Part shown: positions 1-64,000 of the stretch, one piece after another
How the letters are laid out: each line of letters begins with the position of its first letter
Numbering within the stretch: position 1 is the stretch's first letter
NCBI GenBank assembly: GCA_000733915.1
Contig: JPOM01000001.1
Coordinates: forward strand, 620,001-684,000
From: Caulobacteraceae bacterium PMMR1
Lineage (GTDB): Bacteria; Pseudomonadota; Alphaproteobacteria; Caulobacterales; Caulobacteraceae
Direction of reading: 5' to 3'
Length of the DNA stretch: 64,000 nucleotides
The notes under the pieces: model-generated
What the model saw: the letters and a program-made list of their open reading frames with translations, nothing else
Told to the model about the DNA's origin: nothing
Database searches by the model: none
Program-made: the position numbers and the translations under genes

Positions 1-48
1 GAGGCGCTGAAGAGCGTGCGCCTGGTGCCCCGCAGGGTCGCCGCCTAG
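1..48 (+). CDS. C-terminal end of an unidentified protein (partial)
   Basis: Frame 1 is open from the left edge and reads EALKSVRLVPRRVAA before a TAG stop at 46-48. Only 15 residues are visible, so the product cannot be named. The gene converges on ogt, whose stop lies 7 bases further on. No terminator hairpin is visible between them. Confidence 0.45.
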   Translation, partial: EALKSVRLVPRRVAA

Positions 49-55
49 CCTAGCC

Positions 56-574
56 TCAGATCAACCGCGTCTGGGGCTGGAGGAAGGCCGCGCCCTCGTG
101 GCGGAGCAGCCAGGTCTTGTTGGGCAGGCCGCCGCCATAGCCGGTCAGCGCGCCATTGGCCCCGATGACGCGGTGGCAGGGCACGACGATAGCGATGGGA
201 TTGGCCCCGGTCGCCAGACCCACCGCGCGCCTGGCGTTCGGCTTGCCAAGGCGCGCGGCCAGAACGCCATAGCTCTCGGTCCGGCCGGGCGGGATGTCGC
301 GCAGGGCCGTCCAGACGGCCTTCTGGAACCCTGTGCCGGTCGCGTCGGTCGCGAGCGCCTCCAGCGCAGTCAGCTCGCCGTCGAAATAGGCGGTGAGGGC
401 CTCGCGCACCAGCTCGGGCGGCGGCCCCTCGCGGGTTTCAGCGTCGCCCAGCGCGCGGGCGAGATAGCGCTCGGTGAAGCCGTCGAAGAGCAGGGCCTTC
501 AGCCGGGCCGCCGGATCCGTCGCCAGGGTCAGGGCCCCGAGCGGCGAGGCGAAGCGGGCCAGCGTCAGGGTCAT
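56..574 (-). CDS. ogt: Methylated-DNA--protein-cysteine S-methyltransferase (Ogt/MGMT)
   Basis: A 172-residue suicide DNA-repair protein that transfers an alkyl group from O6-alkylguanine (or O4-alkylthymine) to its own cysteine. The active-site signature PCHRVIG is present with Cys133, preceded by the helix-turn-helix region that contains RRAVG and the asparagine hinge GANP. Length fits stand-alone Ogt rather than the longer Ada. The start codon overlaps the stop of an 11-residue leader ORF (ATGA), and that leader, not ogt, carries the strong ribosome-binding site. Translation of ogt is therefore probably coupled to the leader. Family call is secure; the exact start is less so. Confidence 0.93.
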   Translation of the reverse strand: MTLTLARFASPLGALTLATDPAARLKALLFDGFTERYLARALGDAETREGPPPELVREALTAYFDGELTALEALATDATGTGFQKAVWTALRDIPPGRTESYGVLAARLGKPNARRAVGLATGANPIAIVVPCHRVIGANGALTGYGGGLPNKTWLLRHEGAAFLQPQTRLI

Positions 575-606
575 GCGATCAGGGCGTAACGGGTCGGCGT
601 GTCCAT
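571..606 (-). CDS. Short leader ORF upstream of ogt (11 residues)
   Basis: ATG at 604-606 opens an ORF encoding MDTPTRYALIA that ends in a TGA overlapping the ogt ATG (ATGA, 571-574). A strong Shine-Dalgarno sequence, GGAGGGG at 616-622, lies 9 bases upstream of this ATG, whereas ogt itself has no comparable site. It could be a leader peptide coupling ogt translation. Alternatively it could be the true N-terminus of Ogt separated by an indel, since the peptide ends directly against the Ogt start. Confidence 0.4.
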   Translation of the reverse strand: MDTPTRYALIA

Positions 607-615
607 GATGTTGTT

Positions 616-622
616 CCCCTCC
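616..622 (-). promoter_or_regulatory. Ribosome binding site of the ogt leader ORF
   Basis: GGAGGGG on the minus strand, 9 bases before the leader ATG at 606. It decides that the leader ORF, rather than ogt directly, is where ribosomes load. Confidence 0.5.
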
Positions 623-752
623 AATGGAACGGGTGGAACCTTAGCTGCGCTCCTGTGGCCCCTTAGTGACGCGATTACGCCCCAACTTGGCCCGGCCTCA
701 CGTGGAACATACAAAGAACGCTGCTGGACCGCAAGGGCGACCCGCGGCGGCC

Positions 753-947
753 TCAGCCCAGCTTCTCCGGCGCGATCCGCGCCCGTCGGCTCGGCAGCTC
801 CGCCATCAGCCGCGCGCGCTCCTCCTCGGTGAAGGCCGTCCATCCCGCGATCTCGCGGAGCGTGCGAAAGCAGCCGAGGCACAGGCCGCTCTCTGCGTCC
901 ACCACGCAGACCTTGACGCAGGGGGTCGCGATGCTGGGGCTGGGCAT
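753..947 (-). CDS. DUF1289 family protein
   Basis: A 64-residue cysteine-rich protein. The N-terminal half has the DUF1289 pattern, with TPCVKVC, then [13 protein letters not shown] and a following GW, giving four cysteines in CxxxC...CxxC arrangement that suggest a small metal- or Fe-S-binding site. The C-terminal part is a charged helix. It starts 4 bases after the stop of the thioesterase gene and is surely cotranscribed with it. DUF1289 proteins are widespread in proteobacteria and have no assigned biochemical role, so none is given. Confidence 0.85.
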
Positions 948-951
948 GGGC

Positions 952-1410
952 TCAGCGCGCCTCCTCGGGAAGGGCGTAGGCGACCGTCGCCTGGGCCGCA
1001 GGGCGCTCGGGCCCGCTTTCGGTCCAAAGACGCACGTCGGCGGTGGCGATGCGCCGCCCGAGCCGCAGCAGCCGAGCCTCGGCCACGATCGGCGCCGGCC
1101 GCGCCGGCTTCAGGAAGTGCATGGTCAGCGAGGTCGTGACCGCCATCGCCACCTCCCCCACATGCGCTAGGACCAAGGCGTAGGTCGCCGCATCCGCCAG
1201 CCCCATGAGCGTGGGGCCGGAAACGACCCCGCCGGGGCGCAGCAGCCGGTCGGAGAACGGCTGGACGAGGCGCACGCGACCGGGCTCGGCCTCCGTCACC
1301 TCGCCGCGGGCGCCAGGCTCGGCGAGCGGAAAGGCGCGCGTCAGGAAGGCGTTCAGCTGCGCCACGTCCAGGCGCAGACGGTCGGACGAGGGCGGAGGGG
1401 GCGCGCTCAT
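952..1410 (-). CDS. PaaI-family hotdog-fold thioesterase
   Basis: A 152-residue single hotdog domain. The central region reads [18 protein letters not shown], the usual PaaI/YbgC-like helix that carries the catalytic acidic residue, followed by a beta-strand series ending in [17 protein letters not shown]. Family members hydrolyse acyl-CoA thioesters, often aryl-CoA. No aromatic pathway lies beside it, so the substrate is unknown. First gene of a two-gene unit with the DUF1289 gene. Confidence 0.85.
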
Positions 1411-1470
1411 GTGGCTGGAGCGCTTAGCAGGGTCGGGGCCCGGCCGCGAGCGGGCCGCGCCCGCTTAAGC

Positions 1471-2076
1471 TCAGTTCTGCTGGCCGCTCGCGGCCGAGGC
1501 GCTGGGCCCCAGCCCTACGGCGGCGGCGGCCTTGCCCGCCGCGTCCATCACCGCGTGGGCGGCGTTGGCGGCGATCTGCTGGGTCACGCCCTGCGCGCCC
1601 TTGTAGACGAAGCCGTAGGTGGGATAGACCGTGCCGCCGAGGTCGCGCGACGGGTTGTTCCAGACCTTCACCTGGCTCCAGTCGCCGTTGGGCGACACGT
1701 CCACGATGGTGACGTCCTTCTCGACCTTGCCCCGGCTTCCCTCGATCAGGGACCAGTTCGCGTGGGTCACTTGGATAATGCGGTCGGTCAGCACCTGGCT
1801 GACCACGGCGACGTGGCCGCGGGTCATGGGGCCGTAGGGCTTGAAGACCAGCACCGCGCCCGCCTCCGGGGTGTAGCCGCGGGCGTACTTGCCGACAGCC
1901 TTCTCCCACCAGGTCCAGGCGTCGCCGAAAATCTGGATGCCGGAGAAGACGCGCGCGAACTGGGCGCACTGCCAGCCGCTGCTCTTGGACGCGACCGGGG
2001 TCTCAGCCTGAGCCTGGGGCGCCGCCGCCGTCAGCACGAGGACTGCAAACAGGGGCGCCGAGAGGCGTTTCAGCAT
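1471..2076 (-). CDS. Secreted CHAP-domain protein (putative cell-wall amidase/endopeptidase)
   Basis: A 201-residue protein with a clear signal peptide (MLKRL, hydrophobic core, AQA cleavage near residue 24). The mature part is a CHAP domain: catalytic Cys37 in WQCAQFAR, His88 in TRGHVAVV and an Asn107 in VTHANW, the expected Cys-His-Asn order. CHAP enzymes cut peptidoglycan peptides or act as amidases. The C-terminal 45 residues are low-complexity Ala/Gly-rich. It is flanked by unrelated genes and appears monocistronic. The fold call is good; the bond cleaved is not known. Confidence 0.85.
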   Translation of the reverse strand: MLKRLSAPLFAVLVLTAAAPQAQAETPVASKSSGWQCAQFARVFSGIQIFGDAWTWWEKAVGKYARGYTPEAGAVLVFKPYGPMTRGHVAVVSQVLTDRIIQVTHANWSLIEGSRGKVEKDVTIVDVSPNGDWSQVKVWNNPSRDLGGTVYPTYGFVYKGAQGVTQQIAANAAHAVMDAAGKAAAAVGLGPSASAASGQQN

Positions 2077-2112
2077 GCGGCCATTCCCTCGCGTTCACCG
2101 ACGAGCGTCAGG

Positions 2113-3264
2113 CTAATTGTGGCGCGGCTGTGTGAACAGTCCGTAATCACGCCCGTGTTGCGCGATGTTTCGCCGCGTGAACGATAGGCGAACGCCCTTG
2201 AGCCGCCTCAGGAAATCGCGCGCGGGCCGCTCGATCAGGTGGTGCGCGGCCATGGCTGCGGGCAGCACGCCGCCGGTGAGCAGCAGCCAGACCGGCCAGG
2301 GCAGGGGCCCGCGCGCCAGGCCGAACAGGGGCGCGATCCCGTGGCTGAAGACGATCTCCCAGGGTGCGGACACCATGTAGACCGCAAACGAGACCTCGCC
2401 GAGGTAAAGACCCAGCGGCGCGGCCAGCCAGCCGGCGCGGGCCTTGGGCAGGGCGGCGAGGCCCAGGATCAGACCGCCAAAGGCAAGGGTGACGCTCCAC
2501 TCCGGCGCGGCCAAGGCGATCAGGCCGGCGAGGAGGGCGAGGCTGCCCAGGCAGAGGGCAAGGGGACGCCGCGCCAGCCCTGCGCGCCACGCCAGATAGA
2601 CGGCGGCGCCGTAGCCGAACGCTGGCAAGACGCGCAGCGCGCCCCAGCGGAAGGTCGCCGTCGTCAAGAGCTCGCCCGTCCAGGCCTGATAGGCGAGGTA
2701 GGCGGCCACGAGCAGCGTCGCTGCGCCGATCAGCGCCGCGCGCGGGCGAAAGCGCAGCGCCCAGGCCAGGGAGGCGAACGCCGGGAAGAGCAGGTAGGCG
2801 AACCACTCCGCCGAGATCGACCAGGCGGGATGGTTCCAGCCCGCGACGGGGGCGAGACCCCAGGCGTTGGTCAGGGTCAGCTGCGCCGGCAGGGCGGCCA
2901 GGGCGTTCAGGTTCGGGTCGACCGCGATCCCCTTCAGGGCCGCCACGCCGCCCAGGACCGCCAGCCCGCCCAGGATCGCCAGGTGCAGGGGATAGATGCG
3001 CGCCAGCCGCGCCCAGAGGAAGCCGCCGTAGCTGAACCGCTTCTGCCCGAACGCCTCCAGATAGACGTGGCTCAGGATGAAGCCGGACAGGACGAAGAAC
3101 AGCTCGACCCCGAGATAGCCCTTGTCGATGGCGGCGATCGCCGGGGCGCCGGCGAGGCGAGGCCAGTAGCTAAACGCCACGACCCACAGGGCCGCGGCGA
3201 AGCGCAGCGTGGTCAGAGGCTTCAGCGCGACGGGGCGCAGGGCGGCGGGGTCAGGGCGGGACAT
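2113..3264 (-). CDS. Acyltransferase-3 (OafA/YrhL-type) membrane protein lacking the conserved TM1 His
   Basis: A 383-residue integral membrane protein with about ten hydrophobic helices. The N-terminus has the family opening (LTTLRFAAALWVV), then GYLGVELFFVLSGFILS and FLWARLARIYPLH, all typical of acyltransferase-3 proteins that move acyl groups onto surface glycans. The family's first-helix R-x10-H motif, needed for catalysis in studied O-acetyltransferases, is here R21 followed at the His position by Ser32 (AFSYW). No glycan genes are nearby. I chose the ATG at 3264; an in-frame start 18 bases upstream is possible. Confidence 0.85.
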   Translation of the reverse strand: MSRPDPAALRPVALKPLTTLRFAAALWVVAFSYWPRLAGAPAIAAIDKGYLGVELFFVLSGFILSHVYLEAFGQKRFSYGGFLWARLARIYPLHLAILGGLAVLGGVAALKGIAVDPNLNALAALPAQLTLTNAWGLAPVAGWNHPAWSISAEWFAYLLFPAFASLAWALRFRPRAALIGAATLLVAAYLAYQAWTGELLTTATFRWGALRVLPAFGYGAAVYLAWRAGLARRPLALCLGSLALLAGLIALAAPEWSVTLAFGGLILGLAALPKARAGWLAAPLGLYLGEVSFAVYMVSAPWEIVFSHGIAPLFGLARGPLPWPVWLLLTGGVLPAAMAAHHLIERPARDFLRRLKGVRLSFTRRNIAQHGRDYGLFTQPRHN

Positions 3265-3325
3265 GGCCTTGCCGGGCTGCAAGCCTCGTGCCGCCTGCCG
3301 CCCGGCTGTTCAGCTCACGTCCGGC

Positions 3326-3730
3326 TCAGCGGCCCGGCTGGAAGCTCAGCGCCACCCCGTTCATGCAATAGCGCAGCCCGGTCGGCGGCGGGCCGTCAGG
3401 GAATACGTGGCCAAGGTGGCCGCCGCAGTGGGCGCAGTGCACCTCCGTGCGGGTCATGAACAGCGAGCGATCCGTCTCGGTGCCGACCGCCCGGTCGTTG
3501 ATCGGCCGGGTGAACGAGGGCCAGCCCGTGCCGCTCTCGAACTTGTCCTTCGACGAGTAGAGCGGCCAGTTGCAGGCGGCGCAGTGGAACACGCCCAGGC
3601 GATGCTCCTTCAGGAGCGGGCTCGTGCCCGGCGGCTCCGTACCCTGGCGGCGCAGGACCTCATAGGCGGCCGGGCTGAGGCGCTTCCTCCACTCCGCGTC
3701 GCTCATCTCCACCGCATAGTGCTGGGCCAT
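3326..3730 (-). CDS. msrB: Peptide-methionine (R)-S-oxide reductase MsrB
   Basis: A 134-residue enzyme that reduces the R-epimer of methionine sulfoxide in proteins. Visible are the zinc-binding CxxC pairs (CAAC and CAHC), the substrate loop GTGWPSF, the HLGHVFPDGP motif and the catalytic cysteine in RYCMNGVAL. Most homologues have Asn-Ser after the catalytic Cys region; Asn-Gly here is a mild variation. The start at 3730 is preferred over the GTG eight codons upstream because AAGGAG stands 6 bases before it. Single gene. Confidence 0.95.
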   Translation of the reverse strand: MAQHYAVEMSDAEWRKRLSPAAYEVLRRQGTEPPGTSPLLKEHRLGVFHCAACNWPLYSSKDKFESGTGWPSFTRPINDRAVGTETDRSLFMTRTEVHCAHCGGHLGHVFPDGPPPTGLRYCMNGVALSFQPGR

Positions 3731-3842
3731 CGGCTGCTCCTTCCCGTCGACCACAGAGACTTAGGCGCGCACGGGGGCGCGCGCCATGTCGCTGATCGAG
3801 GTTCGGAGGCAGGTTCGGCGCGGACCTGCGAAAGGTTTCAGC

Positions 3843-4268
3843 TCAGCCGAAGGTTTCCGTGGTGGTCACGACGTCTTCGCGCTGTTCGCGCAGCGGACGC
3901 ACGATTCGCCGGCGGCGGCGGATCACAGGGTCGGGGTCGTAGTCGTAAGGGTCGTCCTCGGCGCACCGCGCCGCCCGGCTCGCCGCAACGTAGTCCGCCG
4001 CGATCGCGATCCACCCGGCGATGAACAGGAAGCCGCCGGCCAGGGCCAGCATCATGCGCCGCCCGCCTCCAAAGCCCGCGCCCGCGCTGGCGAAGCCGCT
4101 GGCGTAGAAGGGCTGGCTGCCGTCGTCGATGTAGGTGGCGACCGGCGCGCTGGCGTAGCCGTCGTCCCACATGGCGCTGAAGCCGTGGTTCATATAGGCG
4201 GCCCACAGAAACAGGATCACGCCCAGAAGGACAAGCATCCGTCCCGAGCCGCTCAAACTCCCAGCCAT
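3843..4268 (-). CDS. Hypothetical protein with two membrane segments
   Basis: A 141-residue protein. It has one hydrophobic segment near residues 12-26 (LVLLGVILFLWAAYM), a Gly/Ala/Ser/Tyr-rich middle, a second segment near 73-91 (MMLALAGGFLFIAGWIAIAA), and a charged Arg/Asp-rich tail. GGAGG lies 6 bases upstream of the ATG, supporting a real gene. I do not recognise the family; it looks like a lineage-specific small inner-membrane protein. Confidence 0.65.
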   Translation of the reverse strand: MAGSLSGSGRMLVLLGVILFLWAAYMNHGFSAMWDDGYASAPVATYIDDGSQPFYASGFASAGAGFGGGRRMMLALAGGFLFIAGWIAIAADYVAASRAARCAEDDPYDYDPDPVIRRRRRIVRPLREQREDVVTTTETFG

Positions 4269-4371
4269 GGCGAAGCCTCCTGATCGCCTCGCCTAACGCA
4301 CGACAGCGCGGCAGGATGCTTTGCTCGAGCAGCGACCTCGACAGGGAGCCGAGCGCATCGGCGCGGCCGGC

Positions 4372-4824
4372 TTAGGCGTAGACGACGGACAGGGTCTCGG
4401 CCACGCAAGCGGGGCGGTCTTCGCCCTCGATCTCGATCGTGCACTCGTTGACCATCTGCAGCCCGCCCGACTTCGCGTCTGCGGCCAGGAGCTTTTGGCG
4501 CAGGCGCACCCGCTTGCCCACGCGAACCATGCCGGTGAAGCGCACCCTGTTGGAGCCATAGTTCACGCCCCGCGACACGCCCTCCAGCCGTAGGATCTGT
4601 GCGCTGAGGTAGGGGATGAGGCTCAGGGTCAGATAGCCGTGGGCGATGGGGCCGCCAATCTCGCGCGTGGCGCGCTCCACGTCGACATGGATCCACTGGT
4701 GGTCGCCGGTGGCTTCGGCGAACTGGTTCACCCGCTCCTGGGTGATCTGGAGCCAGTCGGAAACGCCGATCTCCTGGCCGACCAGGCCCGCGACGTCGTT
4801 GAGGTGGACGGTCCTCGCCGCCAT
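4372..4824 (-). CDS. MaoC-like (R)-specific enoyl-CoA hydratase
   Basis: A 150-residue hotdog-fold protein starting MAARTVHLND. The hydratase motif is intact: FAEATGDHQWIHVD supplies the catalytic Asp and His, and GPIAHGYLTLSLIPYL follows at the usual spacing. Such single-domain proteins hydrate trans-2-enoyl-CoA to (R)-3-hydroxyacyl-CoA. It lies downstream of ispH with 124 bases between and probably has its own promoter. The start at 4824 is chosen because the 20 residues upstream in frame are low-quality Arg/Pro-rich sequence. Confidence 0.88.
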   Translation of the reverse strand: MAARTVHLNDVAGLVGQEIGVSDWLQITQERVNQFAEATGDHQWIHVDVERATREIGGPIAHGYLTLSLIPYLSAQILRLEGVSRGVNYGSNRVRFTGMVRVGKRVRLRQKLLAADAKSGGLQMVNECTIEIEGEDRPACVAETLSVVYA

Positions 4825-4948
4825 GGGCCTGCTCCGCCGTTGGGTTATTGGACGCATCCTGGCGGTGCGCCGCGGGTTCGGCAAGCGGTTCGGCCTCGCC
4901 GGCCGAGCCTGCCGGATGAGTCTGCCGGACCAGTCTGGCGGCCAGGGC

Positions 4949-5899
4949 TCAGGCGACCGCGCGGGGCAGCTTGAAGGTGACCGTCTCGCGCGCCGTGGCG
5001 GTTTCGGCGATCTGCACTTCGAAGCGGGCGCGCAGCCAGTCCAGCACGCCCTCGACCAGCACCTCAGGCGCCGAGGCGCCGGCGGTCAGGCCTAAGCAGC
5101 GCACCTGGTCGAACCAGGCCGGGTCGATGTCGCGGGCGTCGTCGATCAGCCGGGCGTCGCGGGCCCCTGAGCGGCGGGCGACCTCCACCAGACGGAGCGA
5201 GTTCGACGAGGTCTGGGAGCCGACCACCAGCACAAGATCGCAGTTCTCGGCGATGGCCTTCACCGCCTCCTGGCGGTTGGTCGTCGCATAGCAGATGTCG
5301 CGTCCGTGTGGCCCCTTGATGCCGGGAAAGCGCGCCTTCAGCGCCGCCACGACCTCGGCGGTGTCGTCCAGCGACAGGGTCGTCTGGGTCACGAAGGCGA
5401 GGTTGTCGGGGTCCTGCGGCCTCAGCGCCGCCACGTCCTCGGCGGTCTCGATGAGGGTGATGGCGCCCGGCGGCAGCTGGCCGAGCGTGCCCACCACCTC
5501 GGGGTGGCCGGCGTGACCGATCAGCACGATGTCGCGCCCCGCCGCGTGATGGCGCTCCGCGTCCAGGTGCACCTTGGAGACCAGCGGGCAGGTCGCGTCC
5601 AGGAAGAACATCCGCCGCGCCTCGGCCTCGGCAGTGACGGCGCGCGGCACGCCGTGGGCGGAGAACACGACCGGCCGGTCCGGCGGGCAGTCGTCGATCT
5701 CCTCCACGAACACCGCCCCGAGCCGGCGCAGGTGCTCCACCACGTGGACGTTGTGCACGATCTCGTGGCGGACATAGACCGGCGCGCCGTAGCGCTCGAT
5801 GGCCCGCTCCACGATCTGGATCGCCCGGTCCACGCCGGCGCAGAACCCCCGCGGTTCAGCCAGCTTCACGGTCAGGGCAGGGCGGAGGGCGGCGTCCAT
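4949..5899 (-). CDS. ispH: 4-hydroxy-3-methylbut-2-enyl diphosphate reductase
   Basis: A 316-residue last enzyme of the DXP isoprenoid pathway, making IPP and DMAPP from HMBPP with a 4Fe-4S cluster. The three cluster cysteines are visible as Cys20 (PRGFCAGV), Cys104 (DATCPLV) and Cys203 ([10 protein letters not shown]). The HMBPP-binding histidines occur in RHEIVHN, SAHGV and GHAGHPEV. The ATG at 5899 gives the normal N-terminus. It is divergent from the gene at 6062. Other enzymes of the same pathway, dxs and ispA, lie at 42.6-45.4 kb in this window. Confidence 0.96.
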
Positions 5900-6061
5900 G
5901 TCGCCGGACAACCTAGGGCCTGCGAGCCGCAAGCGCCAGCGCGCCGCGGGGCGGGCGATTGGGCGCGTTGCCGGGCGCGGAGCTTGCGGATAGAAGAGAT
6001 AGCTCTCGGCGCAGGTCCGCATCCCGGCGGCGCCCTCGTCCCCCTTCCGCGGATTCCTGCC

Positions 6062-6784
6062 ATGCGGCCCACCCTTGTCGCCCTCTTCGCCGGCCTGGCG
6101 CTGGCCGGGACGCCCGTCCTGACTGTCACCCTCGCCGCCCAGGCGCAGTCGCGCTCCGAGCGCGAGGACGACGCCCGCCGCCGCGCCGAAAGCGAGCAGG
6201 AGGCGAAGAAGAAGCAGAAGGAGAAGGAGTGGAACACCACGCCGGCGCCTCTGCCGTCGGTGAAGAACGCGGGCCCCTGCCCGTATGTGAAGGTGCTCTA
6301 CGACGCGGCGCGCTATGTGGAGTTAAAGGACCAGCAGGAGACGGCCAACGCGGTCGGCTATACCGGCGAGATCACCGGCTTGAGGGCCAGCTGCAGCTAC
6401 AAGGGCGCAGAGCCGATCAAGCTGCAGGTCGCCGCGCAGTTCGCGCTCGGAAAGGGGCCCCAGGCGCAGGGCGACACCAAGGTCTACCGGTATTGGGTGG
6501 CGGTCACTGCCCGCAATCAGTTCGTGCTCGCCAAGCAGGACTTCGACCTGAAGGTCAAGTTCCCCAAGGATCAAGACCGGGTCGTGGTGGTCGACACCTT
6601 GCGCGACATCGTGATCCCACGCTCGAAAGCGACCGTGTCGGGCAGCAATTTCGAGGTGCTGATCGGCTTCGACGTCACGCCCGAGATGGCGGAGTTCAAC
6701 CGCCTGGGTAAGCGCTTCCGCGTCAACGCCGCGCCTCAGACCACCCAGACCGCGTCCGCCGGCGGAGCGTCCCAGCAGCAATGA
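6062..6784 (+). CDS. Conserved hypothetical exported protein
   Basis: A 240-residue protein. The N-terminus ([20 protein letters not shown]) is a signal peptide, followed by a highly charged stretch rich in Arg, Glu and Lys up to about residue 60. Then comes a compact domain with two cysteines (GPCPYVKV and ASCSYKG) of mostly beta character. It ends with a Gln-rich tail. The stop overlaps the argS start (ATGA), so the two are translationally coupled, an arrangement I recall from other Caulobacterales. Function unknown. Confidence 0.8.
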
Positions 6785-8502
6785 GCGACATCAGGGCGCG
6801 GCTCGGCTCCGCCGTCTCCGCCGCCTTCGAGGCCGAAGGCCTGGACCCATCGCTGGGGCGCGTGAGCGCGTCGGACCGGCCGGACCTGGCGGATTTCCAG
6901 TGCAACGGTGCGCTTGCGGCCGCGAAGGCGGCCCGCGGCAACCCGCGCGAGATCGCCTCGCGCCTTGTCGCGCGCCTGCAGGGCCTGCCCGAGCTCGAAG
7001 CGGTCGAGAGCGCCGGTCCCGGCTTCGTGAACCTGAAGGTCGCGCTGGGGCTCCTCTCCGAGCGGGCGGCGGAAGTCGCCGCCTCCGACCTCGCCGGAGC
7101 GTCGCGGGTGGCGGCGCCCCGGCGGGTGCTGGTCGACTACGGCGGGCCCAACGTCGCCAAGCCCATGCACGTGGGCCACCTGCGCGCCGCCATCATCGGC
7201 GAGTCGATCAAGCGCCTTTTCCGCTTCCGGGGCGACGAGGTGCTGGGCGACGCCCACTTTGGCGACTGGGGCTTCCAGATGGGGCTCCTGATCACCGCGG
7301 TGCTGGACGAGGGTCTGGACCCCGCGCGCCTGACCCTCGAGGACTTGGAGCGGCTCTATCCGGCCGCCGCCGCCCAGGCCAAGGCCGACCCGGCCTTCCG
7401 CGACCGTGCCCGCAAGGCCACAGCGGAGCTTCAGGGCGGCCGCGCCGATTATCGCGCGCTCTGGAGCCGCTTCGTGGAGGTCAGCCGCTCCGCCCTGAAG
7501 CGCGAGTTCCATGCGCTCGGCGTGGACTTCGACCTCTGGAAGGGCGAGAGCGACGCCGATCCGCTGATCCCCGCCATGGTGGAGGACCTTCGCGCCAAGG
7601 GCCTTCTCGAGCACGACCAGGGGGCGGAGATCGTGCGCGTCGCGCGGGAGGGCGACAAGCGCGAGCTGCCGCCCCTGCTCGTGGTCTCCTCCGAAGGGTC
7701 GGCCATGTACGGCACCACCGACCTTGCGACCATCGTGGACCGGCGGAAAAGCTTCGACCCCGACCTGATCCTCTACGTCGTCGACCAGCGCCAGGCCGAC
7801 CACTTCGAGCAGGTGTTCCGCGCCGCGGCTCTGGCCGGCTATGCGCGGGAGGGCGAGCTGGAGCACATCGGCTTCGGCACGATGAACGGAGCGGACGGCA
7901 AGCCTTTCAAGACCCGCGAAGGGGGCGTCCTGAAGCTGCACGACCTGATCGCCATGGTGACCGACAAGGCGCGGGCGCGCCTGCGCGAGGCGGACCTCGG
8001 CGCGGAGCTGTCGCCCGAGGCGTTCGAGGCTACCGCGCACAAGGTGGCGGTGGCGGCCCTGAAGTTCGCCGACCTCTCCAATTTCCGAGGCACGTCCTAC
8101 GTGTTCGACCTCGACCGGTTCACGAGCTTCGAGGGCAAGACCGGGCCCTACCTCCTCTACCAGACCGTCCGGGTGAAGAGCCTGCTGCGCAAGGCGGCCG
8201 AGCAGGGCGCCGAGGCCGGGCCGATCGCTGTGGCCGAGCCTGCCGAGCGCGAGCTTGCGCTCCGGCTGGACGCCTTCGACGTCGCCGTCTGCGAGGCCTA
8301 CGATCGCCGCGCGCCGCACGCGATCGCCGAGCACGCCTACCAGCTCGCCCAGGCGTTCTCCAGGTTCTACGCCGCCTGCCCGATCCTGGCCGTCGACCTG
8401 CCCGGACAGCGCGCATCGCGCCTGGCGCTGGCCCAGGCGGTTCTGAAGCAGCTCGAGCTTTCGCTGCACATCTTGGGCCTCGAGGCGCCCGAGCGCATGT
8501 GA
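6781..8502 (+). CDS. argS: Arginyl-tRNA synthetase
   Basis: A 573-residue class I synthetase charging tRNA-Arg with arginine. The N-terminal Add-1 domain precedes the ATP-binding HIGH motif, seen as HVGHLR at residues 130-135 after [11 protein letters not shown]. The family-typical [13 protein letters not shown] and the DALR anticodon-binding domain ([15 protein letters not shown] onward) follow. Length matches the usual 560-590. A classical KMSK is not expected in most ArgRS. It overlaps the upstream gene by 4 bases and is followed by the oppositely oriented tmRNA gene. Confidence 0.98.
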
Positions 8503-8519
8503 GCAGCATCCTTAGGGGA

Positions 8520-8820
8520 AGGGTGGGGGATTCTGTTGCCAGGCTCCCCCGGGCCCCGCCTGGAGCGGCTAAGCCCCAGGACTTTGGGTCGGAGTTACTC
8601 GGACCGCATTACGCGGCCAGAGCGTACTCCTGAGCATAGTTGTCGTTCGCAACTATAAAACGGGCCGATCGCGGGGGCCCATTCCGGGAGAAAGCCACGC
8701 CTTTACACGTCTGTCGATGCTAGTCGGCCCCGCAAGGGTTGGTGGAGCCGCCGGGATTCGCACCCGGGTCCAGTCCGCTTATTCCGCGCGCGTTTATCTC
8801 CATAGTCCGGCGAACCGGAC
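8520..8820 (-). ncRNA. ssrA: Transfer-messenger RNA, circularly permuted two-piece form
   Basis: The minus strand carries the acceptor piece first. A hairpin GUCCGG-UUCG-CCGGAC starts at 8820, then a T-arm with GGUGCGAAUCCC and an acceptor strand CGGCUCC, ending ACCA at 8743-8740. After only 8 bases the coding piece begins GGGGCCG at 8731, which pairs with CGGCUCC over seven pairs (one G-U). The tag frame lies at 8650-8609. Near the 3' end, CCAGGC (8563-8558) pairs with GCCUGG (8544-8539), and GGGGGA (8550-8545) with UCCCCC (8530-8525), forming an H-type pseudoknot. The permuted order is the known alphaproteobacterial arrangement. Exact ends are inferred. Confidence 0.95.
8609..8650 (-). other. 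ssrA: tmRNA proteolysis-tag reading frame
   Basis: Resume codon GCG at 8650-8648 opens a 13-codon frame, ANDNYAQEYALAA, closed by TAA. With the alanine carried by the tRNA-like end, the tag is AANDNYAQEYALAA. It has the alphaproteobacterial length and the hydrophobic-AA C-terminus recognised by ClpXP. From memory, C. crescentus has AANDNFAEEFAVAA, so both aromatics and the penultimate region differ conservatively. Confidence 0.93.
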
Positions 8821-8826
8821 GATCGG

Positions 8827-8832
8827 AATATA
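8827..8832 (-). promoter_or_regulatory. Predicted -10 element of the tmRNA gene
   Basis: TATATT on the minus strand, placed 7 bases before the G at 8820 where the acceptor-piece hairpin begins. A poor -35 (TTCCCT) is 17 bases upstream. The exact spacing to the start of a structured RNA makes this believable. Confidence 0.5.
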
Positions 8833-8868
8833 GGCCTTCGGGGGCGGCAAGGGAAGGCGGCGGGCAGG

Positions 8869-9879
8869 TCAGAAGGTCAGGACGATCTTGCCGAAGTGCT
8901 CGCCCCGGCTCATCGACTCCAGGGCGGCGCGGGCCTCCGTCCAGGGGCGGGTCTGGCCGATCACCGGGCGGATGCGGTGCAGGTCCATGAAGCGCAGCAT
9001 GGCTTCGAACATGTCGCGCGACCCGACCGACAGGCCTTGCAGCCGGGCGCTCGTCGCGATCAGGGCGGGCACGAGCAGCGGGGTGGAGGCCCCGGCCACC
9101 ACGCCCACGATGGCGATATGTCCGCCGACGCGCACCGCCTTCAGGCTCTCCTTCAAGGTGCCGGCGCCGCCGACCTCCATGACGAAGTCCACGCCTCGAC
9201 CCCCGGTGAGCCTGCGGGCGGGCTCGCTCCAGGCCTCGACGGCGCGGTAGTTTATCCCCTCGTTCGCGCCGAGCGCCTTGGCCCGCTCCAGCTTCTCGTC
9301 GGAGGACGAGGTCACGATGGTGCGCAGTCCGGCGGCATGGGCGAACTGCAGGCCGAAGATCGAGACGCCGCCCGTGCCCTGCAGCAGCACCGTGTCCCCC
9401 GGCGTCAGGCGGGCGTCCTCGAACAGTCCTCGCCAAGCGGTCAGCGCCGCGCAGGGCAGGGTCGCGACCTCCTCGTCGGTCAGATAGTCCGGAACCTTGG
9501 ACACGCCCTCGGCGCTGAAGACCGCCAGCTCCCGGCCGGCGCCCGGGATCGGATGGCCGAGCGCGCTGGAGAGCTTGGCGAGCGTCGGCGGGCCCGAGAT
9601 CCAGTCCTGGAAGAACAGGGTCGAGACCCGATCGCCGGCCTTCACGCGGGTCACGCCCTCGCCCACCACCTCCACGATCCCGCAACCGTCGGAGAAGGGC
9701 GTGATCGGGGGCTTGGCCGCGGCCCCATACGCCCCCGTCATCATCAGCAGGTCGCGATAGTTCAGCGACACCGCCCGCATGCGGACCAGCACCTCGCCCC
9801 GCCCGGGCGTCGGGTCGGGTCGCGCCACCACCTGTAGGGCCTCGAGCCCGCCAGGAACCCCCAATTCCAGCGCTTTCAT
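8869..9879 (-). CDS. Zinc-type alcohol dehydrogenase-like / quinone oxidoreductase family protein
   Basis: A 336-residue medium-chain dehydrogenase. The GroES-like N-terminal half contains SLNYRDLLMMTG and PFSDGCGIVEVVGEGV. The nucleotide-binding half has LLQGTGGVSIFGLQFAHAAG, the Rossmann glycine motif. A structural zinc loop with four clustered cysteines is absent, so it belongs to the NADPH quinone-reductase-like or zinc-free subgroup. Substrate unknown. Transcribed towards ssrA, and divergent from the ORF at 9971. Confidence 0.87.
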   Translation of the reverse strand: MKALELGVPGGLEALQVVARPDPTPGRGEVLVRMRAVSLNYRDLLMMTGAYGAAAKPPITPFSDGCGIVEVVGEGVTRVKAGDRVSTLFFQDWISGPPTLAKLSSALGHPIPGAGRELAVFSAEGVSKVPDYLTDEEVATLPCAALTAWRGLFEDARLTPGDTVLLQGTGGVSIFGLQFAHAAGLRTIVTSSSDEKLERAKALGANEGINYRAVEAWSEPARRLTGGRGVDFVMEVGGAGTLKESLKAVRVGGHIAIVGVVAGASTPLLVPALIATSARLQGLSVGSRDMFEAMLRFMDLHRIRPVIGQTRPWTEARAALESMSRGEHFGKIVLTF

Positions 9880-9970
9880 GCCGCAGCTGCCGTGTTGTCG
9901 CTTGACGTCCGGGCGGCAGAAAGCACAGGGTCACGCCGCTGTCACGAGACGGGCGCGCGTGGGGACGACG

Positions 9971-10615
9971 ATGCAAGGGGCGAGCACGCTCGGCGCCGAA
10001 GCGCCGGCGGCAGGCGCCGAAGCCAGCCGCGGGCGCATCGCCCCGGCGAACATTAGCCTCACCCTCCTGGTGTGCGCACTGGGAGCGGGCCCTCAGTCCC
10101 AGCTCCCATCCAGCGCCGAGGGCCTGGCCCCTATAGAGGGCGTCGACCTGCGCTTCGCCCCGCTGCCGGAGCGCCTGGACGAGGCGATGGCGAGCCTGTC
10201 GCACCTGCTGGAGAGCGCGCCTTTGGCGGGCCTGCTCCTCGTCGGCTTCGGGAACGAGCCCGGCGATTACCGTATCAAGATGCGGGCGGAAAACCGCCAG
10301 AGGCCCGGACGCAAGGAGCCTATCCGGCCCCAGGGGCCCGCCGTCGCCCGCTCCGCCGCGCCGATCCAGCCCATGGTGCAGGCGCTGAGGGATGCAGGCC
10401 TGCCGGCCCGCGCCTGTTCAGAGCCCGCGCCGGCGGGGCTGAACTTCGCCCTCTACAGCCTGCTCAGCGATCCGCCCGCTGCGCTCGGGCTAGCGCCGGT
10501 CGGCGCGCTCCAGGCCCCTAAGGGCGCCAACGGCGAACTCGGCCGGGCGGTCAGGGCGGCTGCAGGGGCGTTCGCGCGCTCGCTTTCGGCTCAGGTCCAG
10601 AGCCCGCGCGGCTGA
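9971..10615 (+). CDS. Pyroglutamyl-peptidase-like protein, apparently catalytically degenerate
   Basis: A 214-residue ORF resembling pyrrolidone-carboxyl peptidase (peptidase C15) in its C-terminal half: LLLVGFGNEPGDYRIKM, then GPAVARSAAPIQPMVQALRDAGLPARACS, then a Tyr-Ser-Leu-Leu helix start. The family's catalytic Glu (in the xxxER motif) and Cys (AGxYxCN) are missing; the equivalent segments read KMRAENR and PAPAGLNFALY. The 3' end overlaps the convergent MFS gene by 65 bases. The family call rests on pattern resemblance only. It could be a decayed gene or a non-enzymatic homologue. Confidence 0.5.
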   Translation: MQGASTLGAEAPAAGAEASRGRIAPANISLTLLVCALGAGPQSQLPSSAEGLAPIEGVDLRFAPLPERLDEAMASLSHLLESAPLAGLLLVGFGNEPGDYRIKMRAENRQRPGRKEPIRPQGPAVARSAAPIQPMVQALRDAGLPARACSEPAPAGLNFALYSLLSDPPAALGLAPVGALQAPKGANGELGRAVRAAAGAFARSLSAQVQSPRG

Positions 10616-11771
10616 GGTCCGCAACCTTCGGCAGGGCCAGGATGCCGAGCCCGCCCGCCGCGCACATGGCGCTCATCGCGAGGTAGCCCTTCACACCGGC
10701 ATGGTCGAACAGGGCGCCGGAGCCAAGCGTCGCAAGTCCGATCAGGAGGCCGGACGCCACCGCATTGTTCAGGCTCTGGCCGGCGGCGACGGCGGGCTCC
10801 GGCGCCAGGCGCTGCACCAGCTCCAGCGAGCCCACGAACGCGGCCATGAAGGTGAAGGCGTGCAGCGCCTGCAGCGGGAAGAGCAGCCAGACGGGGGGCG
10901 ACAGGGCGAACGCGGTCCAGCGCACGACAGAGGCGGCGGCTGCGATCAGCACCAGGCGCTCGGGCCCCATGCGGCGGCGGAAGGGCTCGCCGAACCACAG
11001 GAACGCGACCTCGACCACGACCGCGAAGCCCCAGAGCAGGCCGATGATCCCCGGCGACAGACCCTGAGCCCGCCAGGCGAGCGTCGAGAAGCTGTAGTAG
11101 AAGGCGTGCGCCGCCAGGATCAGGCCGGGGCTGATCAGGGCCAGCATGAACGTCGGGTCCGTCAGGAGGCCGCCCACGCCGCGCCAGCGCTCCCTGGCTC
11201 TGAGGCGCGGCGCGCTCGCCGGCGCGGGCTCGGCGGGCAGGAGCCAGAGCGCGCCCGCGGCGCTGAGCACGGCCGCCCCGACCATCCAGGCCACGACCGG
11301 CCAGGCGGCGGTGCGGGTCAGGATCGCGCCCATGGCGACGTTGCCCACCACGAAGGCCAGCGAGCCCATCCCCCTCGGCCAGCCATAGTTGAAGCCCTCG
11401 CTCAGCGCGCGACGGATCGCCAGGGTGTCGACCAGCGGGGTCAGCGCCGCCCAGGCGGAGTTGCCTAGGAACCAGGCGATCAGCCAGGGCCAGAAGCCGT
11501 GCAGCACGCCCAAGGCGGCGATGGCCGCCGCGGCGGCCAGAGCCAGCAGCAGCATGGCCGTCCGGCGGTCCCGGAAGCCCTCAGCCCAGACCGCCAGCGC
11601 CGGGCCGGTCAGGATGCGCGCCAGCTGCGGTGCGGCCAGCAGCGCGCCGATGGCCGCTCCGCCCAGACCATGCTCGCGGAACCAGACCGGCAGATAAGGC
11701 GAGCCGACCCCCGAGCTTACATAGAGCGCGGCGTAGTAGAGCCCTAGGCGCAGCGGCAGCGGCAGCGACAT
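10551..11771 (-). CDS. MFS transporter, 3-phenylpropionate/LacY-like permease group
   Basis: A 406-residue inner-membrane protein with about twelve hydrophobic helices. The opening LGLYYAALYVSSGVGSPYLPVWF, the loop WAEGFRDRR between helices 2 and 3, and FNYGWPRGMGSLAFVVGN resemble the MFS_1-like/HcaT permeases that take up small acids or nucleosides by proton symport. No catabolic genes are adjacent, so the substrate cannot be inferred. The C-terminal tail overlaps the convergent ORF at 9971-10615. Confidence 0.87.
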   Translation of the reverse strand: MSLPLPLRLGLYYAALYVSSGVGSPYLPVWFREHGLGGAAIGALLAAPQLARILTGPALAVWAEGFRDRRTAMLLLALAAAAAIAALGVLHGFWPWLIAWFLGNSAWAALTPLVDTLAIRRALSEGFNYGWPRGMGSLAFVVGNVAMGAILTRTAAWPVVAWMVGAAVLSAAGALWLLPAEPAPASAPRLRARERWRGVGGLLTDPTFMLALISPGLILAAHAFYYSFSTLAWRAQGLSPGIIGLLWGFAVVVEVAFLWFGEPFRRRMGPERLVLIAAAASVVRWTAFALSPPVWLLFPLQALHAFTFMAAFVGSLELVQRLAPEPAVAAGQSLNNAVASGLLIGLATLGSGALFDHAGVKGYLAMSAMCAAGGLGILALPKVADLSRAGSGPEPKASARTPLQPP

Positions 11772-11857
11772 GGGCCGGGCTTAGCACCGCCTCGCGATTC
11801 TGACCTGTGGCCGAAGGCCCCGCGGAGGCGTTGGGGCGGTGTGCTGGAGGCGGCGCC

Positions 11858-12268
11858 TTACCTGGACCTGCGGCCGCCGCCCTGGCCCAGGCCCATCTGC
11901 TTGGCGAGGTCGGAGCGGGCGCGGGCGTAGTTCGGCGCCACCATCGGATAGTCCTTGGGCAGGCCCCACTTCGCTCGATACTCTTCGGGGCTCATGTTGT
12001 ACTTGGTGCGCAGGTGCCGCTTCAGCGACTTGAACTTGCGCCCGTCTTCCAGGCAGATCAGGTAATCGGGCGTGATCGATTTCTTGACAGGAACCGCAGG
12101 CTCCTTGGGCGAGGTGGCGATGATCGGCTCGCCGAGCGTGACGCCGGCCAGCGCCCGGTGAACGCTCTGGATGATCGAGGGCAGCTCGTCGGCCGCCACC
12201 GTGTTGTTGCCGAGGTAGGCGGAGACGATGTCCGCCGTCATCTCGATCAGTTCCACATTGTTTTCCAT
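11858..12268 (-). CDS. mucR: MucR/Ros family zinc-finger transcriptional regulator
   Basis: A 136-residue regulator. The N-terminal helix MENNVELIEMTADIVSAYLGNN is typical for MucR oligomerisation. The DNA-binding part has YLICLEDGRKFKSLKRHLRTKYNMSPEEYRAKWGLP; in this lineage the first zinc Cys pair is a single Cys with Asp, and the His-rich part follows. MucR proteins bind AT-rich targets; in Caulobacter they repress genes together with SciP. The start at 12268 matches the family; a 15-residue upstream extension is unlikely. A plausible promoter lies about 95-120 bases upstream. Confidence 0.93.
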   Translation of the reverse strand: MENNVELIEMTADIVSAYLGNNTVAADELPSIIQSVHRALAGVTLGEPIIATSPKEPAVPVKKSITPDYLICLEDGRKFKSLKRHLRTKYNMSPEEYRAKWGLPKDYPMVAPNYARARSDLAKQMGLGQGGGRRSR

Positions 12269-12362
12269 GGACTTACCTGTGCCAGGGCCCCCGCGCGCCG
12301 CCGTGTGACCCATGGAGGCTTCCCCAATCCTCGCCCTGCTCTAGGGAGCTTCGCTCGCCAAG

Positions 12363-12389
12363 ACAATAGGTCGCGAAGCGGGGCGTCAA
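12363..12389 (-). promoter_or_regulatory. Candidate promoter of mucR
   Basis: On the minus strand TTGACG (12389-12384) is followed after 15 bases by TATTGT (12368-12363). The -35 matches consensus in five of six positions; the spacer is short. It would give a leader of roughly 90 bases. The rest of 12269-12476 shows no gene. Confidence 0.4.
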
Positions 12390-12476
12390 GTCTTCGCTGG
12401 GGATAGTCGAGTCTAAGAAGAGCGAGGCGCGTGACTTGCGTCCGACTTGCAACGCCTCAAAACCGCTATCGCAGCT

Positions 12477-13733
12477 TCACTTGCGCCCGAAGTCCGAGGC
12501 CAGGGCGAGCATCGCGGCGCGCTGGGGTGCGGAGAAGGGGTCGATCTCCTGCTCGTCGCCGGTGCGGATCGCCTGAACCAGAGCCGGCGTCAGGGCCGAG
12601 GAGAGGGACCAGTTCCAATAGCGCAGCACCGTCTGGGCCCGGTCCACGGCCATGCGGTCGTAGGTGATCAGGGTCCGCTCAAGCGGCCGGGTCAGGGCGC
12701 CCGTCTCGGAGTCCGTCTCAGGCCGCCGCAGGCCGCGCCACAGGGCGTGGATCGCCCACTTCGGCAGGCCCGTCGCCTTGCACAGGATGGCCAGCGGCTC
12801 GCCCCCGAGGTCGGTGAGGATCTTGGCCCCCGTCGTGGGCTTCAGGCCGGAGAGATAGGCGATCTCGGACGCGATTTCCCGGGTCAGGCCCTGCTCGGCG
12901 GCGGCGACCGCAGCCTCCAGGCTCTCGTAGGCGCTCTTGGACAGGGCGGCGCGGTTGCGCTGGCGCCGTTCGATGAACTGAAGCGCCTTGCGGACCAGCG
13001 GGTCCTGCCAGCCCTCCGCGGCGGCCAGCGCGAAAACGTCCGCCGACACCTCCTGTATGGCCTCGCGCCCGACCGCGAAGCGGGTCAGGATCAGGGCGCG
13101 CGCGTCCGGATCGGCCCACCAGAACATGACATAGGCCTGAGCGGGGCGGAGCTCCGGCCGGCGCAGCAGGCCGGCCACATAGGGATCATGATGACGGCTC
13201 TGGGCCATGACGGCCTCGAGCGCGAAGGTCGAAAGCCGCGCGCCGGGGTTGCGGAGCAGGGTCTCGATGACCTCGGGCTCGCCGGCCTCCACCAGCGCCT
13301 CGCAGACGGTCTCGGCGACGTGGCGGCGAGCGGCGATCAGGCGGCGGTGCTCCGGCCCGGCGGTGCGGCAGCACTCGATCAGGTCGGAGTCGCTCAGGCC
13401 GTGGCCTTCCTCGAGCAGCGGGCCCGCCACGGCCACCTCGTCGCGGAGCAGCAGGCGCACCAGGCTCGCAGGCGCCTCGGTGAGGCCCGCGATGCGGCGC
13501 GCGACGCGGGCGCGGTCCGGCGTGTCGGTCTCGCGCAGCATCTCGACCAGCAGGTCGCCCACCATGCTGCGCTCAAAGGCGTTCACCCGGCTGGAGGGCA
13601 GGCAGACGACGTCGGCCAGGCGCTTGAACAGGGCCCGGCGCGCGCGGAAGGTGAGCGCGGTCGCGTCCGCCCGCGACGCCGCCTCGCCCGTAAGCGGCTC
13701 GTCCGGGGTCAGAAGGGGGGCGGGCTCGGCCAC
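12477..13733 (-). CDS. DUF2336 domain-containing protein
   Basis: A 418-residue, helix-rich cytoplasmic protein without signal peptide or membrane segments. It matches the DUF2336 pattern common in Caulobacterales and Rhizobiales: an Ala/Arg-rich N-terminus, then LADVVCLPSSRVNAFERSMVGDLLVEML and short helical repeats (LVRLLLRDEVAVAGPLLEE; VIETLLRNPGARLS) resembling HEAT-like repeats. No catalytic motif is seen. Function unassigned. Monocistronic, with 62 bases to the next upstream gene. Confidence 0.85.
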   Translation of the reverse strand: MAEPAPLLTPDEPLTGEAASRADATALTFRARRALFKRLADVVCLPSSRVNAFERSMVGDLLVEMLRETDTPDRARVARRIAGLTEAPASLVRLLLRDEVAVAGPLLEEGHGLSDSDLIECCRTAGPEHRRLIAARRHVAETVCEALVEAGEPEVIETLLRNPGARLSTFALEAVMAQSRHHDPYVAGLLRRPELRPAQAYVMFWWADPDARALILTRFAVGREAIQEVSADVFALAAAEGWQDPLVRKALQFIERRQRNRAALSKSAYESLEAAVAAAEQGLTREIASEIAYLSGLKPTTGAKILTDLGGEPLAILCKATGLPKWAIHALWRGLRRPETDSETGALTRPLERTLITYDRMAVDRAQTVLRYWNWSLSSALTPALVQAIRTGDEQEIDPFSAPQRAAMLALASDFGRK

Positions 13734-13795
13734 GGCTCAGTCCGGTCTCTCCCGGGCGAGCCTAGGGCCGGCGGCGTTAACCGGCCGTTTCGACC

Positions 13796-14191
13796 TTATT
13801 CCGCCGGAACGCGGGCCCGGCGACGGAAGGGCAGGGGCAGGGTCTCGACGCGCTTGGCCAGGCGCTCGGCGGCGTCGTAGTGCAGGGCCCAGCGCAGCGA
13901 GCCCGGGCCGAAGGGCAGGTAGAAGAACTTGGACGGGTCCGCATGGGCCTCGTCCTTACTGCCCGCGCAGTGCGCCTCGAAGGTCGTCACGACGAGGCGT
14001 TCCAGCGCCTCGCGGTCTATCGCCTGAGCGCTCGCGATCTGGTCGGCGATCGCCCGCACCACGGCATCCCGGTGACCCGACCAGCCCATCTGGGCGAGGG
14101 TGAACACGAGCTCCTCGAGCACGGAATCGGCCGTCGCAAAGCTCGGCTGGCGATGGCTGCGCGCACGGGCAAGCTCGACGATGGTGTTCAT
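13796..14191 (-). CDS. Conserved hypothetical protein (131 residues)
   Basis: Starts MNTIVELARARSHRQPSF with GGAG 7 bases upstream of the ATG. It is a soluble, mainly helical protein with a central segment FTLAQMGWSGHRDAVVRAIADQ and a C-terminal Arg-rich tail. The middle contains a single Cys and DPSKFFYLPFGPGSLRWALHYD. I do not recognise the family. A longer ATG-initiated reading frame exists upstream but lacks gene-like composition. Confidence 0.6.
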   Translation of the reverse strand: MNTIVELARARSHRQPSFATADSVLEELVFTLAQMGWSGHRDAVVRAIADQIASAQAIDREALERLVVTTFEAHCAGSKDEAHADPSKFFYLPFGPGSLRWALHYDAAERLAKRVETLPLPFRRRARVPAE

Positions 14192-14356
14192 CAGGGGCTC
14201 CAGCGTTGAGGGCGGCGACTTAACGCTTCTGTCATCTCTCACGCTACCCCCCGATTCGCGAATCCTGCCGCGACGGGATGTCCCGACGGGCGAGTTATGC
14301 ACGGGAACGTGCCGGGACTGTGGGCGGTTCTTTCTGACCAACCGCGGAGTTCCTCA

Positions 14357-14572
14357 ATGGCCGGGCCTCAGCCTTCTGTTTCACCCGAAGTCGGCGACGC
14401 TTCGCCTGAGCCGCGCGATCGCCTGCAGGAGACGCTGGAGCGCGCAGAGCAGGCCGCCTTCGCCGATCCGGACCGGGAGGAGATCGCCGCGGACGACGCG
14501 GGCGGGAGCGCGCTCGCGGAACAGCTCGGCGACGCTCGCGGCGACAGGCAGGCCACCCCCGGCCGCGCCTGA
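14357..14572 (+). CDS. Small acidic hypothetical protein (71 residues)
   Basis: ATG at 14357 with GGAG upstream gives MAGPQPSVSPEVGD and a strongly acidic helical protein (RLQETLERAEQAAFADPDREEIAADD). No motif recognised. Length and composition are compatible with a real small gene, but no homology is apparent to me. It could be a chance ORF in GC-rich DNA. It lies just upstream of the nadA promoter. Confidence 0.35.
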   Translation: MAGPQPSVSPEVGDASPEPRDRLQETLERAEQAAFADPDREEIAADDAGGSALAEQLGDARGDRQATPGRA

Positions 14573-14630
14573 GGCGGAGCGCTGTCCTGACGGACTTGGC
14601 GCGCTGGCCAAGCGTGTCGAATCATTTCGC

Positions 14631-14659
14631 TTGGCAGAGCGCCCAGGCGGGACTATATG
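14631..14659 (+). promoter_or_regulatory. Promoter of the nadABC operon
   Basis: TTGGCA (14631-14636), a 17-base spacer, then TATATG (14654-14659): the best sigma-70-type promoter seen in the window. The predicted start, about 14666, lies immediately before operator 1. Confidence 0.65.
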
Positions 14660-14671
14660 TCGCGGGGTTAG

Positions 14672-14684
14672 GCTCACTCTGAGC
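14672..14684 (+). promoter_or_regulatory. NAD-biosynthesis operator 1 (palindrome)
   Basis: GCTCACTCTGAGC, a 5+3+5 inverted repeat sitting at the predicted transcription start. The flanking CATAA is shared with operator 2. Likely bound by a NAD-responsive repressor (NadQ- or NrtR-like); the regulator gene is not in the window. Confidence 0.65.
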
Positions 14685-14752
14685 ATAACCCTCCGGTCGC
14701 CCTCCCGCTTCGATGACTCCGGTCGGCAGAAGCGAACAGGTCTGACCCAGAA

Positions 14753-14769
14753 ATGCTCACTATGAGCAT
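14753..14769 (+). promoter_or_regulatory. NAD-biosynthesis operator 2 (palindrome)
   Basis: ATGCTCACTATGAGCAT, a perfect 7+3+7 inverted repeat, centred 83 bases after operator 1 (about eight helical turns). It is immediately followed by the AAGGAG ribosome-binding site of nadA. The spacing would permit looping between dimers. Confidence 0.7.
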
Positions 14770-14782
14770 AAGGAGTGCGGAC

Positions 14783-15871
14783 ATGGCCGACGGTTTCGCT
14801 CCCGCCTTCGCCTTCACCCCTGAGGTCGACGCCGCCACCGCGTCGGTCTGGTCCAAGGTGAAGACCCGCATTTCGCCCCTGGAGTGGCGCGCGCATGCGC
14901 CGCTGATCGAGGCCATCAACCGGCTTAAGCGCGAGAAAAACGCCGTCGTCCTGGCGCACAACTACATGACGCCGGAGATCTTCCACGGGGTGGGCGACTA
15001 TGTGGGCGACAGCCTGGGCCTGGCGCGGGAGGCGGCGCGGTCCGACGCGCGCGTGATCGTGCAGGCCGGCGTGCATTTCATGGCCGAGACGTCCAAGGTG
15101 CTGGCGCCCGACAAGACCGTGCTGATCCCCGACCTACGGGCCGGCTGCTCGCTGGCGAGCTCGATCACCGGGGCGGACGTGCGCCTGATCAAGCAGCGCT
15201 ATCCTGGCGTGCCGGTCGTGACCTATGTGAACACCACGGCTGAGGTGAAGGCCGAGACCGATATCTGCTGCACCTCGGCCAACGCCGTGCAGGTCGTGGA
15301 GGCCGCGGCCGCGGCGTGGGGGACCGATCGGGTCATCCTGATCCCCGACGAATTCCTGGCCCGCAACGTGGCCCGCCAGACCGACGTCAAGATCATCGCC
15401 TGGCGCGGCCGCTGCGAGGTGCACGAGCGCTTCACCGCCGAGGACATCCTGGAGCTGAAGGCGGCCTATCCGGAGGCGCAGGTCCTGGCCCACCCGGAGT
15501 GCCCAACCGAGGTCATCGCGGTCTCGGACTTCACGGGCTCCACGGCTGCGATGAGCGACTTCGTCGCGACCCGGCGTCCCAAGCAGGTGGTGCTGATCAC
15601 CGAGTGCTCCATGGCCGACAACGTCGCGGGCGACGCGCCTGAGACGGAGTTCGTGCGGCCCTGCAATCTCTGCCCGCACATGAAGCGGATCACGCTGCAG
15701 AACATCTACGACTGCCTGCTCAACGACCGCTATGAGGTGCGCGTCGATCCCGCGATGGCCGAGCGGGCCCGCCTCGCCGTGCAGCGCATGATCGACCTGC
15801 CGCCGCCCGCCCGCCCGGCCCGCTACGATCTGGTCAAGGCGCGCCACCACGTGGACGTGGAGCTGATCTGA
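14783..15871 (+). CDS. nadA: Quinolinate synthase NadA
   Basis: A 362-residue 4Fe-4S enzyme condensing iminoaspartate with dihydroxyacetone phosphate to quinolinate. Motifs include [12 protein letters not shown] near the N-terminus and the three cluster cysteine regions: [18 protein letters not shown] and CNLCPHMK. The start at 14783 is set by AAGGAG at 14770-14775; an upstream in-frame ATG at 14753 lies inside the operator and is rejected. The stop overlaps the nadB start (TGATG). First gene of nadABC under the paired palindromes. Confidence 0.96.
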
Positions 15872-17408
15872 TGCGCGCCCGCCGCGACGGCGAGGTCGAT
15901 CCCGTGCTGGTCCTGGGCGCGGGCCTCGCGGGGCTCAGCGCAGCGCTCGCGGCCGCCGGCGAGGGGCGGCGCGTGCGCGTGGTCTCGCCCGTCGCGCTGA
16001 ACGCGGGCTGCGCCTCCGCCTGGGCGCAGGGCGGCATGGCGGCGGCGCTGGGCGCGGACGACACCCCGGAGCTGCACGCGGCCGACACCGTCGCCGCAGG
16101 GGCGGGGCTGGTGGACCCGGAGACGGCGGCGCTCCTCACCCGTGAGGGTCCCGAGGCTGTCCGGCGCCTTGCCGCGCTCGGCGCGCCCTTCGACCGCACC
16201 GCGTCGGGGACCTTCGCCCAGAGCCTCGAGGCCGCCCACAGCCGCGCTCGCGTCGCCCGCGTCAAGGGCGACCAGGCGGGCCGGGAAATCATGCGCGCCG
16301 TCACCGCCGCCGTCCTGGCCGAGCCCCGGATCGAGGTCTGGACCGAGGCGCGGGCGCGCGCCCTGCTGCAGGATGCGACGGGGCGGGTGCGCGGCGCCCT
16401 GATCGAGCGCGCAGGGGCCCTGGCGGAGGTGCTCAGCCCTGCAGTGGTGCTGGCGACCGGGGGCCTGGGCGGGCTCTACGCCGGAACCACCACGCCCGCG
16501 CAAGTGCGCGGCGAGGGCCTGGGCCTGGCGGCCCTGGCCGGGGCGGTGATCGCCGACCCGGAGTTCGTCCAGTTCCATCCCACAGCCATCGACATCGGGC
16601 GGGACCCCGCGCCGCTCGCGACCGAGGCGCTGCGGGGCGAGGGCGCGCGCCTGGTGGACGGCGAGGGGCGGGCCTTCATGGCCGCCTACCATCCGGACGC
16701 CGAGCTTGCGCCGCGCGACGTCGTGGCCCGCGCCATCCATGCCGAGCGGGAGGCCGGGCGGGGCGCGTACCTCGACGCGACCACAGCCGTGGGCGCGAAG
16801 TTTCCGCACGAGTTTCCGGGCGTCTTCGCCGCCTGCATGGCGGGCGGCCTCGACCCCCGGGTGCGGCCGATCCCCGTCGCCCCGGCGGTGCACTACCACA
16901 TGGGCGGGGTGGCGACGGATGCGGAGGGCCGGACCTCGCTCGAAGGCCTCTTCGCCGCCGGCGAGGTCGCCTCCACAGGCGTGCACGGCGCGAACCGCCT
17001 GGCGTCGAACTCGCTCCTGGAAGCGGCGGTGTTCGGGGCAAGGGCGGGGCGGGCTGCGGCCGCGGAGCCGGGTTCATCTGGGCCGATCCTCCCTGCCGAG
17101 CCTTGGCCCGATCTACCCGCGCCTGAGCTTGAGGCGCTGCGTCGGGCGATGAGCCGCCACGCCGGCGTGGTGCGCGACGGCGAGGGGCTCTGCGCGCTCC
17201 TGGGCGAGATCGACGCCCTGGAGGCCGGCTTCGGCCGCGGTCCGGTGCTCGCCGCGGCGCGACTGGTCGCCGCCTGCGCCCTGGACCGCCGCGAGAGCCG
17301 GGGCGCTCACTTCCGCCGCGACCACCCCGAGGCCCGAGCCCCCGGCGCACCTTCACGACCTTCGCCGCCCTGGCCTACCCTCCGGCCTTCGCGCTTGCGG
17401 CTGAGTAG
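15871..17408 (+). CDS. nadB: L-aspartate oxidase NadB, with a one-base frameshift near its end
   Basis: An FAD enzyme oxidising L-aspartate to iminoaspartate for NadA. Visible are the N-terminal dinucleotide motif VLVLGAGLAGLSAALAAA, the substrate-site segments ASAWAQGGMAAALG, VQFHPTA and HYHMGG, and the FAD loop GVHGANRLASNSLLEA. The reading frame stays intact to about residue 490 (ESRGAHFRRDHPEA), then loses the normal ending. One extra C in the C5 run at 17339-17343 would restore RRTFTTFAALAYPPAFALAAE and the TAG stop at 17406-17408. As it stands, the frame continues into nadC, giving a 795-residue NadB-NadC fusion ending at 18258. Confidence 0.85.
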
Positions 17409-17412
17409 GCGC

Positions 17413-18258
17413 TTGATCCTGCCCACCTTGCCCGACGTCCTGATCGAGCCGGTCGTGCGCGGCGCGCTAGCCGAGGACCTCGGCCGGGCGGGCGACCTCA
17501 CCGCGGCCCTGATCGACCCCGCGGCGCGCCTGGAGGCGGTGTTCTCGGCGCGCAAGGCCGGGCGGGTGGCGGGGCTCGCCTGCGCGCGGCTGGCGGTTCA
17601 CGCGCTGGACCCGGACGGCGTCTTCGCCGTGGAGGTACCGGACGGGGCCGAGGTGCGCGCCGGCCAGGCCATCGCGCGGGTCCAGTGCAATGCGCGGGCC
17701 CTGCTCAGCGCCGAGCGCACCGCGCTCAATCTGCTGGGCCGGCTCTGCGGGATCGCGACCCTGACCGCCGCCTATGTCGAGGCGGTCGCCGGCACGCGCG
17801 CGCTGATCGTGGACACGCGCAAGACGACGCCGGGGCTGCGCGCGCTCGAGAAATACGCGGTGCGCTGCGGCGGCGGGGTCAATCATCGCTTCGGCCTGGA
17901 TGATGCGATCCTGATCAAGGACAATCACGTCGCGGCCTGCGGCGGCGTGGGCGAGGCGCTGAAGCGCGCCCGCGCCGCAGCCGGGCACATCACGCCCATC
18001 GAGGTGGAGGTCGACAGCTTGGATCAGCTGGACGAGGCGCTGCCGCACCGGCCGGACGTGATCATGCTCGACAACTTCAGCCTGGACGACCTGCGCACGG
18101 CGGTGGCGCGGGCCGCCGGCGCGGTCCGGCTGGAGGCATCCGGCGGCGTGACGCTTCAGACGGTGCGCGCGATCGCCGAGACCGGGGTGGACGCCATCTC
18201 GGTCGGCGCCCTGACCCACTCCGCCCCGGCGCTCGACATCGGCCTGGACGCCGTCTGA
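17413..18258 (+). CDS. nadC: Nicotinate-nucleotide pyrophosphorylase (quinolinate phosphoribosyltransferase)
   Basis: Converts quinolinate and PRPP to nicotinate mononucleotide, completing the nadABC route. About 281 residues if it starts at TTG 17413, four bases after the expected nadB stop. Seen are EDLGRAGDLT, SAERTALNLLGRLCGIAT, the PRPP-site segment DTRKTTPGLRALEKYAV, GGGVNHRFGLDDAILIKDNH and DVIMLDNF. In the sequence as given it is open and in frame with nadB, so it has no independent start requirement. No strong ribosome-binding site is visible, which suggests coupling to nadB. Confidence 0.93.
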   Translation: MILPTLPDVLIEPVVRGALAEDLGRAGDLTAALIDPAARLEAVFSARKAGRVAGLACARLAVHALDPDGVFAVEVPDGAEVRAGQAIARVQCNARALLSAERTALNLLGRLCGIATLTAAYVEAVAGTRALIVDTRKTTPGLRALEKYAVRCGGGVNHRFGLDDAILIKDNHVAACGGVGEALKRARAAAGHITPIEVEVDSLDQLDEALPHRPDVIMLDNFSLDDLRTAVARAAGAVRLEASGGVTLQTVRAIAETGVDAISVGALTHSAPALDIGLDAV

Positions 18259-18276
18259 GACCTGGGCGCGTCGGTC

Positions 18277-19029
18277 TCAGCTCAGGACGCCGGTGACGCC
18301 CTCCGTCTGAGCGAGCGTAAGCAGGCCCACCAGCCGGGCGCGAGTTTCGCCGTCCGCGATCCCGTCCACGCGCTCGGGCCGCCAGTGCCGCTGGAAGGCG
18401 CGCACCACGGTCGCGGTCTCCTCGTCGTAGCGTCCCGAGGGCCGGGGCTCATAGCCGAAGCGGTGCAGTCCGGCCTGCAGGGCGTAGACGCCCAGGCCCT
18501 CGTCGCCGGGCTTCAGGGGCGGGCCGGGCGCCGGCGCGGGCTCGAACCACAGGCCGTGGCCATAGGCGGCGAGGCGCTTCCACGGGAAGAGCTCGCCCGG
18601 GTCCTGCTTGCGCCCGGGCGCGACGTCGCTGTGACCGAGGATGCGGGCGTCCGCGATCTCCCAGCGGCTGCGGATGTCGACGATCAGGGCGATCAGGGCG
18701 TCGATCTGGGCTTGGGGAAAGGCGCGATAGCCGTGCTCATGGCCCGGATTGACGATCTCAAGGCCGATGGACCGGGCGTTGATGTCGGTCTCGCTCCTCC
18801 ACCAGCTGACGCCCGCATGCCAGGCGCGGCGCGTCTCCGCCACGAGGCGGAAGATCCGGCCGTCCTCCTCGACGAGGTAGTGGGCGGAGACCTTTGCCGC
18901 CGGATCGCGTAGGCGCTCCAGCGCCGCCAGGCCCGTCGGCATGCCCGTGTAGTGCAGCAGGATCATGTCCGGCGGGCTGGACCGCGCGTCGAAGTTGGGC
19001 GACGGCGCTTCGATCACATCGAGCGGCAT
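18277..19029 (-). CDS. N-acetylmuramoyl-L-alanine amidase with peptidoglycan-binding domain (AmiD-like)
   Basis: A 250-residue protein with an amidase-2 (zinc) domain at about residues 20-165: ILLHYTGM, a middle AWHAGVSWW and GHSDVAPGRKQDPG provide zinc and catalytic residues. A PG-binding-1 domain follows at about 185-245 (GLGVYALQAGLHRFGYEP). Cleaves the MurNAc-L-Ala bond. No signal peptide is evident in this start, so it may act on cytoplasmic anhydro-muropeptides like AmpD. Converges with nadC with 18 bases between and no terminator visible. Confidence 0.9.
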   Translation of the reverse strand: MPLDVIEAPSPNFDARSSPPDMILLHYTGMPTGLAALERLRDPAAKVSAHYLVEEDGRIFRLVAETRRAWHAGVSWWRSETDINARSIGLEIVNPGHEHGYRAFPQAQIDALIALIVDIRSRWEIADARILGHSDVAPGRKQDPGELFPWKRLAAYGHGLWFEPAPAPGPPLKPGDEGLGVYALQAGLHRFGYEPRPSGRYDEETATVVRAFQRHWRPERVDGIADGETRARLVGLLTLAQTEGVTGVLS

Positions 19030-19044
19030 GGGCCGGCGGCAGGC

Positions 19045-19350
19045 TCAGGACTGACCCGGCGCGTCCCAGCCGTAGACGACCCAGCTATGGCCGACCTTGC
19101 GGGCTTCAAGCACCGCCTCGGCGGGCCGCGGGCGCGGCGTGACCTTCCAGACCAGGGCGGCCAGCGCCATCAGGAGGGTGAAGATGGCGGTCACCACCGC
19201 CAGGCTCGCGGCGAAGACGACCGCCAGGCCTGCTCCGATCACCAGGGCGGCCCCCGCCACCAGATTGGCGGCGAGGGTTACGATCCCGGCGCGCGCCATG
19301 AGACCGAAGCCCGGGCGGGGAGCATTCGACGACGGCCCGATCTGACGCAT
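19045..19350 (-). CDS. Hypothetical membrane protein
   Basis: A 101-residue protein starting MRQIGPSS, chosen because GAGGAA stands 7 bases upstream. Residues about 18-70 form two adjacent hydrophobic segments rich in Ala, Val and Leu (GIVTLAANLVAGAALVIGAG; ASLAVVTAIFTLLMALAALV). The tail ends VGHSWVVYGWDAPGQS. Its stop is 16 bases from the amidase start, so the pair is probably cotranscribed. Family not recognised. Confidence 0.7.
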   Translation of the reverse strand: MRQIGPSSNAPRPGFGLMARAGIVTLAANLVAGAALVIGAGLAVVFAASLAVVTAIFTLLMALAALVWKVTPRPRPAEAVLEARKVGHSWVVYGWDAPGQS

Positions 19351-19536
19351 GCGGCGTTCCTCGACCCTATTCAGCACTCAAGACGTGTTTGGACCCGATG
19401 ACCGGCTCCCGCTTATCGGATCACGCTCAGGAGCCGCATGTTGGACCTCCCCGGCGCGGGGTCAATCCTCCAGACCCGGAGAAGGCTCGCGAATGTGCAA
19501 GCGCCCGCCAGCTTACGGCGGCGATGGCGGCGCAAC

Positions 19537-20223
19537 TTAGGCCGGCTGCAGCGCCCCGGCGATCTGACGCCGCTCGCGCACGATGGCGTCGTAGGCCGCG
19601 TTGATGGCGGCGGACTTGGCTTCGGCCACCTCCATGAACTCCAGCGGAAGGCCGCGCTGGGCGACGCGGTCGGGATGATTGTCCGAAAGCGCCTTGCGCC
19701 AGGCCTTTCGCACCGTCTCGTCGGACGCGTCGGGGGCCACGTCGAGCACCGCATAGGGGTCGTCGGGGCCGACGCCGAGATGCACGGCGCGGAGCCGTCG
19801 AAAGGTCAGGGGGCTCAGGCCGAACAGGTCGGAAACGCGCTCCAGATAGCTCATCTCGCGCCCGGTCACGGCGCCGTCCGCCTTGGCGATGTGGAAGAGG
19901 CCGTCCAGCACGTCTTCCAGCAGCCGGGGGCAGCGGGCGTAGCGGCGCGCGAGCTTGCGGGCGTAGCTTTCAAAGCCCAGCGTCGTCTCCCGCGCGAGGT
20001 CATAGAGACGGCGGACGCTGCGGCGGCTCTCGGGCTCAGGGGCGAACACCTCGTTGAAGGCTTCGTACTCCGTCCCGTCCGCACGGCCGTCGGCCCGGGC
20101 GAGCTTGGCGCCGAGCGCGGTGACGGCGGCGGCGAACACAGGGTCCTCGCCGGGCAGGCCCGTTGGGCACTCCGCACAGGCGCGGCGCTCCGCAAGCGTG
20201 GATATGGTTCGCCAGAACCCCAT
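19537..20223 (-). CDS. DjlA-like co-chaperone: TerB domain plus C-terminal J domain
   Basis: A 228-residue protein. The N-terminal TerB-like helical domain (FAAAVTALGAKLARADGRADGTEYEAF and AKADGAVTGREMSYL) is followed by a J domain near the C-terminus (DPYAVLDVAPDASDETVRKAWRKA, then the HPD tripeptide in NHPDRV). J domains stimulate DnaK ATPase. Unlike E. coli DjlA it has no N-terminal membrane anchor, which is common in alphaproteobacterial relatives. The start at 20223 (MGFWRTIS) replaces a longer Arg-rich frame. Confidence 0.88.
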   Translation of the reverse strand: MGFWRTISTLAERRACAECPTGLPGEDPVFAAAVTALGAKLARADGRADGTEYEAFNEVFAPEPESRRSVRRLYDLARETTLGFESYARKLARRYARCPRLLEDVLDGLFHIAKADGAVTGREMSYLERVSDLFGLSPLTFRRLRAVHLGVGPDDPYAVLDVAPDASDETVRKAWRKALSDNHPDRVAQRGLPLEFMEVAEAKSAAINAAYDAIVRERRQIAGALQPA

Positions 20224-20293
20224 TGCAGGCCGGATCCTACGCCGGCGCAGGCCTGAAGCCAAGGCAAACCGCAACCGCATGTGCTGCGGAAGC

Positions 20294-20803
20294 TCAGCCG
20301 AGGCTGCGTTGCATGAAGACGACGTCGAGCCAGCGGCCGAACTTGAAGCCGACCCTCTGGAACCCGCCCGTCACCTGAAAGCCCAGCGCCCGATGCAGCG
20401 CGATGGAGGCCTGGTTCTGGCTGTCGCCGATCACCGCCAGCATCTCGGTCGCGCCCCTTTCGCGAGACCGCTCGACCAGCGCCTCCAGCACCGCGCGGCC
20501 GCATCCCTGACCCTTGGCGTCGTGGGCCACATAGACGCTGGTCTCCGCCGTGAAGCGATAGGCGCTGCGCGGGCGGAACGGAACTGCATAGCCAAAGGCC
20601 AGCACGCGTCCCGCGGCGGCCTCCACCACGACGTAGGGACAGCCCTGCGCCTGCACCTCGCCCATGCGCCGGGCGATCTCGACCGCGTCCGGCGGGACCT
20701 CCTCGAAGGTGCCGGTCTCGTGCAGCACGGCGTGAGCATAGATCGCCGCGACCGCGGGCGCGTCCTGCACCCGCGCGTCCCTGACCCGCAGCTCCGGCCT
20801 CAC
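20294..20803 (-). CDS. GNAT N-acetyltransferase of the phosphinothricin acetyltransferase (Pat/Bar) type
   Basis: A 169-residue acetyltransferase. The family pattern is clear: AAIYAHAVLHETGTFEEVPPD at the N-terminus, RFTAETSVYVAHDAKGQGCGRAVLEAL with the acetyl-CoA loop, and GFQRVGFKFGRWLDVVFMQR at the end. Homologues acetylate phosphinothricin, methionine sulfone or similar amino acids. The start is GTG at 20803, overlapping the stop of the peptidase gene (GTGA), so translation is coupled to it. Natural substrate unknown. Confidence 0.9.
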   Translation of the reverse strand: MRPELRVRDARVQDAPAVAAIYAHAVLHETGTFEEVPPDAVEIARRMGEVQAQGCPYVVVEAAAGRVLAFGYAVPFRPRSAYRFTAETSVYVAHDAKGQGCGRAVLEALVERSRERGATEMLAVIGDSQNQASIALHRALGFQVTGGFQRVGFKFGRWLDVVFMQRSLG

Positions 20804-23010
20804 GCCTGGGCGCGCGTCCGCTCGACCGCCCAGACGGCGAAGGCGAAGTCGAGGGCGATCTCCTTCAGGAAGTCGAACCGGCCCGCGGCCCCGCCGTGCC
20901 CGGCCTCCATGTTGATCTTCAGCAGCACGGGGTTCTTCGAGGTCGTGTGGGCGCGGAGCTTCGCCGCCCATTTCGCCGGCTCCCAGTAGGTGACCCGCGG
21001 GTCGCTCAGCCCCCCCGTGGCCAGGATCGCCGGATAGGGCTTGGCCGTGACATTGTCGTAGGGGCTGTAGCTCGCGATGTAGTCGTAGGCCTTCTCGTCG
21101 TGGATCGGGTCGCCCCACTCGGGCCACTCCGGCGGCGTGAGCGGCAGGCTGGTGTCGCTCATGGTGTTCAGCACGTCCACGAAGGGCACGGCGGCGATGA
21201 TCCCCGCCCAAAGGTCCGGCCTCATGTTGGCCACCGCCCCCATCAGCATGCCGCCCGCCGAGCCGCCGTAGGCGACGATCCCGCCCTTGCGGCCATAGCC
21301 CTGGGCGCACAGGGTTTCGGCGCAGGCGATGAAGTCGGTGAAGGTATTGGTCTTCTTGAACTTCCGCCCGTCCAGGAACCAGCCCCAGCCTTTCTCCGAC
21401 CCGCCCCGGATGTGGGCGGTGGCGTAGATCCAGCCCCGGTCCACCAGGCTGAGGCTGCGGATCGAGAAACCCGGGTCCATCGCGGCGCCGTAAGAGCCGT
21501 AGCCGTAGAGCAGCAGGGGCGCGGAGCCGTCCAGCGGCGTGCCCCGCTTCATCAGGACGGTGATCGGCACCTCCGCCCCGTCGGGCGCCTTGGCGAAGAG
21601 CCGGCGCGCCTCGTACCTGGCCGGGTCGTGGCCGGAGGGCACCTCCTGGACCTTGCGCAGGGTGCGCTGGCCGCTGCGCATGTCGTAGTCGAACCAGGAC
21701 CGCGGCGTCGTCGGCGACTGATAGCTGAAGCGCAACTGGTCGGTGTCGAACTCGTAGCCGGGCTCAAGCGTGAGTGCGAAGGCCGGCTCGTCGAAGGCGA
21801 TGGGCTGCTCCGCGCCGCTGGCCTTGTCCTTGATCACGATGCGCGTGTTGGCGTCCACGCGCTCGAGCCAGGCGAGCTTGCGGGCGGTGGGGCTGAAGCC
21901 TGTCACATAGCGACCCGGACGGTGCGGCACGTACGTCTGCCAGCTCGCCTTGGCGGGCACGGCGGCGGTGCTGGTCATCAGCTTGAAGTCGATCGCGCCG
22001 TCGTCGTTGGTGCGGATGACCCAGCGGTCGCCCCAGTGGTCGACGTCGTACTTCACGCCCACGCGCCGGGGTTCGACCACCACCGGCCTGGCGGTCGGGT
22101 CGGCGGCGGGAATCAGCAGGGTCTCGGTCGTCTCCTGATTGCCGATGTGGACGATCACGTGGGAGCGGTCCGCGCTCACGCCCACGCTCATGAACATGCC
22201 GGGGTCGGCCTCGTGGTAGACCTCCACGTCCTCGCCGGGCCCGCCCCGGGCCGGACGGCGGAAGAGCTTCGACGGTCGCCCGCTCTCGTCGCGGAAGATC
22301 CAGAACAGCCAGCGGCTGTCGGGCGAGAAGGCGAAGTCGCCCATGGCGTTCTCGACCGCGCCGGGCAGCAGCTCGCCCGTCACCAGGTCCTTGACGTGGA
22401 TGCGGTAGAACTCCGAGCCCTGCTCGTCCACGGCGTAGGCGAAGAGCGCGTGGTCGGGGCTGTGCTCGCCGGCGGCGACGTGGAAATAGGCCTTGCCCTT
22501 GGAGAGGGCGTCGGCATCGAGCAGCACCTGCTCCCCGCCCGTCTCGTCGGAGCGGATTTGGGCGCGGGGCTTGCGGGCGTAGATCGGGTGCTGGGCCCCG
22601 GTCGCATACCGGACGTAGTAGGAGAAGGCGCCGTCGGCCGCGGGCAGGGTGGAGTCGTCCTCCTTGATGCGCCCGCGCATCTCCCGGAACATGGCCTCCT
22701 GCAGCGCTTCGGTCGGGGCCAGCACCGCCTTGGTGTAGGCGTTCTCGGCCTCCAGATGCGCGCGGATGTCGGGGCGCAGTACGGCGGGGTCGCGCAGCAC
22801 CTTCTGCCAGTCGTCGTCCTTCATCCAGGCGTAGTCGTCCACACGCACGCGGCCGAGCTGCTCGATGCGCTTGGGACGCTTCGGCGCGACGGGCGGCTCG
22901 GGCAGGGCGGCGGAGGGGGCGGCGGCCATGGCGGGGCTCCCGGAAGCAAGGACGGAGGGCGGGACGGCTGCGAGGGCGGCGACCCCGGCCAAAAGACGAC
23001 GGCGATCCAT
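20800..23010 (-). CDS. ptrB: Oligopeptidase B (prolyl oligopeptidase family S9A), exported
   Basis: A 736-residue serine peptidase. The N-terminus MDRRRLLAGVAALAAVPPS is a Tat-type signal. A beta-propeller precedes the C-terminal alpha/beta-hydrolase domain, which has the nucleophile elbow YGGSAGGMLMGA, a likely catalytic Asp after TGGLSDPRV and the His in MEAGHGG. Oligopeptidase B cuts short peptides after basic residues. The start at 23010 is supported by GAGGGGA 7 bases upstream. It is coupled by overlap to the GNAT gene downstream. Confidence 0.93.
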   Translation of the reverse strand: MDRRRLLAGVAALAAVPPSVLASGSPAMAAAPSAALPEPPVAPKRPKRIEQLGRVRVDDYAWMKDDDWQKVLRDPAVLRPDIRAHLEAENAYTKAVLAPTEALQEAMFREMRGRIKEDDSTLPAADGAFSYYVRYATGAQHPIYARKPRAQIRSDETGGEQVLLDADALSKGKAYFHVAAGEHSPDHALFAYAVDEQGSEFYRIHVKDLVTGELLPGAVENAMGDFAFSPDSRWLFWIFRDESGRPSKLFRRPARGGPGEDVEVYHEADPGMFMSVGVSADRSHVIVHIGNQETTETLLIPAADPTARPVVVEPRRVGVKYDVDHWGDRWVIRTNDDGAIDFKLMTSTAAVPAKASWQTYVPHRPGRYVTGFSPTARKLAWLERVDANTRIVIKDKASGAEQPIAFDEPAFALTLEPGYEFDTDQLRFSYQSPTTPRSWFDYDMRSGQRTLRKVQEVPSGHDPARYEARRLFAKAPDGAEVPITVLMKRGTPLDGSAPLLLYGYGSYGAAMDPGFSIRSLSLVDRGWIYATAHIRGGSEKGWGWFLDGRKFKKTNTFTDFIACAETLCAQGYGRKGGIVAYGGSAGGMLMGAVANMRPDLWAGIIAAVPFVDVLNTMSDTSLPLTPPEWPEWGDPIHDEKAYDYIASYSPYDNVTAKPYPAILATGGLSDPRVTYWEPAKWAAKLRAHTTSKNPVLLKINMEAGHGGAAGRFDFLKEIALDFAFAVWAVERTRAQA

Positions 23011-23102
23011 TCGGCGTTCCCCTCGGCCGGCACGGCGAGGCGGCGAAAGTGGCCCGCGCGCGCCGGCGGGGTCAATGGCCCCAGCGCACAAGAGCAGCGC
23101 CC

Positions 23103-23134
23103 AAAGAAAAGGGCGGCGAGCAAGCCCGCCGCCC
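23103..23134 (-). terminator. Rho-independent terminator after the 106-residue exported protein gene
   Basis: On the minus strand GGGCGGCG, an 8-base loop and CGCCGCCC form a perfect 8-bp stem, followed by TTTTCTTT. It lies 45 bases past the stop at 23180 and insulates the downstream ptrB. It is the clearest terminator in the window. Confidence 0.85.
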
Positions 23135-23179
23135 AGTCGTGCTGGAAGGAAAACCGAACCTAGAGCAAGAACGGACGAC

Positions 23180-23500
23180 TCAGCGGGTCTGGGCCGTCTG
23201 AGTCACGGGCGGCTTGCCCGTGCACTTGGCCTGCTCGTCCGCGGACAGGCCGGAGAACTGGACGACCTGGCCGACTTCGCGGGCCAGGGCTTTGCACCCG
23301 CCCACGCCTTGGGCGCGGTCCGGCGGGTCGGAGGCCGAGACGCAGGCCTGGCCCTCGCAGGACCAGACCGCGCCGCCGGCGATCACCTTCGTCGGCTTGG
23401 CGACGGGCTGGGCGAGAGTGGCGGTCAGGGGCTCGGCCATCGCGGCCGCGCCGAAGGCGAACGACATCAGGCCCGCCAGGGCCAGGGGTTTCATGGACAT
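23180..23500 (-). CDS. Small exported protein of a Caulobacterales family (CC_3452-like)
   Basis: A 106-residue protein starting MSMKPLALAG with GGAG 7 bases upstream and a signal peptide ending MAEP. The mature part has four cysteines: two in GGAVWSCEGQACVSA, one in GCKALAREVG and one in AKCTGK. This is the layout I recall from the CC_3452 family, of unknown function and probably disulfide-bonded in the periplasm. A strong terminator follows. Two TTAAC repeats 14 bases apart lie upstream near 23590-23606. The family name is from memory. Confidence 0.75.
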   Translation of the reverse strand: MSMKPLALAGLMSFAFGAAAMAEPLTATLAQPVAKPTKVIAGGAVWSCEGQACVSASDPPDRAQGVGGCKALAREVGQVVQFSGLSADEQAKCTGKPPVTQTAQTR

Positions 23501-23684
23501 GATCGGACTCCGTGTCTCGGGGAGGAGAAGGAAGCGGTACGCCGGGCACTGCGTTTGACCGCCCGGGCATCCCCGCCCGCCGACCAAACTTAACACCGCT
23601 AAATTAACATCGCTCAGATCGGCGTCAAGTCGAAAAACGCCGGTGCGGGCGGCTCGCCTGCCGGAGCGTCGGGCCTGGCCGCGG

Positions 23685-25049
23685 TCAGGACAGCGTCGGC
23701 AGGCGCCAGCGGCCCTCCAGCGCCGCCGGCCGGGGCCGGTAGAGGCGGAGCACCAGCTTGTAGGGTCCCCGCGGGCAGGGCAGCCAGTTGTTGCGGAAGA
23801 GCGCGCTGACGGGCGGGTCGGGCGCGACGATCACGTCCAGGCTCTGGTTGAGGCCTCGCCCGGCGTAGCGCAGGTCCGGCGAGTTGCTGCCGATGGCATA
23901 GCGCTTTGCCGGGTTGTCGAAGAGATAGAGGCCGCCCTCCAGCGCCTGCTCATAGAGGGTCACCGACCAGAAGGCGTCCACGGGGGGCAACTCGCCCTTG
24001 GCGAACCTGAGCCGCCGGGCGGCGGTCCCGTCCAGCACCGCGTCCGTCGTGAAGTACATGGCTTCCCGGTTGGGCAGCGCCGCCAGGCCTGAAATCGCCG
24101 TCTCCGCCCGGACGCGGTAGTCCGTCCCGAAATCGCCGAGGTCCGCAGGCGGCGTGCGCCAGCCGTTCACGACCTTGCTGGCCTTGGCGGCTTTCAGGTC
24201 GGCGAGCGCCGCGCGAGCGCCCTCGAGCACGGCCTGCTTCTCCGCCGGGCTCAGGCCCTGACCGAAGGCGAGCCCTGGGCCGACGCCGATCCGCGCCAGA
24301 CGCTTCAGGAGGGGGCCGTCGCCCGGCAGGGGCGCGTCCTCGACCATCAGGGTGTTGCAGAGGCTCAGCACCGCCTCCACGTCGTCGCGCCTAGGCATCG
24401 GCGAGGCGGGGGCGGCGGATTCGGGCCTGAGCTCGCCCAGGGTGCGAATCTTCAGCTGGTCCTGGACCCGGCGGGCCTGGGCCAGGGTGTCCGGGCCCGC
24501 ATAGGTCCGCGCCAAGGCCCAGACGTGGCGCGTAGGCGCAAGCGGCAGGGCGGGGCGATGGGGCATGTCGGCGGCGTCGAGCGGCGGGATCAGGCGCTGG
24601 CTCGGGCCGTAGCTGACCACCGCGTCGCTCCGCCGGCCCGCAGCCTCATCGTGCAGGACCGCGAAGTTGTTGGACCATGCGTCCATGAGCGCGAGCGAGA
24701 AGTAGCGCCCCCCCGTCGGCGGCAGGGTCATGGCGACGGGGGCGGAGAGGTCCAAAAAGACGCTGGAGTAGAGGGTGTCCAGGTTGGGGGTAGTCACCTC
24801 GCGGCGCTCAGGGGTCGCAAGCTCGCGCCGGTGCAGATAGGTGTTGGGCTTCAGGCCGAGGCCCTGGGCGCGCAGCCGCTGGCTGGCGACCTCGAACAGG
24901 GGCAGGACGTAGGTGTAGGCCTCTGCGCCCAGGGCCCGCAGCTCAGCCAGAGCCTTGACCGGTCGGTCCTGCGCCAGGGTCCGGCCGACGCCGGCGGCGG
25001 CGCTCACGGCCCCGCCCGCCAGCCCCGCGATAACGCCCCGCCGGTCCAT
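23685..25049 (-). CDS. DUF1254/DUF1214 domain-containing exported protein
   Basis: A 454-residue protein with a twin-arginine-like signal (MDRRGVIAGLAGGAVSAAAG). The N-terminal DUF1254 region includes AYTYVLPLFEVASQRL, TPNLDTLYSSVFLDLS and GRYFSLALMDAWSNNF. The C-terminal DUF1214 region includes PPVDAFWSVTLYEQ, FLFDNPAKRYAIG-like text and NNWLPCPRGPYKLVLRLYRP. Such proteins are common in soil proteobacteria and have no agreed function. The start at 25049 is favoured by GGGAG upstream. Single gene; 25050-25339 upstream holds no ORF or structure I can support. Confidence 0.88.
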   Translation of the reverse strand: MDRRGVIAGLAGGAVSAAAGVGRTLAQDRPVKALAELRALGAEAYTYVLPLFEVASQRLRAQGLGLKPNTYLHRRELATPERREVTTPNLDTLYSSVFLDLSAPVAMTLPPTGGRYFSLALMDAWSNNFAVLHDEAAGRRSDAVVSYGPSQRLIPPLDAADMPHRPALPLAPTRHVWALARTYAGPDTLAQARRVQDQLKIRTLGELRPESAAPASPMPRRDDVEAVLSLCNTLMVEDAPLPGDGPLLKRLARIGVGPGLAFGQGLSPAEKQAVLEGARAALADLKAAKASKVVNGWRTPPADLGDFGTDYRVRAETAISGLAALPNREAMYFTTDAVLDGTAARRLRFAKGELPPVDAFWSVTLYEQALEGGLYLFDNPAKRYAIGSNSPDLRYAGRGLNQSLDVIVAPDPPVSALFRNNWLPCPRGPYKLVLRLYRPRPAALEGRWRLPTLS

Positions 25050-25339
25050 GCCTGATGCTCCCTCGCCTGAACTGGCCGCCATCTTAGGGCGCAGCGCAAG
25101 GGCGGCAATCGCCAAGCCGTGACGGTCCTAGGCGCGCAGCAGAAAAAGGAAGGTGTCGACTGACCGGCCGCCCACCGATCCGGGGGGCTGGGGGGGCTGT
25201 TCAGGATCCTGGACCAGCAGGTGCGCCGATCAGCCGACGAGGGTGTTTATCGAGGGCGTACAAGGCGCGTGCTGGACCGGATTAGGGCCATTTCGTGACG
25301 GTATGCTGCAGCGCGGCACGTCGGAGCCGTCGAACCGGC

Positions 25340-25630
25340 TCAGGCGTCCCCCGACGCGTTCAGCCTGAGGCGCAACTCCTTGCCGCTCTTGAAGAAGGGC
25401 ACGGCTTTAGCCGGCACGGAAACTGCCTCGCCGGTCCGCGGGTTGCGGCCTGTACGCGCCGGGCGGGCGCGGACCGAAAAGGCGCCGAAACCGCGCAGCT
25501 CCACCCGGCCGCCGCGCACGAGGGCCTCCTCCATGCAGCCGAACACGCAGGACACGACGCGCTCCACGTCGTGCTGCGACAGGTGCGGGTTCTCCGCCGT
25601 GAGTTTCGAGATCAGTTGCGACTTGATCAC
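25340..25630 (-). CDS. ihfB: Integration host factor subunit beta
   Basis: A 96-residue HU/IHF-family DNA-bending protein starting (GTG) [17 protein letters not shown]. The beta-arm region has [24 protein letters not shown], including the RxxRNPxTG motif that contacts the minor groove, and it ends [15 protein letters not shown]. These features separate IHF-beta from HU. The GTG start at 25630 fits the family N-terminus and has GGGAG 7 bases upstream; the 10-residue extension is not expected. Works with IhfA, not present here. Confidence 0.95.
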
Positions 25631-25724
25631 TGTCCAGCTCCCCGGTCCCCGCATTCTCAATGCCCTCTGGGAAGCTCGGCCACAAGCCGGACAGAGCGCC
25701 GCAACGCCTGCCTGCCCGCTCGCC

Positions 25725-26753
25725 TCAGCACCAGGGGCGGAAGTGCTTGGACAGGCGCAGGCCCTGGCGCTGATAGTGCGACCCGTCGAAGCCGTAGAGC
25801 CGCGTGGGCCGCTCGGTCAGGGGCTCGTAGACCAGGCGCGCCACCGTCTGGCCGTCCTCCAGCAGGAAGGGCGTCTCGCGCGACCGCACCTCCAGGACGG
25901 CGCGCGAGCCCAGGCCGGCCGCCTCCTCGGTGCCGAAGCCCGGGTCGAAGAAGCCGGCGTAGTGGACGCGGAACTCGCCCACGGCCGGATCGATCGGCGT
26001 CATCTCCGCGGCCTGGGCGGCGGGGATCTCCACCGCGTCTTTGGAGGCCAGGATGTAGAACTCGCCGGGATCGAGCAGCAACTCGCGCCCGCCGCCTGGC
26101 AGGGTGCGCGTCTCCAGCGGGTGCCAGTACTCGCGCGGGTCGTGGCCGTCCTCGCGGTCGAGGTCGATCACCGGCGCGTGCCGGCGCGCGCGGAATCCGA
26201 CGAGCTCGCCGGTCAGGTCCACCCCCACGTCCTTCGTGGACAGGTGCGGCGGCCGCCCTTGCTTCAGCCGCAGCTGATTCAGCCGGGTGCCCCGGCGGAC
26301 CAGGACCGAGAAGGTCTGGGGCGCGATCTCCAGATAGAGCGGACCCGCATAGCCCGCCTCCACGTCGTCGAAGGCGCAGCCCCGGTCGGTGAGCAGGCGC
26401 ACGAACACGTCCACGCGACCGGTGGAGCTCTTCGGGTTGGCGCGGGCGGAGACCCCGGGCGGCAGGGCCAGGCGCTCCTGCACCTCGGCGATGTAGACGC
26501 AGCCGCGCTCCAGCACCGCCCCTTCGGTGAGGTCCAGCCGGTGCATGGCGACATCGGCCAGACGCGCCTGGACCCGCCGCTGCGCCCCCGGCAGGAACGA
26601 GGCCCGGACACGCCAGGCGTAGCGTCCGAGCCGGAGATCAAGGCTCGCCGGCTGCGCCTGGTCGGAGAGGAAGGCGTCCTCCGCTGCGACCGCGCCCTGG
26701 TCCATCAGGGCGGCGATGGTCTGGAACGGCAGGATTCCCGCTGAGTCGCTCAT
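25725..26753 (-). CDS. dcd: 2'-deoxycytidine 5'-triphosphate deaminase, double-domain type
   Basis: A 342-residue protein, almost twice the usual 190, made of two dCTP-deaminase-like halves. The first has [20 protein letters not shown] and [18 protein letters not shown]. The second has [21 protein letters not shown] and [23 protein letters not shown], the dUTPase/dCTP deaminase trimer motifs. It deaminates dCTP to dUTP for thymidylate supply. This long form is usual in Caulobacterales and Rhizobiales. The start at 26753 is my choice; an ATG 36 bases upstream is also open. Confidence 0.9.
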
Positions 26754-26810
26754 CTCGGCACGCCAGCCGGAAACCTGAGCGCCGGTCAAGGCGCGGCGGT
26801 GGGCCCGGCC

Positions 26811-27176
26811 TCAGCCGCCGTGGTTCGGCGGCCAGCCGTTCACGTGCCCAAGCTCGTGGCAGAGCATGTGGGCGTAGGGATCGCTGTCGGGGAAGGCGCA
26901 CGGATTGGGCATGATGATCTTCTTGCCGGTGAAGCACGCGTTGGTCTTCATGCCGGGCGGCGGCGCGCCGAACAGCGACTGGCAGCTCGCGTCGATGCCC
27001 GCCTGGTGCGTGAACTGGACCACCGTGGTGGCGTCGCCCTGCAGCCGCTCGGGCGGGCGGGAATCGCTGAACGGCGTGGGCGGGGGCGTCTGGGCGATGG
27101 CGGAGGTCGCGAGCAGGACCAGCGCGAGGCCGGCGGCCTTGGACAGAGACGAGCGGGACTTGGACACTGGCGACAT
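26811..27176 (-). CDS. Small exported protein with an HExxH motif (putative metalloprotease-like)
   Basis: A 121-residue protein with a signal peptide (SKAAGLALVLLATSAIAQT). The mature part is only about 95 residues: FTHQAGIDASCQSLFG, NACFTGKKIIMPNPCAFPDSDPYAH, then MLCHELGHVNGWPPNHGG at the very C-terminus. HELGH with a further His five residues on looks like a zinc site. Three or four cysteines suggest disulfides. It sits 57 bases upstream of dcd, same strand. Family not recognised; proteolytic activity unproven. Confidence 0.7.
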   Translation of the reverse strand: MSPVSKSRSSLSKAAGLALVLLATSAIAQTPPPTPFSDSRPPERLQGDATTVVQFTHQAGIDASCQSLFGAPPPGMKTNACFTGKKIIMPNPCAFPDSDPYAHMLCHELGHVNGWPPNHGG

Positions 27177-27313
27177 CCGGGCGATGCGCAAAGGATCGGC
27201 CCGGCGCGTCCGCTTCGGAATGCGACGCGGCGTCCGCCCTTGGCCGTGGACGTGCGACACGGCGGCGCGGCCCGGGGTCCGAGATGTGTGATGCGGCGTG
27301 TTAGAGCGTCGGA

Positions 27314-27739
27314 ATGATCGAGATCACGCCCAGCCTGGCGATCGAGGAGCGGGAGCTTGAGGAACGCTTCTTTGTCGCCGGCGGCCCGGGCGGTCAGAAC
27401 GTCAACAAGGTTGCGACGGCGGTTCAGCTGCGTTTCGACGTGGCCGGCTCGTCCTCCCTGCCCGAGCCGGTCAAGACGCGACTGGCCAAGCTCGCCGGGC
27501 GGCGGCTGACGTCCGACGGCGTGCTGGTCATCACCGCTGTCCGCCACCGCACCCAGGAGCGCAACCGCGCTGATGCGCAGAAGCGCCTTGTCGAGCTGAT
27601 CGCCGAGGCCGCCCGCCCGCCGCCCGCGCCGCGCCGTCCGACCCGGCCCACGCGCGCCTCCAAGGAGCGTCGGCTCGGGGCCAAGACCCGGCGGGGCGCC
27701 GTCAAGGCCCTACGCGGCCGGCCGGGCGGGGAGGACTGA
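27314..27739 (+). CDS. arfB: Alternative ribosome-rescue peptidyl-tRNA hydrolase ArfB (YaeJ/ICT1)
   Basis: A 141-residue release-factor-like protein that frees stalled ribosomes lacking a stop codon. It has the catalytic GGPGGQNVNK loop and the RF-1 domain continuation KVATAVQLRFDV. A basic C-terminal tail (RRPTRPTRASKERRLGAKTRRG) inserts into the empty mRNA channel. Length is standard. It gives this organism a second rescue path beside the tmRNA at 8.5-8.8 kb. Convergent with folE. Confidence 0.95.
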   Translation: MIEITPSLAIEERELEERFFVAGGPGGQNVNKVATAVQLRFDVAGSSSLPEPVKTRLAKLAGRRLTSDGVLVITAVRHRTQERNRADAQKRLVELIAEAARPPPAPRRPTRPTRASKERRLGAKTRRGAVKALRGRPGGED

Positions 27740-27786
27740 GGCGGAAGGCTGGGCCGGAAAGCGTGCCTGGCGACTAGACCAGGGGC

Positions 27787-28431
27787 TCAGCCCGAGCGGG
27801 CCAGCCGCAGGAACTCCGACCGCGTGCGCGGATCGTCCCGGATCACGCCCAGGAAGTGGCTGGTCGAGAGCGAGGAACCGGGCGTGTTCACGCCCCGCAG
27901 CGTCATGCAGCTGTGCTCGGCCTCGAGCACGACGCCCACACCCTGAGGCTGCAGCACCTCCTGGATGGCCCCGGCGATCTCGGCCGTCAGCTTCTCCTGG
28001 ATCTGGAAGCGGCGAGCGTAGCCGTGCACCACCCTCGCGAGCTTGGAGATGCCCACCACCCGATGGTTCGGCACATAGCCCACGTGCGCCTTGCCGATCA
28101 CGGGCAGCATGTGGTGCTCGCAGAAGCTGACCACGCGGATGTCGCGCAGAACGATCAGCTCGTCGTAGCCGCCCACCTCCTCGAAGGTGCGCTCCAGGTA
28201 CCCCCGCGGGTCGGTGTCATAGCCGGCGAAGAGCTCGCGGTAGGACCGGGCGACGCGCGCCGGCGTGTCGCGCAGGCCCTCGCGGCCCGGATCCTCCCCC
28301 GCCCAGCGCAGCAGGGTGCGCACGGCGTCCTCAACCTCGGTCTGGGAGGGGCGACCGTCGCGGGCGATGCGGGGCGGCAGGGCGCCCTCGTCCTGGTCGC
28401 CCTCGTCGTGGGTGGCGGGCGGGGGCGTCAT
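27787..28431 (-). CDS. folE: GTP cyclohydrolase I
   Basis: Makes 7,8-dihydroneopterin triphosphate for folate. A 214-residue protein with an acidic N-terminal tail, then [20 protein letters not shown] and the zinc ligands in FCEHHMLP (Cys, His) and HSCMTLRGV (Cys). Further motifs are [31 protein letters not shown] and [10 protein letters not shown]. All active-site parts are intact. The start is uncertain between 28431 and 28485. Divergent from fliQ across 160 bases. Confidence 0.96.
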
Positions 28432-28519
28432 TGCGGGGTGCTCGTCTGCATCAGGCTCATTTGTGCGCGGGCGGAAGCTTTGCAAGGCGTGTCGGTCGCA
28501 GCCTCGGAGTCAGATTCGA

Positions 28520-28527
28520 TTAACCAT
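28520..28527 (+). promoter_or_regulatory. Candidate CtrA half-site upstream of fliQ
   Basis: TTAACCAT lies 66 bases before the fliQ start in the otherwise GC-rich fliQ/folE divergent region. It matches the half-site form of the CtrA box; the upstream TTAA partner is not matched. CtrA control of the Caulobacter fliQ operon is established knowledge, and its occurrence here is inference. Confidence 0.4.
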
Positions 28528-28592
28528 GTCGGGCGAGCCTTGACCGGAACGGCGAAGCAGCCGCCTTCTCGCCTATCCGGAGCGCTGGGATC

Positions 28593-28856
28593 ATGAACGG
28601 AGCCGAGGTCCTCGACGTCGGGCGCGACGCCATCTGGCTGACGCTCCAGGTCGCAGGTCCGATTCTGATCGTCGGCCTCCTCGTCGGCGTGGCGGTCGGC
28701 ATGCTGCAGGCCCTGACCCAGATCCAGGAGCAGACCCTGGTCTATGTGCCCAAGATCGTGGCCATCTTTCTGAGCCTGCTGCTCTTCCTGCCCCTGATGG
28801 GCGCGCTGATGGGCGCCTTCATGCGCCAGATCGCCGCCCGCATCGCCGGCATATGA
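28593..28856 (+). CDS. fliQ: Flagellar type III export protein FliQ
   Basis: An 87-residue protein with two transmembrane helices (AIWLTLQVAGPILIVGLLVGV and IVAIFLSLLLFLPLMGALMG) joined by LQALTQIQEQTLVYVPK, the family signature. It is part of the FliPQR gate of the flagellar export apparatus. It is followed after 7 bases by fliR and then flhB; fliP is not adjacent. First gene of the cluster and probably the promoter-proximal one. Confidence 0.97.
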   Translation: MNGAEVLDVGRDAIWLTLQVAGPILIVGLLVGVAVGMLQALTQIQEQTLVYVPKIVAIFLSLLLFLPLMGALMGAFMRQIAARIAGI

Positions 28857-28863
28857 GCCCGCC

Positions 28864-29631
28864 ATGACCCCTGCGCCGGTCGAGCACTACGCCCTGCCGG
28901 TGCAGGTCTATGGCGCGGGCCTGGTGTTCGCGCGGGTGGGCGGGCTGGTCATGCTCATGCCGGGGGTCGGGGAGGCGTCTGTGCCGACCAACGTCCGCCT
29001 GGCGTTCGCCTTCACCCTGTCGCTGGCGCTCTACCCGGTGCTGGCCCCCACCCTGCCGCCCGTGCCCGGCGAGCTTGGCGGGCTCTTCGCCCAGGTGATC
29101 CTGGAGGTGCTGATCGGGCTTGGGCTGGGCGCTCTGCTGCGCCTGTTCCTGGGGGTCTGGACGGTGACCGGAGAGATCGTTTCGCTGCAAACGACCCTGT
29201 CCTTCGCCCAGACCACCAATCCAGCCGGCCAGCCGACCACGACGGTGGCGACTTTCCTCAGCCTGGTGGGCCTGACGCTCGTCTTCGCCACGGGCCTGCA
29301 CCACCAGTTCATCGCCGCGGTCGTCCGCTCCTACGCCCTGTTCGTCCCGGGCAAGGCGATGAGCGCGGCCGACTTCGGCGCCCTTGCGGTCCGCGCCATG
29401 GGCCAGAGCTTCGCGCTCGGGGTCCAGCTGGCCGCGCCGGTGATCGTCTTCAGCCTCGTCTTCAATGTGGCCAGCGGCCTGATCGCCCGCGCCATGCCGC
29501 AGTTTCAGGTCTTCTTCGTCGCCACGCCGCTCAGCGTGCTGCTCGGCCTCGCCGTCCTGGCCATGAGCCTCGGCCTCATGGGCCTGGTCTGGGTCGACGC
29601 CTTCCAGCGCTTCCTGCGCCCTCTGACCTGA
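28864..29631 (+). CDS. fliR: Flagellar type III export protein FliR
   Basis: A 255-residue integral membrane protein of the export gate. The family features are FARVGGLVMLMPGVGEASVPTNVRLAFAFTLSLALYP at the N-terminus and SLQTTLSFAQTTNP in the middle, with hydrophobic helices after. It ends close to flhB (7 bases between). Length is normal. Confidence 0.97.
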   Translation: MTPAPVEHYALPVQVYGAGLVFARVGGLVMLMPGVGEASVPTNVRLAFAFTLSLALYPVLAPTLPPVPGELGGLFAQVILEVLIGLGLGALLRLFLGVWTVTGEIVSLQTTLSFAQTTNPAGQPTTTVATFLSLVGLTLVFATGLHHQFIAAVVRSYALFVPGKAMSAADFGALAVRAMGQSFALGVQLAAPVIVFSLVFNVASGLIARAMPQFQVFFVATPLSVLLGLAVLAMSLGLMGLVWVDAFQRFLRPLT

Positions 29632-29638
29632 GGGCGCC

Positions 29639-30742
29639 ATGGCGGAACAGCCGGAACGGTCGTCGAAGACAGAGGCCCCAAGTCAGCGCAAGCTCGACGA
29701 GGCGCGCCGCCGCGGCGACGTGGCCAAGTCGCCCGAAGTCGCCCCTTTCGCCGCGCTCGCGGCCGCGACCGCCGTCCTGCTCCTGCAGGGCCCCGCCCTG
29801 TCGCGCGCCATCGCCGACGCGCTTGTGCCGTTCCTGGACCACCCTGAGCGGATCGACCTGCACGATCGGGGCGGGGGGGCGGTGCTGACCGCGACGCTCC
29901 AGGCCGGAGCGCCGGTGCTGATGGTGCTGGTCGCGGCCATGGCGGGGGGCGTGGCCGGCAACGTCGTCCAGCATGGCGTCCTATGGGCGCCGTCCAAGCT
30001 CGCGCCCGACCTCGCCAAGCTGAACCCGCTCTCCGGCTTCGGGCGCGTCTTCGGCCCCGACGGCCTGGGGCAGTTTGTGAAGAGCACGGCGAAGCTGGTC
30101 TCGGTCACGGCCGCGGCCTTCTTCGTCCTGAGGCCGCGGGCGATGGAGTTCGGCGCCATGGCGGCGCTGGATCCCGCCGCGCTCCTGGGCGTGACGGTAG
30201 ACCTGCTCCGCGCCCTCGCCATCGCCGTCCTGATCTTCTTGGCGCTCACCGCCGGGCTCGACTGGCTCTGGCAGCGGCAGCGCTTCATGGCCCGCATGCG
30301 GATGACCCGCGAGGAGTCCAAGCAGGACGCCAAGGACAGCGACGGCGACCCGCATGTGCGCGCCCGCCAGCGCCAGATCCGCGCCGACCGGGCCAAACGG
30401 CGCATGATGCAGGCGGTGCCCAAGGCGACCGTAGTGATCATGAACCCGACCCACTATGCCGTGGCGCTGCGCTACGTCTCGGGGGAGACCGCCGCGCCGC
30501 TCTGCGTCGCCAAGGGGGTGGACAGCCTGGCGCTCAAGATTCGCGAGGTCGCCGAAGGCGCAGGCGTGCCCGTGATCGAGGACCCGCCGCTAGCCCGTGC
30601 GCTCTACGCCGCCATCGACGTGGACCAGGCGATCCCGCGGGAGCACTACGAGGCCGTGGCCAAGGTCATCGGCTTCGTGATGCGCGGCGCCAAGCGCTGG
30701 CGCGCCTCGGAGCGTGCGCCGCAGGCCCGGGCGGGGCTATGA
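29639..30742 (+). CDS. flhB: Flagellar export substrate-specificity switch protein FlhB
   Basis: A 367-residue protein with a basic N-terminal segment (KTEAPSQRKLDEARRRGDVAKS), four transmembrane helices and a cytoplasmic domain. The autocleavage motif NPTH is at residues 269-272 (VIMNPTHYAVALRY); cleavage after Asn switches export from hook to filament subunits. Downstream is VDSLALKIREVAEGAGVPVIEDPPLARALY, the standard C-terminal fold. cckA begins 28 bases after its stop. Confidence 0.97.
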   Translation: MAEQPERSSKTEAPSQRKLDEARRRGDVAKSPEVAPFAALAAATAVLLLQGPALSRAIADALVPFLDHPERIDLHDRGGGAVLTATLQAGAPVLMVLVAAMAGGVAGNVVQHGVLWAPSKLAPDLAKLNPLSGFGRVFGPDGLGQFVKSTAKLVSVTAAAFFVLRPRAMEFGAMAALDPAALLGVTVDLLRALAIAVLIFLALTAGLDWLWQRQRFMARMRMTREESKQDAKDSDGDPHVRARQRQIRADRAKRRMMQAVPKATVVIMNPTHYAVALRYVSGETAAPLCVAKGVDSLALKIREVAEGAGVPVIEDPPLARALYAAIDVDQAIPREHYEAVAKVIGFVMRGAKRWRASERAPQARAGL

Positions 30743-30770
30743 TCCGGGACGAAGACTGAGGGGCGGGATC

Positions 30771-32849
30771 ATGGGCGAAACGGACGTAAGCCGGGACAAG
30801 CGCGGCCTGTCCATCGCGGCGGGCGCCTTCTTCGTGCTGGCGGTGCTGGGCGCGGCCTATCCGGCGTTCAAGGCGGGACCGGCGACCGGGCCGGGCCTGC
30901 TCCTGCTCCTGGGCCTGGGCGTGTTCGCGGTCCTGGGCCTCGTCGGCTTCGCGCCCGTGGAGCGCCGTCTGAAGCCCGACAGCGAGGAGGCCGCCCAGGC
31001 GGTGCTGCGCGCCCTGCCCGAGCCGGCCTGCGTGCTGGCGCTGGACGGTCGGGTGGTGGCGGCCAATGCGAGTTGGAGCGAGGCGAGACAGGACGGCCTG
31101 CGCCTGCAGGGCGGCCCGGAGCTCTTCGTGGCGCTGCAGCAGGCCCGGCGCGAGGGCGCGTCCACGGCCGAGCTGACGATCGGCGGGGAGCGCCGCGCCG
31201 CCGCCGTCTCGCGCCTGGCGGAGAACCGGCTGCTGCTGCGCCTGGACCGGCAGGCGGAGCCGCCGAAGCTGCTCACCGACCAGAGCGCCCCGCAAGCCCC
31301 CGCCGCCGCGGCGAGCGATCCCCTCGCGGGGGCGTCGGCCAGCCTGGACGCCTTCGCCGCCGCTGCTCCCTTCGGCGCCGCCCTGCTCGATGGGGAGGAC
31401 GCGCTGGACGCCCTGATCGTGGAGACCAATCCGGCGCTGGACGCGCTGACCGACCATCGCGGCCGGCCCGGCGCGCCGTTTGGCGAGCTGTTCGACCCCG
31501 CCTCCCGAGCCGAGCTTCAGCTTCGCCTGGCGGCAGCCAAGCCCGGCAAGCCGCTGGACGCGCGCCTGGCGGGGGGCCGGATCGCGCACCTTTACCTCAC
31601 CCGGGCCCAGGGCCGGACGGTCGCCTATCTGCTTGACGTCTCCGAGCAGAAGCAGCTCGAGCTTCAGCTCGCCCAATCCCAGAAGATGCAGGCCATCGGC
31701 CAGCTTGCCGGCGGCGTGGCCCACGACTTCAACAACCTGCTCACCGCCATACAGCTGCGGCTGGACGAGCTCCTGCACCGGCACCCCGCCGGCGATCCCT
31801 CCTATGAGGGCCTGAACGAGATCCGCCAGACCAGCCTTCGCGCCGCCGACCTCATACGCAAACTGCTGGCCTTCTCGCGAAAGCAGACGGTCCAGCGCGA
31901 GACGCTGAAGCTCGGAGAGCTGATCAGCGAATTCGAGGTGCTGCTCCGCCGGCTGCTGCGCGAGGACGTGAAGCTGGTCACCGACTATGGGCGGGACCTG
32001 CCGGAGGTGCGCGCCGACAAGAGCCAGCTCGAGACCGCGGTCATGAACCTGGCCGTCAATGCGCGCGATGCGCTGCGCAGCCACGGCGCCCAGGCCGGCC
32101 AGTCGCCGACAGTCCGCATCCGCACCGCCCGCCTGACCCAGCTCGAGGCGCGCGCCCTCGGCCATCCGGAGCCGCCCGCCGAGGGCTGCGCCCTGATCGA
32201 GGTCGCCGACAACGGCCCCGGCATCGCGCCGGACGTCCAGGCGAAGATCTTCGAGCCCTTCTTCACCACCAAGCCGGTGGGCGAGGGCACGGGGCTCGGC
32301 CTTGCGACCGTCTACGGCATCGTCAAGCAGGCGGACGGCTGGATCCATCTGGCGAGCGCGCCCGGGGAGGGGGCGGCCTTCCGCGTCTTCCTGCCCATCC
32401 ACCAGGCGCCGGCGGTGACCGCGCCCGCCCTGCTCGCGGCCGCGCCCAAGCCCAAGCCGGCCGCCCGCGACCTCTCCGGCGCCGGACGCATCCTGTTCGT
32501 GGAGGACGAGGACGCGGTGCGCGGGATCGCGGCCCGCCTGCTGCGCGCCCGCGGCTACGAGGTGATCGAGGCGGCCGACGGCGAGGCGGCGCTGGATCTC
32601 GCCCAGCAGCACGCGGGTCAGATCGACCTCCTGATCTCTGATGTGATCATGCCCGGCCTGGACGGACCGTCGCTGCTGAAGAAGGCCCGGCCCTATCTCG
32701 GCGATGCGCCCGTGATGTTCATCTCCGGCTACGCCGAAGCCGAGTTCTCCGACCTGCTCGAAGGCGAGGAGGGCCTGAGCTTTCTGCCTAAGCCGCTGGA
32801 CATCAAGGCGCTGGCCGAGCGCGTCAAGCAGCAGCTGCAGCCCGCCTGA
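30771..32849 (+). CDS. cckA: Hybrid histidine kinase CckA (cell-cycle regulator)
   Basis: A 692-residue sensor hybrid kinase that controls CtrA through ChpT. Two N-terminal membrane segments ([39 protein letters not shown]) are followed by PAS-like domains to about residue 290. The kinase has H318 in [14 protein letters not shown], an N box ([10 protein letters not shown]), G boxes ([19 protein letters not shown]) and a receiver with Asp624 in [13 protein letters not shown]. Length and these positions match C. crescentus CckA (691 residues, H322, D623 from memory). Its position after flhB is also as in Caulobacter. ATG 30771 removes an Arg-rich upstream frame. Confidence 0.97.
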
Positions 32850-32925
32850 CGCCCGCCGGGCGGGGGAGAGGGGCTCGCCCGGCCAACCGTCCGCATCCCG
32901 CGCCTGTTCCTGAGCCGCCTCCGCC

Positions 32926-33450
32926 TCAATGCGTCGAGGTCAGCTCCGCCGGGACCAGGGCCACATCGGCCTCGACCAGCGGGCCCGAGCGCTTGCTCCG
33001 GACCCGCCCGTCAGCGCCCACCATGAAGCTCTCCGGCACGCCTGAGATGCCGAGCTCCACCCCCGCGCGGCCGTCGCTGTCGCTCAGGACCTCCGTATAG
33101 GGCTGGCCGTTCCTCTCCAGGAAGGCTTTCGCTGCCGCGGGATCATCCTTGTAGGCCACGCCGATGATGCGCACCCCTCGCGCCTTCAGAGCCATGAGGT
33201 AGGGCGCCTCCGCCGCGCAGGGCACGCACCAGGAGGCGAAGAGGTTCACCACCGCCGGGCCGTGCAGATCGGCTCGCAGCGAGCGCGGCGGGCCGGAGCC
33301 GTCCAGCGGCTTCAGCGCGAGGTCCGGCAGAGGCTTGCCGACCAGGGCGGCGGGGCTCACGCGCGGGTCATGGTGCAGGCCGTAGCCGGCGAACAGCGCC
33401 ACGAGCCCGAGCAGGACCAGGACCGGCAGAGGGGCGAGCCAGCGGGCCAC
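32926..33450 (-). CDS. ccmG: Cytochrome c biogenesis thioredoxin CcmG/DsbE
   Basis: A 174-residue periplasmic thioredoxin anchored by an N-terminal helix (PLPVLVLLGLVALFAGYGL). The redox centre is WCVPC in NLFASWCVPCAAEAP, and a cis-Pro segment is in GISGVPESFMV. It keeps apocytochrome cysteines reduced for heme ligation. The start is GTG at 33450, nine bases after the ccmD stop. Last gene of ccmC-ccmD-ccmG; it converges on cckA. Confidence 0.93.
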   Translation of the reverse strand: MARWLAPLPVLVLLGLVALFAGYGLHHDPRVSPAALVGKPLPDLALKPLDGSGPPRSLRADLHGPAVVNLFASWCVPCAAEAPYLMALKARGVRIIGVAYKDDPAAAKAFLERNGQPYTEVLSDSDGRAGVELGISGVPESFMVGADGRVRSKRSGPLVEADVALVPAELTSTH

Positions 33451-33459
33451 GTGCGCGCC

Positions 33460-33612
33460 TCAGCCCTCGCCGTCCCGCTCCGCCCGCCGCCGCCATCTCG
33501 CGGCCCGGCGCACGGCCCAGAGCACCAGGCCGCCCAGCACCGCGGCGCTGATCGCATAGGCCGGCCAGACGTAGGCGGCGTAGCGGCCGGCGTCGAGGTG
33601 CAGCGGAGCCAT
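33460..33612 (-). CDS. ccmD: Heme exporter protein CcmD
   Basis: A 50-residue protein, MAPLHLDAGRYAAYVWPAYA at the start, then one hydrophobic helix (ISAAVLGGLVLWAV) and a basic tail (RRAARWRRRAERDGEG). This is the CcmD pattern: short, single membrane pass, positively charged end. CcmD supports release of heme-loaded CcmE from the CcmABC exporter. It begins three bases after the ccmC stop. Confidence 0.88.
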   Translation of the reverse strand: MAPLHLDAGRYAAYVWPAYAISAAVLGGLVLWAVRRAARWRRRAERDGEG

Positions 33613-33615
33613 GGC

Positions 33616-34335
33616 TCAGGCGCCCGCCCGGGCGAGCTCGGCGGCGAGCGTGCGCCGCCGCCAGACCTCGGCCCGGATCAGGACCAGCCAGAGCGCTCCG
33701 AACAGGGACATGTAGCCCACACTCATCAGGCCGAGCGGCCACAGATAGACCGCCGCAATGGTCGGCCCGCCCTTGCGGAACAGGCTCTCGCCCTGGTGAA
33801 GCGTGCTCCACCAGTCGACGGAAAACTTGATGACCGGCAGGTTGACCAGCCCCACCAGCGCCAGGATGGCGGCGGCGCGGGCGGCCTTCTGCTCGTCGTC
33901 GAGCGCCGCCTGCAGCGCCATGTAGCCCAGATAGAGCAGGAACAGGACCAGGACCGAGGTCAGACGCGCGTCCCACACCCACCACGTCCCCCACTCCGGC
34001 CGGCCCCAGAGCGAGCCGGTCACCAGCGCCAAGCCCGTGAAGGCGGCGCCGAGCGGGGCGGCGGCCTTGGCCGCGAGGTCGGCTAGGACGTGGCGGAACA
34101 CCAGGCCGAAGAAGGAGGCGACGCCCAGCGCGGCATAGGCCCCCATGCCGACGAAGGCCGCCGGCACGTGGATGAACATGATCCGCACCGTCGCCTTCTG
34201 CTGGTAGTCGTCCGGCGCGGCGAAGCCGAGATAGAGCCCCGCGACGAGCAGAACCGCGGCCAGGGCGCCCAGCGCCGGGGCGAGCCAGCGGCTCGTCGCC
34301 ATGAAGCGCGCAGGGTTGGCGAGGGCGGAGATCAC
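33616..34335 (-). CDS. ccmC: Heme exporter protein CcmC
   Basis: A 239-residue six-helix membrane protein. The tryptophan-rich heme-handling motif is present as WGTWWVWDARLTS, with the conserved periplasmic histidines in MFIHVPAAF and WWSTLHQG. CcmC passes heme to CcmE. It is the first gene of the three-gene unit; ccmA and ccmB, which commonly precede it, are not upstream here, where an AsmA-like gene diverges instead. Confidence 0.96.
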   Translation of the reverse strand: MISALANPARFMATSRWLAPALGALAAVLLVAGLYLGFAAPDDYQQKATVRIMFIHVPAAFVGMGAYAALGVASFFGLVFRHVLADLAAKAAAPLGAAFTGLALVTGSLWGRPEWGTWWVWDARLTSVLVLFLLYLGYMALQAALDDEQKAARAAAILALVGLVNLPVIKFSVDWWSTLHQGESLFRKGGPTIAAVYLWPLGLMSVGYMSLFGALWLVLIRAEVWRRRTLAAELARAGA

Positions 34336-34447
34336 GCGCGCGGTTTAGGTCGCCGCGGCCCGGCGCTCAAGGGCGGCTGACAGCGGGAACGCCCACCGCA
34401 CTGTCGCGCTAAGGCAGTGGGAGCGGGCGCCGCCCAGTAACGCACGC

Positions 34448-36505
34448 ATGTCGCAGACCGGAACCGTGGACCGAGCCGAGACCCAAGCGCGCCGTGGCGA
34501 CGACGCCGGCGTGCCCGCCTGGCTCAGGTGGGCGGGCGGCCTGCTGGCGCTGCTCGTCGCGGTGATCGTGGTCGTGTTCCTGCTCTTCGACTGGGACTGG
34601 CTGCGCGGTCCCATCGGGCGCTACGCCTCGGCCCGGCTGCATCGCGAGGTGCGCATCACCGGCCACCTGAAGGTCCATCTGCTCACCTGGCAGCCGACCG
34701 CGACCGCAGGGGGGCTGCGCATCGCCAACGCGGACTGGGCCAAGGCGGAGGGCTTTGGGACCGGCGACCTCGCCGACGTGGACCAGCTGACCGTCTCGGT
34801 GGACCTGCCCCGCCTGCTTCGCGGCCAGCTCCTGATCCCGCTCGTGCAGCTGGAGCGCCCGCGCCTCGATTTGGCAAGGGACGCCCAGGGCCGCGCGAAC
34901 TGGAATTTCGGCCCGCCGACGGAAAAGCCGACGAAGCTGCCGCCCATCACGCGCTTCATCATCGACGACGGCCAGCTGCGCATGCGCGACGTGAAGCGGA
35001 AACTCACGCTGACGGGAACGGTGAACACACAGGAGAAGGCCGGCGGGCCCAGCGCCCACGCCTTCAGCCTCAAGGGGAACGGCTCGCTGAACGCGCATCC
35101 GTTCGCGCTGAACGTGGCCGGCGGGCCGCTGATCAACGTGCGCCCGAACCAGCCCTATCCCTTCGACCTCGATGTGCGCATGGGCGAGACGCACGTGATC
35201 GCCAAGGGCGACATCCCCAAGCCCTTCGACCTCGGCGTGCTCGGCGCAAGGGTGCAGGCGAGCGGGCCGGACCTGGCCGACCTCTACTATCTGACCGGCG
35301 TCGCCCTGCCGAACTCGCCGCCCTATTCCGCCTCGGGCCGGCTGGAGCGGCGGGGCACGCGTTTTGAGGCGACCGATTTCACTGGGCGCGTGGGCGCGAG
35401 CGACCTGGAGGGCCGCTTCTCCGTCGACACCAAGGGCGGGCGGAAGTTCGTGGACGCCACGCTCCGCTCGCGCGCGCTGGATCTCAAGGACCTGCTGGCG
35501 GTCACCGGCGCCAAGCCCCGCGACGTCCGCCCGAAAGGCGCGCCGCCGCCCAAGCGGGCCGCCCAGCCCCCGGCGGGGCGGCTGCTGCCCGACGCCCCGC
35601 TCTACGCCGACCGGGTGCGCAGCATGGACGCGCGCCTGCGATATACGGCCGAGAGCGTGAAGGCCTCGCCCAACCTGCCGCTCCGCGAGGCGGCGGTGAA
35701 GCTGACGCTGGATCACGGCCTGCTCACGCTGGATCCGATCCGCTTCGACTTCCCGCAGGGGAGCCTCTCGGGGACGATGCGCCTGAATGCTCGACCCGAG
35801 ACGCCCGTCACCGACGTCGACCTGCGGGTCACCAATGTGGCGATCGAGCAGTTTCTGCCCGCCAACCTGAAGACGGCCATCGAAGGGCGGCTGCTGGCGC
35901 GGGCGCAGCTGAAGGGGGTGGGCGACTCGGTGCATCGCGCCGCCTCCACGGCGGACGGCGCGATCACCTTGGTCGTGCCGGGCGGCCATATCCGCAAGAC
36001 CTTCGCAGAGCTCCTCGGCATCGACGCCGCGCGGGCGCTGGTCCTGCTCCTGTCCAAGGACCAAGCCGATACGCCCGTGCGCTGCGCCGTCGCCAGCTTC
36101 AAGGTCGTGAACGGCCAGGCCCAGCTGCAGCAGGCCATCATGGACACGGGCGTGGTCACAGCGACCGCCAAGGGCGGCCTCAATCTCCGGACCGAGGCGC
36201 TCGACCTGCAGATCCAGGCCCGGCCGAAGTCGTTCCGCCTGGTGCGCCTGAACGCGCCCATCACCCTGGAGGGCCCGCTGGCGCACCCGCACGTGGGGGT
36301 GAAGGCCGGCGGCGCCATCGCCCAGGCCGGCATCGGCACGGCGCTGGCCGCCCTGGCGACCCCGCTCGCCGCGGTCCTGCCCTTCGTTGACGCGGGCTTG
36401 GCCAAGGACGCCAACTGCGCGGGGCTGGAGAGCGCCGCAAAGGCCGGTTCTGCGCCTGTCAAGGCGCTCAAGCCCTCCGAGCCGCCGCCCAGCCGGAAGA
36501 GGTGA
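34448..36505 (+). CDS. AsmA family protein
   Basis: A 685-residue protein with an N-terminal membrane anchor (WAGGLLALLVAVIVVVFLLF) and a long periplasmic part. The AsmA N-terminal domain is clear: DWDWLRGPIGRYASARLHREVRI, HLLTWQPTATAGGLRIANADWA, LIPLVQLERPRLDLARDAQGRANW. The C-terminal AsmA-2 region contains LRVTNVAIEQFLP and ITLEGPLAHPHVGVKAG. AsmA-like proteins span the envelope and are implicated in phospholipid transport to the outer membrane. Divergent from ccmC over 112 bases. Confidence 0.92.
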   Translation: MSQTGTVDRAETQARRGDDAGVPAWLRWAGGLLALLVAVIVVVFLLFDWDWLRGPIGRYASARLHREVRITGHLKVHLLTWQPTATAGGLRIANADWAKAEGFGTGDLADVDQLTVSVDLPRLLRGQLLIPLVQLERPRLDLARDAQGRANWNFGPPTEKPTKLPPITRFIIDDGQLRMRDVKRKLTLTGTVNTQEKAGGPSAHAFSLKGNGSLNAHPFALNVAGGPLINVRPNQPYPFDLDVRMGETHVIAKGDIPKPFDLGVLGARVQASGPDLADLYYLTGVALPNSPPYSASGRLERRGTRFEATDFTGRVGASDLEGRFSVDTKGGRKFVDATLRSRALDLKDLLAVTGAKPRDVRPKGAPPPKRAAQPPAGRLLPDAPLYADRVRSMDARLRYTAESVKASPNLPLREAAVKLTLDHGLLTLDPIRFDFPQGSLSGTMRLNARPETPVTDVDLRVTNVAIEQFLPANLKTAIEGRLLARAQLKGVGDSVHRAASTADGAITLVVPGGHIRKTFAELLGIDAARALVLLLSKDQADTPVRCAVASFKVVNGQAQLQQAIMDTGVVTATAKGGLNLRTEALDLQIQARPKSFRLVRLNAPITLEGPLAHPHVGVKAGGAIAQAGIGTALAALATPLAAVLPFVDAGLAKDANCAGLESAAKAGSAPVKALKPSEPPPSRKR

Positions 36506-36610
36506 GGGCGGCGCCCCGCCCGTGGCCGCCCGGGCGCGCTTAGGTTTCAGCACTGCAACAGCGTCGGTTTCGGCTTCCGTCTCGCGGCGGGCCGCTCTAT
36601 CTCGGCGAGC

Positions 36611-37852
36611 ATGCTTCCCGACGGGGAGCTTCGCCTTGGGAGCTTCGGCTTGAAGCGACGAGTTTTCATGACTGCGGTCGGGCTGGGGCTCGCCGGCGCG
36701 CTGGCGGCCTGCGGAGCGAAGAAGGCACCGCCCGCTCCGCCGATCCCCACCGTCGCGGTCTCTCATCCGCTGGTGCAGCGCATCGTCGACTGGGACGACT
36801 ACGTCGGCCGCTTCGAGGCGGTGGACCAGGTGGACGTAAGGCCCCGCGTTTCGGGCTATCTGCAGTCGGTCGGGTTCAGGGACGGCGGCTATGTGCGCAA
36901 GGGCCAGGTGCTGTTCGTCATCGATCCGCGGCCCTACCAGGCGGCGCTCGATCAGGCCAAGGCGCAGGTCATGCGGGCGCAGGCGACGCTGCAGAACGCG
37001 CGCACCGAGCTCGCCCGCGCCGAGCAGCTCTTCGCAGCCCACGCCGGGTCGCAGCAGGACCTGGCGACCCGTCAGGCCGCCGCCGGCCAGGCCGCCGCCG
37101 ACCTTTTGGCCGCCGAGGCCCAGGCCCGCAGCGCCGCCTTGAATCTGGGCTTCACCCGGGTGGTTGCGCCTCTGTCGGGCCGCATCTCCGACCGCCGGGT
37201 CGCGCCGGGCAACCTGGTCACCCAGGACCAGACGGTGCTGACCACCATCGTCACCACCGACCCGATCCGTTTCGCCTTCACGGGATCGGAGGGCGTCTAC
37301 CTGAAGTACCAGCGCGCCAACGAGGCCGGGACGCGGCGCTCCTCCCGGTTTCAGGCCAACCCCGTGGAAATCCGGCTTCAGGATGAGCCGGACTACCGCT
37401 GGAAGGGGCGCATGGAGTTCGTCGATAACGCCCTGGACGTGAACTCCGGCACGATCCGCGGCCGGGCCGTGGTGCCCAACCCGAGCGGCTTCCTGACCCC
37501 GGGCATGTTCGGCCACCTGCGCCTCCTGGGCTCAGGCGCTTATGACGGCCTCTTGGTGCCCGACGAGGCGGTGGTCACCGACCAGACCCGACAGGTGGTC
37601 TATGTCGTCGATGGCCATGGCAAAGTCGCCCAGCGCCTGGTCGACACGGGCCCCCTGGTGAACGGCCTCAGGGTCATACGCGCAGGCCTCTCGGCCCAGG
37701 ACGTGGTCGTGGTGGACGGCGTGCAGCGCGCCAGACCCGGCATCACGGTCCGGACCCGCCCCGGGCGGATCGAGCCCACGTCCGCCGGCCAGGCTCCGTC
37801 GCCCCCCGGGGTCGTGACCCCGCCCGCCGCCTCCGCCACCATCGCCGGCTGA
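36611..37852 (+). CDS. RND efflux periplasmic adaptor (membrane fusion lipoprotein)
   Basis: Up to 413 residues. A lipoprotein signal ends in LAGALAACG, followed by the barrel-sandwich halves (VDVRPRVSGYLQSVGFRDGGYVRKGQVLFVIDPRPYQ and APLSGRISDRRVAPGNLV) around an alpha-hairpin of Ala/Gln-rich coiled coil. Bridges the permease and outer-membrane channel. The true start may be TTG at 36650 (MKRRVF...), giving a better signal peptide with GGGAG upstream; ATG 36668 would lack basic residues. First gene of a three-gene efflux operon; no regulator gene is adjacent. Confidence 0.9.
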   Translation: MLPDGELRLGSFGLKRRVFMTAVGLGLAGALAACGAKKAPPAPPIPTVAVSHPLVQRIVDWDDYVGRFEAVDQVDVRPRVSGYLQSVGFRDGGYVRKGQVLFVIDPRPYQAALDQAKAQVMRAQATLQNARTELARAEQLFAAHAGSQQDLATRQAAAGQAAADLLAAEAQARSAALNLGFTRVVAPLSGRISDRRVAPGNLVTQDQTVLTTIVTTDPIRFAFTGSEGVYLKYQRANEAGTRRSSRFQANPVEIRLQDEPDYRWKGRMEFVDNALDVNSGTIRGRAVVPNPSGFLTPGMFGHLRLLGSGAYDGLLVPDEAVVTDQTRQVVYVVDGHGKVAQRLVDTGPLVNGLRVIRAGLSAQDVVVVDGVQRARPGITVRTRPGRIEPTSAGQAPSPPGVVTPPAASATIAG

Positions 37853-37873
37853 GCGCGAGGCGAGGCCTGACCC

Positions 37874-40800
37874 ATGCGGCTGTCGCATTTCTTCATCGAC
37901 CGGCCTGTTTTCGCCGCGGTGATCTCGATCATCATCGTGCTTTTAGGCGCGATCGCCTTCCCGAGCCTGCCGATCGCGCAATATCCCCAGATCGCGCCGC
38001 CGACCGTGGCGGTGAACGCGACCTATCCGGGCGCCTCCGCCGAGGCCCTGGCCCAGCAGGTCGCCGACCCGATCGAGAGCCAGATCAACGGCGTGGAGGA
38101 CATGGAGTACATGTCGTCCAACTCCACCGGCGACGGTCGCCTGACGATCACAATCACCTTCAAGCTCGGCGCCGATCTGGATAAGGCGCAGGTGCTGGTG
38201 CAGAACCGCGTCGCCGTGGCCTTGCCGCGCCTTCCTCAGGTGGTGCAGCAGACCGGCGTGACGGTGCGGAAGTCCTCGCCGGACTTCATCCTTGCCATCC
38301 ACCTGTTCTCGCCCGACGGCTCGCTCGACCAGGCCTACATCGCCAACTATGCGACGCTGCAGATCCGCGACCAGATCCTGCGCGTGCCGGGCGTCGCCGA
38401 TATCGGCAGCCGGGCCGGGCGCGACTACGCCATCCGGGTTTGGATCGACCCCGACCGCGCCGCCGCACGCAGCCTGACGGTCGAGGACATCGTCTCGGCC
38501 CTGCGCAGCCACAACGTGCAGGTCGCCGCCGGCGCCATAGGCCAGCCGCCGTTTGGAGCGGGCGGAAGCGCCTATCAGCTCAACGTCCAGGCGGTCGGCC
38601 GTCTGACCCAGCCGGAGCAGTTCGGCGACATCGTCGTGAGGCGAGACGCCCAGGGCCGGGTGACCCGCATCTCCGACATCGCCCGCGTCGAGATGGGCGC
38701 GCAGGACTATACCACGGACGCCTTCGTCAACATGCCGGGCGAGGACCGCCTGGACAGCAAGAAGGCCGTCGCGATGGGCGTGCTGCAGTTGCCCGGCTCC
38801 AACGCGCTCGAGACGGCCGACAAGGTCAAGGCGCTGATGGCCCGGCTGAAGCAGAACTTCCCGCCGGGGCTGGACTATCGCATCATCTACAACCCCACCG
38901 ACTTCATCCGCGAGAGCGTCAGCGAGGTCCAGAAGACGCTGTTCGAGGCGCTGATCCTCGTGGTCGTGGTGGTGATCGTCTTCCTGCAGAGCTGGCGCGC
39001 GGCGGTGATCCCGATCGTGGCGATCCCGGTGTCTCTGATCGGCACCTTCGCGGTGATGGCGGCGTTCGGCTTCTCGCTGAACAACCTCAGTCTCTTCGGC
39101 CTGGTGCTGGCTATCGGCATCGTGGTCGATGACGCCATCGTGGTGGTGGAGAACGTGGAGCGACATCTGCGCGAGGGCATGTCGCCCTCGGAAGCCGCCC
39201 ACACCACCATGGACGAGGTCGGCGGCGCGCTGATCGCCATCGCCCTGGTGCTGACGGCGGTCTTCGTGCCCTCGGCCTTCATTCCCGGCATTTCCGGCCA
39301 GTTCTACAAACAGTTCGCCCTGACCATCGCGACCGCGACCCTGATCTCGCTGGTGGTGTCCCTGACCCTGTCGCCGGCGATGGCCGCCCTGATCATGCGG
39401 GGGCACGACCCGCGCCATCGGCCCCCGGCGTGGCGGCGGCCGCTGAACCGCTTCGGCGAAGGGTTCAACCGCGGCTTCGCCCGGCTCGCCAACGGCTATG
39501 CCAGCCTGACCCAGCGGCTGGTGCGCCTGGCGGTGGTGATGCTGGTGCTCTACGCCGGGCTCCTGGCGCTCGCGGGCTGGCGGCTCGTGGCGACGCCCAC
39601 CGGCTTCATCCCGGCGCAGGACCAGGGCAACCTGCTGCTCGCCGTCACCCTCCCGGCCGGCGCCACGCTGCAGCGCACGGACGCCCTGGCGCTCAAGGCC
39701 GTGCACGAGGTCATGACCACGCCGGGCGTAAAGGCGATCAGCCTGAACTCCGGCGTCGATCCGACCACCCAGACCACCCAGTCGAGCTCGGCCCAGGCCT
39801 ACATCATCCTGGACGACTTCCGGGCGCGGGCGAAGCACAAGGGCCAGGACACCCAGTCGCTCGTCGCCGCGCTGAAGAAAAAGGTCGCCGTCATCCCCGG
39901 GGCGGACATCCGCATCATCCCGCCGCCCCCGGTGCGCGGCATCGGCACCACCGGCGGCTTCAAGATGATCGTGGAGGACCGTTCCGGCGCAGGGCCGCGC
40001 AAGCTCGAGCAGGCGGCCCAGGCGCTCGCCGCCGCGGCAACGAAGGACCCGGCGCTCGGCGCCGCCTTTGCGACGTTCAACACGCGCACGCCGCGCCTCT
40101 TCGCCGACGTGGATCGCGACAAGGCCGAAATCTTGGGCGTGCCGGACCAGAACGTGTTCGACACGCTGCAGACCTATCTGGGGTCCAGCTACATCAACGA
40201 CTTCAACTTTCTGAACCACACCTACCAGGTGCTGGCCCAAGCCGACGCGCCGTTCCGGCGGGACGAGAGCGACCTGCTGCTGCTCCAGACCCGCTCGGCG
40301 TCCGGCGCCATGGTGCCGCTCGGCAGCGTCATGAGCGTCAAGCGGATCACCGGCCCCTATCGCGTCCTGCGCTATAATCTCTACCCCGCCGCCGAGGTGA
40401 ACGCCGAACCCGCCGCGGGCCGCTCCACGGGGGAGGCCATGGCGGCGATGGAGCGCCTGGCCAGGCGCGTCCTGCCCGCGGGTTTCGGCTACGAGTGGAC
40501 GGAGATCGCCTACGCCCAGCAGCAGGCCGGCGCGACCGGCGGGCTGGTCTTCATCTTGGCGGTGGTGTTCGTCTTCTTGCTGCTGGCGGCGCTCTATGAG
40601 AGCGTGACCCTGCCGCTGGCGGTCATACTGATCGTGCCGATGTGCGTCCTCGCGGCGCTGCTCGGCGTCTCGGCCATGGGGCTGGAGAACAACATCCTGA
40701 CCCAGATCGGGCTGATCGTGCTGATCGGCCTGGCGGCGAAGAACGCCATCCTGATCGTGGAGTTCGCGCGCCAGGGCGAAACCGAGCACGGCCACGAGCG

Positions 40801-41113
40801 CCACGAGGCCGCGGTCGAGGCGGCGCGCACCCGCCTTCGCCCCATTCTCATGACGTCCTTCGCCTTCATCCTGGGGGTGGCGCCCCTGGCCTTCGCCCAT
40901 GCCAGCGCAGGCGCAGAGATGCGGGCGGCGCTGGGCGTGGCGGTGTTCTTCGGCATGATCGGGGTGACGGTGTTCGGGCTTCTGTTCACGCCGGTGTTCT
41001 ACGTCGTCATGCGCCTGGTCGCCGACAGGCTGCCCAAGCCGCCCCGGCCTGCGCCCCGCGTGCCGACGACGGGCGGCGCTCCGCACGGCGTCCAGATGGA
41101 GCCGGGCGAATGA
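37874..41113 (+). CDS. Multidrug RND efflux permease, HAE1 family (AcrB/MexB-like)
   Basis: A 1079-residue inner-membrane proton antiporter. It starts MRLSHFFIDRPVFAAVISI, as HAE1 pumps do. The TM4 proton-relay acids are in VLAIGIVVDDAIVVVENVER, with the relay Lys expected in GLAAKNAILIVEFA. Porter-domain features include FTGGxF-like spacing, EDMEYMSSNSTGDG and NRVAVALPRLPQVVQQTGV. Length fits. Starts 21 bases after the adaptor and overlaps the OMF gene by 4 bases. Substrate spectrum cannot be read from sequence. Confidence 0.95.
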   Translation: MRLSHFFIDRPVFAAVISIIIVLLGAIAFPSLPIAQYPQIAPPTVAVNATYPGASAEALAQQVADPIESQINGVEDMEYMSSNSTGDGRLTITITFKLGADLDKAQVLVQNRVAVALPRLPQVVQQTGVTVRKSSPDFILAIHLFSPDGSLDQAYIANYATLQIRDQILRVPGVADIGSRAGRDYAIRVWIDPDRAAARSLTVEDIVSALRSHNVQVAAGAIGQPPFGAGGSAYQLNVQAVGRLTQPEQFGDIVVRRDAQGRVTRISDIARVEMGAQDYTTDAFVNMPGEDRLDSKKAVAMGVLQLPGSNALETADKVKALMARLKQNFPPGLDYRIIYNPTDFIRESVSEVQKTLFEALILVVVVVIVFLQSWRAAVIPIVAIPVSLIGTFAVMAAFGFSLNNLSLFGLVLAIGIVVDDAIVVVENVERHLREGMSPSEAAHTTMDEVGGALIAIALVLTAVFVPSAFIPGISGQFYKQFALTIATATLISLVVSLTLSPAMAALIMRGHDPRHRPPAWRRPLNRFGEGFNRGFARLANGYASLTQRLVRLAVVMLVLYAGLLALAGWRLVATPTGFIPAQDQGNLLLAVTLPAGATLQRTDALALKAVHEVMTTPGVKAISLNSGVDPTTQTTQSSSAQAYIILDDFRARAKHKGQDTQSLVAALKKKVAVIPGADIRIIPPPPVRGIGTTGGFKMIVEDRSGAGPRKLEQAAQALAAAATKDPALGAAFATFNTRTPRLFADVDRDKAEILGVPDQNVFDTLQTYLGSSYINDFNFLNHTYQVLAQADAPFRRDESDLLLLQTRSASGAMVPLGSVMSVKRITGPYRVLRYNLYPAAEVNAEPAAGRSTGEAMAAMERLARRVLPAGFGYEWTEIAYAQQQAGATGGLVFILAVVFVFLLLAALYESVTLPLAVILIVPMCVLAALLGVSAMGLENNILTQIGLIVLIGLAAKNAILIVEFARQGETEHGHERHEAAVEAARTRLRPILMTSFAFILGVAPLAFAHASAGAEMRAALGVAVFFGMIGVTVFGLLFTPVFYVVMRLVADRLPKPPRPAPRVPTTGGAPHGVQMEPGE

Positions 41114-42561
41114 GGCGGGTCCTCGCCGGCGGCCTCAGCGCGCTGGCGCTGGCGGCCTGCGCCGTGGGACCGACCTATCGCGCGCCCGCGCCGGCCCCCT
41201 CAGCCCGAGGCGCACTTGTGGAGAGCCGGCCGGGCCTCACCGCTGAGGAGGCGCCGCCGCCCGACTGGTGGCGGCTCTACAGCGACCCGGTGCTGGACGC
41301 CTTGGTCGCCGAGGCCCTGACCCACAACCGCGACCTGCAGGCGGCCGCCGCCAACCTCGCCTATGCCCGCGCGGTGCTGCAGGAGGCGCGCGCGGGGCTC
41401 TACCCGACCACCGACCTCGCCGCGGGCGCAAGCTACGGCAAGCGCGGCGGCTCAGCCGCGGGCGGGGCCGGCTCAGGCGCGGGCGGGGCGAGCCCGAAGG
41501 CGCGCTGGACCTATGACGCCGGGCTGGACGTGGGCTGGCAGCTCGACCTCTTCGGCCGCCTCCGCCGGGGCATAGAGGCCGCCCGGGCCGACGCCGCCGC
41601 CCAGGCCGCCGCCCTCGACTACGCCCGCGTGACCGTCGCGGCCGAGACCACGCGCGCCTACGTGTCCGCCTGCGCGCTGGCCCAGCAGCTCAGCGTGGCC
41701 CGCCAGTCGGTGGCGCTGGTGCAGCAGACCTACGCCCTGCAGCAGACGCGGGCGCGCCTGGGCGCGGCCTCGGACTACGACCTCGCCCGGCAGGGGGCGC
41801 TGCTGGCCTCCGCCGAGGCCGCCATCCCCGCCCTGGAGGGCCAGCGCCGCGCCGCCCTCTACAGCCTCGCCGCCCTGACCGGCCGCCCGCCCGCCGAGGT
41901 CCCCGCCGCCGCCCAGGGCTGCCAGGCCGCGCCTGCCTTGACCCAGCCCCTACCGGTGGGCGACGGGGCGAGCCTGCTCCGCCGCCGGCCCGACGTGCGC
42001 GAGGCCGAGCGCCAGCTCGCGGCCGCCACCGCCCGGATCGGGGTTGCGGTGTCGCTGCTCTATCCGAGCGTCAGCCTGTCGGGCTCTGTCTCGGCGGCGG
42101 CCAGCAGGGTCGGCGACCTCGGCCGCTCGGCCGCGACCAGCTACAGCCTCGGCCCGCTGATCAGCTGGACGTTCCCCAACACGCTCGTCGCCCAGGCGCG
42201 CATCCGCGAGGCCCGCGCTAGCGCGTCGGGCGCTTACGCCCGCTGGGAGAGCACTGTGCTCAGCGCTTTGCGCGACACCGAGACGGCGCTCTCGACCTAT
42301 GCCGCCGAGCTCGACCGCAACCGGCAGCTCCGCGCCGCGCGCGACCAGGACCGCCGCGCCTATGAGCTGGCGCAGATCCGCTTCCGGGCCGGCGCCATCA
42401 GCGCGCTGGACCTGCTCGACGTCCAGCGCACGCTCATCGCCGACGAGGCCAGCCTCGCCCAGTCCGACGCGACTCTGGCCGCGGACCAGGTGCAGGTGTT
42501 CCTGGAGCTCGGCGGAGGCTGGGAGCAGGCGCCCGTCACGCCGGTTCCGCAGTTCCCTTGA
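41110..42561 (+). CDS. Outer-membrane efflux lipoprotein, NodT/OprM family
   Basis: A 483-residue TolC-like channel subunit. Lipobox LALAACAVGPTYRAP at the N-terminus, then DWWRLYSDPVLDALVAEALTHNRDLQAAAANLAYARA, the NodT signature, and the repeated half with RRRPDVREAERQLAAATARIGVAVS and LYPSVSLSGSVS. It completes the adaptor-permease-channel set. A Gly/Ser/Ala-rich insertion (GGSAAGGAGSGAGGASP) occurs in the first beta-barrel part. Start overlaps the permease stop (ATGA). Converges with dxs. Confidence 0.93.
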   Translation: MRRVLAGGLSALALAACAVGPTYRAPAPAPSARGALVESRPGLTAEEAPPPDWWRLYSDPVLDALVAEALTHNRDLQAAAANLAYARAVLQEARAGLYPTTDLAAGASYGKRGGSAAGGAGSGAGGASPKARWTYDAGLDVGWQLDLFGRLRRGIEAARADAAAQAAALDYARVTVAAETTRAYVSACALAQQLSVARQSVALVQQTYALQQTRARLGAASDYDLARQGALLASAEAAIPALEGQRRAALYSLAALTGRPPAEVPAAAQGCQAAPALTQPLPVGDGASLLRRRPDVREAERQLAAATARIGVAVSLLYPSVSLSGSVSAAASRVGDLGRSAATSYSLGPLISWTFPNTLVAQARIREARASASGAYARWESTVLSALRDTETALSTYAAELDRNRQLRAARDQDRRAYELAQIRFRAGAISALDLLDVQRTLIADEASLAQSDATLAADQVQVFLELGGGWEQAPVTPVPQFP

Positions 42562-42587
42562 GCGGGACGGCCCCCGGGGGTCGGGGC

Positions 42588-44501
42588 TTAGGCCCTCAGC
42601 CCGGCGCGGGCCTTGTCGACGCCCAGCGCCCGCAGGCACGCGGCGGCGATGCCGTCCGCGTCCAGGCCCGCCTCGGCGTACATGACCTCGGGCTTGTTCT
42701 GGTCCTGGAAGCGGTCGGGCAGGGTCAGGGTGCGCACCTTCAGCCCGCGGTCGAGCACGCCGCGGCTGGCCAGCAGCTCCAGAACGAAAGCCCCGAAGCC
42801 GCCCCGTGCGCCTTCCTCCACCGTCACAAGCGCCTCGTGCTCCGACACCAGGCGCAGGATCAGGTCCTCGTCCAGCGGCTTGGCGAAGCGGGCGTCGGCC
42901 ACCGTGGCGGAGAGGCCGCGGGCAGCGAGCTGGTCGGCGGCCTTCAGGCACTCCTGCAGGCGCGCGCCGAGGCTGAGGATCGCCACCGCCGTGCCCTCGC
43001 GCACCACGCGGCCGCGGCCGATCTGAAGCGGGGCGGCGAGGTCGGGTATGGCGACGCCCACGCCCTCGCCCCGCGGGTAGCGTAGCCCGCAGGGGCGGTC
43101 GTCGATCTCGCAGGCGGTCGCGACCATGGCGGCGAGCTCGGCCTCGTCGGACGCCGCCATCAGCACGAAGCCCGGCAGGGCGCCGAGGTAGCCGATGTCG
43201 AAGCTGCCCGCGTGCGTCGGGCCGTCCGCGCCTACCAGGCCCGCCCGGTCTATGGCGAAGCGCACCGGCAGGCGCTGGATGGCCACGTCGTGCACGACCT
43301 GGTCGTAGCCGCGCTGCAGGAATGTCGAATAGATCGCGGCGAAGGGCTTCATGCCGTCCGCGGCCAGGCCCGCGGCGAAGGTCACCGCGTGCTGCTCGGC
43401 GATGCCGACGTCGAACGTCCGGTCGGGGAAGCGCTGGGCGAAGATGTCCACGCCGGTGCCCGACGGCATGGCGGCGGTGATCGCCACGATGCGCTCGTCC
43501 AGCGCGCCCCGCTTGGCGAGCTCGGTCCCGAAGACCTTGGTGTAGCTCGGCGGGCCCGAGGCGCCCTTGGCCTGCTCGCCGGTCACGACGTTGAACTTGA
43601 CCACGCCGTGGTACTTGTCCGAGGCGTTCTCGGCCGGGGCGTAGCCCTTGCCCTTCTGTGTCACCACGTGGACCAGCACCGGGCGGTCGGTGATGCCCTT
43701 CACGTTCTCCAGCACCGGGACCAAGGCGTCCATGTCGTGGCCGTCGATGGGCCCGACGTAGTAGAAGCCCAGCTCCTCGAAGAGGGTGCCGCCGGTCACC
43801 ATGCCCCGGGCGTACTCCTCGGCCTTGCGCGCCGCCTCCTTGAGCGGACGCGGCAGAGCCCCGGCGACCGTCTTGCCGAGCTTGCGCAGCGACTGGTAGC
43901 CGCCGCCCGAAACGAGGCGCGCCATATAGGCGCTCATTCCGCCGACCGGGGGCGCGATGGACATGTCGTTGTCGTTCAGCACGACGATCAGCTGGCGCGT
44001 GGTCTCCGCGGCGTTGTTCATCGCCTCATAGGCCATGCCCGCGCTCATCGAGCCGTCGCCGATCACCGCGATGACCTTGTTGTCGCGGCCCTGGCGATCG
44101 CGCGCGACGCAGAAGCCCAAGGCGGCGGAGATCGAGGTCGCCGCGTGGGCCGCGCCGAAGGGGTCGTAGGGGCTCTCGGCCCGCTTGGTGAAGCCCGACA
44201 GGCCGCCGCCCTGGCGCAGGGTGCGGATGCGGTCGCGCCGCCCGGTCAGGATCTTGTGCGGATAGGCCTGGTGCCCGACGTCCCAGATCAGGATGTCGTC
44301 GGGCGTGTCGAAGACGGCGTGGATCGCGACCGTCAGCTCCACCACCGCCAGGCCTGAGCCCAGGTGCCCGCCGGTCACCGAAACGGCATCGATGGTCTCG
44401 GCGCGCAGTTCGTCGGCGACCTGGCGCAGGCGCTCGGGCGGCAGCTGGCGCAGATCGGCCGGACTGCGAACCGTGTCCAGGAGAGGAGTTTTCAGCGGCA
44501 T
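42588..44501 (-). CDS. dxs: 1-deoxy-D-xylulose-5-phosphate synthase
   Basis: A 637-residue thiamine-diphosphate enzyme condensing pyruvate and glyceraldehyde 3-phosphate, the first step of the DXP pathway. The N-terminal domain has [16 protein letters not shown] and the TPP motif [17 protein letters not shown]; the second has [17 protein letters not shown] and [14 protein letters not shown]. Start at 44501 ([11 protein letters not shown]). It follows ispA by 40 bases in the xseB-ispA-dxs order common in proteobacteria, so prenyl-chain supply is coordinated. Confidence 0.97.
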
Positions 44502-44541
44502 GCGCGACCTTAAGCCTTCGTCACTCTGCGGCAAAGCCGCG

Positions 44542-45447
44542 TCAGCAGCGCCGCTCCAGCACAAAATCGACGCTCTCGCGCAGATATCGGGCCCGCGACC
44601 CGAAGATGTCCAGATGCGACTTGCACTGGACCGCGAGCATGGCGGCGCGCTCGCGTGCGGATTGAACCCCGAGCAGGGTCACGAAATTCGCCTTTCCCTG
44701 CCTTTCGTCCTTGCCCGCGGTCTTGCCGATGACCTCGGTCGCGCCCTCCGCGTCCAGCAGGTCGTCGACGATCTGGTAGGCGAGGCCCAGGTCCTGCGCG
44801 AAGTGCGCCAGCGCCTGGCGCTCCGACGCCTGGCAGCGCGAGATGATCACCGGGATCTGGAAGGCGTAGGCGATCAGGGCGCCGGTCTTCATGCGCTGCA
44901 TGCGCGCCACAGTGTTCAGGTCCGAGCCCAGGCCCAAGATGTCGATCATCTGGCCCCCGGCCATCCCGCCTGCGCCTGACGCCGCGGCGAGCTCCAGCAC
45001 CAGCTCGGCGCGCACGTTCGGGTCGTCGTGGGTGTCGGGATCGGCCAGGATCTCGAAGGCGATGCTCTGCAGCGCGTCGCCGACCAGGATGGCGGTGGCC
45101 TCGTCATAGGCCTTGTGCACCGTAGGACGGCCGCGGCGCAGGTCGTCGTCGTCCATGGCCGGCAGGTCGTCATGGACCAGGCTGTAGGCGTGGATGCACT
45201 CCAGCGCACAGGCGGCGCGCAGCACGGGGCCCTCGTCGAGGTCGAAAAGACGCGCGCTTTCCAGGGCGAAGTAGGGGCGAAGGCGCTTGCCCGGCCCAAG
45301 CGCGGCATAGCGCATGGCCTCCGTCAGCCGGCTCTCCGGGCCCTCGCCGCGGGGCAGCAGCTCGTCGAGCGCCACGGTGATCAGGTCCGCGGCCTCGGCG
45401 ATCCGCCGGCCGATCTCGTCGTTCGCGACGGCCGGCGCCTGGGGCAT
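44542..45447 (-). CDS. ispA: Farnesyl/geranyl diphosphate synthase (polyprenyl synthetase)
   Basis: A 301-residue short-chain prenyltransferase adding IPP to allylic diphosphates. First Asp-rich motif in [21 protein letters not shown], second in [11 protein letters not shown], with [14 protein letters not shown] and [14 protein letters not shown] typical of the FPP/GPP class. ATG at 45447 overlaps the xseB stop by one base (TGATG), so translation is coupled. An upstream in-frame extension of 33 residues overlaps xseB and is rejected. Confidence 0.96.
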
Positions 45448-45710
45448 CAGGCGAAATCCGCCGGCTCGGCGCGCTGGGCCTGACCGTCGGGCCCGACCAC
45501 GATGCGCTCGACCTTGAGCCGCGCGGCCGCCAGCCGCCGCTCGCAATGCGCCTTCAGCAAGGCTCCGCGTTCGTAGCGCTCGATGGAGTGCTCCAGAGGC
45601 GCCTTGCCGGACTCCAGCTCCGAAACGATGGCCTCCAGCTCCTCCAGCGCCGCCTCGAAGGTCAGGGCGGCGATGTCCGGCGGGATCTCGGGGGCGGGCG
45701 CGTCGCTCAT
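45447..45710 (-). CDS. xseB: Exodeoxyribonuclease VII small subunit
   Basis: An 87-residue protein with the compact family motif [53 protein letters not shown], here residues about 19-71, forming a helical hairpin that wraps the large subunit XseA. The complex degrades single-stranded DNA. XseA is not in the window. The start at 45710 (MSDAPAPE) is more usual than the upstream ATG at 45746. Confidence 0.95.
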
Positions 45711-45756
45711 GGGCGGAGTCTTAGAGAGCCGCGCGGAAGGCGGCAACGTCCCCCGT

Positions 45757-46386
45757 TCATGCCCGCTCGAAGCGGCGGGTGGCCCAGTAGCGGTAGCCCC
45801 GGTCCTGCTTCAGCCGCCAGCCGCGGCGCTGCAGCTCGCGTCCCATCATGTGGTTGAAGAAGCCGTGCGCCAGGACCAGCACCGACTGGCCCTGTTCGGC
45901 GGCGGCGACCAGAATGTCAGCTGCGCGGGCTGCGCGGGCCTGGGCCTCGGGGCGGGTCTCCTGGCCGTCGTGATAGCCCCACCACCAGGCGAAACGGGCG
46001 ATGACGCCCCAGGTGCGCGGGCTGAACTTCAGGAAGCGCGGCAGGGGCGGGGGCGGCAGAGGCGCTTCGACGAAGATCGGGTCGCGCACGAAATGGCGTC
46101 CCTGCACCACCGCGTCGGCGGTCTCCACCGCGCGCCTGCGCGTCGAGGCGAAGATCACGTCGGCGTGGCGCGCCAGCTCGAGGAGCTCCGCCGGCGGGGT
46201 CTGGCCGTCGCGCAGCCCGCCCTCCTCGTAGCGCGCCCACCAGTCGCGATAGCCGGGGGAGTCGAGCTTGATCCTGCGGGAGAGCGCCGGCTCGCCGTGG
46301 CGGGCCATGACGATCGGCCCGGCCTTCGCACGCAGGGCGGCGGAGGGCTCAGCGCCCGCCAGGGGATCGGAGATCGCGCCAGCCAT
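45757..46386 (-). CDS. Histidine phosphatase (phosphoglycerate-mutase-like) family protein
   Basis: A 209-residue protein with the RHG motif near residue 29 (VMARHGEPALS), an ASTRRRAVETADAVV arginine pair and the second histidine in VLVLAHGFFNHMMGRELQRRG. Phosphate-transfer residues are thus intact. A proline-rich insert (EAPLPPPPLPRFLKF) is unusual. It lies in a row with HDAC upstream (46 bases) and xseB downstream (46 bases), all on the minus strand. Substrate unknown. Confidence 0.85.
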   Translation of the reverse strand: MAGAISDPLAGAEPSAALRAKAGPIVMARHGEPALSRRIKLDSPGYRDWWARYEEGGLRDGQTPPAELLELARHADVIFASTRRRAVETADAVVQGRHFVRDPIFVEAPLPPPPLPRFLKFSPRTWGVIARFAWWWGYHDGQETRPEAQARAARAADILVAAAEQGQSVLVLAHGFFNHMMGRELQRRGWRLKQDRGYRYWATRRFERA

Positions 46387-46432
46387 CGCTCGCCTGGCCG
46401 CGCCCGCGCCGTCCCGGGCGGAGGTCTGCAGC

Positions 46433-47356
46433 CTAGCCCTCCCTCAAGGCCTGCACATGCGCCAGGGCCGAGCGGCCCAGCGCCTGAAGGTCGTAGCCGC
46501 CCTCCAGCGAGGACACAACCCGCCCGCCGGCCCGCGCCCGTGCGACATCCAGGATCGCGCGCGTCGCCCACGCGAAGTCCTCGCCCTCCAGCTGCTGTTG
46601 CGCCAAGGGGTCGCGGGCGTGGGCGTCGAAGCCCGCGGACACCAGGATCAGCTCGGGCGCAAAGGCGTCCAGCTCGGGCATCAGGCGGGTCTCGAAGAGC
46701 CTGCGCCAGAGCTCGCGGGGCGCGTTCGGCGGCGCGGTCGCATTCACGACATTGCCCACGCCCGTCTCGGAGGGGTCGCCCGTGCCCGGATAGAGCGGCG
46801 CCTGGTGGATAGAGAGGAACAGCACGTCCGGATCGGACTCGAACACCGCCTGGGTGCCGTTGCCGTGGTGCACGTCGAAGTCGACCACCGCCACGCGCTG
46901 CGCGATGCCCTCCGCCTGGGCGACGCGAACCGCCGCGGCCACCGACGAGAACAGGCAAAAGCCCATGGCGCGCTCGGGCTCGGCGTGGTGCCCGGGCGGG
47001 CGCACGGCGCAAAAGCTGACCGCGTGCTCGCCCCGGCCGGTCGCGCGCACCGCCTCGATCACGGCCCCTGCGGCCCGGAGCGCCGCCGGCAGGCTGCCGG
47101 GCGACAGCGCGGTGTCGGGGTCGAGCTGGACGCGGCCCTCCCGCGGCGCGGCTTGGAGCAGAGCCTCCACGTAGCGGTCGGGGTGCACGCGTGCGAGATC
47201 CTCCCTTGCGGCCAAGGGCGCCTCGCGCCAGTCGAGGCCAGGGGCGCCGTCCCTCAGCGCGTCGACGACGGCGGTCAGGCGCGCCGGTTGCTCGGGATGG
47301 GCATGGCCGGCGTCGTGGCCCAGCATGTCGGGGTGGCTATAGACGGCCAGGCTCAT
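46433..47356 (-). CDS. Histone deacetylase family protein (acetylpolyamine-amidohydrolase-like)
   Basis: A 307-residue zinc deacetylase. RPPGHHAEPERAMGFCLF carries the catalytic His pair. DFDVHHGNGTQAVFESDPDVLFLSIHQ supplies zinc Asp and His, and VSAGFDAHARDPLAQ a further zinc Asp. Bacterial members remove acetyl or acyl groups from polyamines or small amides. The start ATG overlaps the stop of a 34-residue ORF (ATGA) that has the only strong ribosome-binding site. First large gene of the block HDAC, phosphatase, xseB, ispA, dxs. Confidence 0.94.
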   Translation of the reverse strand: MSLAVYSHPDMLGHDAGHAHPEQPARLTAVVDALRDGAPGLDWREAPLAAREDLARVHPDRYVEALLQAAPREGRVQLDPDTALSPGSLPAALRAAGAVIEAVRATGRGEHAVSFCAVRPPGHHAEPERAMGFCLFSSVAAAVRVAQAEGIAQRVAVVDFDVHHGNGTQAVFESDPDVLFLSIHQAPLYPGTGDPSETGVGNVVNATAPPNAPRELWRRLFETRLMPELDAFAPELILVSAGFDAHARDPLAQQQLEGEDFAWATRAILDVARARAGGRVVSSLEGGYDLQALGRSALAHVQALREG

Positions 47357-47457
47357 GGGCGGACCGCCGTGCGGGCCTGGAGCGGGCGAGCGCCGCTCGG
47401 GAGCCTTTCAGCCAGGGCGTTCAGCGCTGTCGCGTGCGGCCGACCACGGTTTGTCAT
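47353..47457 (-). CDS. Short leader ORF upstream of the deacetylase gene (34 residues)
   Basis: Encodes MTNRGRPHATALNALAERLP and 14 more residues. AAGGAG (47465-47470) stands 7 bases before its ATG, the best ribosome-binding site locally, and its TGA overlaps the deacetylase ATG. The peptide is basic with no membrane segment. It is the same architecture as the ogt leader. Could be a coupling ORF, a real small protein or, less likely, an attenuation leader. Confidence 0.45.
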   Translation of the reverse strand: MTNRGRPHATALNALAERLPSGARPLQARTAVRP

Positions 47458-47574
47458 GGGGCTGCTCCTTCGCCTAAATCGCGCGGGTGGCAAGGGCGAA
47501 CTGCGCGTCGGGCGCATCCGTGCCGGGGAGGGGCGTGCGTGCATGCAGGGTTGGTTCATGGCGCCTCGCCCGGC

Positions 47575-48123
47575 ATGACCCCGGCCCGCGGCCCAGAGCC
47601 CCGCATCCGCCCGGCGCGCCTGGACGAGGCCGCGCGCCTGGCCGACTTCGCCCGGGGGACGTTCCTCGACACCTTCATGGGCGAGTTCGCCATGGGCTAT
47701 CCGGAGGAGGACCTGAACCCCTGGCTGGCGGAGAGCTTTGCGGAGCAGGCCTTCGCGGCGATCATCGCCGATCCCCGAACGGGGGTCTGGGTGGCGGAGC
47801 ACGACGGCGCCTACCTCGGATACTGCACGGCGGGCGACAACACCTTGCCCCTGCTGGGCGCAAGCGCGGCGGACGGCGAGCTGAAGCGCCTCTACCTCGC
47901 CCGCAGCGCCTTCGGCTCGGGCCTGGCGGGCCGGCTCATGGCGACGGCGCTGGCCTTCCTCGATCCTGAGCGGCGGCGCACCGTCCTGATCGGGGTCTGG
48001 TCAGGCAACCTGCGCGCCCAGCGGTTCTACGCCCGGTACGGCTTCGTCAAGGCGGGCGAGTACGCGTTCCCCGTCGGTCGGGTGCGCGACCGCGAGTTCA
48101 TCCTGAGGCGCGGCCCGGCCTGA
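47575..48123 (+). CDS. GNAT family N-acetyltransferase
   Basis: A 182-residue acetyltransferase starting [20 protein letters not shown]. The acetyl-CoA region is [27 protein letters not shown] (a diverged Q/RxxGxG), followed by [26 protein letters not shown], typical of the GNAT beta5-alpha4 elements. It shares no operon with a substrate-defining gene: the next gene starts 80 bases later. Substrate unknown. Confidence 0.85.
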
Positions 48124-48203
48124 ACGCCCATCCGTCTTGCGTGGCCGCTCGGGCTCGGCCACATCGCGCGCGACCGCGACGCCCTCACCCCCCTGGAGCC
48201 GCC

Positions 48204-48791
48204 ATGGCCGACGCCCTCGACGCCGCCGCCCTCGACCAGCTTTTCCTGCAGGCGCGGACCCGCAACGCCTGGCGGAGCGAGACCCTGCCCGAGGCGACCT
48301 GGCGGCGGCTCTACGATGTGCTGAAGTTCGGCCCGACGTCCGCCAACTGCTCGCCGGCGCGCTTTGTGTTCCTGACCACTGAGGCGGGCAAGAAGCGGAT
48401 CGAGCCCTACCTGTCGGAGGGCAACCGGGCCAAGACCATGGGCGCGCCCTGCATCGTCGTGATCGGCTACGACCTCGACTTCGCGAGCCGACTGCCCAAG
48501 CTCTTCCCGCATAATCCGGACGCGCCGAACTGGTTCAAGGACCCCAAGACGGCGGAGGTCACCGCCTTCCGCAACGGCTCGCTGCAGGGCGCCTATCTGA
48601 TCCTGGCGGCGCGGGCGCTGGGCCTGGACGCTGGGCCGATGTCGGGCTTCGACAACGCTGGCGTGGACCGGGAGTTCTTCGCCGGCACGAACGTCCGCTC
48701 CAACTTCATCTGCGCCCTGGGGCACGGCTCCGACACGCCCTTCCCCCGCTCGCCGAGGCTCGATTTCGACGAGGCCTGTCAGATTCTCTGA
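48204..48791 (+). CDS. Nitroreductase family protein (RutE/malonic semialdehyde reductase-like)
   Basis: A 195-residue FMN-dependent oxidoreductase. The segments [38 protein letters not shown] and [33 protein letters not shown] match the RutE subgroup of about 196 residues. RutE reduces malonic semialdehyde in uracil degradation, but no other rut genes are here, so another activity is quite possible. ATG 48204 starts [10 protein letters not shown]. Ends 6 bases before tsaB, probably cotranscribed. Confidence 0.87.
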
Positions 48792-48797
48792 GGCGTG

Positions 48798-49457
48798 ATG
48801 CGGACGCTGGCCGTCGATACGGCGCTCGAGGCCTGCCAGGCGGCGTTGGTCGCCGAGGGCGAGGTGCTGGCCTGCGCGAGCGAGCCGCTGGCGCGGGGAC
48901 ATGCGGAGCGCCTGCCGGTCATGGTCGCCGAGGTCATGGACGGGATCGCCTTCGACAGCCTGGACCGCATCGCGGTGACGCTTGGGCCGGGATCCTTCAC
49001 AGGGCTGCGGGTGGGCCTGGCCTTTGCGAAGGGCCTGGGTCTCGCCCTCGAGCGGCCGGTGATCGGCCTCGGCACGCTGGAGGTCCTGGCGGCGAGCGCG
49101 GGCGGCGGCGCGGCGCTGGCGGTCGCGGCCATCGAGGCCCGGGCGGGGCAGGTCTACATCCAGGCGTTCACGGAAGGCGGCGCGCCCCTGATGGCGCCGG
49201 ACCTGCTCGACCCGGAGGTGGCCGCCGCGCGTCTGGTCGAGCTCTGGTCGGGCGGCGAGGCCGTGGTGGTCGGCCCAGGGGCGGAGCGGCTCGCCGCCGT
49301 GCTCCCGGGCGTGGCGATCGACCCCCGGCCCGCCCCCGACGTCGCGGCCCTGGCCAGGCTGGCGGCGCTGAGGCCGGCGCCCTCCGCGCCTCCGCGGCCG
49401 ATGTACCTGCGCGCGCCGGACGCCCGCACCATCGCCGAACGCCAGACGAGGGTCTGA
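48798..49457 (+). CDS. tsaB: tRNA threonylcarbamoyladenosine biosynthesis protein TsaB
   Basis: A 219-residue partner of TsaD in t6A tRNA modification. The ASKHA-fold N-terminus is MRTLAVDTALEACQAALV; the hallmark VTLGPGSFTGLRVGLAFAKGLGLAL follows, then EARAGQVYIQAF. An ATG-ATG start (48795/48798) is ambiguous. It ends one base before rimI, as in other alphaproteobacteria. Confidence 0.94.
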   Translation: MRTLAVDTALEACQAALVAEGEVLACASEPLARGHAERLPVMVAEVMDGIAFDSLDRIAVTLGPGSFTGLRVGLAFAKGLGLALERPVIGLGTLEVLAASAGGGAALAVAAIEARAGQVYIQAFTEGGAPLMAPDLLDPEVAAARLVELWSGGEAVVVGPGAERLAAVLPGVAIDPRPAPDVAALARLAALRPAPSAPPRPMYLRAPDARTIAERQTRV

Positions 49458-49458
49458 G

Positions 49459-49913
49459 ATGAAGCGCCCTTTAGAGGTCGACGCCTCCGCCGCCGGCGCG
49501 CTGGCGGACATCCACGCCGAGGCCTTCTGCAAACCCTGGCCGGCGCAGGAGATCGCGAGTCTCATGACCGGTCCGCAGGCGCTGGGCCTGGCGGACGCCG
49601 ACCCGCCCCGCGACGCCTTCCTGCTCGCGCGCGTGATGGCGGGCGAGGCGGAGATCCTGACCCTCGCGGTACGGCCCTCGGCCCGCCGGAGGGGCTCGGG
49701 CGGGCGCTGGTCGAGGCGGCGGTCGAGCGCCTCAGCGGCGTGAACGTCGAGGCCCTTTGGCTCGAGGTGGCGGAGGACAACGACCCGGCGCGCGCGCTCT
49801 ACAAGGGCTGCGGCTTCCAGTCCGTGGGTCGCCGCGCCGGCTACTACTTGCGAGGGGACGGCACGCGGCGCGACGCCGTCGTCATGCGCCGGCTGCTGAA
49901 CCCGCCCGCTTAA
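49459..49913 (+). pseudogene. rimI: Ribosomal protein alanine acetyltransferase RimI, frameshifted
   Basis: The first 77 codons read as a GNAT N-terminus (ADIHAEAFCKPWPAQEIASL, LLARVMAGEAEILTLAVRPSARRR) and then run out of frame. One extra G in the G4 run at 49691-49694 restores RRRGLGRALVEAAVERLSGV, WLEVAEDNDPARALYKGCGF and a TAA stop at 49911-49913. That gives a normal 151-residue RimI, which acetylates the N-terminus of ribosomal protein S18. Uncorrected, the frame ends at 49743 (94 residues) and lacks the acetyl-CoA-binding half. The frame-restored product is otherwise undamaged, so a sequencing or assembly indel is likely. Confidence 0.85.
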
Positions 49914-49961
49914 CAGGCGCGCCCTGGCCGCCTATGTTGGCCTGGCCGCGGGAGGTCGCCC

Positions 49962-50369
49962 TTGCATCGTCTCGAACAGCTCTGCGCCGAAAAGGGCCTG
50001 CGCATGACCGACCAGCGCCGGGTCATCGCGAGGGTCCTGTCCGAGGCCGCCGACCACCCGGACGTGGAGGAGCTCTACCGCCGCGCCTCGGCGGTCGACC
50101 CGCACATTTCCATCGCGACGGTCTATCGCACGGTGCGCTTGTTCGAGGAGGCGGGGATCATCGCCCGCCACGACTTCCGCGACGGCCGCTCCCGTTATGA
50201 GGAGGCGGGCGAGACGCACCACGACCACTTGATCGACATGAAGACCGGCCAGGTGGTCGAGTTCGTCGACGAGGAGATCGAGCGGCTGCAAAAGGCCATA
50301 GCCGCGCGGCTGGGCTATCGCCTGGTCGACCACCGGCTCGAGCTCTACGGCGTGCCGGCGGACGACTAG
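49962..50369 (+). CDS. fur: Ferric uptake regulator Fur
   Basis: A 135-residue iron-responsive repressor. The winged-helix part has GLRMTDQRRVIARVL and SIATVYRTVRLFEEAGII; the metal region has ETHHDHLIDMKTGQVVEF. The CxxC zinc pair seen in E. coli Fur (after HHDHL) is replaced by Asp-Met-Lys-Thr, as in many alphaproteobacterial Fur/Mur proteins. The start is TTG at 49962, decided by GGAGG 7 bases upstream; no ATG fits. It completes the tsaB-rimI-fur block. Confidence 0.94.
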   Translation: MHRLEQLCAEKGLRMTDQRRVIARVLSEAADHPDVEELYRRASAVDPHISIATVYRTVRLFEEAGIIARHDFRDGRSRYEEAGETHHDHLIDMKTGQVVEFVDEEIERLQKAIAARLGYRLVDHRLELYGVPADD

Positions 50370-50408
50370 GATCGCAGGGGCGGGAGAGCGCTGGCCTGGC
50401 CGGGCGGC

Positions 50409-50585
50409 TCAGCGCCCAGCCGCGTCGCCACCCTCAGGGCTCCGGAAGGCCTCTTCGACCTCCTCCTGCCCGATCCGGTTCTCCGGATGGCCGGGCTGGT
50501 TCAGGTTCTGCTCCTCGGTCCCGTCGCCCATCATTCCGGGATGCGGGTCCGGGGTGCGGTTCTCTTGCGGGGTCTGATCGGCCAT
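50409..50585 (-). CDS. Small hydrophilic protein (58 residues), unrecognised
   Basis: ATG at 50585 with GGGAGA upstream. The product begins MADQTPQENRTPDPHPGMM and continues as a highly polar Gly/Pro/Glu/Asn-rich chain (EEQNLNQPGHPENRIGQEEVEEAF). No hydrophobic core, so it is probably disordered; the composition resembles stress-related hydrophilic small proteins. Convergent with fur. The good ribosome-binding site is the main support. Confidence 0.5.
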   Translation of the reverse strand: MADQTPQENRTPDPHPGMMGDGTEEQNLNQPGHPENRIGQEEVEEAFRSPEGGDAAGR

Positions 50586-50697
50586 GGCGCGTCTCCCTTG
50601 GGGGCTCCGCGTGCAACCCGTCCGCAGCCGCGCCTGTTCCTCGGCGGGTCCTCTCGCCGAGCCCGGCGCTTCGCTCGGGTTCGGGCGCTCCGCGCCG

Positions 50698-51069
50698 TCA
50701 CGCCCCCTCGGCGGCGGAGACCTCTACGGCGACCTCCTCGGAGTAGAGATCGCCGCGCCGGTTGGCCTCGATGGCCTGACCCTCCTGGTTCAGGATGCGG
50801 AACACGCGGTTGAGGTACGCCTGGGTCCACAGCCCGCGCTCGGCCGCGGCCTCCGCGTCCGGCTGGAAGCGGTCGAACTCCGCCCGGTCCAGCAGGCCCT
50901 TGTCGGCGAGCAGCCGCTCCAGCGTGTCCAGCCGCGCCCGCGTGACGCTGAGCTCCTGCACGAGCGCCAGAACGATGTTCAGGACGCGCTCGACCTGCGG
51001 GTCCAGGAAATAGGGTCGCTTGCCCGCGGGCTTGTCGGCGGAATGGGCCAGGGCGTGGGCGAGGCTCAC
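50698..51069 (-). CDS. Conserved hypothetical protein, partner of the adjacent methyltransferase
   Basis: A 123-residue soluble protein. Residues about 20-60 (FLDPQVERVLNIVLALVQELSVTRARLDTLERLLADKG) are likely a coiled coil. The C-terminal part, TQAYLNRVFRILNQEGQAIEANRRGDLYSEE, is mixed helical. Its ATG overlaps the methyltransferase stop by four bases, so the two are made together. No family recognised; a subunit or accessory of the methyltransferase is the simplest reading. Confidence 0.7.
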   Translation of the reverse strand: MSLAHALAHSADKPAGKRPYFLDPQVERVLNIVLALVQELSVTRARLDTLERLLADKGLLDRAEFDRFQPDAEAAAERGLWTQAYLNRVFRILNQEGQAIEANRRGDLYSEEVAVEVSAAEGA

Positions 51070-52295
51070 TTGCGCGCTCCGATCACGTGCCAGGCCGCCT
51101 TGCGTCCGTAGTCCTCGCCCGCGTCGTCCGCCGCGTCGGGGAAGACCTCGCGGTCGACGACCGCCGTCACCCCGCCTCGGATCAGCCGCGCCTTCGCAAA
51201 GCCCGCCTCGACCATGCAGGCCTCAAGGTCGATCTCGTGCAGCGTGCTCCAGAAGGGCTCGTTGTTGTAGAAAGCGTCCCAGTCGCGCATCGCCTGCTCG
51301 AACAGCGGCATGCCCTCCGCATACTGCGGCTGCTCGACGTGCAGGACGATGCCGCCGGGCTTCAGGACCCGGAAGCTCTCCGCAAAGACGCCCCGCAGGG
51401 AGGCGGAGGAGAGCTCGTGCAGGAACATGGTCGTCTGCACCCAATCCACGCTCTCGTCGGCGAAGGCGGCGAGGTTTGACCCGTCGCCCTGGACGAAGCG
51501 GACATTCTGAACCCCCAGGGATCGGGCCCGGGCCGCGCCGTAGCGCAGCATGGGAGCGCCCACGTCGAGGGCGACGACCTCCGCCTCCGGAAAGGCTTGG
51601 GCGATCGGGATCACGTTGTGGCCCAGGGTGGCGCCGATATCGAGAATACGCCTGGGCTGGAACTCCGGCAGGTTGCGTCGGACCCAGTTCACCACGGCGT
51701 GTCCGCCGCCGTCCGAGAAGCGGCCCAGCATGCCGCCCGTCGTGGCGAAGATGGCGTGGTCGTAGCTTGCCGCATTGGACACGTCGCCGGGAAACAGCTC
51801 GCCGTGATAGCTGCCGGGCATGCAGTGATGGTCGACCGCGGAGACGTAGCGGGGCACAGCCAGCTCGGGATCGAGCTGAAGCTGCTCGCCTGAGCCGATC
51901 AGGGCGTCGGCCCGGGCCTTCAGCTGCTCGGCCTGGCGAAGCGCGGTGAAGCGCCCCGCCTCCTGTCGCTGCTCCATGGTGGCGCGGCGCATCGCCGACC
52001 AGGTCTGGAATGTGGGATCGTTCAGGAGCGCCGTGCGCACCTCGTGGCGGCTCTCCGGCGGCCGGCCGTTGGAGCGGATGAAGTCCGCCTCGCCCCGCGC
52101 CTCCCACGCCTGCTTGACGAACGGCATGACGCGCGTCGCAAGGTGCCGGTTCATGTGCGCCAGGAAGTTCAGGCGCTCGACCTCGTCGTGGTCGGTCTCG
52201 GGGAAGACGCCGTGGCGGCCCACCTGGCGATAATCCGGCGGCCCGTCGTAGGCCTGGGCCGGTCCGGAGTTCTTCAGCTCGCCCGATCCGTCCAT
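51066..52295 (-). CDS. Class I SAM-dependent methyltransferase with long N-terminal extension
   Basis: A 409-residue protein. The C-terminal half is a Methyltransf_11-type Rossmann domain: motif I RRILDIGATLGHNVIPIAQ (Asp219), then EVVALDVGAPMLRYGAARA, FVQGDGSNLAAF, VDWVQTTMFLHEL and VLKPGGIVLHVEQP. The first 200 residues are a separate, charged region without known motif, ending in VSAVDHHCMPGSYHGELFPGDV, which could form the substrate lid. It is translationally coupled to the 123-residue gene and divergent from the catabolic operon at 52441. Substrate unknown. Confidence 0.88.
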   Translation of the reverse strand: MDGSGELKNSGPAQAYDGPPDYRQVGRHGVFPETDHDEVERLNFLAHMNRHLATRVMPFVKQAWEARGEADFIRSNGRPPESRHEVRTALLNDPTFQTWSAMRRATMEQRQEAGRFTALRQAEQLKARADALIGSGEQLQLDPELAVPRYVSAVDHHCMPGSYHGELFPGDVSNAASYDHAIFATTGGMLGRFSDGGGHAVVNWVRRNLPEFQPRRILDIGATLGHNVIPIAQAFPEAEVVALDVGAPMLRYGAARARSLGVQNVRFVQGDGSNLAAFADESVDWVQTTMFLHELSSASLRGVFAESFRVLKPGGIVLHVEQPQYAEGMPLFEQAMRDWDAFYNNEPFWSTLHEIDLEACMVEAGFAKARLIRGGVTAVVDREVFPDAADDAGEDYGRKAAWHVIGARK

Positions 52296-52348
52296 GTCCG
52301 CCTCCGCGCGATCGCGCCCGCCTCGCTTAAGATGGGGCTTCCCGCTGT

Positions 52349-52372
52349 AAATGGTATATGTCTATATCATTT
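52349..52372. promoter_or_regulatory. AT-rich inverted repeat, candidate operator between divergent units
   Basis: AAATGGTATA, four bases, TATATCATTT: ten-base arms matching at nine of ten positions, in a region otherwise over 65 percent GC. It lies 54 bases from the methyltransferase start and 69 bases from the HapK-like start. Size and symmetry suit a TetR- or MarR-type repressor. No regulator gene is adjacent in the window. Confidence 0.55.
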
Positions 52373-52440
52373 CAACATGCCGCCTGCCCCGCTGCAAGGC
52401 TGACGGCCGCGGTCACCTGAAGCCTTGGGGGCGTCCCGTC

Positions 52441-52785
52441 GTGAGCAAGATCATCGCCTTCTTCAACCTGAAGCCCGGGGTCAAGGTGGCCGACTACGAG
52501 GCGTGGGCCCGTTCCGTGGACCTGCCCACGGTTAACGGCCTGCCCTCGATCCGCAAGTTCGAGGTCTTCAAGACCACCGGCCTGCTCGGCTCCGACGCTA
52601 AGCCGCCCTACCGCTATGTCGAGATCATCGACGTGCGCGACATGGGCCAGTTCGGCGAGGACGTCGCCACGCCGGTCATGCAGAAGATCGCGAGCGAGTT
52701 CCAGGGCATGGCCGAGGTCACCTTCATGACGCTGAAGAAGATCGGCTGGAAGCGGGCCAAGGACGCGGCGGCGGACGCGGCCTGA
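52441..52785 (+). CDS. REDY-like/HapK family protein
   Basis: A 114-residue protein starting (GTG) SKIIAFFNLKPGVKVADYEAWARSVDLPTVNGLPSIRKFEV. The YRYVEIIDVRDMGQFGEDVATPVM part completes a dimeric alpha-beta-barrel-like fold. The pattern is what I recall for RedY/HapK-type proteins, named from prodiginine clusters but mostly found in catabolic loci; RedY itself is a metal-independent condensing or cyclising enzyme. No prodiginine genes are here. First gene of the plus-strand operon; its stop overlaps the next start (TGATG). Activity unknown. Confidence 0.72.
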   Translation: MSKIIAFFNLKPGVKVADYEAWARSVDLPTVNGLPSIRKFEVFKTTGLLGSDAKPPYRYVEIIDVRDMGQFGEDVATPVMQKIASEFQGMAEVTFMTLKKIGWKRAKDAAADAA

Positions 52786-53621
52786 TGGGACGCTTCTCGG
52801 GCAAAACGGCGGTCGTCACGGGCTCGGGCCGGCGTAAGGGCCTGGGCGAGGCCATCGCCCGCCGCCTGGCGCAGGAGGGCGCGGCGGTTGTGATCTCCGA
52901 CCTCGGCGCCCCGCGCGACGCCGCCACCCCAGGCGGCATGATCGGCGCGAGCGAGGAGATGGAGGCGATCGCAGCGGACCTGCGGGCCGAGGGCGGGGCG
53001 GCCTCGACCTTCGTGTGCGACGTGCGCGACTACGACCAGGTGCGCGCCCTGGCCCGTCACGCGGTCGAGCGCCACGGCGGGCTCGACATCTGGGTCAACA
53101 ACGCCGGCATCGGCTACATCATGAAGCCGCTGCTCGAGGTCCAGCCGCAGGACTGGACCGCCGTCATCGACGTGAACCTCACCGGCGCCTTCTTCGGTCT
53201 GCGCGTCGCCGCCGAAATCATGGTCGCGCAAGGGCGCGGCGGGCGGATCATCAACATCGCGTCCCAGGCGGCGAAGTCCGGCTTCCCCCACGCCCAGGCC
53301 TACACCTCCTCCAAGCACGGCCTGGTGGGACTGGTGCGCTCCGCCGCGATCGAGCTCGGCCCGTACGGGATCACCGTGAACAACGTCTGCCCCAACCACG
53401 TCACCACGGGGCTGGGCGCCTGGCAGAACGAATATTTCTCCAAGGTCGTCGGCGCGGCCTCGGTGGACGATTACCTGAAGCAGATGGCCGCCCGCATCCC
53501 GATGCGTCGCCCGGGCCTTCCCGAAGACACCGCCCACGCGGTCGCCTTCCTCTGCTCGGACGAGGCGGTCTACATCACCGCGGAAAGCCTGAACGTCTCT
53601 GGCGGCGAGGAGCCGCACTGA
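52785..53621 (+). CDS. Short-chain dehydrogenase/reductase
   Basis: A 278-residue SDR. The cofactor motif is VVTGSGRRKGLGEAIARRLA (TGxGxxxGxG-like with an Arg-Arg that would favour NADP), the NNAG motif is IWVNNAGIGYIM, and the catalytic Ser and Tyr-x-x-x-Lys are in NIASQAAKSG and QAYTSSKHG. Likely oxidises a 3-hydroxyacyl intermediate or reduces a ketone in the pathway. Coupled on both sides by TGATG overlaps. Confidence 0.92.
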   Translation: MGRFSGKTAVVTGSGRRKGLGEAIARRLAQEGAAVVISDLGAPRDAATPGGMIGASEEMEAIAADLRAEGGAASTFVCDVRDYDQVRALARHAVERHGGLDIWVNNAGIGYIMKPLLEVQPQDWTAVIDVNLTGAFFGLRVAAEIMVAQGRGGRIINIASQAAKSGFPHAQAYTSSKHGLVGLVRSAAIELGPYGITVNNVCPNHVTTGLGAWQNEYFSKVVGAASVDDYLKQMAARIPMRRPGLPEDTAHAVAFLCSDEAVYITAESLNVSGGEEPH

Positions 53622-54508
53622 TGCCCGCGCCAGAAGGCTTCCGCTGGCCGGACGGGTCGCGCTTTGCGCTCTCGCTGGTGGTCAACGTCGAGGAGGGCGC
53701 GGAGCAGAACATCCGGGACGGCGACAAGGGGCCCGAGCCCGTCGATGAGCTCTCCGTCGCGCCTCAGCGCCCGATGCGCGTGCACGGCAACGAAAGCAAC
53801 TACCAGTATGGCCTCAAGGCGGGCGCGCCGCGCATCCTGCGCCTGCTGGACGCCTACGGCGTCCGCGCGACCTGGACGGCGGCGGCGCTGGCGCTGGAGC
53901 GCGCGCCCGACCTCGCACGCGCGATCACGGCGCGGGGCGACGAGGTCTGCTGTCACGGCTATCGCTGGGCGCACCAGTTCTGGATGAACGAGGCGCAGGA
54001 GCGCGACTTCATCCGCCGGGGCTGGCAGTCCATCGCGCGCATCACCGGCCAGCGGCCGGTCGGCTGGCTCTCCCGCTACCTGCACACCGAGGTCACCCGG
54101 CGGCTGCTGGTCGAGGAGGGCTTCCGCTACCACATGGACGACTACTCCGACGACTTCCCGTTCTGGGATTTCGTGGAGACGGCCGACGGCCAGCGCCGGG
54201 CGATGGTGATCCTGCCCTATGCGCTGGACTCCAACGACATGAAGTTCTGGCTTGCGCCGGCGCTGACCCCGCGGGACTGGACGCAGTACGCCATCGACAC
54301 CTTCGAGCAGCTGCGCGCCGAGGCCGAGGCCGGGCAGGCCTGCTACATGAGCCTGGGCCTTCATCTGCGCATCATCGGGCGCCCGGGGCGGATCGGGGCG
54401 CTGCGGGCCTTCCTGGACCATGTGCGGCCGAGCTCGGGCGTATGGATCGCCACCCGCGCCGAGATCGCCGACGCCTTCGCCACGGCCGTGCCGCCCCCCG
54501 CCGCATGA
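53621..54508 (+). CDS. Polysaccharide deacetylase family protein, PuuE (cofactor-independent allantoinase)-like
   Basis: A 295-residue NodB-type hydrolase. The features GDEVCCHGYRWAHQF, ERDFIRRGWQSIARITGQRPVGWLSRYLHT and MVILPYALDSNDMKF strongly resemble PuuE, the Pseudomonas enzyme that opens the hydantoin ring of allantoin, rather than true chitin deacetylases. In this operon it may cleave a cyclic amide or other C-N bond of the substrate. No purine catabolic genes are nearby. Translationally coupled to SDR and GST. Confidence 0.88.
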   Translation: MPAPEGFRWPDGSRFALSLVVNVEEGAEQNIRDGDKGPEPVDELSVAPQRPMRVHGNESNYQYGLKAGAPRILRLLDAYGVRATWTAAALALERAPDLARAITARGDEVCCHGYRWAHQFWMNEAQERDFIRRGWQSIARITGQRPVGWLSRYLHTEVTRRLLVEEGFRYHMDDYSDDFPFWDFVETADGQRRAMVILPYALDSNDMKFWLAPALTPRDWTQYAIDTFEQLRAEAEAGQACYMSLGLHLRIIGRPGRIGALRAFLDHVRPSSGVWIATRAEIADAFATAVPPPAA

Positions 54509-55134
54509 TGACGCTCTACTCGGTCGACAGCGCCAACGGGCACAAGGCGCAGATCGCGCTGGAGGAGGCCGGGCTGGCCTACAAGCTCCGCGCGGTGAAC
54601 CTCGAGGCCGGCGAGCACAGGACCGAGGCGTATCGGGCGCTCAACCCCTTCGGCAAAGCGCCGGTGCTGCACGATCCGGAGGGGCCGGACGGCGCCCCGA
54701 TCGCGCTGGGCGAAACCCTGGCCATCTGCCGCTACGCGCTGGAGAAGGGCGGCGGCGCGGGCCTGGCGACGGACGCCCGCGGCCGGGCGGAAGAGGCGAT
54801 GTGGTCCGCAGCCGTGGCGTCTTCGGTGGCCATGCCTTTCGCCATGCAGTTCTTCGCGACCCGGCTCGCGCCGACCCCCGACCCGTGGCTGGTGGAGACG
54901 ATGACCTCTGGCTGCCATGCGGCGCTGCAGGTCTTCGAGACGCGGCTCTGCGACCGCCCCTATGTCATGGGCGCGGCGTTCGGGCTGGTGGACTGTCTGT
55001 TCTGGCCGGTGGTCGCCACTTCGGCCGCGCGGCTGGAGGGCGGGCTCGACCGCTATCCCAACCTGATCGCCTACCGGGAGCGCGTGGGCGCGCGCCCGGC
55101 GGTGCGCCGTGCGATGGCGCGGCGGCCGGCATGA
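54505..55134 (+). CDS. Glutathione S-transferase family protein
   Basis: A 209-residue two-domain GST. The thioredoxin-like N-terminus is MTLYSVDSANGHKAQIALEEAGLAYKLRAVNL, with FGKAPVLHDPEGP and GETLAICRYAL glutathione-binding elements; the rest is the helical domain (WSAAVASSVAMPFAMQFFATRL, GLVDCLFWPVV). A Ser in the first segment could be the catalytic residue. Within a catabolic operon it might isomerise, dehalogenate or open an epoxide. ATGA overlaps at both ends. Confidence 0.85.
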   Translation: MMTLYSVDSANGHKAQIALEEAGLAYKLRAVNLEAGEHRTEAYRALNPFGKAPVLHDPEGPDGAPIALGETLAICRYALEKGGGAGLATDARGRAEEAMWSAAVASSVAMPFAMQFFATRLAPTPDPWLVETMTSGCHAALQVFETRLCDRPYVMGAAFGLVDCLFWPVVATSAARLEGGLDRYPNLIAYRERVGARPAVRRAMARRPA

Positions 55135-55937
55135 CGACGCGCTCGCTCCTGTTCGTGCCGGGCAGCCGTCCCGAGCGCTTCGCCAAGGCCCTGGCGGCCG
55201 GGGCCGACGCCGTCTGCATCGACCTCGAAGACGCCGTGCCCCCCGACGGCAAGGACCCGGCGCGCGCGGCCGTGCTCGCCTTCCTGCAGACCGCCGAGCG
55301 ATCGGTCGGCGTGCGCGTGAACGGGGTCGCAAGCCCGCACTTCGAGGCGGACTGCCGGGCGCTGGCGGGGGCCGGGCCTCTCGCCTTCGTCATGATCCCG
55401 AAGGCCGACCGCCCGGAGCATCTGGCCCACGTCCGCAAGCTCCTGGGCGAGCTCGCGCCTCCGCTCTGGCCGGTGGTGGAGACCGCCGAGGGGCTGAGGA
55501 ACGCCTGGGATATCGCGGGGGCGGACGGCGTGCAGGGCGTGCTGTTCGGCGGCGCCGACTTCGCCGCGGAAATCGGCACGGACCTGAGCTGGGAGGCGCT
55601 GCTCTATGCGCGAGGCCGGCTGGTGGCGGCGGCGGCCCGGGCGGGGGTGGAGCTGCTCGACGTGCCTGGCCTGGACGTGCGGGACGCCGAGGGCCTGGAG
55701 GCCTCCACGCGCCGGGCCAAGGCGATCGGCTTCACCGGCCGCGCCTGCATCCACCCCGACCAGGTCGCGACCGTCAACGCCGTCTTCGCCCCGAGCGCCG
55801 GCGAGCTGGCCCACGCCCGCCGGGTGCTGGACGCCTTCGACGCCGCTAAGGGCGCCGCCGCCCTGCTCGACGGCAAGCTGATCGAGCTGCCCGTGGTCCG
55901 CGCGGCCCGCCGCATTCTTGAAAGAGCCAAGGCCTGA
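55131..55937 (+). CDS. CitE-like CoA-ester lyase (HpcH/HpaI aldolase family)
   Basis: A 268-residue TIM-barrel protein of the CitE/malyl-CoA lyase group: MTTRSLLFVPGSRPERFAKAL, GADAVCIDLEDAVPPDGK (Mg-binding Glu-Asp region), WPVVETAEGL, and FGGADFAAEIG. It ends with ACIHPDQVATVNAVF, the CoA-binding His-Pro-Asp-Gln motif. Such enzymes cleave citramalyl-CoA, malyl-CoA or beta-methylmalyl-CoA to acyl-CoA plus pyruvate or glyoxylate. Coupled to GST and MaoC genes by overlaps. Confidence 0.9.
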   Translation: MTTRSLLFVPGSRPERFAKALAAGADAVCIDLEDAVPPDGKDPARAAVLAFLQTAERSVGVRVNGVASPHFEADCRALAGAGPLAFVMIPKADRPEHLAHVRKLLGELAPPLWPVVETAEGLRNAWDIAGADGVQGVLFGGADFAAEIGTDLSWEALLYARGRLVAAAARAGVELLDVPGLDVRDAEGLEASTRRAKAIGFTGRACIHPDQVATVNAVFAPSAGELAHARRVLDAFDAAKGAAALLDGKLIELPVVRAARRILERAKA

Positions 55938-56458
55938 TGGTGCAGAACTGGAAGCAAGTGGGTCCGCAGCGCTATCGCGAGACCTTCGGACGCTACTTCG
56001 AGGACTTCGTCGTGGGCGACGTCTACGAGCACCGTCCGGGTAAAACGGTGACCGAGTACGACAACCACCTCTTCACCCTGCTGACGCTGAACACCCATCC
56101 GATGCACTTCGATGCGGAGTTCGCCGCCGCCTCGGAGTTCAAGAAGAACCTGGTGGTCAGTCCCTACACGCTCGCCCTGCTGATCGGCATGAGCGTCACG
56201 GACACCAGCCAAAAGGCGATCGCCAATCTCGGCATGGACGAGGTGAAGTTCACCGCGCCGGTCTTTGCGGGCGACACCATCTATGGCGAGAGCGAGGTGC
56301 TGGCCAAGCGGGAGAGCCAATCCCGTCCCGGCCAGGGCATCGTCACCATCCGCACCCTGGGCAAGAACCAGCGGGGCGAGGTCGTCTGTTCGTTCAAGCG
56401 CAACATGCTGATCCCCGCTCGCGGCCACGCGGTCGAGGACAAGGTCGGGACCTACTGA
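55937..56458 (+). CDS. MaoC family dehydratase (mesaconyl/itaconyl-CoA hydratase-like)
   Basis: A 173-residue single hotdog hydratase: GRYFEDFVVGDVYEHRPGKTVTEYDNHLFTLLTLNTHPMHFDAEFA supplies the catalytic Asp and His pattern of the mesaconyl-CoA hydratase type, with VVSPYTLALLIGMSV and GIVTIRTLGKNQRGEVV after. It probably hydrates the double bond whose product the adjacent CitE-like lyase splits. Starts within the lyase stop codon (TGATG) and ends one base before the dehydrogenase gene. Confidence 0.88.
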   Translation: MVQNWKQVGPQRYRETFGRYFEDFVVGDVYEHRPGKTVTEYDNHLFTLLTLNTHPMHFDAEFAAASEFKKNLVVSPYTLALLIGMSVTDTSQKAIANLGMDEVKFTAPVFAGDTIYGESEVLAKRESQSRPGQGIVTIRTLGKNQRGEVVCSFKRNMLIPARGHAVEDKVGTY

Positions 56459-56459
56459 C

Positions 56460-57665
56460 ATGAACGCCCACGCCCCCGTCGCGTCCGCCGCCATCTCCGA
56501 GGCCGACGAGCGCGCGATCCTGGACGCCATCGACAAGTGGATCGAGAAAAAGGTCGCGCCCGTCGCCATGACGCTCGAGCACGACGACGTCTGGCCGGCC
56601 GAGCTGGTCGCGGACATGACGGAGCTCGGTCTGTTCGGCGCCCTGATCGCCCCGGAGTACGGCGGCCTTGGCCTCTCGGCCACGACCTATGCGCGCATCG
56701 TGACCCGCATCAGCGAGGAGTGGATGTCGCTGACCGGCATCTTCAACTCGCACCTGATGATGGCGACGGTGGTCCAGCGCTTCGGCACCGAGCGGCAGAA
56801 GGACTATTGGCTGCCGAAATTCGCGTCGGGCGAACTCCGCGGCGGCCTCGGCCTGACCGAGCCGGACGCCGGCACCGACCTGCAGGCGATCCGCACCACC
56901 GCCCGCCGGGAGGGCGACGCCTATGTCGTGAACGGGACCAAGACCTGGATCTCCAACGCCATTCAGGGCCACGTCGTGGCGCTCCTGGTCAAGACCGACC
57001 CCGAGGCCCAGCCGCGCTACAAGGGCATGTCGATCCTGATCACCCCCAAGATCGACCCGAAGACCCGCCAGCCGCTGCCCGGCGTCAGCAACGGCCGGAA
57101 GCTGGAGAAGCTCGGCTACAAGGGCATCGACTCCGGCGAGTTCATCTTCGAGGACTACCGCTGCGATGCGGACCTCTGCCTGGTCGGGGGGCAGGAGGGG
57201 CAGGGCTTCTTCATGGCGACGGGCGGGCTGGAGATCGGGCGGATCAACATCGCCGCGCGCTCCGTGGGCATCGCGCGCCGGGCGCTGAAGGAGAGCGTCA
57301 GATACGCCCAGGTCCGCAAGACCATGGGCAAGCCGATCTGCGAGCATCAGGCGATCCAGCTGAAGCTCGGCGACATGGCGGCGCGCACCCGTGCCGCGGA
57401 ACTGCTGGTGGAGGACGCTGCGCGGGCCTTCGACACCGGCGCGCGGATCGACATGGAGGCCGGCATGGCCAAGTATTTCGCGTCGGAGACTGCGGTCGAG
57501 GTCGCCACCGAGGCCATGCGGATCCACGGCGGCTACGGCTATTCCAAGGAGTACGTCATCGAGCGCCTGTATCGGGACGCGCCCCTGATGTGCATTGGCG
57601 AGGGCACCAACGAGATGCAGCGGATCATCATCTCCAAGCAGCTCGTCGCCCGCAATCCGGCGTGA
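56460..57665 (+). CDS. Acyl-CoA dehydrogenase
   Basis: A 401-residue FAD enzyme introducing a 2,3-double bond into an acyl-CoA. The features are GLTEPDAGTDLQAIRTTA with the FAD-binding WISNA element, the C-terminal signature HGGYGYSKEYVIERLYRDAP, and a likely base Glu in CIGEGTNEMQRIII. A tail of charged residues before WPAELVADMTELGLFG is normal. It would create the substrate of the MaoC hydratase just upstream. Confidence 0.93.
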   Translation: MNAHAPVASAAISEADERAILDAIDKWIEKKVAPVAMTLEHDDVWPAELVADMTELGLFGALIAPEYGGLGLSATTYARIVTRISEEWMSLTGIFNSHLMMATVVQRFGTERQKDYWLPKFASGELRGGLGLTEPDAGTDLQAIRTTARREGDAYVVNGTKTWISNAIQGHVVALLVKTDPEAQPRYKGMSILITPKIDPKTRQPLPGVSNGRKLEKLGYKGIDSGEFIFEDYRCDADLCLVGGQEGQGFFMATGGLEIGRINIAARSVGIARRALKESVRYAQVRKTMGKPICEHQAIQLKLGDMAARTRAAELLVEDAARAFDTGARIDMEAGMAKYFASETAVEVATEAMRIHGGYGYSKEYVIERLYRDAPLMCIGEGTNEMQRIIISKQLVARNPA

Positions 57666-57675
57666 GCGGCCGCCC

Positions 57676-58836
57676 ATGAACCGCCCCCTCGCCGGCGTTC
57701 GCATCCTGGCCGTGGAGCAGTACGGCGCGGGCCCGTACGGCACCCAGCTCCTGGCCGAGCTCGGAGCCGAAGTGGTCAAGATCGAGGCGCCCTCGATGGG
57801 CGGCGACGTGTCCCGCGCGGTCGGGCCCTTCCAGCTGGGCGAGGGCGACAGTGAGTTCTTCCAGACCTTCTCCCGGTCCAAGAAGTCCGTCGCGCTTGAG
57901 ATCAAGACGCCCGAGGGCCGGCGCGATTTCGAGCGCCTGGTCGCCACCGCCGATGCGGTGGTCGACAACGTGCGCGGCGATCAGCCGGCGAAGCTCCGGA
58001 TCACCTACGACGACCTGAAGGCGATCAAGCCGTCCATCGTGTGCGCCCACCTGTCCGCCTACGGCCGGGACAACGCGCGCGCGGGCTGGCCGGGCTACGA
58101 TTATCTAATGCAGGCCGAGGCGGGGCTGATGAGTCTGACCGGCGAGCCGGACGGCCCGCCGGTCCGCATGGGCGTGTCGATCATCGACTTCATGACCGGC
58201 TCCATGTTCGCCGTCGGCATCCTGGCGGCCATCGTGGGCGCCCGCGCGTCGGGTCGGGGCTGCGACGTGGACGTGAGCCTCTTCGACACCGCGCTGCACC
58301 AGGCCTCCTACCCGGCGACCTGGGCGATGAACGAGGGCTATGACGTCGGCCGCCTGCCCCGTGGCGCGCACCCCTCCATCGCGCCGTCGCAGATGGTGCG
58401 GACGCGGGACGGCTGGGCCATGCTGCTCTGCCAGACGCAGAAGTTCTGGGAGATCCTGTGCGAGCGCGTCGGCCGCCCCGACCTGGCGGACGACCCGCGC
58501 TTCAAGGACATCCCGACCCGCCGGGCGAACCTCGCCGCCCTGACCGAGGCGCTGGACGCGATCTTCACCACGCGCACGAACGCCGAATGGATGTCGCTGC
58601 TGGGCGGACACGCGCCCTTCGCCCCGGTGAAGAGCCTGCCCGACGCGCTGGCGAGCCCGTTCGTGGCCGAGATCGGCATGCGCGACGTGGTCGAGCATCC
58701 CGCCAAGCCCGAGGGCCTTCACCTGCTCGCCTGCCCCATCAAGATCGACGGCCAGCGCATGCCGGGCCGGCGCGCGCCCCGCCTCGGCGAGCACACCGAC
58801 GCGCTGCTAGGACGGGGAAAGGACGCCGCGGAATGA
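57676..58836 (+). CDS. Class III CoA-transferase (CaiB/BaiF family) 1
   Basis: A 386-residue protein with LAGVRILAVEQYGAGPYGTQLLAELGAEVVKIEAP at the N-terminus, SRSKKSVALEIKTPEGRRDFERL, and a likely catalytic Asp in RMGVSIIDFMTGSMFA. Family members move CoA between carboxylic acids through an aspartyl-CoA anhydride. It starts 10 bases after the dehydrogenase stop and overlaps the second CoA-transferase by four bases, so the two may form a hetero-oligomer or act on two acids. Confidence 0.92.
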   Translation: MNRPLAGVRILAVEQYGAGPYGTQLLAELGAEVVKIEAPSMGGDVSRAVGPFQLGEGDSEFFQTFSRSKKSVALEIKTPEGRRDFERLVATADAVVDNVRGDQPAKLRITYDDLKAIKPSIVCAHLSAYGRDNARAGWPGYDYLMQAEAGLMSLTGEPDGPPVRMGVSIIDFMTGSMFAVGILAAIVGARASGRGCDVDVSLFDTALHQASYPATWAMNEGYDVGRLPRGAHPSIAPSQMVRTRDGWAMLLCQTQKFWEILCERVGRPDLADDPRFKDIPTRRANLAALTEALDAIFTTRTNAEWMSLLGGHAPFAPVKSLPDALASPFVAEIGMRDVVEHPAKPEGLHLLACPIKIDGQRMPGRRAPRLGEHTDALLGRGKDAAE

Positions 58837-59945
58837 AGCTTGAGGGCGTGCGCGTTCTGGACCTGAGCCTGTTCCTGCCCGGGCCCATGCTGACGCTGAT
58901 GATGGCCGACCACGGCGCGGACGTGATCAAGGTCGAGCCGGCCGGCGAGGGCGAGCCCACGCGCCACATCGGCTACGAGAAGGGCGGCGCGACGGTGTGG
59001 TTCCGCAACACCCACCGGGGCAAGCGCTCGATCCAGCTCGACCTGAAGTCCGAGGCCGGCCAGGCGGCGTTCTGGAGGCTGGCCAAGGATGCGGACGTCG
59101 TCGTGGAGGCGTTCCGGCCGGGCGTCGTGGACCGGCTGAGCGTGGGCTATGAGGCGGTGCGCGCCGTCAATCCCAAGGTGGTCTACTGCGCCATCAGCGC
59201 CTTCGGTCAGGACGGGCGCTATCGCCTGCGCCCGGCGCACGACCTGGCGGTGCAGGCGCTGGCGGGCATCGTCGCCCTGACGGAGGGATTCGACGGCAAG
59301 CCCGCGCCGCCGGGCCTGGCCGCCGCGGACGCCCTGGCCTCGCTCACGGCGCTCTCCGGCGTGCTGATGGCGCTTTACCGCGCGGAGAAGACCGGCCAGG
59401 GCGACTACCTCGACGTCGCCATGCTGGACAGTCTCCTGGCCTGGACGCCGAACGTCACGGGCAAGATCTTCGCCACGGGTGAACCGCACATCCCCAAGCA
59501 CGAGCGCAGCTTCGGCGGCCAGGCGATGAACGCCCTCTATGAGACGGCCGAGGGCCAGTGGATCGTGCTCGGCGGCTCGGAGGTGAAGTTCGCGACCAAC
59601 CTCCTGAACGCGCTCGGACGCCCCGACCTGATCGACTACGCCCGCCTGCCCCCCGGGCCGGGACAGGCGCCGCTCGCCGCCTTCCTGCGCGAGACCTTCC
59701 GCACCAAGACCCGGGCCGAGTGGGAGGCTTGGTTCGCCCCCCTCGACGTCTGCTTCGCCCCGGTGCGCAACCTCAAGGAAGCCTTCGACGACCCGGTCGT
59801 GCGCGAGCGCGGCATGCTGGCCTATGACGCCGAAGGAAACGAGATCGTCGGCACGCCTCTGAAGTTCAGGCAGGAGCCGGCGGTCATCAATCCCCATGTC
59901 CCGGCGCTGGACGAGCACGCCGGCGCGACCTGGACGCCCCGGTAA
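58833..59945 (+). CDS. Class III CoA-transferase (CaiB/BaiF family) 2
   Basis: A 370-residue second member, clearly diverged from the first: MKLEGVRVLDLSLFLPGPMLTLMMADHGADVIKVEP, NTHRGKRSIQLDLKSEAGQ, and an Asp in PGLAAADALASLTALSG at the catalytic place. Starts in the overlap ATGA. The Asp is conserved in both copies, so neither looks dead. Substrate unknown. Confidence 0.92.
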   Translation: MKLEGVRVLDLSLFLPGPMLTLMMADHGADVIKVEPAGEGEPTRHIGYEKGGATVWFRNTHRGKRSIQLDLKSEAGQAAFWRLAKDADVVVEAFRPGVVDRLSVGYEAVRAVNPKVVYCAISAFGQDGRYRLRPAHDLAVQALAGIVALTEGFDGKPAPPGLAAADALASLTALSGVLMALYRAEKTGQGDYLDVAMLDSLLAWTPNVTGKIFATGEPHIPKHERSFGGQAMNALYETAEGQWIVLGGSEVKFATNLLNALGRPDLIDYARLPPGPGQAPLAAFLRETFRTKTRAEWEAWFAPLDVCFAPVRNLKEAFDDPVVRERGMLAYDAEGNEIVGTPLKFRQEPAVINPHVPALDEHAGATWTPR

Positions 59946-59952
59946 GCCTGCG

Positions 59953-61329
59953 GTGAGCGGCCGCTGGATCAGCGAGCGGTTGGCGGCGATCGCGCTCAGG
60001 CCGGTCGCGCGTGGGGATCGGGCCCGCGCCGCGCTGCACCTGCTGGACTGGGCCGGGTGCGTCGTGGCCGGCACGGTCGAGCCGGGGACGGCGGAGGTGA
60101 GGCGGCTGGCGGCGCGTGAGGGCGCAGGCCCCTGCACGGTGGTCGGCGGCGCGCCTGCGGGGCCTCAGGCGGCGGCGCTGGCCAACGGGCCGGCGGGGGC
60201 GATCCTGGAGATGGACGACGTCGACAAGCGGGCCCTGCTGCACCCCGGGCCGGTGGTCTGGCCCGCGGCGCTGGCGGTCGCCCAGGCTCAGGGCCTGGAA
60301 AGCGGCGCGGCCCTGCTCGACGCCGGGGTCCGCGGCTACGAAGCCATGATCCGCGTCGGTCGCGCCGTCGGCCCGGGCCACTACGCGCGCTTCCACGCCA
60401 CCGCCACCTGCGGCGGGTTCGGAGCCGCGACGGCGGGCGCAAGCCTGCTCGGGCTGTCGCAGGCGCAGATGGCGTGGGCGCTCGGCAACGCCGGCCAGCA
60501 GGCGTTCGGGCTCTGGCGGGTGCGCCATGAGCCCGTTTTCACCAAGGCGCTTCACGACGGCTGGGCGGCGGCGAACGGCGTGGCGGCCGCGCTCCTGGCC
60601 GCCGACGGCTTCGCAGGACCGCTCGGCGTGTTCGAGGGCGAGCAGGGGTTCTTCGCGGGTTTCTGCCCGGACGGCGACGCGGCGTGGGTCGCGGCCGACC
60701 CCGACGCCGCCTGGGCTATCCACGACGTCAGCTTCAAGCCGCACGCGGCCTGCCGCCACGGCCATGCGGTCATCGACGCGGTGCTGGCGCTCCGCGCCCG
60801 AGCCGAGGGCGCCGCGCCCGAGCTGATCGAGGTCGCGTCCTATGCGGACGCCCTGACCTTCTGCGACAGGCCGGAGCCCCGCAGCCCGGCGCAGGCCAAG
60901 TTCTCGCTGCAGCATGCCGCCGCCGTCGCCTGGCGCTTCGGCGACGCGGGGCTCGTGCGCTTCACGCCCGAGGCGATCGCAGAGCCTGCGACTGCCGCGC
61001 TTCGCGCCCGTGTGCGGGTGGCCGAGGACCCGGGCGCGAGCGCCCGCTATCCCGCCCGCTTCGGCGCCTCCGCCCGGGTCCGGCTGGCGGACGGGCGCGA
61101 GATCGCGGTCGAGACGCCGGACGCGCTGGGCGATCCCGAGCGGCCGGTCGGCCCCGAGGACCTGAAGGCGAAGGCGCGGGCGTTGATGGCCTGGGGCGGG
61201 CTGGACGCGAGCGCGACCGACCGCCTGATCGCCGCCGCCCTCAGCTTGGCCGAGGGCGGCAGTGTCCCGGACTTCGCCGCGGCCCTGCCGGGAGCCCTGC
61301 CCGGAGCTAAGAGCGGAGCGCGGCCATGA
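59953..61329 (+). CDS. MmgE/PrpD family protein 1
   Basis: A 458-residue protein starting at GTG 59953 (SGRWISERLAAIALRPVA). The family segments are LHLLDWAGCVVAGTVEPGTAEVRRLAAREGAGPCTVVGG, EMDDVDKRALLHPGPVVWPAALAVAQ and SFKPHAACRHGHAVIDAVL. MmgE/PrpD enzymes include 2-methylcitrate dehydratase and cis-aconitate decarboxylase, and there are uncharacterised branches. Seven bases separate it from the CoA-transferase and it overlaps the next copy by four. Confidence 0.9.
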   Translation: MSGRWISERLAAIALRPVARGDRARAALHLLDWAGCVVAGTVEPGTAEVRRLAAREGAGPCTVVGGAPAGPQAAALANGPAGAILEMDDVDKRALLHPGPVVWPAALAVAQAQGLESGAALLDAGVRGYEAMIRVGRAVGPGHYARFHATATCGGFGAATAGASLLGLSQAQMAWALGNAGQQAFGLWRVRHEPVFTKALHDGWAAANGVAAALLAADGFAGPLGVFEGEQGFFAGFCPDGDAAWVAADPDAAWAIHDVSFKPHAACRHGHAVIDAVLALRARAEGAAPELIEVASYADALTFCDRPEPRSPAQAKFSLQHAAAVAWRFGDAGLVRFTPEAIAEPATAALRARVRVAEDPGASARYPARFGASARVRLADGREIAVETPDALGDPERPVGPEDLKAKARALMAWGGLDASATDRLIAAALSLAEGGSVPDFAAALPGALPGAKSGARP

Positions 61330-62690
61330 TCGCCGCAGAGCGCCTCGCTGATCACGCCATCGGCCTGGACTGGGCGCAGGTCCCAGAGCCCGCGCGCGCC
61401 GCCGCCGCGACCTTCCTGCACGACACCCTGGCCGTAGGCGCCGCCGGCGCCGGCGCGGCCCATGCCGACCAGGTCCTGGCCGCCGCCCGGTCCTGGGGCC
61501 AGGGGCGGGCGTGCGGCGTGCTGGGCCGCCCCGGCGTGCGCCTGCCCGCGCCCTCCGCCGCCTTCGTCAACGCCTTCCAGATCCACGGCCAGGAGTTCGA
61601 CTGCGTGCACGAGCCCGCGGTCCTGCATCCCATGGCCACCCTCAGCGCTGCAGTCATGGCGGAGGTCGAGCGCCAAGCGCGCGCCATCCCGGGCGCGGAG
61701 GTCCTGGCCGCTGTCGTCGCGGGCTGCGACGTCTCGGTCGCGCTGGGCCTGGCGGCGACCAGCCCGCTGAAGTTCTTCCGCCCGGCCACAGCGGGCATCT
61801 TCGGCGCGACAGCGGCGGCGGCGCGCCTGCGCGGGCTGGACCGGGCGCGCACGGCGGACGCCCTGGGCTACGCCCTGGCCTTCGCGTCCGGGACCATGCA
61901 GGCGCACACGGAGGGCAAGCCCGCCCTGCCGGTGCAGATCGCCAACGCCGCCCGGGGCGCGCTCATGGCGGTGGACCTCGCCGAAGCCGGCCTGCCGGGG
62001 CCCAGGGGCTCCATCGACGGCCCGTTCGGCTATCTGCCCCTGTTCGAGACCGCCTTCGACCTCGAGCCGGCGCTGGACGCCCTTGGACGGGTCTTCCGCA
62101 TCGCAGAGGTCAGCTGGAAGCCGTTCCCGACCGGACGCGCGGCCCACGGCGCCATCGTGGCGACCCAGGCCCTGGCCCGCGAGCACGGGGTCACGCCGCA
62201 GACCCTGGTCCAGCTCACCTACCGCGCTCCGCCGCTGATTAAGCGCCTCGTCGGACGGCCGATCGCCGCGGAGCTGACGCCCGCCTACGCCCGGCTCTGC
62301 TTTCCCTACCTGGGGGCGGTCGCGCTCACGCGCGGCACGGTGAGCCTTGGGGACTTCGGGCGGGAGAGCCTGAGCGATCCCGCCTTGCTGGCGCTCGGCG
62401 CCCGGATCGCGGTGGAGGCGGACGACAACCCCGATCCCGCCGCCTTCACGCCCGCCCGGGCGGTGGCGCACCTGAGCGACGGGCGCGAGGTCGCCGTGGA
62501 GGTCCACGCTCAGTTCGGCAGCCCCGCCTGGCGGCTTACGCCGGCGCAGCATCTTGAGAAGGCCCGCGCCTGCCTGGCCTTTGCGGGCCTGGAGGCGCTG
62601 CACGATCCCCTCGCAGCCGCCATGGCCGGGTTCGCGGCCGCGCCGGACGCTCGCACCGCCTTCGCCCTCGCCTCCGGGGACCGCCCATGA
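61326..62690 (+). CDS. MmgE/PrpD family protein 2
   Basis: A 454-residue second member: FLHDTLAVGAAGAGAAHADQVL, VNAFQIHGQEFDCVHEPAVLHPMATLSAAVMAE, FASGTMQAHTEGKPALPVQIANAARGAL and VSWKPFPTGRAAHGAIVATQ. The copies share fold-level motifs but little sequence. The tandem arrangement suggests two successive dehydration or decarboxylation reactions or a heteromer. Translationally coupled on both sides (ATGA). Confidence 0.9.
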   Translation: MIAAERLADHAIGLDWAQVPEPARAAAATFLHDTLAVGAAGAGAAHADQVLAAARSWGQGRACGVLGRPGVRLPAPSAAFVNAFQIHGQEFDCVHEPAVLHPMATLSAAVMAEVERQARAIPGAEVLAAVVAGCDVSVALGLAATSPLKFFRPATAGIFGATAAAARLRGLDRARTADALGYALAFASGTMQAHTEGKPALPVQIANAARGALMAVDLAEAGLPGPRGSIDGPFGYLPLFETAFDLEPALDALGRVFRIAEVSWKPFPTGRAAHGAIVATQALAREHGVTPQTLVQLTYRAPPLIKRLVGRPIAAELTPAYARLCFPYLGAVALTRGTVSLGDFGRESLSDPALLALGARIAVEADDNPDPAAFTPARAVAHLSDGREVAVEVHAQFGSPAWRLTPAQHLEKARACLAFAGLEALHDPLAAAMAGFAAAPDARTAFALASGDRP

Positions 62691-64000
62691 CCGACACCCA
62701 TCGCAGCTACTGGCAGGAGATCGACTTCAACGCCCTCGTCCGCGAGCACCCGATCGGCGAGGACTTCGTGCGCTTCGCGACCCAGACCAGCCGCAACGCG
62801 CTGCGCGCGCACCAGGAGCGGCTCTTTGCGCGCTGCCTGGACCGGGCCTGGCGCACGCCTTTCTACCGCCGACTCTGGGGCGATCGCGGCATCGAGCCCG
62901 GCGATATCCGGAGCCTCGAGGACATCGAAAAGCTGCCGGTGTTCGACAAGTCCGACATCATGGCGAGCCTGGAGCGCGCCCCGCCCTTGGGCGACTTCGC
63001 CGGTTTTGAGAGCTATCCCGCCGACGCCCGCCCGCCGGTGATCCTGCACACGACCTCGGGCACGACCGGCAAGCCGCAGGTCCTGCTCTTCGGGCCGAAG
63101 AGCCGCGAGGTGCAGGCGCTGCTGCTGGCGCGGCTCTATCGCTTCCAGGGCTTGCGCCCCGGCGACGTGGTGCACAGCGTCTATGGCCACGGCATGATCA
63201 ACGGCGGCCACTATGTCCGCGAGGCGGTGACGCACTGGACCAGCGCCGTCTTCCTGTCCGCCGGCACCGGCGTCGAGACCCGCTCGGCGCAGCAGGTGGA
63301 GCTGATGCGCAACTTCGGCGCGACGGTGATCGTGGGCTTTGCCGACTACATCAAGAAGCTGGCCGAGGTCGCGCGGGCGCAGGGCCTGGAGCCTGGGCGG
63401 GACATCCCCGTGCGCATGATCTCCGGCCACCTCGGGCGCGAGGACAAGGCCGCTATGGGCGAGGCCTGGGGCGGCGCCCAGTGCTTCGACTGGTACGGCG
63501 TGGGCGACACGGGCTGTATCGCGGGCGAGGGTCCCGACCGCGACGGCCTCTATGTGATGGAGGACGCCCAGTTCCTGGAGGTCTGCGACATCGACACCGG
63601 CGCGCCGGTGGCGGACGGGGCGGTCGGCGACATGGTCGTGACCTGCCTCTACAAGGACGACCTCTATCCCATCATCCGCTTCAACACCCACGACGTGACC
63701 CAGGTGAAGACCGGCGACAGCGCCATCGGGGTCAGGTTCAAGCGGATCGAGGGCTTCATGGGCCGCTCGGACAACATGGTGAAGATTCGCGGCATCAACA
63801 TCTTCCCCCAGGGGGTGGGGCCGATGCTCGCCGAGCACCCCGCGTTCGCAGGCGAGTTCGTCTGCCGGGCGGAGCGGGACGGGAGCGGTCGCGACAGCTT
63901 CGTCGTGGTGGCCGAGGCGCTGGACGCCGATCCGGCGACCGCAGCGGCGTTCCGCGAAATCCTGAAGCGCAAGATCGGCATCGAGGTGGAGGTCGAGCTG
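62687..64000 (+). CDS. Phenylacetate-CoA ligase (PaaK)-like acyl-CoA ligase, partial
   Basis: Open for 438 codons to the right edge. ANL-type ligase core: HTTSGTTGKPQVLLF nucleotide loop, YGVGDTG substrate/adenylate site, and GFMGRSDNMVKIRGINIFP hinge/Lys-type region. It follows the PaaK pattern of about 440 residues, so only a little is missing. Activates a carboxylic acid to its CoA thioester with ATP. Last visible gene of the operon, overlapping the MmgE/PrpD stop; its substrate defines the pathway but cannot be read here. Confidence 0.9.
   Translation, partial: MTDTHRSYWQEIDFNALVREHPIGEDFVRFATQTSRNALRAHQERLFARCLDRAWRTPFYRRLWGDRGIEPGDIRSLEDIEKLPVFDKSDIMASLERAPPLGDFAGFESYPADARPPVILHTTSGTTGKPQVLLFGPKSREVQALLLARLYRFQGLRPGDVVHSVYGHGMINGGHYVREAVTHWTSAVFLSAGTGVETRSAQQVELMRNFGATVIVGFADYIKKLAEVARAQGLEPGRDIPVRMISGHLGREDKAAMGEAWGGAQCFDWYGVGDTGCIAGEGPDRDGLYVMEDAQFLEVCDIDTGAPVADGAVGDMVVTCLYKDDLYPIIRFNTHDVTQVKTGDSAIGVRFKRIEGFMGRSDNMVKIRGINIFPQGVGPMLAEHPAFAGEFVCRAERDGSGRDSFVVVAEALDADPATAAAFREILKRKIGIEVEVEL

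Follow-up and report, generated by a model that had tools for sequence, protein, structure and literature searches.

Two putative NadQ operators upstream of nadA

In the 64,000-nucleotide stretch of DNA analysed here (the window), the gene nadA is preceded by a promoter with two palindromic sites, O1 and O2, which, judging by sequence comparison, are very probably operators of NadQ (COG4111); the promoter, which serves the de novo NAD operon nadA-nadB-nadC, would accordingly be under NadQ repression (Table 1). NadQ operators at nadA are already known. Apparently undescribed is a terminator-like hairpin with a T-tract, located at a fixed distance before O2 in relatives: a literature search, with the 2022 NadQ paper outside its scope, yielded no description of a nadA attenuator or of terminator-operator coupling.

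Table 1. Features of the nadA promoter, leader and operon, in window coordinates.
Feature	Position	Strand	Basis and remarks
Promoter P1	14631..14659	+	-35 TTGGCA 14631-14636, 17 bases, -10 TATATG 14654-14659
Transcription start of P1	~14666	+	Prediction
O1, putative NadQ operator, AGGCTCACTCTGAGCAT	14670..14686	.	Right past the predicted start; 1 mismatch to the 17-base consensus
O1 core palindrome, GCTCACTCTGAGC	14672-14684		Sequence reading
Hairpin CGCTTC...GAAGCG	14706..14734	+	Leader fold; ends 18 nt before O2, as does the terminator-like hairpin of relatives
AACAGGTCTGACCCAGAA, in place of the T-tract and AGGCC spacer of relatives	14735..14752	+	Sequence reading
O2, putative NadQ operator, ATGCTCACTATGAGCAT	14753..14769	.	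Adjoins the nadA ribosome-binding site; 0 mismatches in the 17-base core
nadA ribosome-binding site AAGGAG	14770..14775	+	Sequence reading
nadA, quinolinate synthase, 362 aa	14783..15871	+	ATG at 14783; Pfam NadA 2e-110 and NCBIfam equivalogs
nadB and nadC, one frame of 795 codons	15871..18258	+	NadB and NadC families

The first-pass annotation had described a consensus-like promoter (TTGGCA, 17 bases, TATATG) and two matching palindromes 83 bases apart, the second touching the nadA ribosome-binding site. Both descriptions hold upon reading the sequence, as does the distance of nearly eight helical turns: the core centres lie at 14678 and 14761, i.e. 83 bp or 7.9 turns of 10.5 bp. P1 was not called by a sigma-70 scan because its last base is G; it is, however, supported by relatives, since a CTTG...TATAT element precedes O1 in most of those from the Caulobacteraceae.

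The exact 13-mer GCTCAnnnTGAGC is found at two places in the window, O1 and O2, and a genome-wide search for the motif, as the first-pass annotation had proposed, located it at six places in the 2.67 Mb genome: the O1/O2 pair is the only intergenic occurrence, and the remaining four lie within apparent coding sequence. At six occurrences per 2.67 Mb, two sites within 100 bp before one gene are far beyond chance. When two mismatches are allowed, the 13-mer yields 53 hits in the window versus 48 expected, and the motif is therefore informative only in its exact or extended form. With the 17-mer ATRCTCANNNTGAGYAT, O2 is the sole perfect match and O1 the sole one-mismatch match in the whole genome; no further sites with fewer than two mismatches were detected, a result that covers nadE and nadD at that stringency. 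Five further hits carry two mismatches each; they either fall inside coding sequence or adjoin transposase-like repeats, and no NAD genes were noticed around them. As a separate observation, two copies of a stretch with ATGCTCACGATGAGTTC that share the same downstream flank are present at G000:C1 178682 and 180741 (L011 and L012), with a transposase-like ORF near one of the copies; the likeness to the motif is probably fortuitous, the two copies being the ends of insertion sequences.

NadQ as the regulator

The published NadQ consensus is ttATRCTCannntGAGYATaa (PMC5343134), and O2 fits it at every core position, while O1 is off by one in the 17-base core. The NadQ regulon has been described in alpha-, beta- and gammaproteobacteria, with nadABC as its core and Caulobacterales among the groups (PMC5343134; structures 7q91-7q94), and the site analysed here shares with it the operator consensus, the nadABC target, the C-terminal NrtR-type winged helix of the regulator and the presence in Caulobacterales. 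It differs in having good sites at nadA alone, whereas the Caulobacterales regulon is reported to extend to nadE and nadD (PMC5343134), and in having two operators, one of which is placed in the leader by the ribosome-binding site.

The genome encodes its own NadQ, P0001 (333 aa; genome positions 1046271-1047269, minus strand), ~412 kb from the nadA site, and thus supplies the NadQ/NrtR homologue that was to be sought. P0001 matches the solved NadQ 7q91 (‘NADQ transcription factor’) nearly full length (E 8e-80, residues 22-331), and no other protein in this genome has an NrtR_WHD domain. While its winged-helix domain (PF21906) is homologous to the C-terminal DNA-binding domain of NrtR, the Nudix-related repressor of NAD metabolism, the protein falls far below the cut-off of the NtrR equivalog (58 bits versus 400 bits). 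NadQ itself is an already described repressor of the NAD pathway, and O1 and O2 would add further NadQ targets of the described type. A 171-aa ORF with a weak likeness to dual-specificity/tyrosine phosphatases (L007 2438-2953, minus strand) ends 1 base before nadQ and may be co-transcribed with it.

Almost all of the Caulobacterales leaders that we examined retain the operator sites. Phenylobacterium and other Caulobacteraceae provide the best nadA relatives; in all of these O2 is near-invariant and near-perfect, its centre mostly 20-30 nt upstream of the start codon, and O1, which directly follows the conserved CTTG...TATAT promoter, is retained as well, though mostly as the weaker of the two sites (by eye, O2 fits better in 69 of 79 pairs). 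An O1-O2 pair with a spacing of 59-76 bp is present in 158 of 299 family genomes, as compared to none for a reversed control pattern. The Brevundimonas and Asticcacaulis leaders mostly have one operator, next to the promoter.

We also sampled 40 alphaproteobacterial nadA leaders from across the class, counting as a site any match with at most two mismatches. A site is present in 36 of the 40, and all 36 of these are accompanied by an encoded NadQ; in the four site-less leaders (L108, L109, L121 and L126) NadQ is absent in three cases (hypergeometric p ~4e-4 for the co-occurrence, by our own arithmetic). Counting against the NadQ reading is G339, which encodes NadQ yet has no site within 500 bases of nadA. 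A distinct class has two NadQ sites just 22-33 bp apart, with spacings of 22-29 bp in some other alphaproteobacteria; in L116, L124, L131, L133, L135 and L136 the two sites are 22-28 bp apart and have no hairpin between them. A number of Rhizobiales-like leaders have TAGCAT as the right half of O1, 16-17 bases past TTGAC, and this half-site, by its position, probably doubles as the -10 element.

Taken together, the published consensus, the encoded NadQ, the conserved sites and their co-occurrence with NadQ agree with the NadQ link that the first-pass annotation had drawn from resemblance; the motif before nadA in relatives and an NAD-responsive regulator in the genome, the absence of which was to speak against that annotation, are both present. 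By its sequence the nadA site stands out clearly as a NadQ target, and it makes a compact model for the control of NAD synthesis. NadQ bound to O1, just downstream of the predicted start, would block initiation or promoter escape, and NadQ bound to O2, the leader site by the ribosome-binding site, would block the elongating RNA polymerase; high ATP would then release NadQ and turn the operon on. The 2022 NadQ paper, in its title and abstract, reportedly gives the basis of the ATP response. We infer that this simple picture suffices for the window.

A terminator-like element at a fixed distance from O2 in relatives

In most relatives with two operators, the O1-O2 spacer contains a G+C hairpin with a T-tract downstream. 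Using a hairpin cut-off of dG <= -8 kcal/mol (the thresholds are of our own choosing), we detected the element in 67 of 79 two-operator leaders, as compared to 11.1 expected from dinucleotide-shuffled spacers; as the sequences are related and the counts non-independent, this is a real pattern to which no exact probability attaches. In 64 of these 67 leaders (within L015-L155) the T-tract and O2 are separated by 11-13 nt, while the stretch between O1 and the T-tract can be as short as 25 nt or as long as 69 nt. What stays constant, unlike the O1-O2 spacing, is the placement of the hairpin and T-tract relative to O2. There are 63 distinct hairpins, with stems preserved through G-C, C-G and A-U pair exchanges. 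Among 82 Caulobacterales leaders, the hairpin and T-tract are found in 54 of 60 wide pairs versus 3 of 21 single-operator leaders. The element is also retained beside divergently oriented upstream neighbours (their sequences read as Dps-like or cell-wall-hydrolase-like genes), and we therefore rejected the idea that it is the terminator of the upstream neighbour. Caulobacteraceae leaders (e.g. L137-L155) also have a conserved AGGCC patch at -11 to -7 before O2, between the T-tract and O2; neither the NadQ consensus nor a terminator explains it.

A tentative reading of this geometry is that the ancestral leader was a roadblock-assisted attenuator, in which NadQ on O2 halts the polymerase at the T-tract of the terminator and thus sets read-through as well as initiation. 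A roadblocked polymerase halts ~14 bp short of the obstacle, and for one halted by an O2-bound protein this would put the active site close to where the T-tract ends; NadQ at O2 would thereby render a weak terminator NadQ-gated in the relatives. Proteins bound to DNA are known to hold up RNA polymerase during elongation and to cause it to be removed (PMC6593788, PMC6237814), and the preserved stems, the fixed distance, the retention beside divergent genes and the association with the wide two-operator layout all speak for such a function. Roadblock repression by LacI and C.Kpn2I has in common with it an operator downstream of the start that faces the elongating polymerase (PMC6593788, PMC6237814), and differs in that the nadA operator of the relatives is positioned 11-13 nt past a terminator-like T-tract. 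If the reading is true, this would be a leader repressor site placed such that intrinsic termination results from a roadblock.

The window itself speaks against it: its leader is negative in the test for an intrinsic terminator (hairpin plus T-tract), as the hairpin is present and the T-tract is absent, replaced by AACAGG. With the T-tract missing, any added termination step would be weakened or lost in the window, and the roadblock would remain. The non-independence of the counts also tempers the case, and outside the Caulobacteraceae a second promoter may account for the fixed spacing. The nadA leaders of the Caulobacteraceae, and perhaps of the Rhizobiales, could possibly constitute a protein-gated attenuator, with a NadQ operator and a terminator at a fixed distance, although we advance this with reserve; the window would be a natural variant without the T-tract and as such provides a natural comparison.

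The same spacing would arise if O2 had a promoter of its own, P2, with TTGA in the hairpin loop, the T-tract as spacer and TATATA abutting O2, such that each promoter has one operator. While we consider this explanation rather unlikely overall, outside the Caulobacteraceae a P2 abutting O2 is a serious alternative, as suggested by the leaders outside the Caulobacterales, in which TATAT is located right before O2 and TTGA is enriched ~17 bases earlier. In the Caulobacteraceae, however, neither P2 element is preserved, while the hairpin and T-tract are, and 46 of 60 leaders lack a -10-like hexamer at this position; the window has no P2 elements either.

Operator spacing and looping

The first-pass annotation had also suggested, from the helical phasing of the two sites, that the DNA between them could loop. 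In such a model, two NadQ dimers on O1 and O2 would close a DNA loop of some eight helical turns and thereby trap the promoter. While the 83 bp of this genome and the presence of two operators in most family members are compatible with a loop, its phasing is not borne out by relatives. Across 79 wide pairs the spacing ranges from 52 to 103 bp, with almost all lengths between 59 and 79 bp represented and a tail up to 103, and a Rayleigh test at 10.5 bp detected no clear phasing (R = 0.17, p ~0.1; 79 loci). The larger family set gives R = 0.20 and p ~0.003, which we do not read as phasing because the search (pattern spacing 59-76 bp) ends at 76 bp, the distribution is a single broad hump and the set is phylogenetically clustered. 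A helically phased loop is thus not supported. Many Brevundimonas and Asticcacaulis leaders, with their single operator, also speak against looping, as does the 22-33 bp class, which is too short for a loop; we know of no NadQ tetramers. Altogether, we consider the loop very improbable. Least credible of all is that a different regulator binds the palindromes, or that they function solely as RNA hairpins: both do fold as RNA hairpins, but they match the NadQ motif and co-occur with NadQ, and no Rfam riboswitch or RNA leader family matches the leader of the window or those of 16 relatives.

The nadA-nadB-nadC genes

The designation ‘nadABC’ stands as a gene order, but not as three separate frames, as nadB and nadC share one frame in the window. 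While a continuous frame might suggest a NadB-NadC fusion enzyme, we set this aside in favour of a frameshift: the genes are separate in all relatives compared, with no nadB-nadC fusion among them, and near the junction (17300-17420) the alternative frame gives a normal-looking NadB end, followed by a stop. Probably a 1-base frameshift at a run of C close to the 3' end of nadB has put the two genes into one frame; a frameshift is likely, be it real or a sequencing error.
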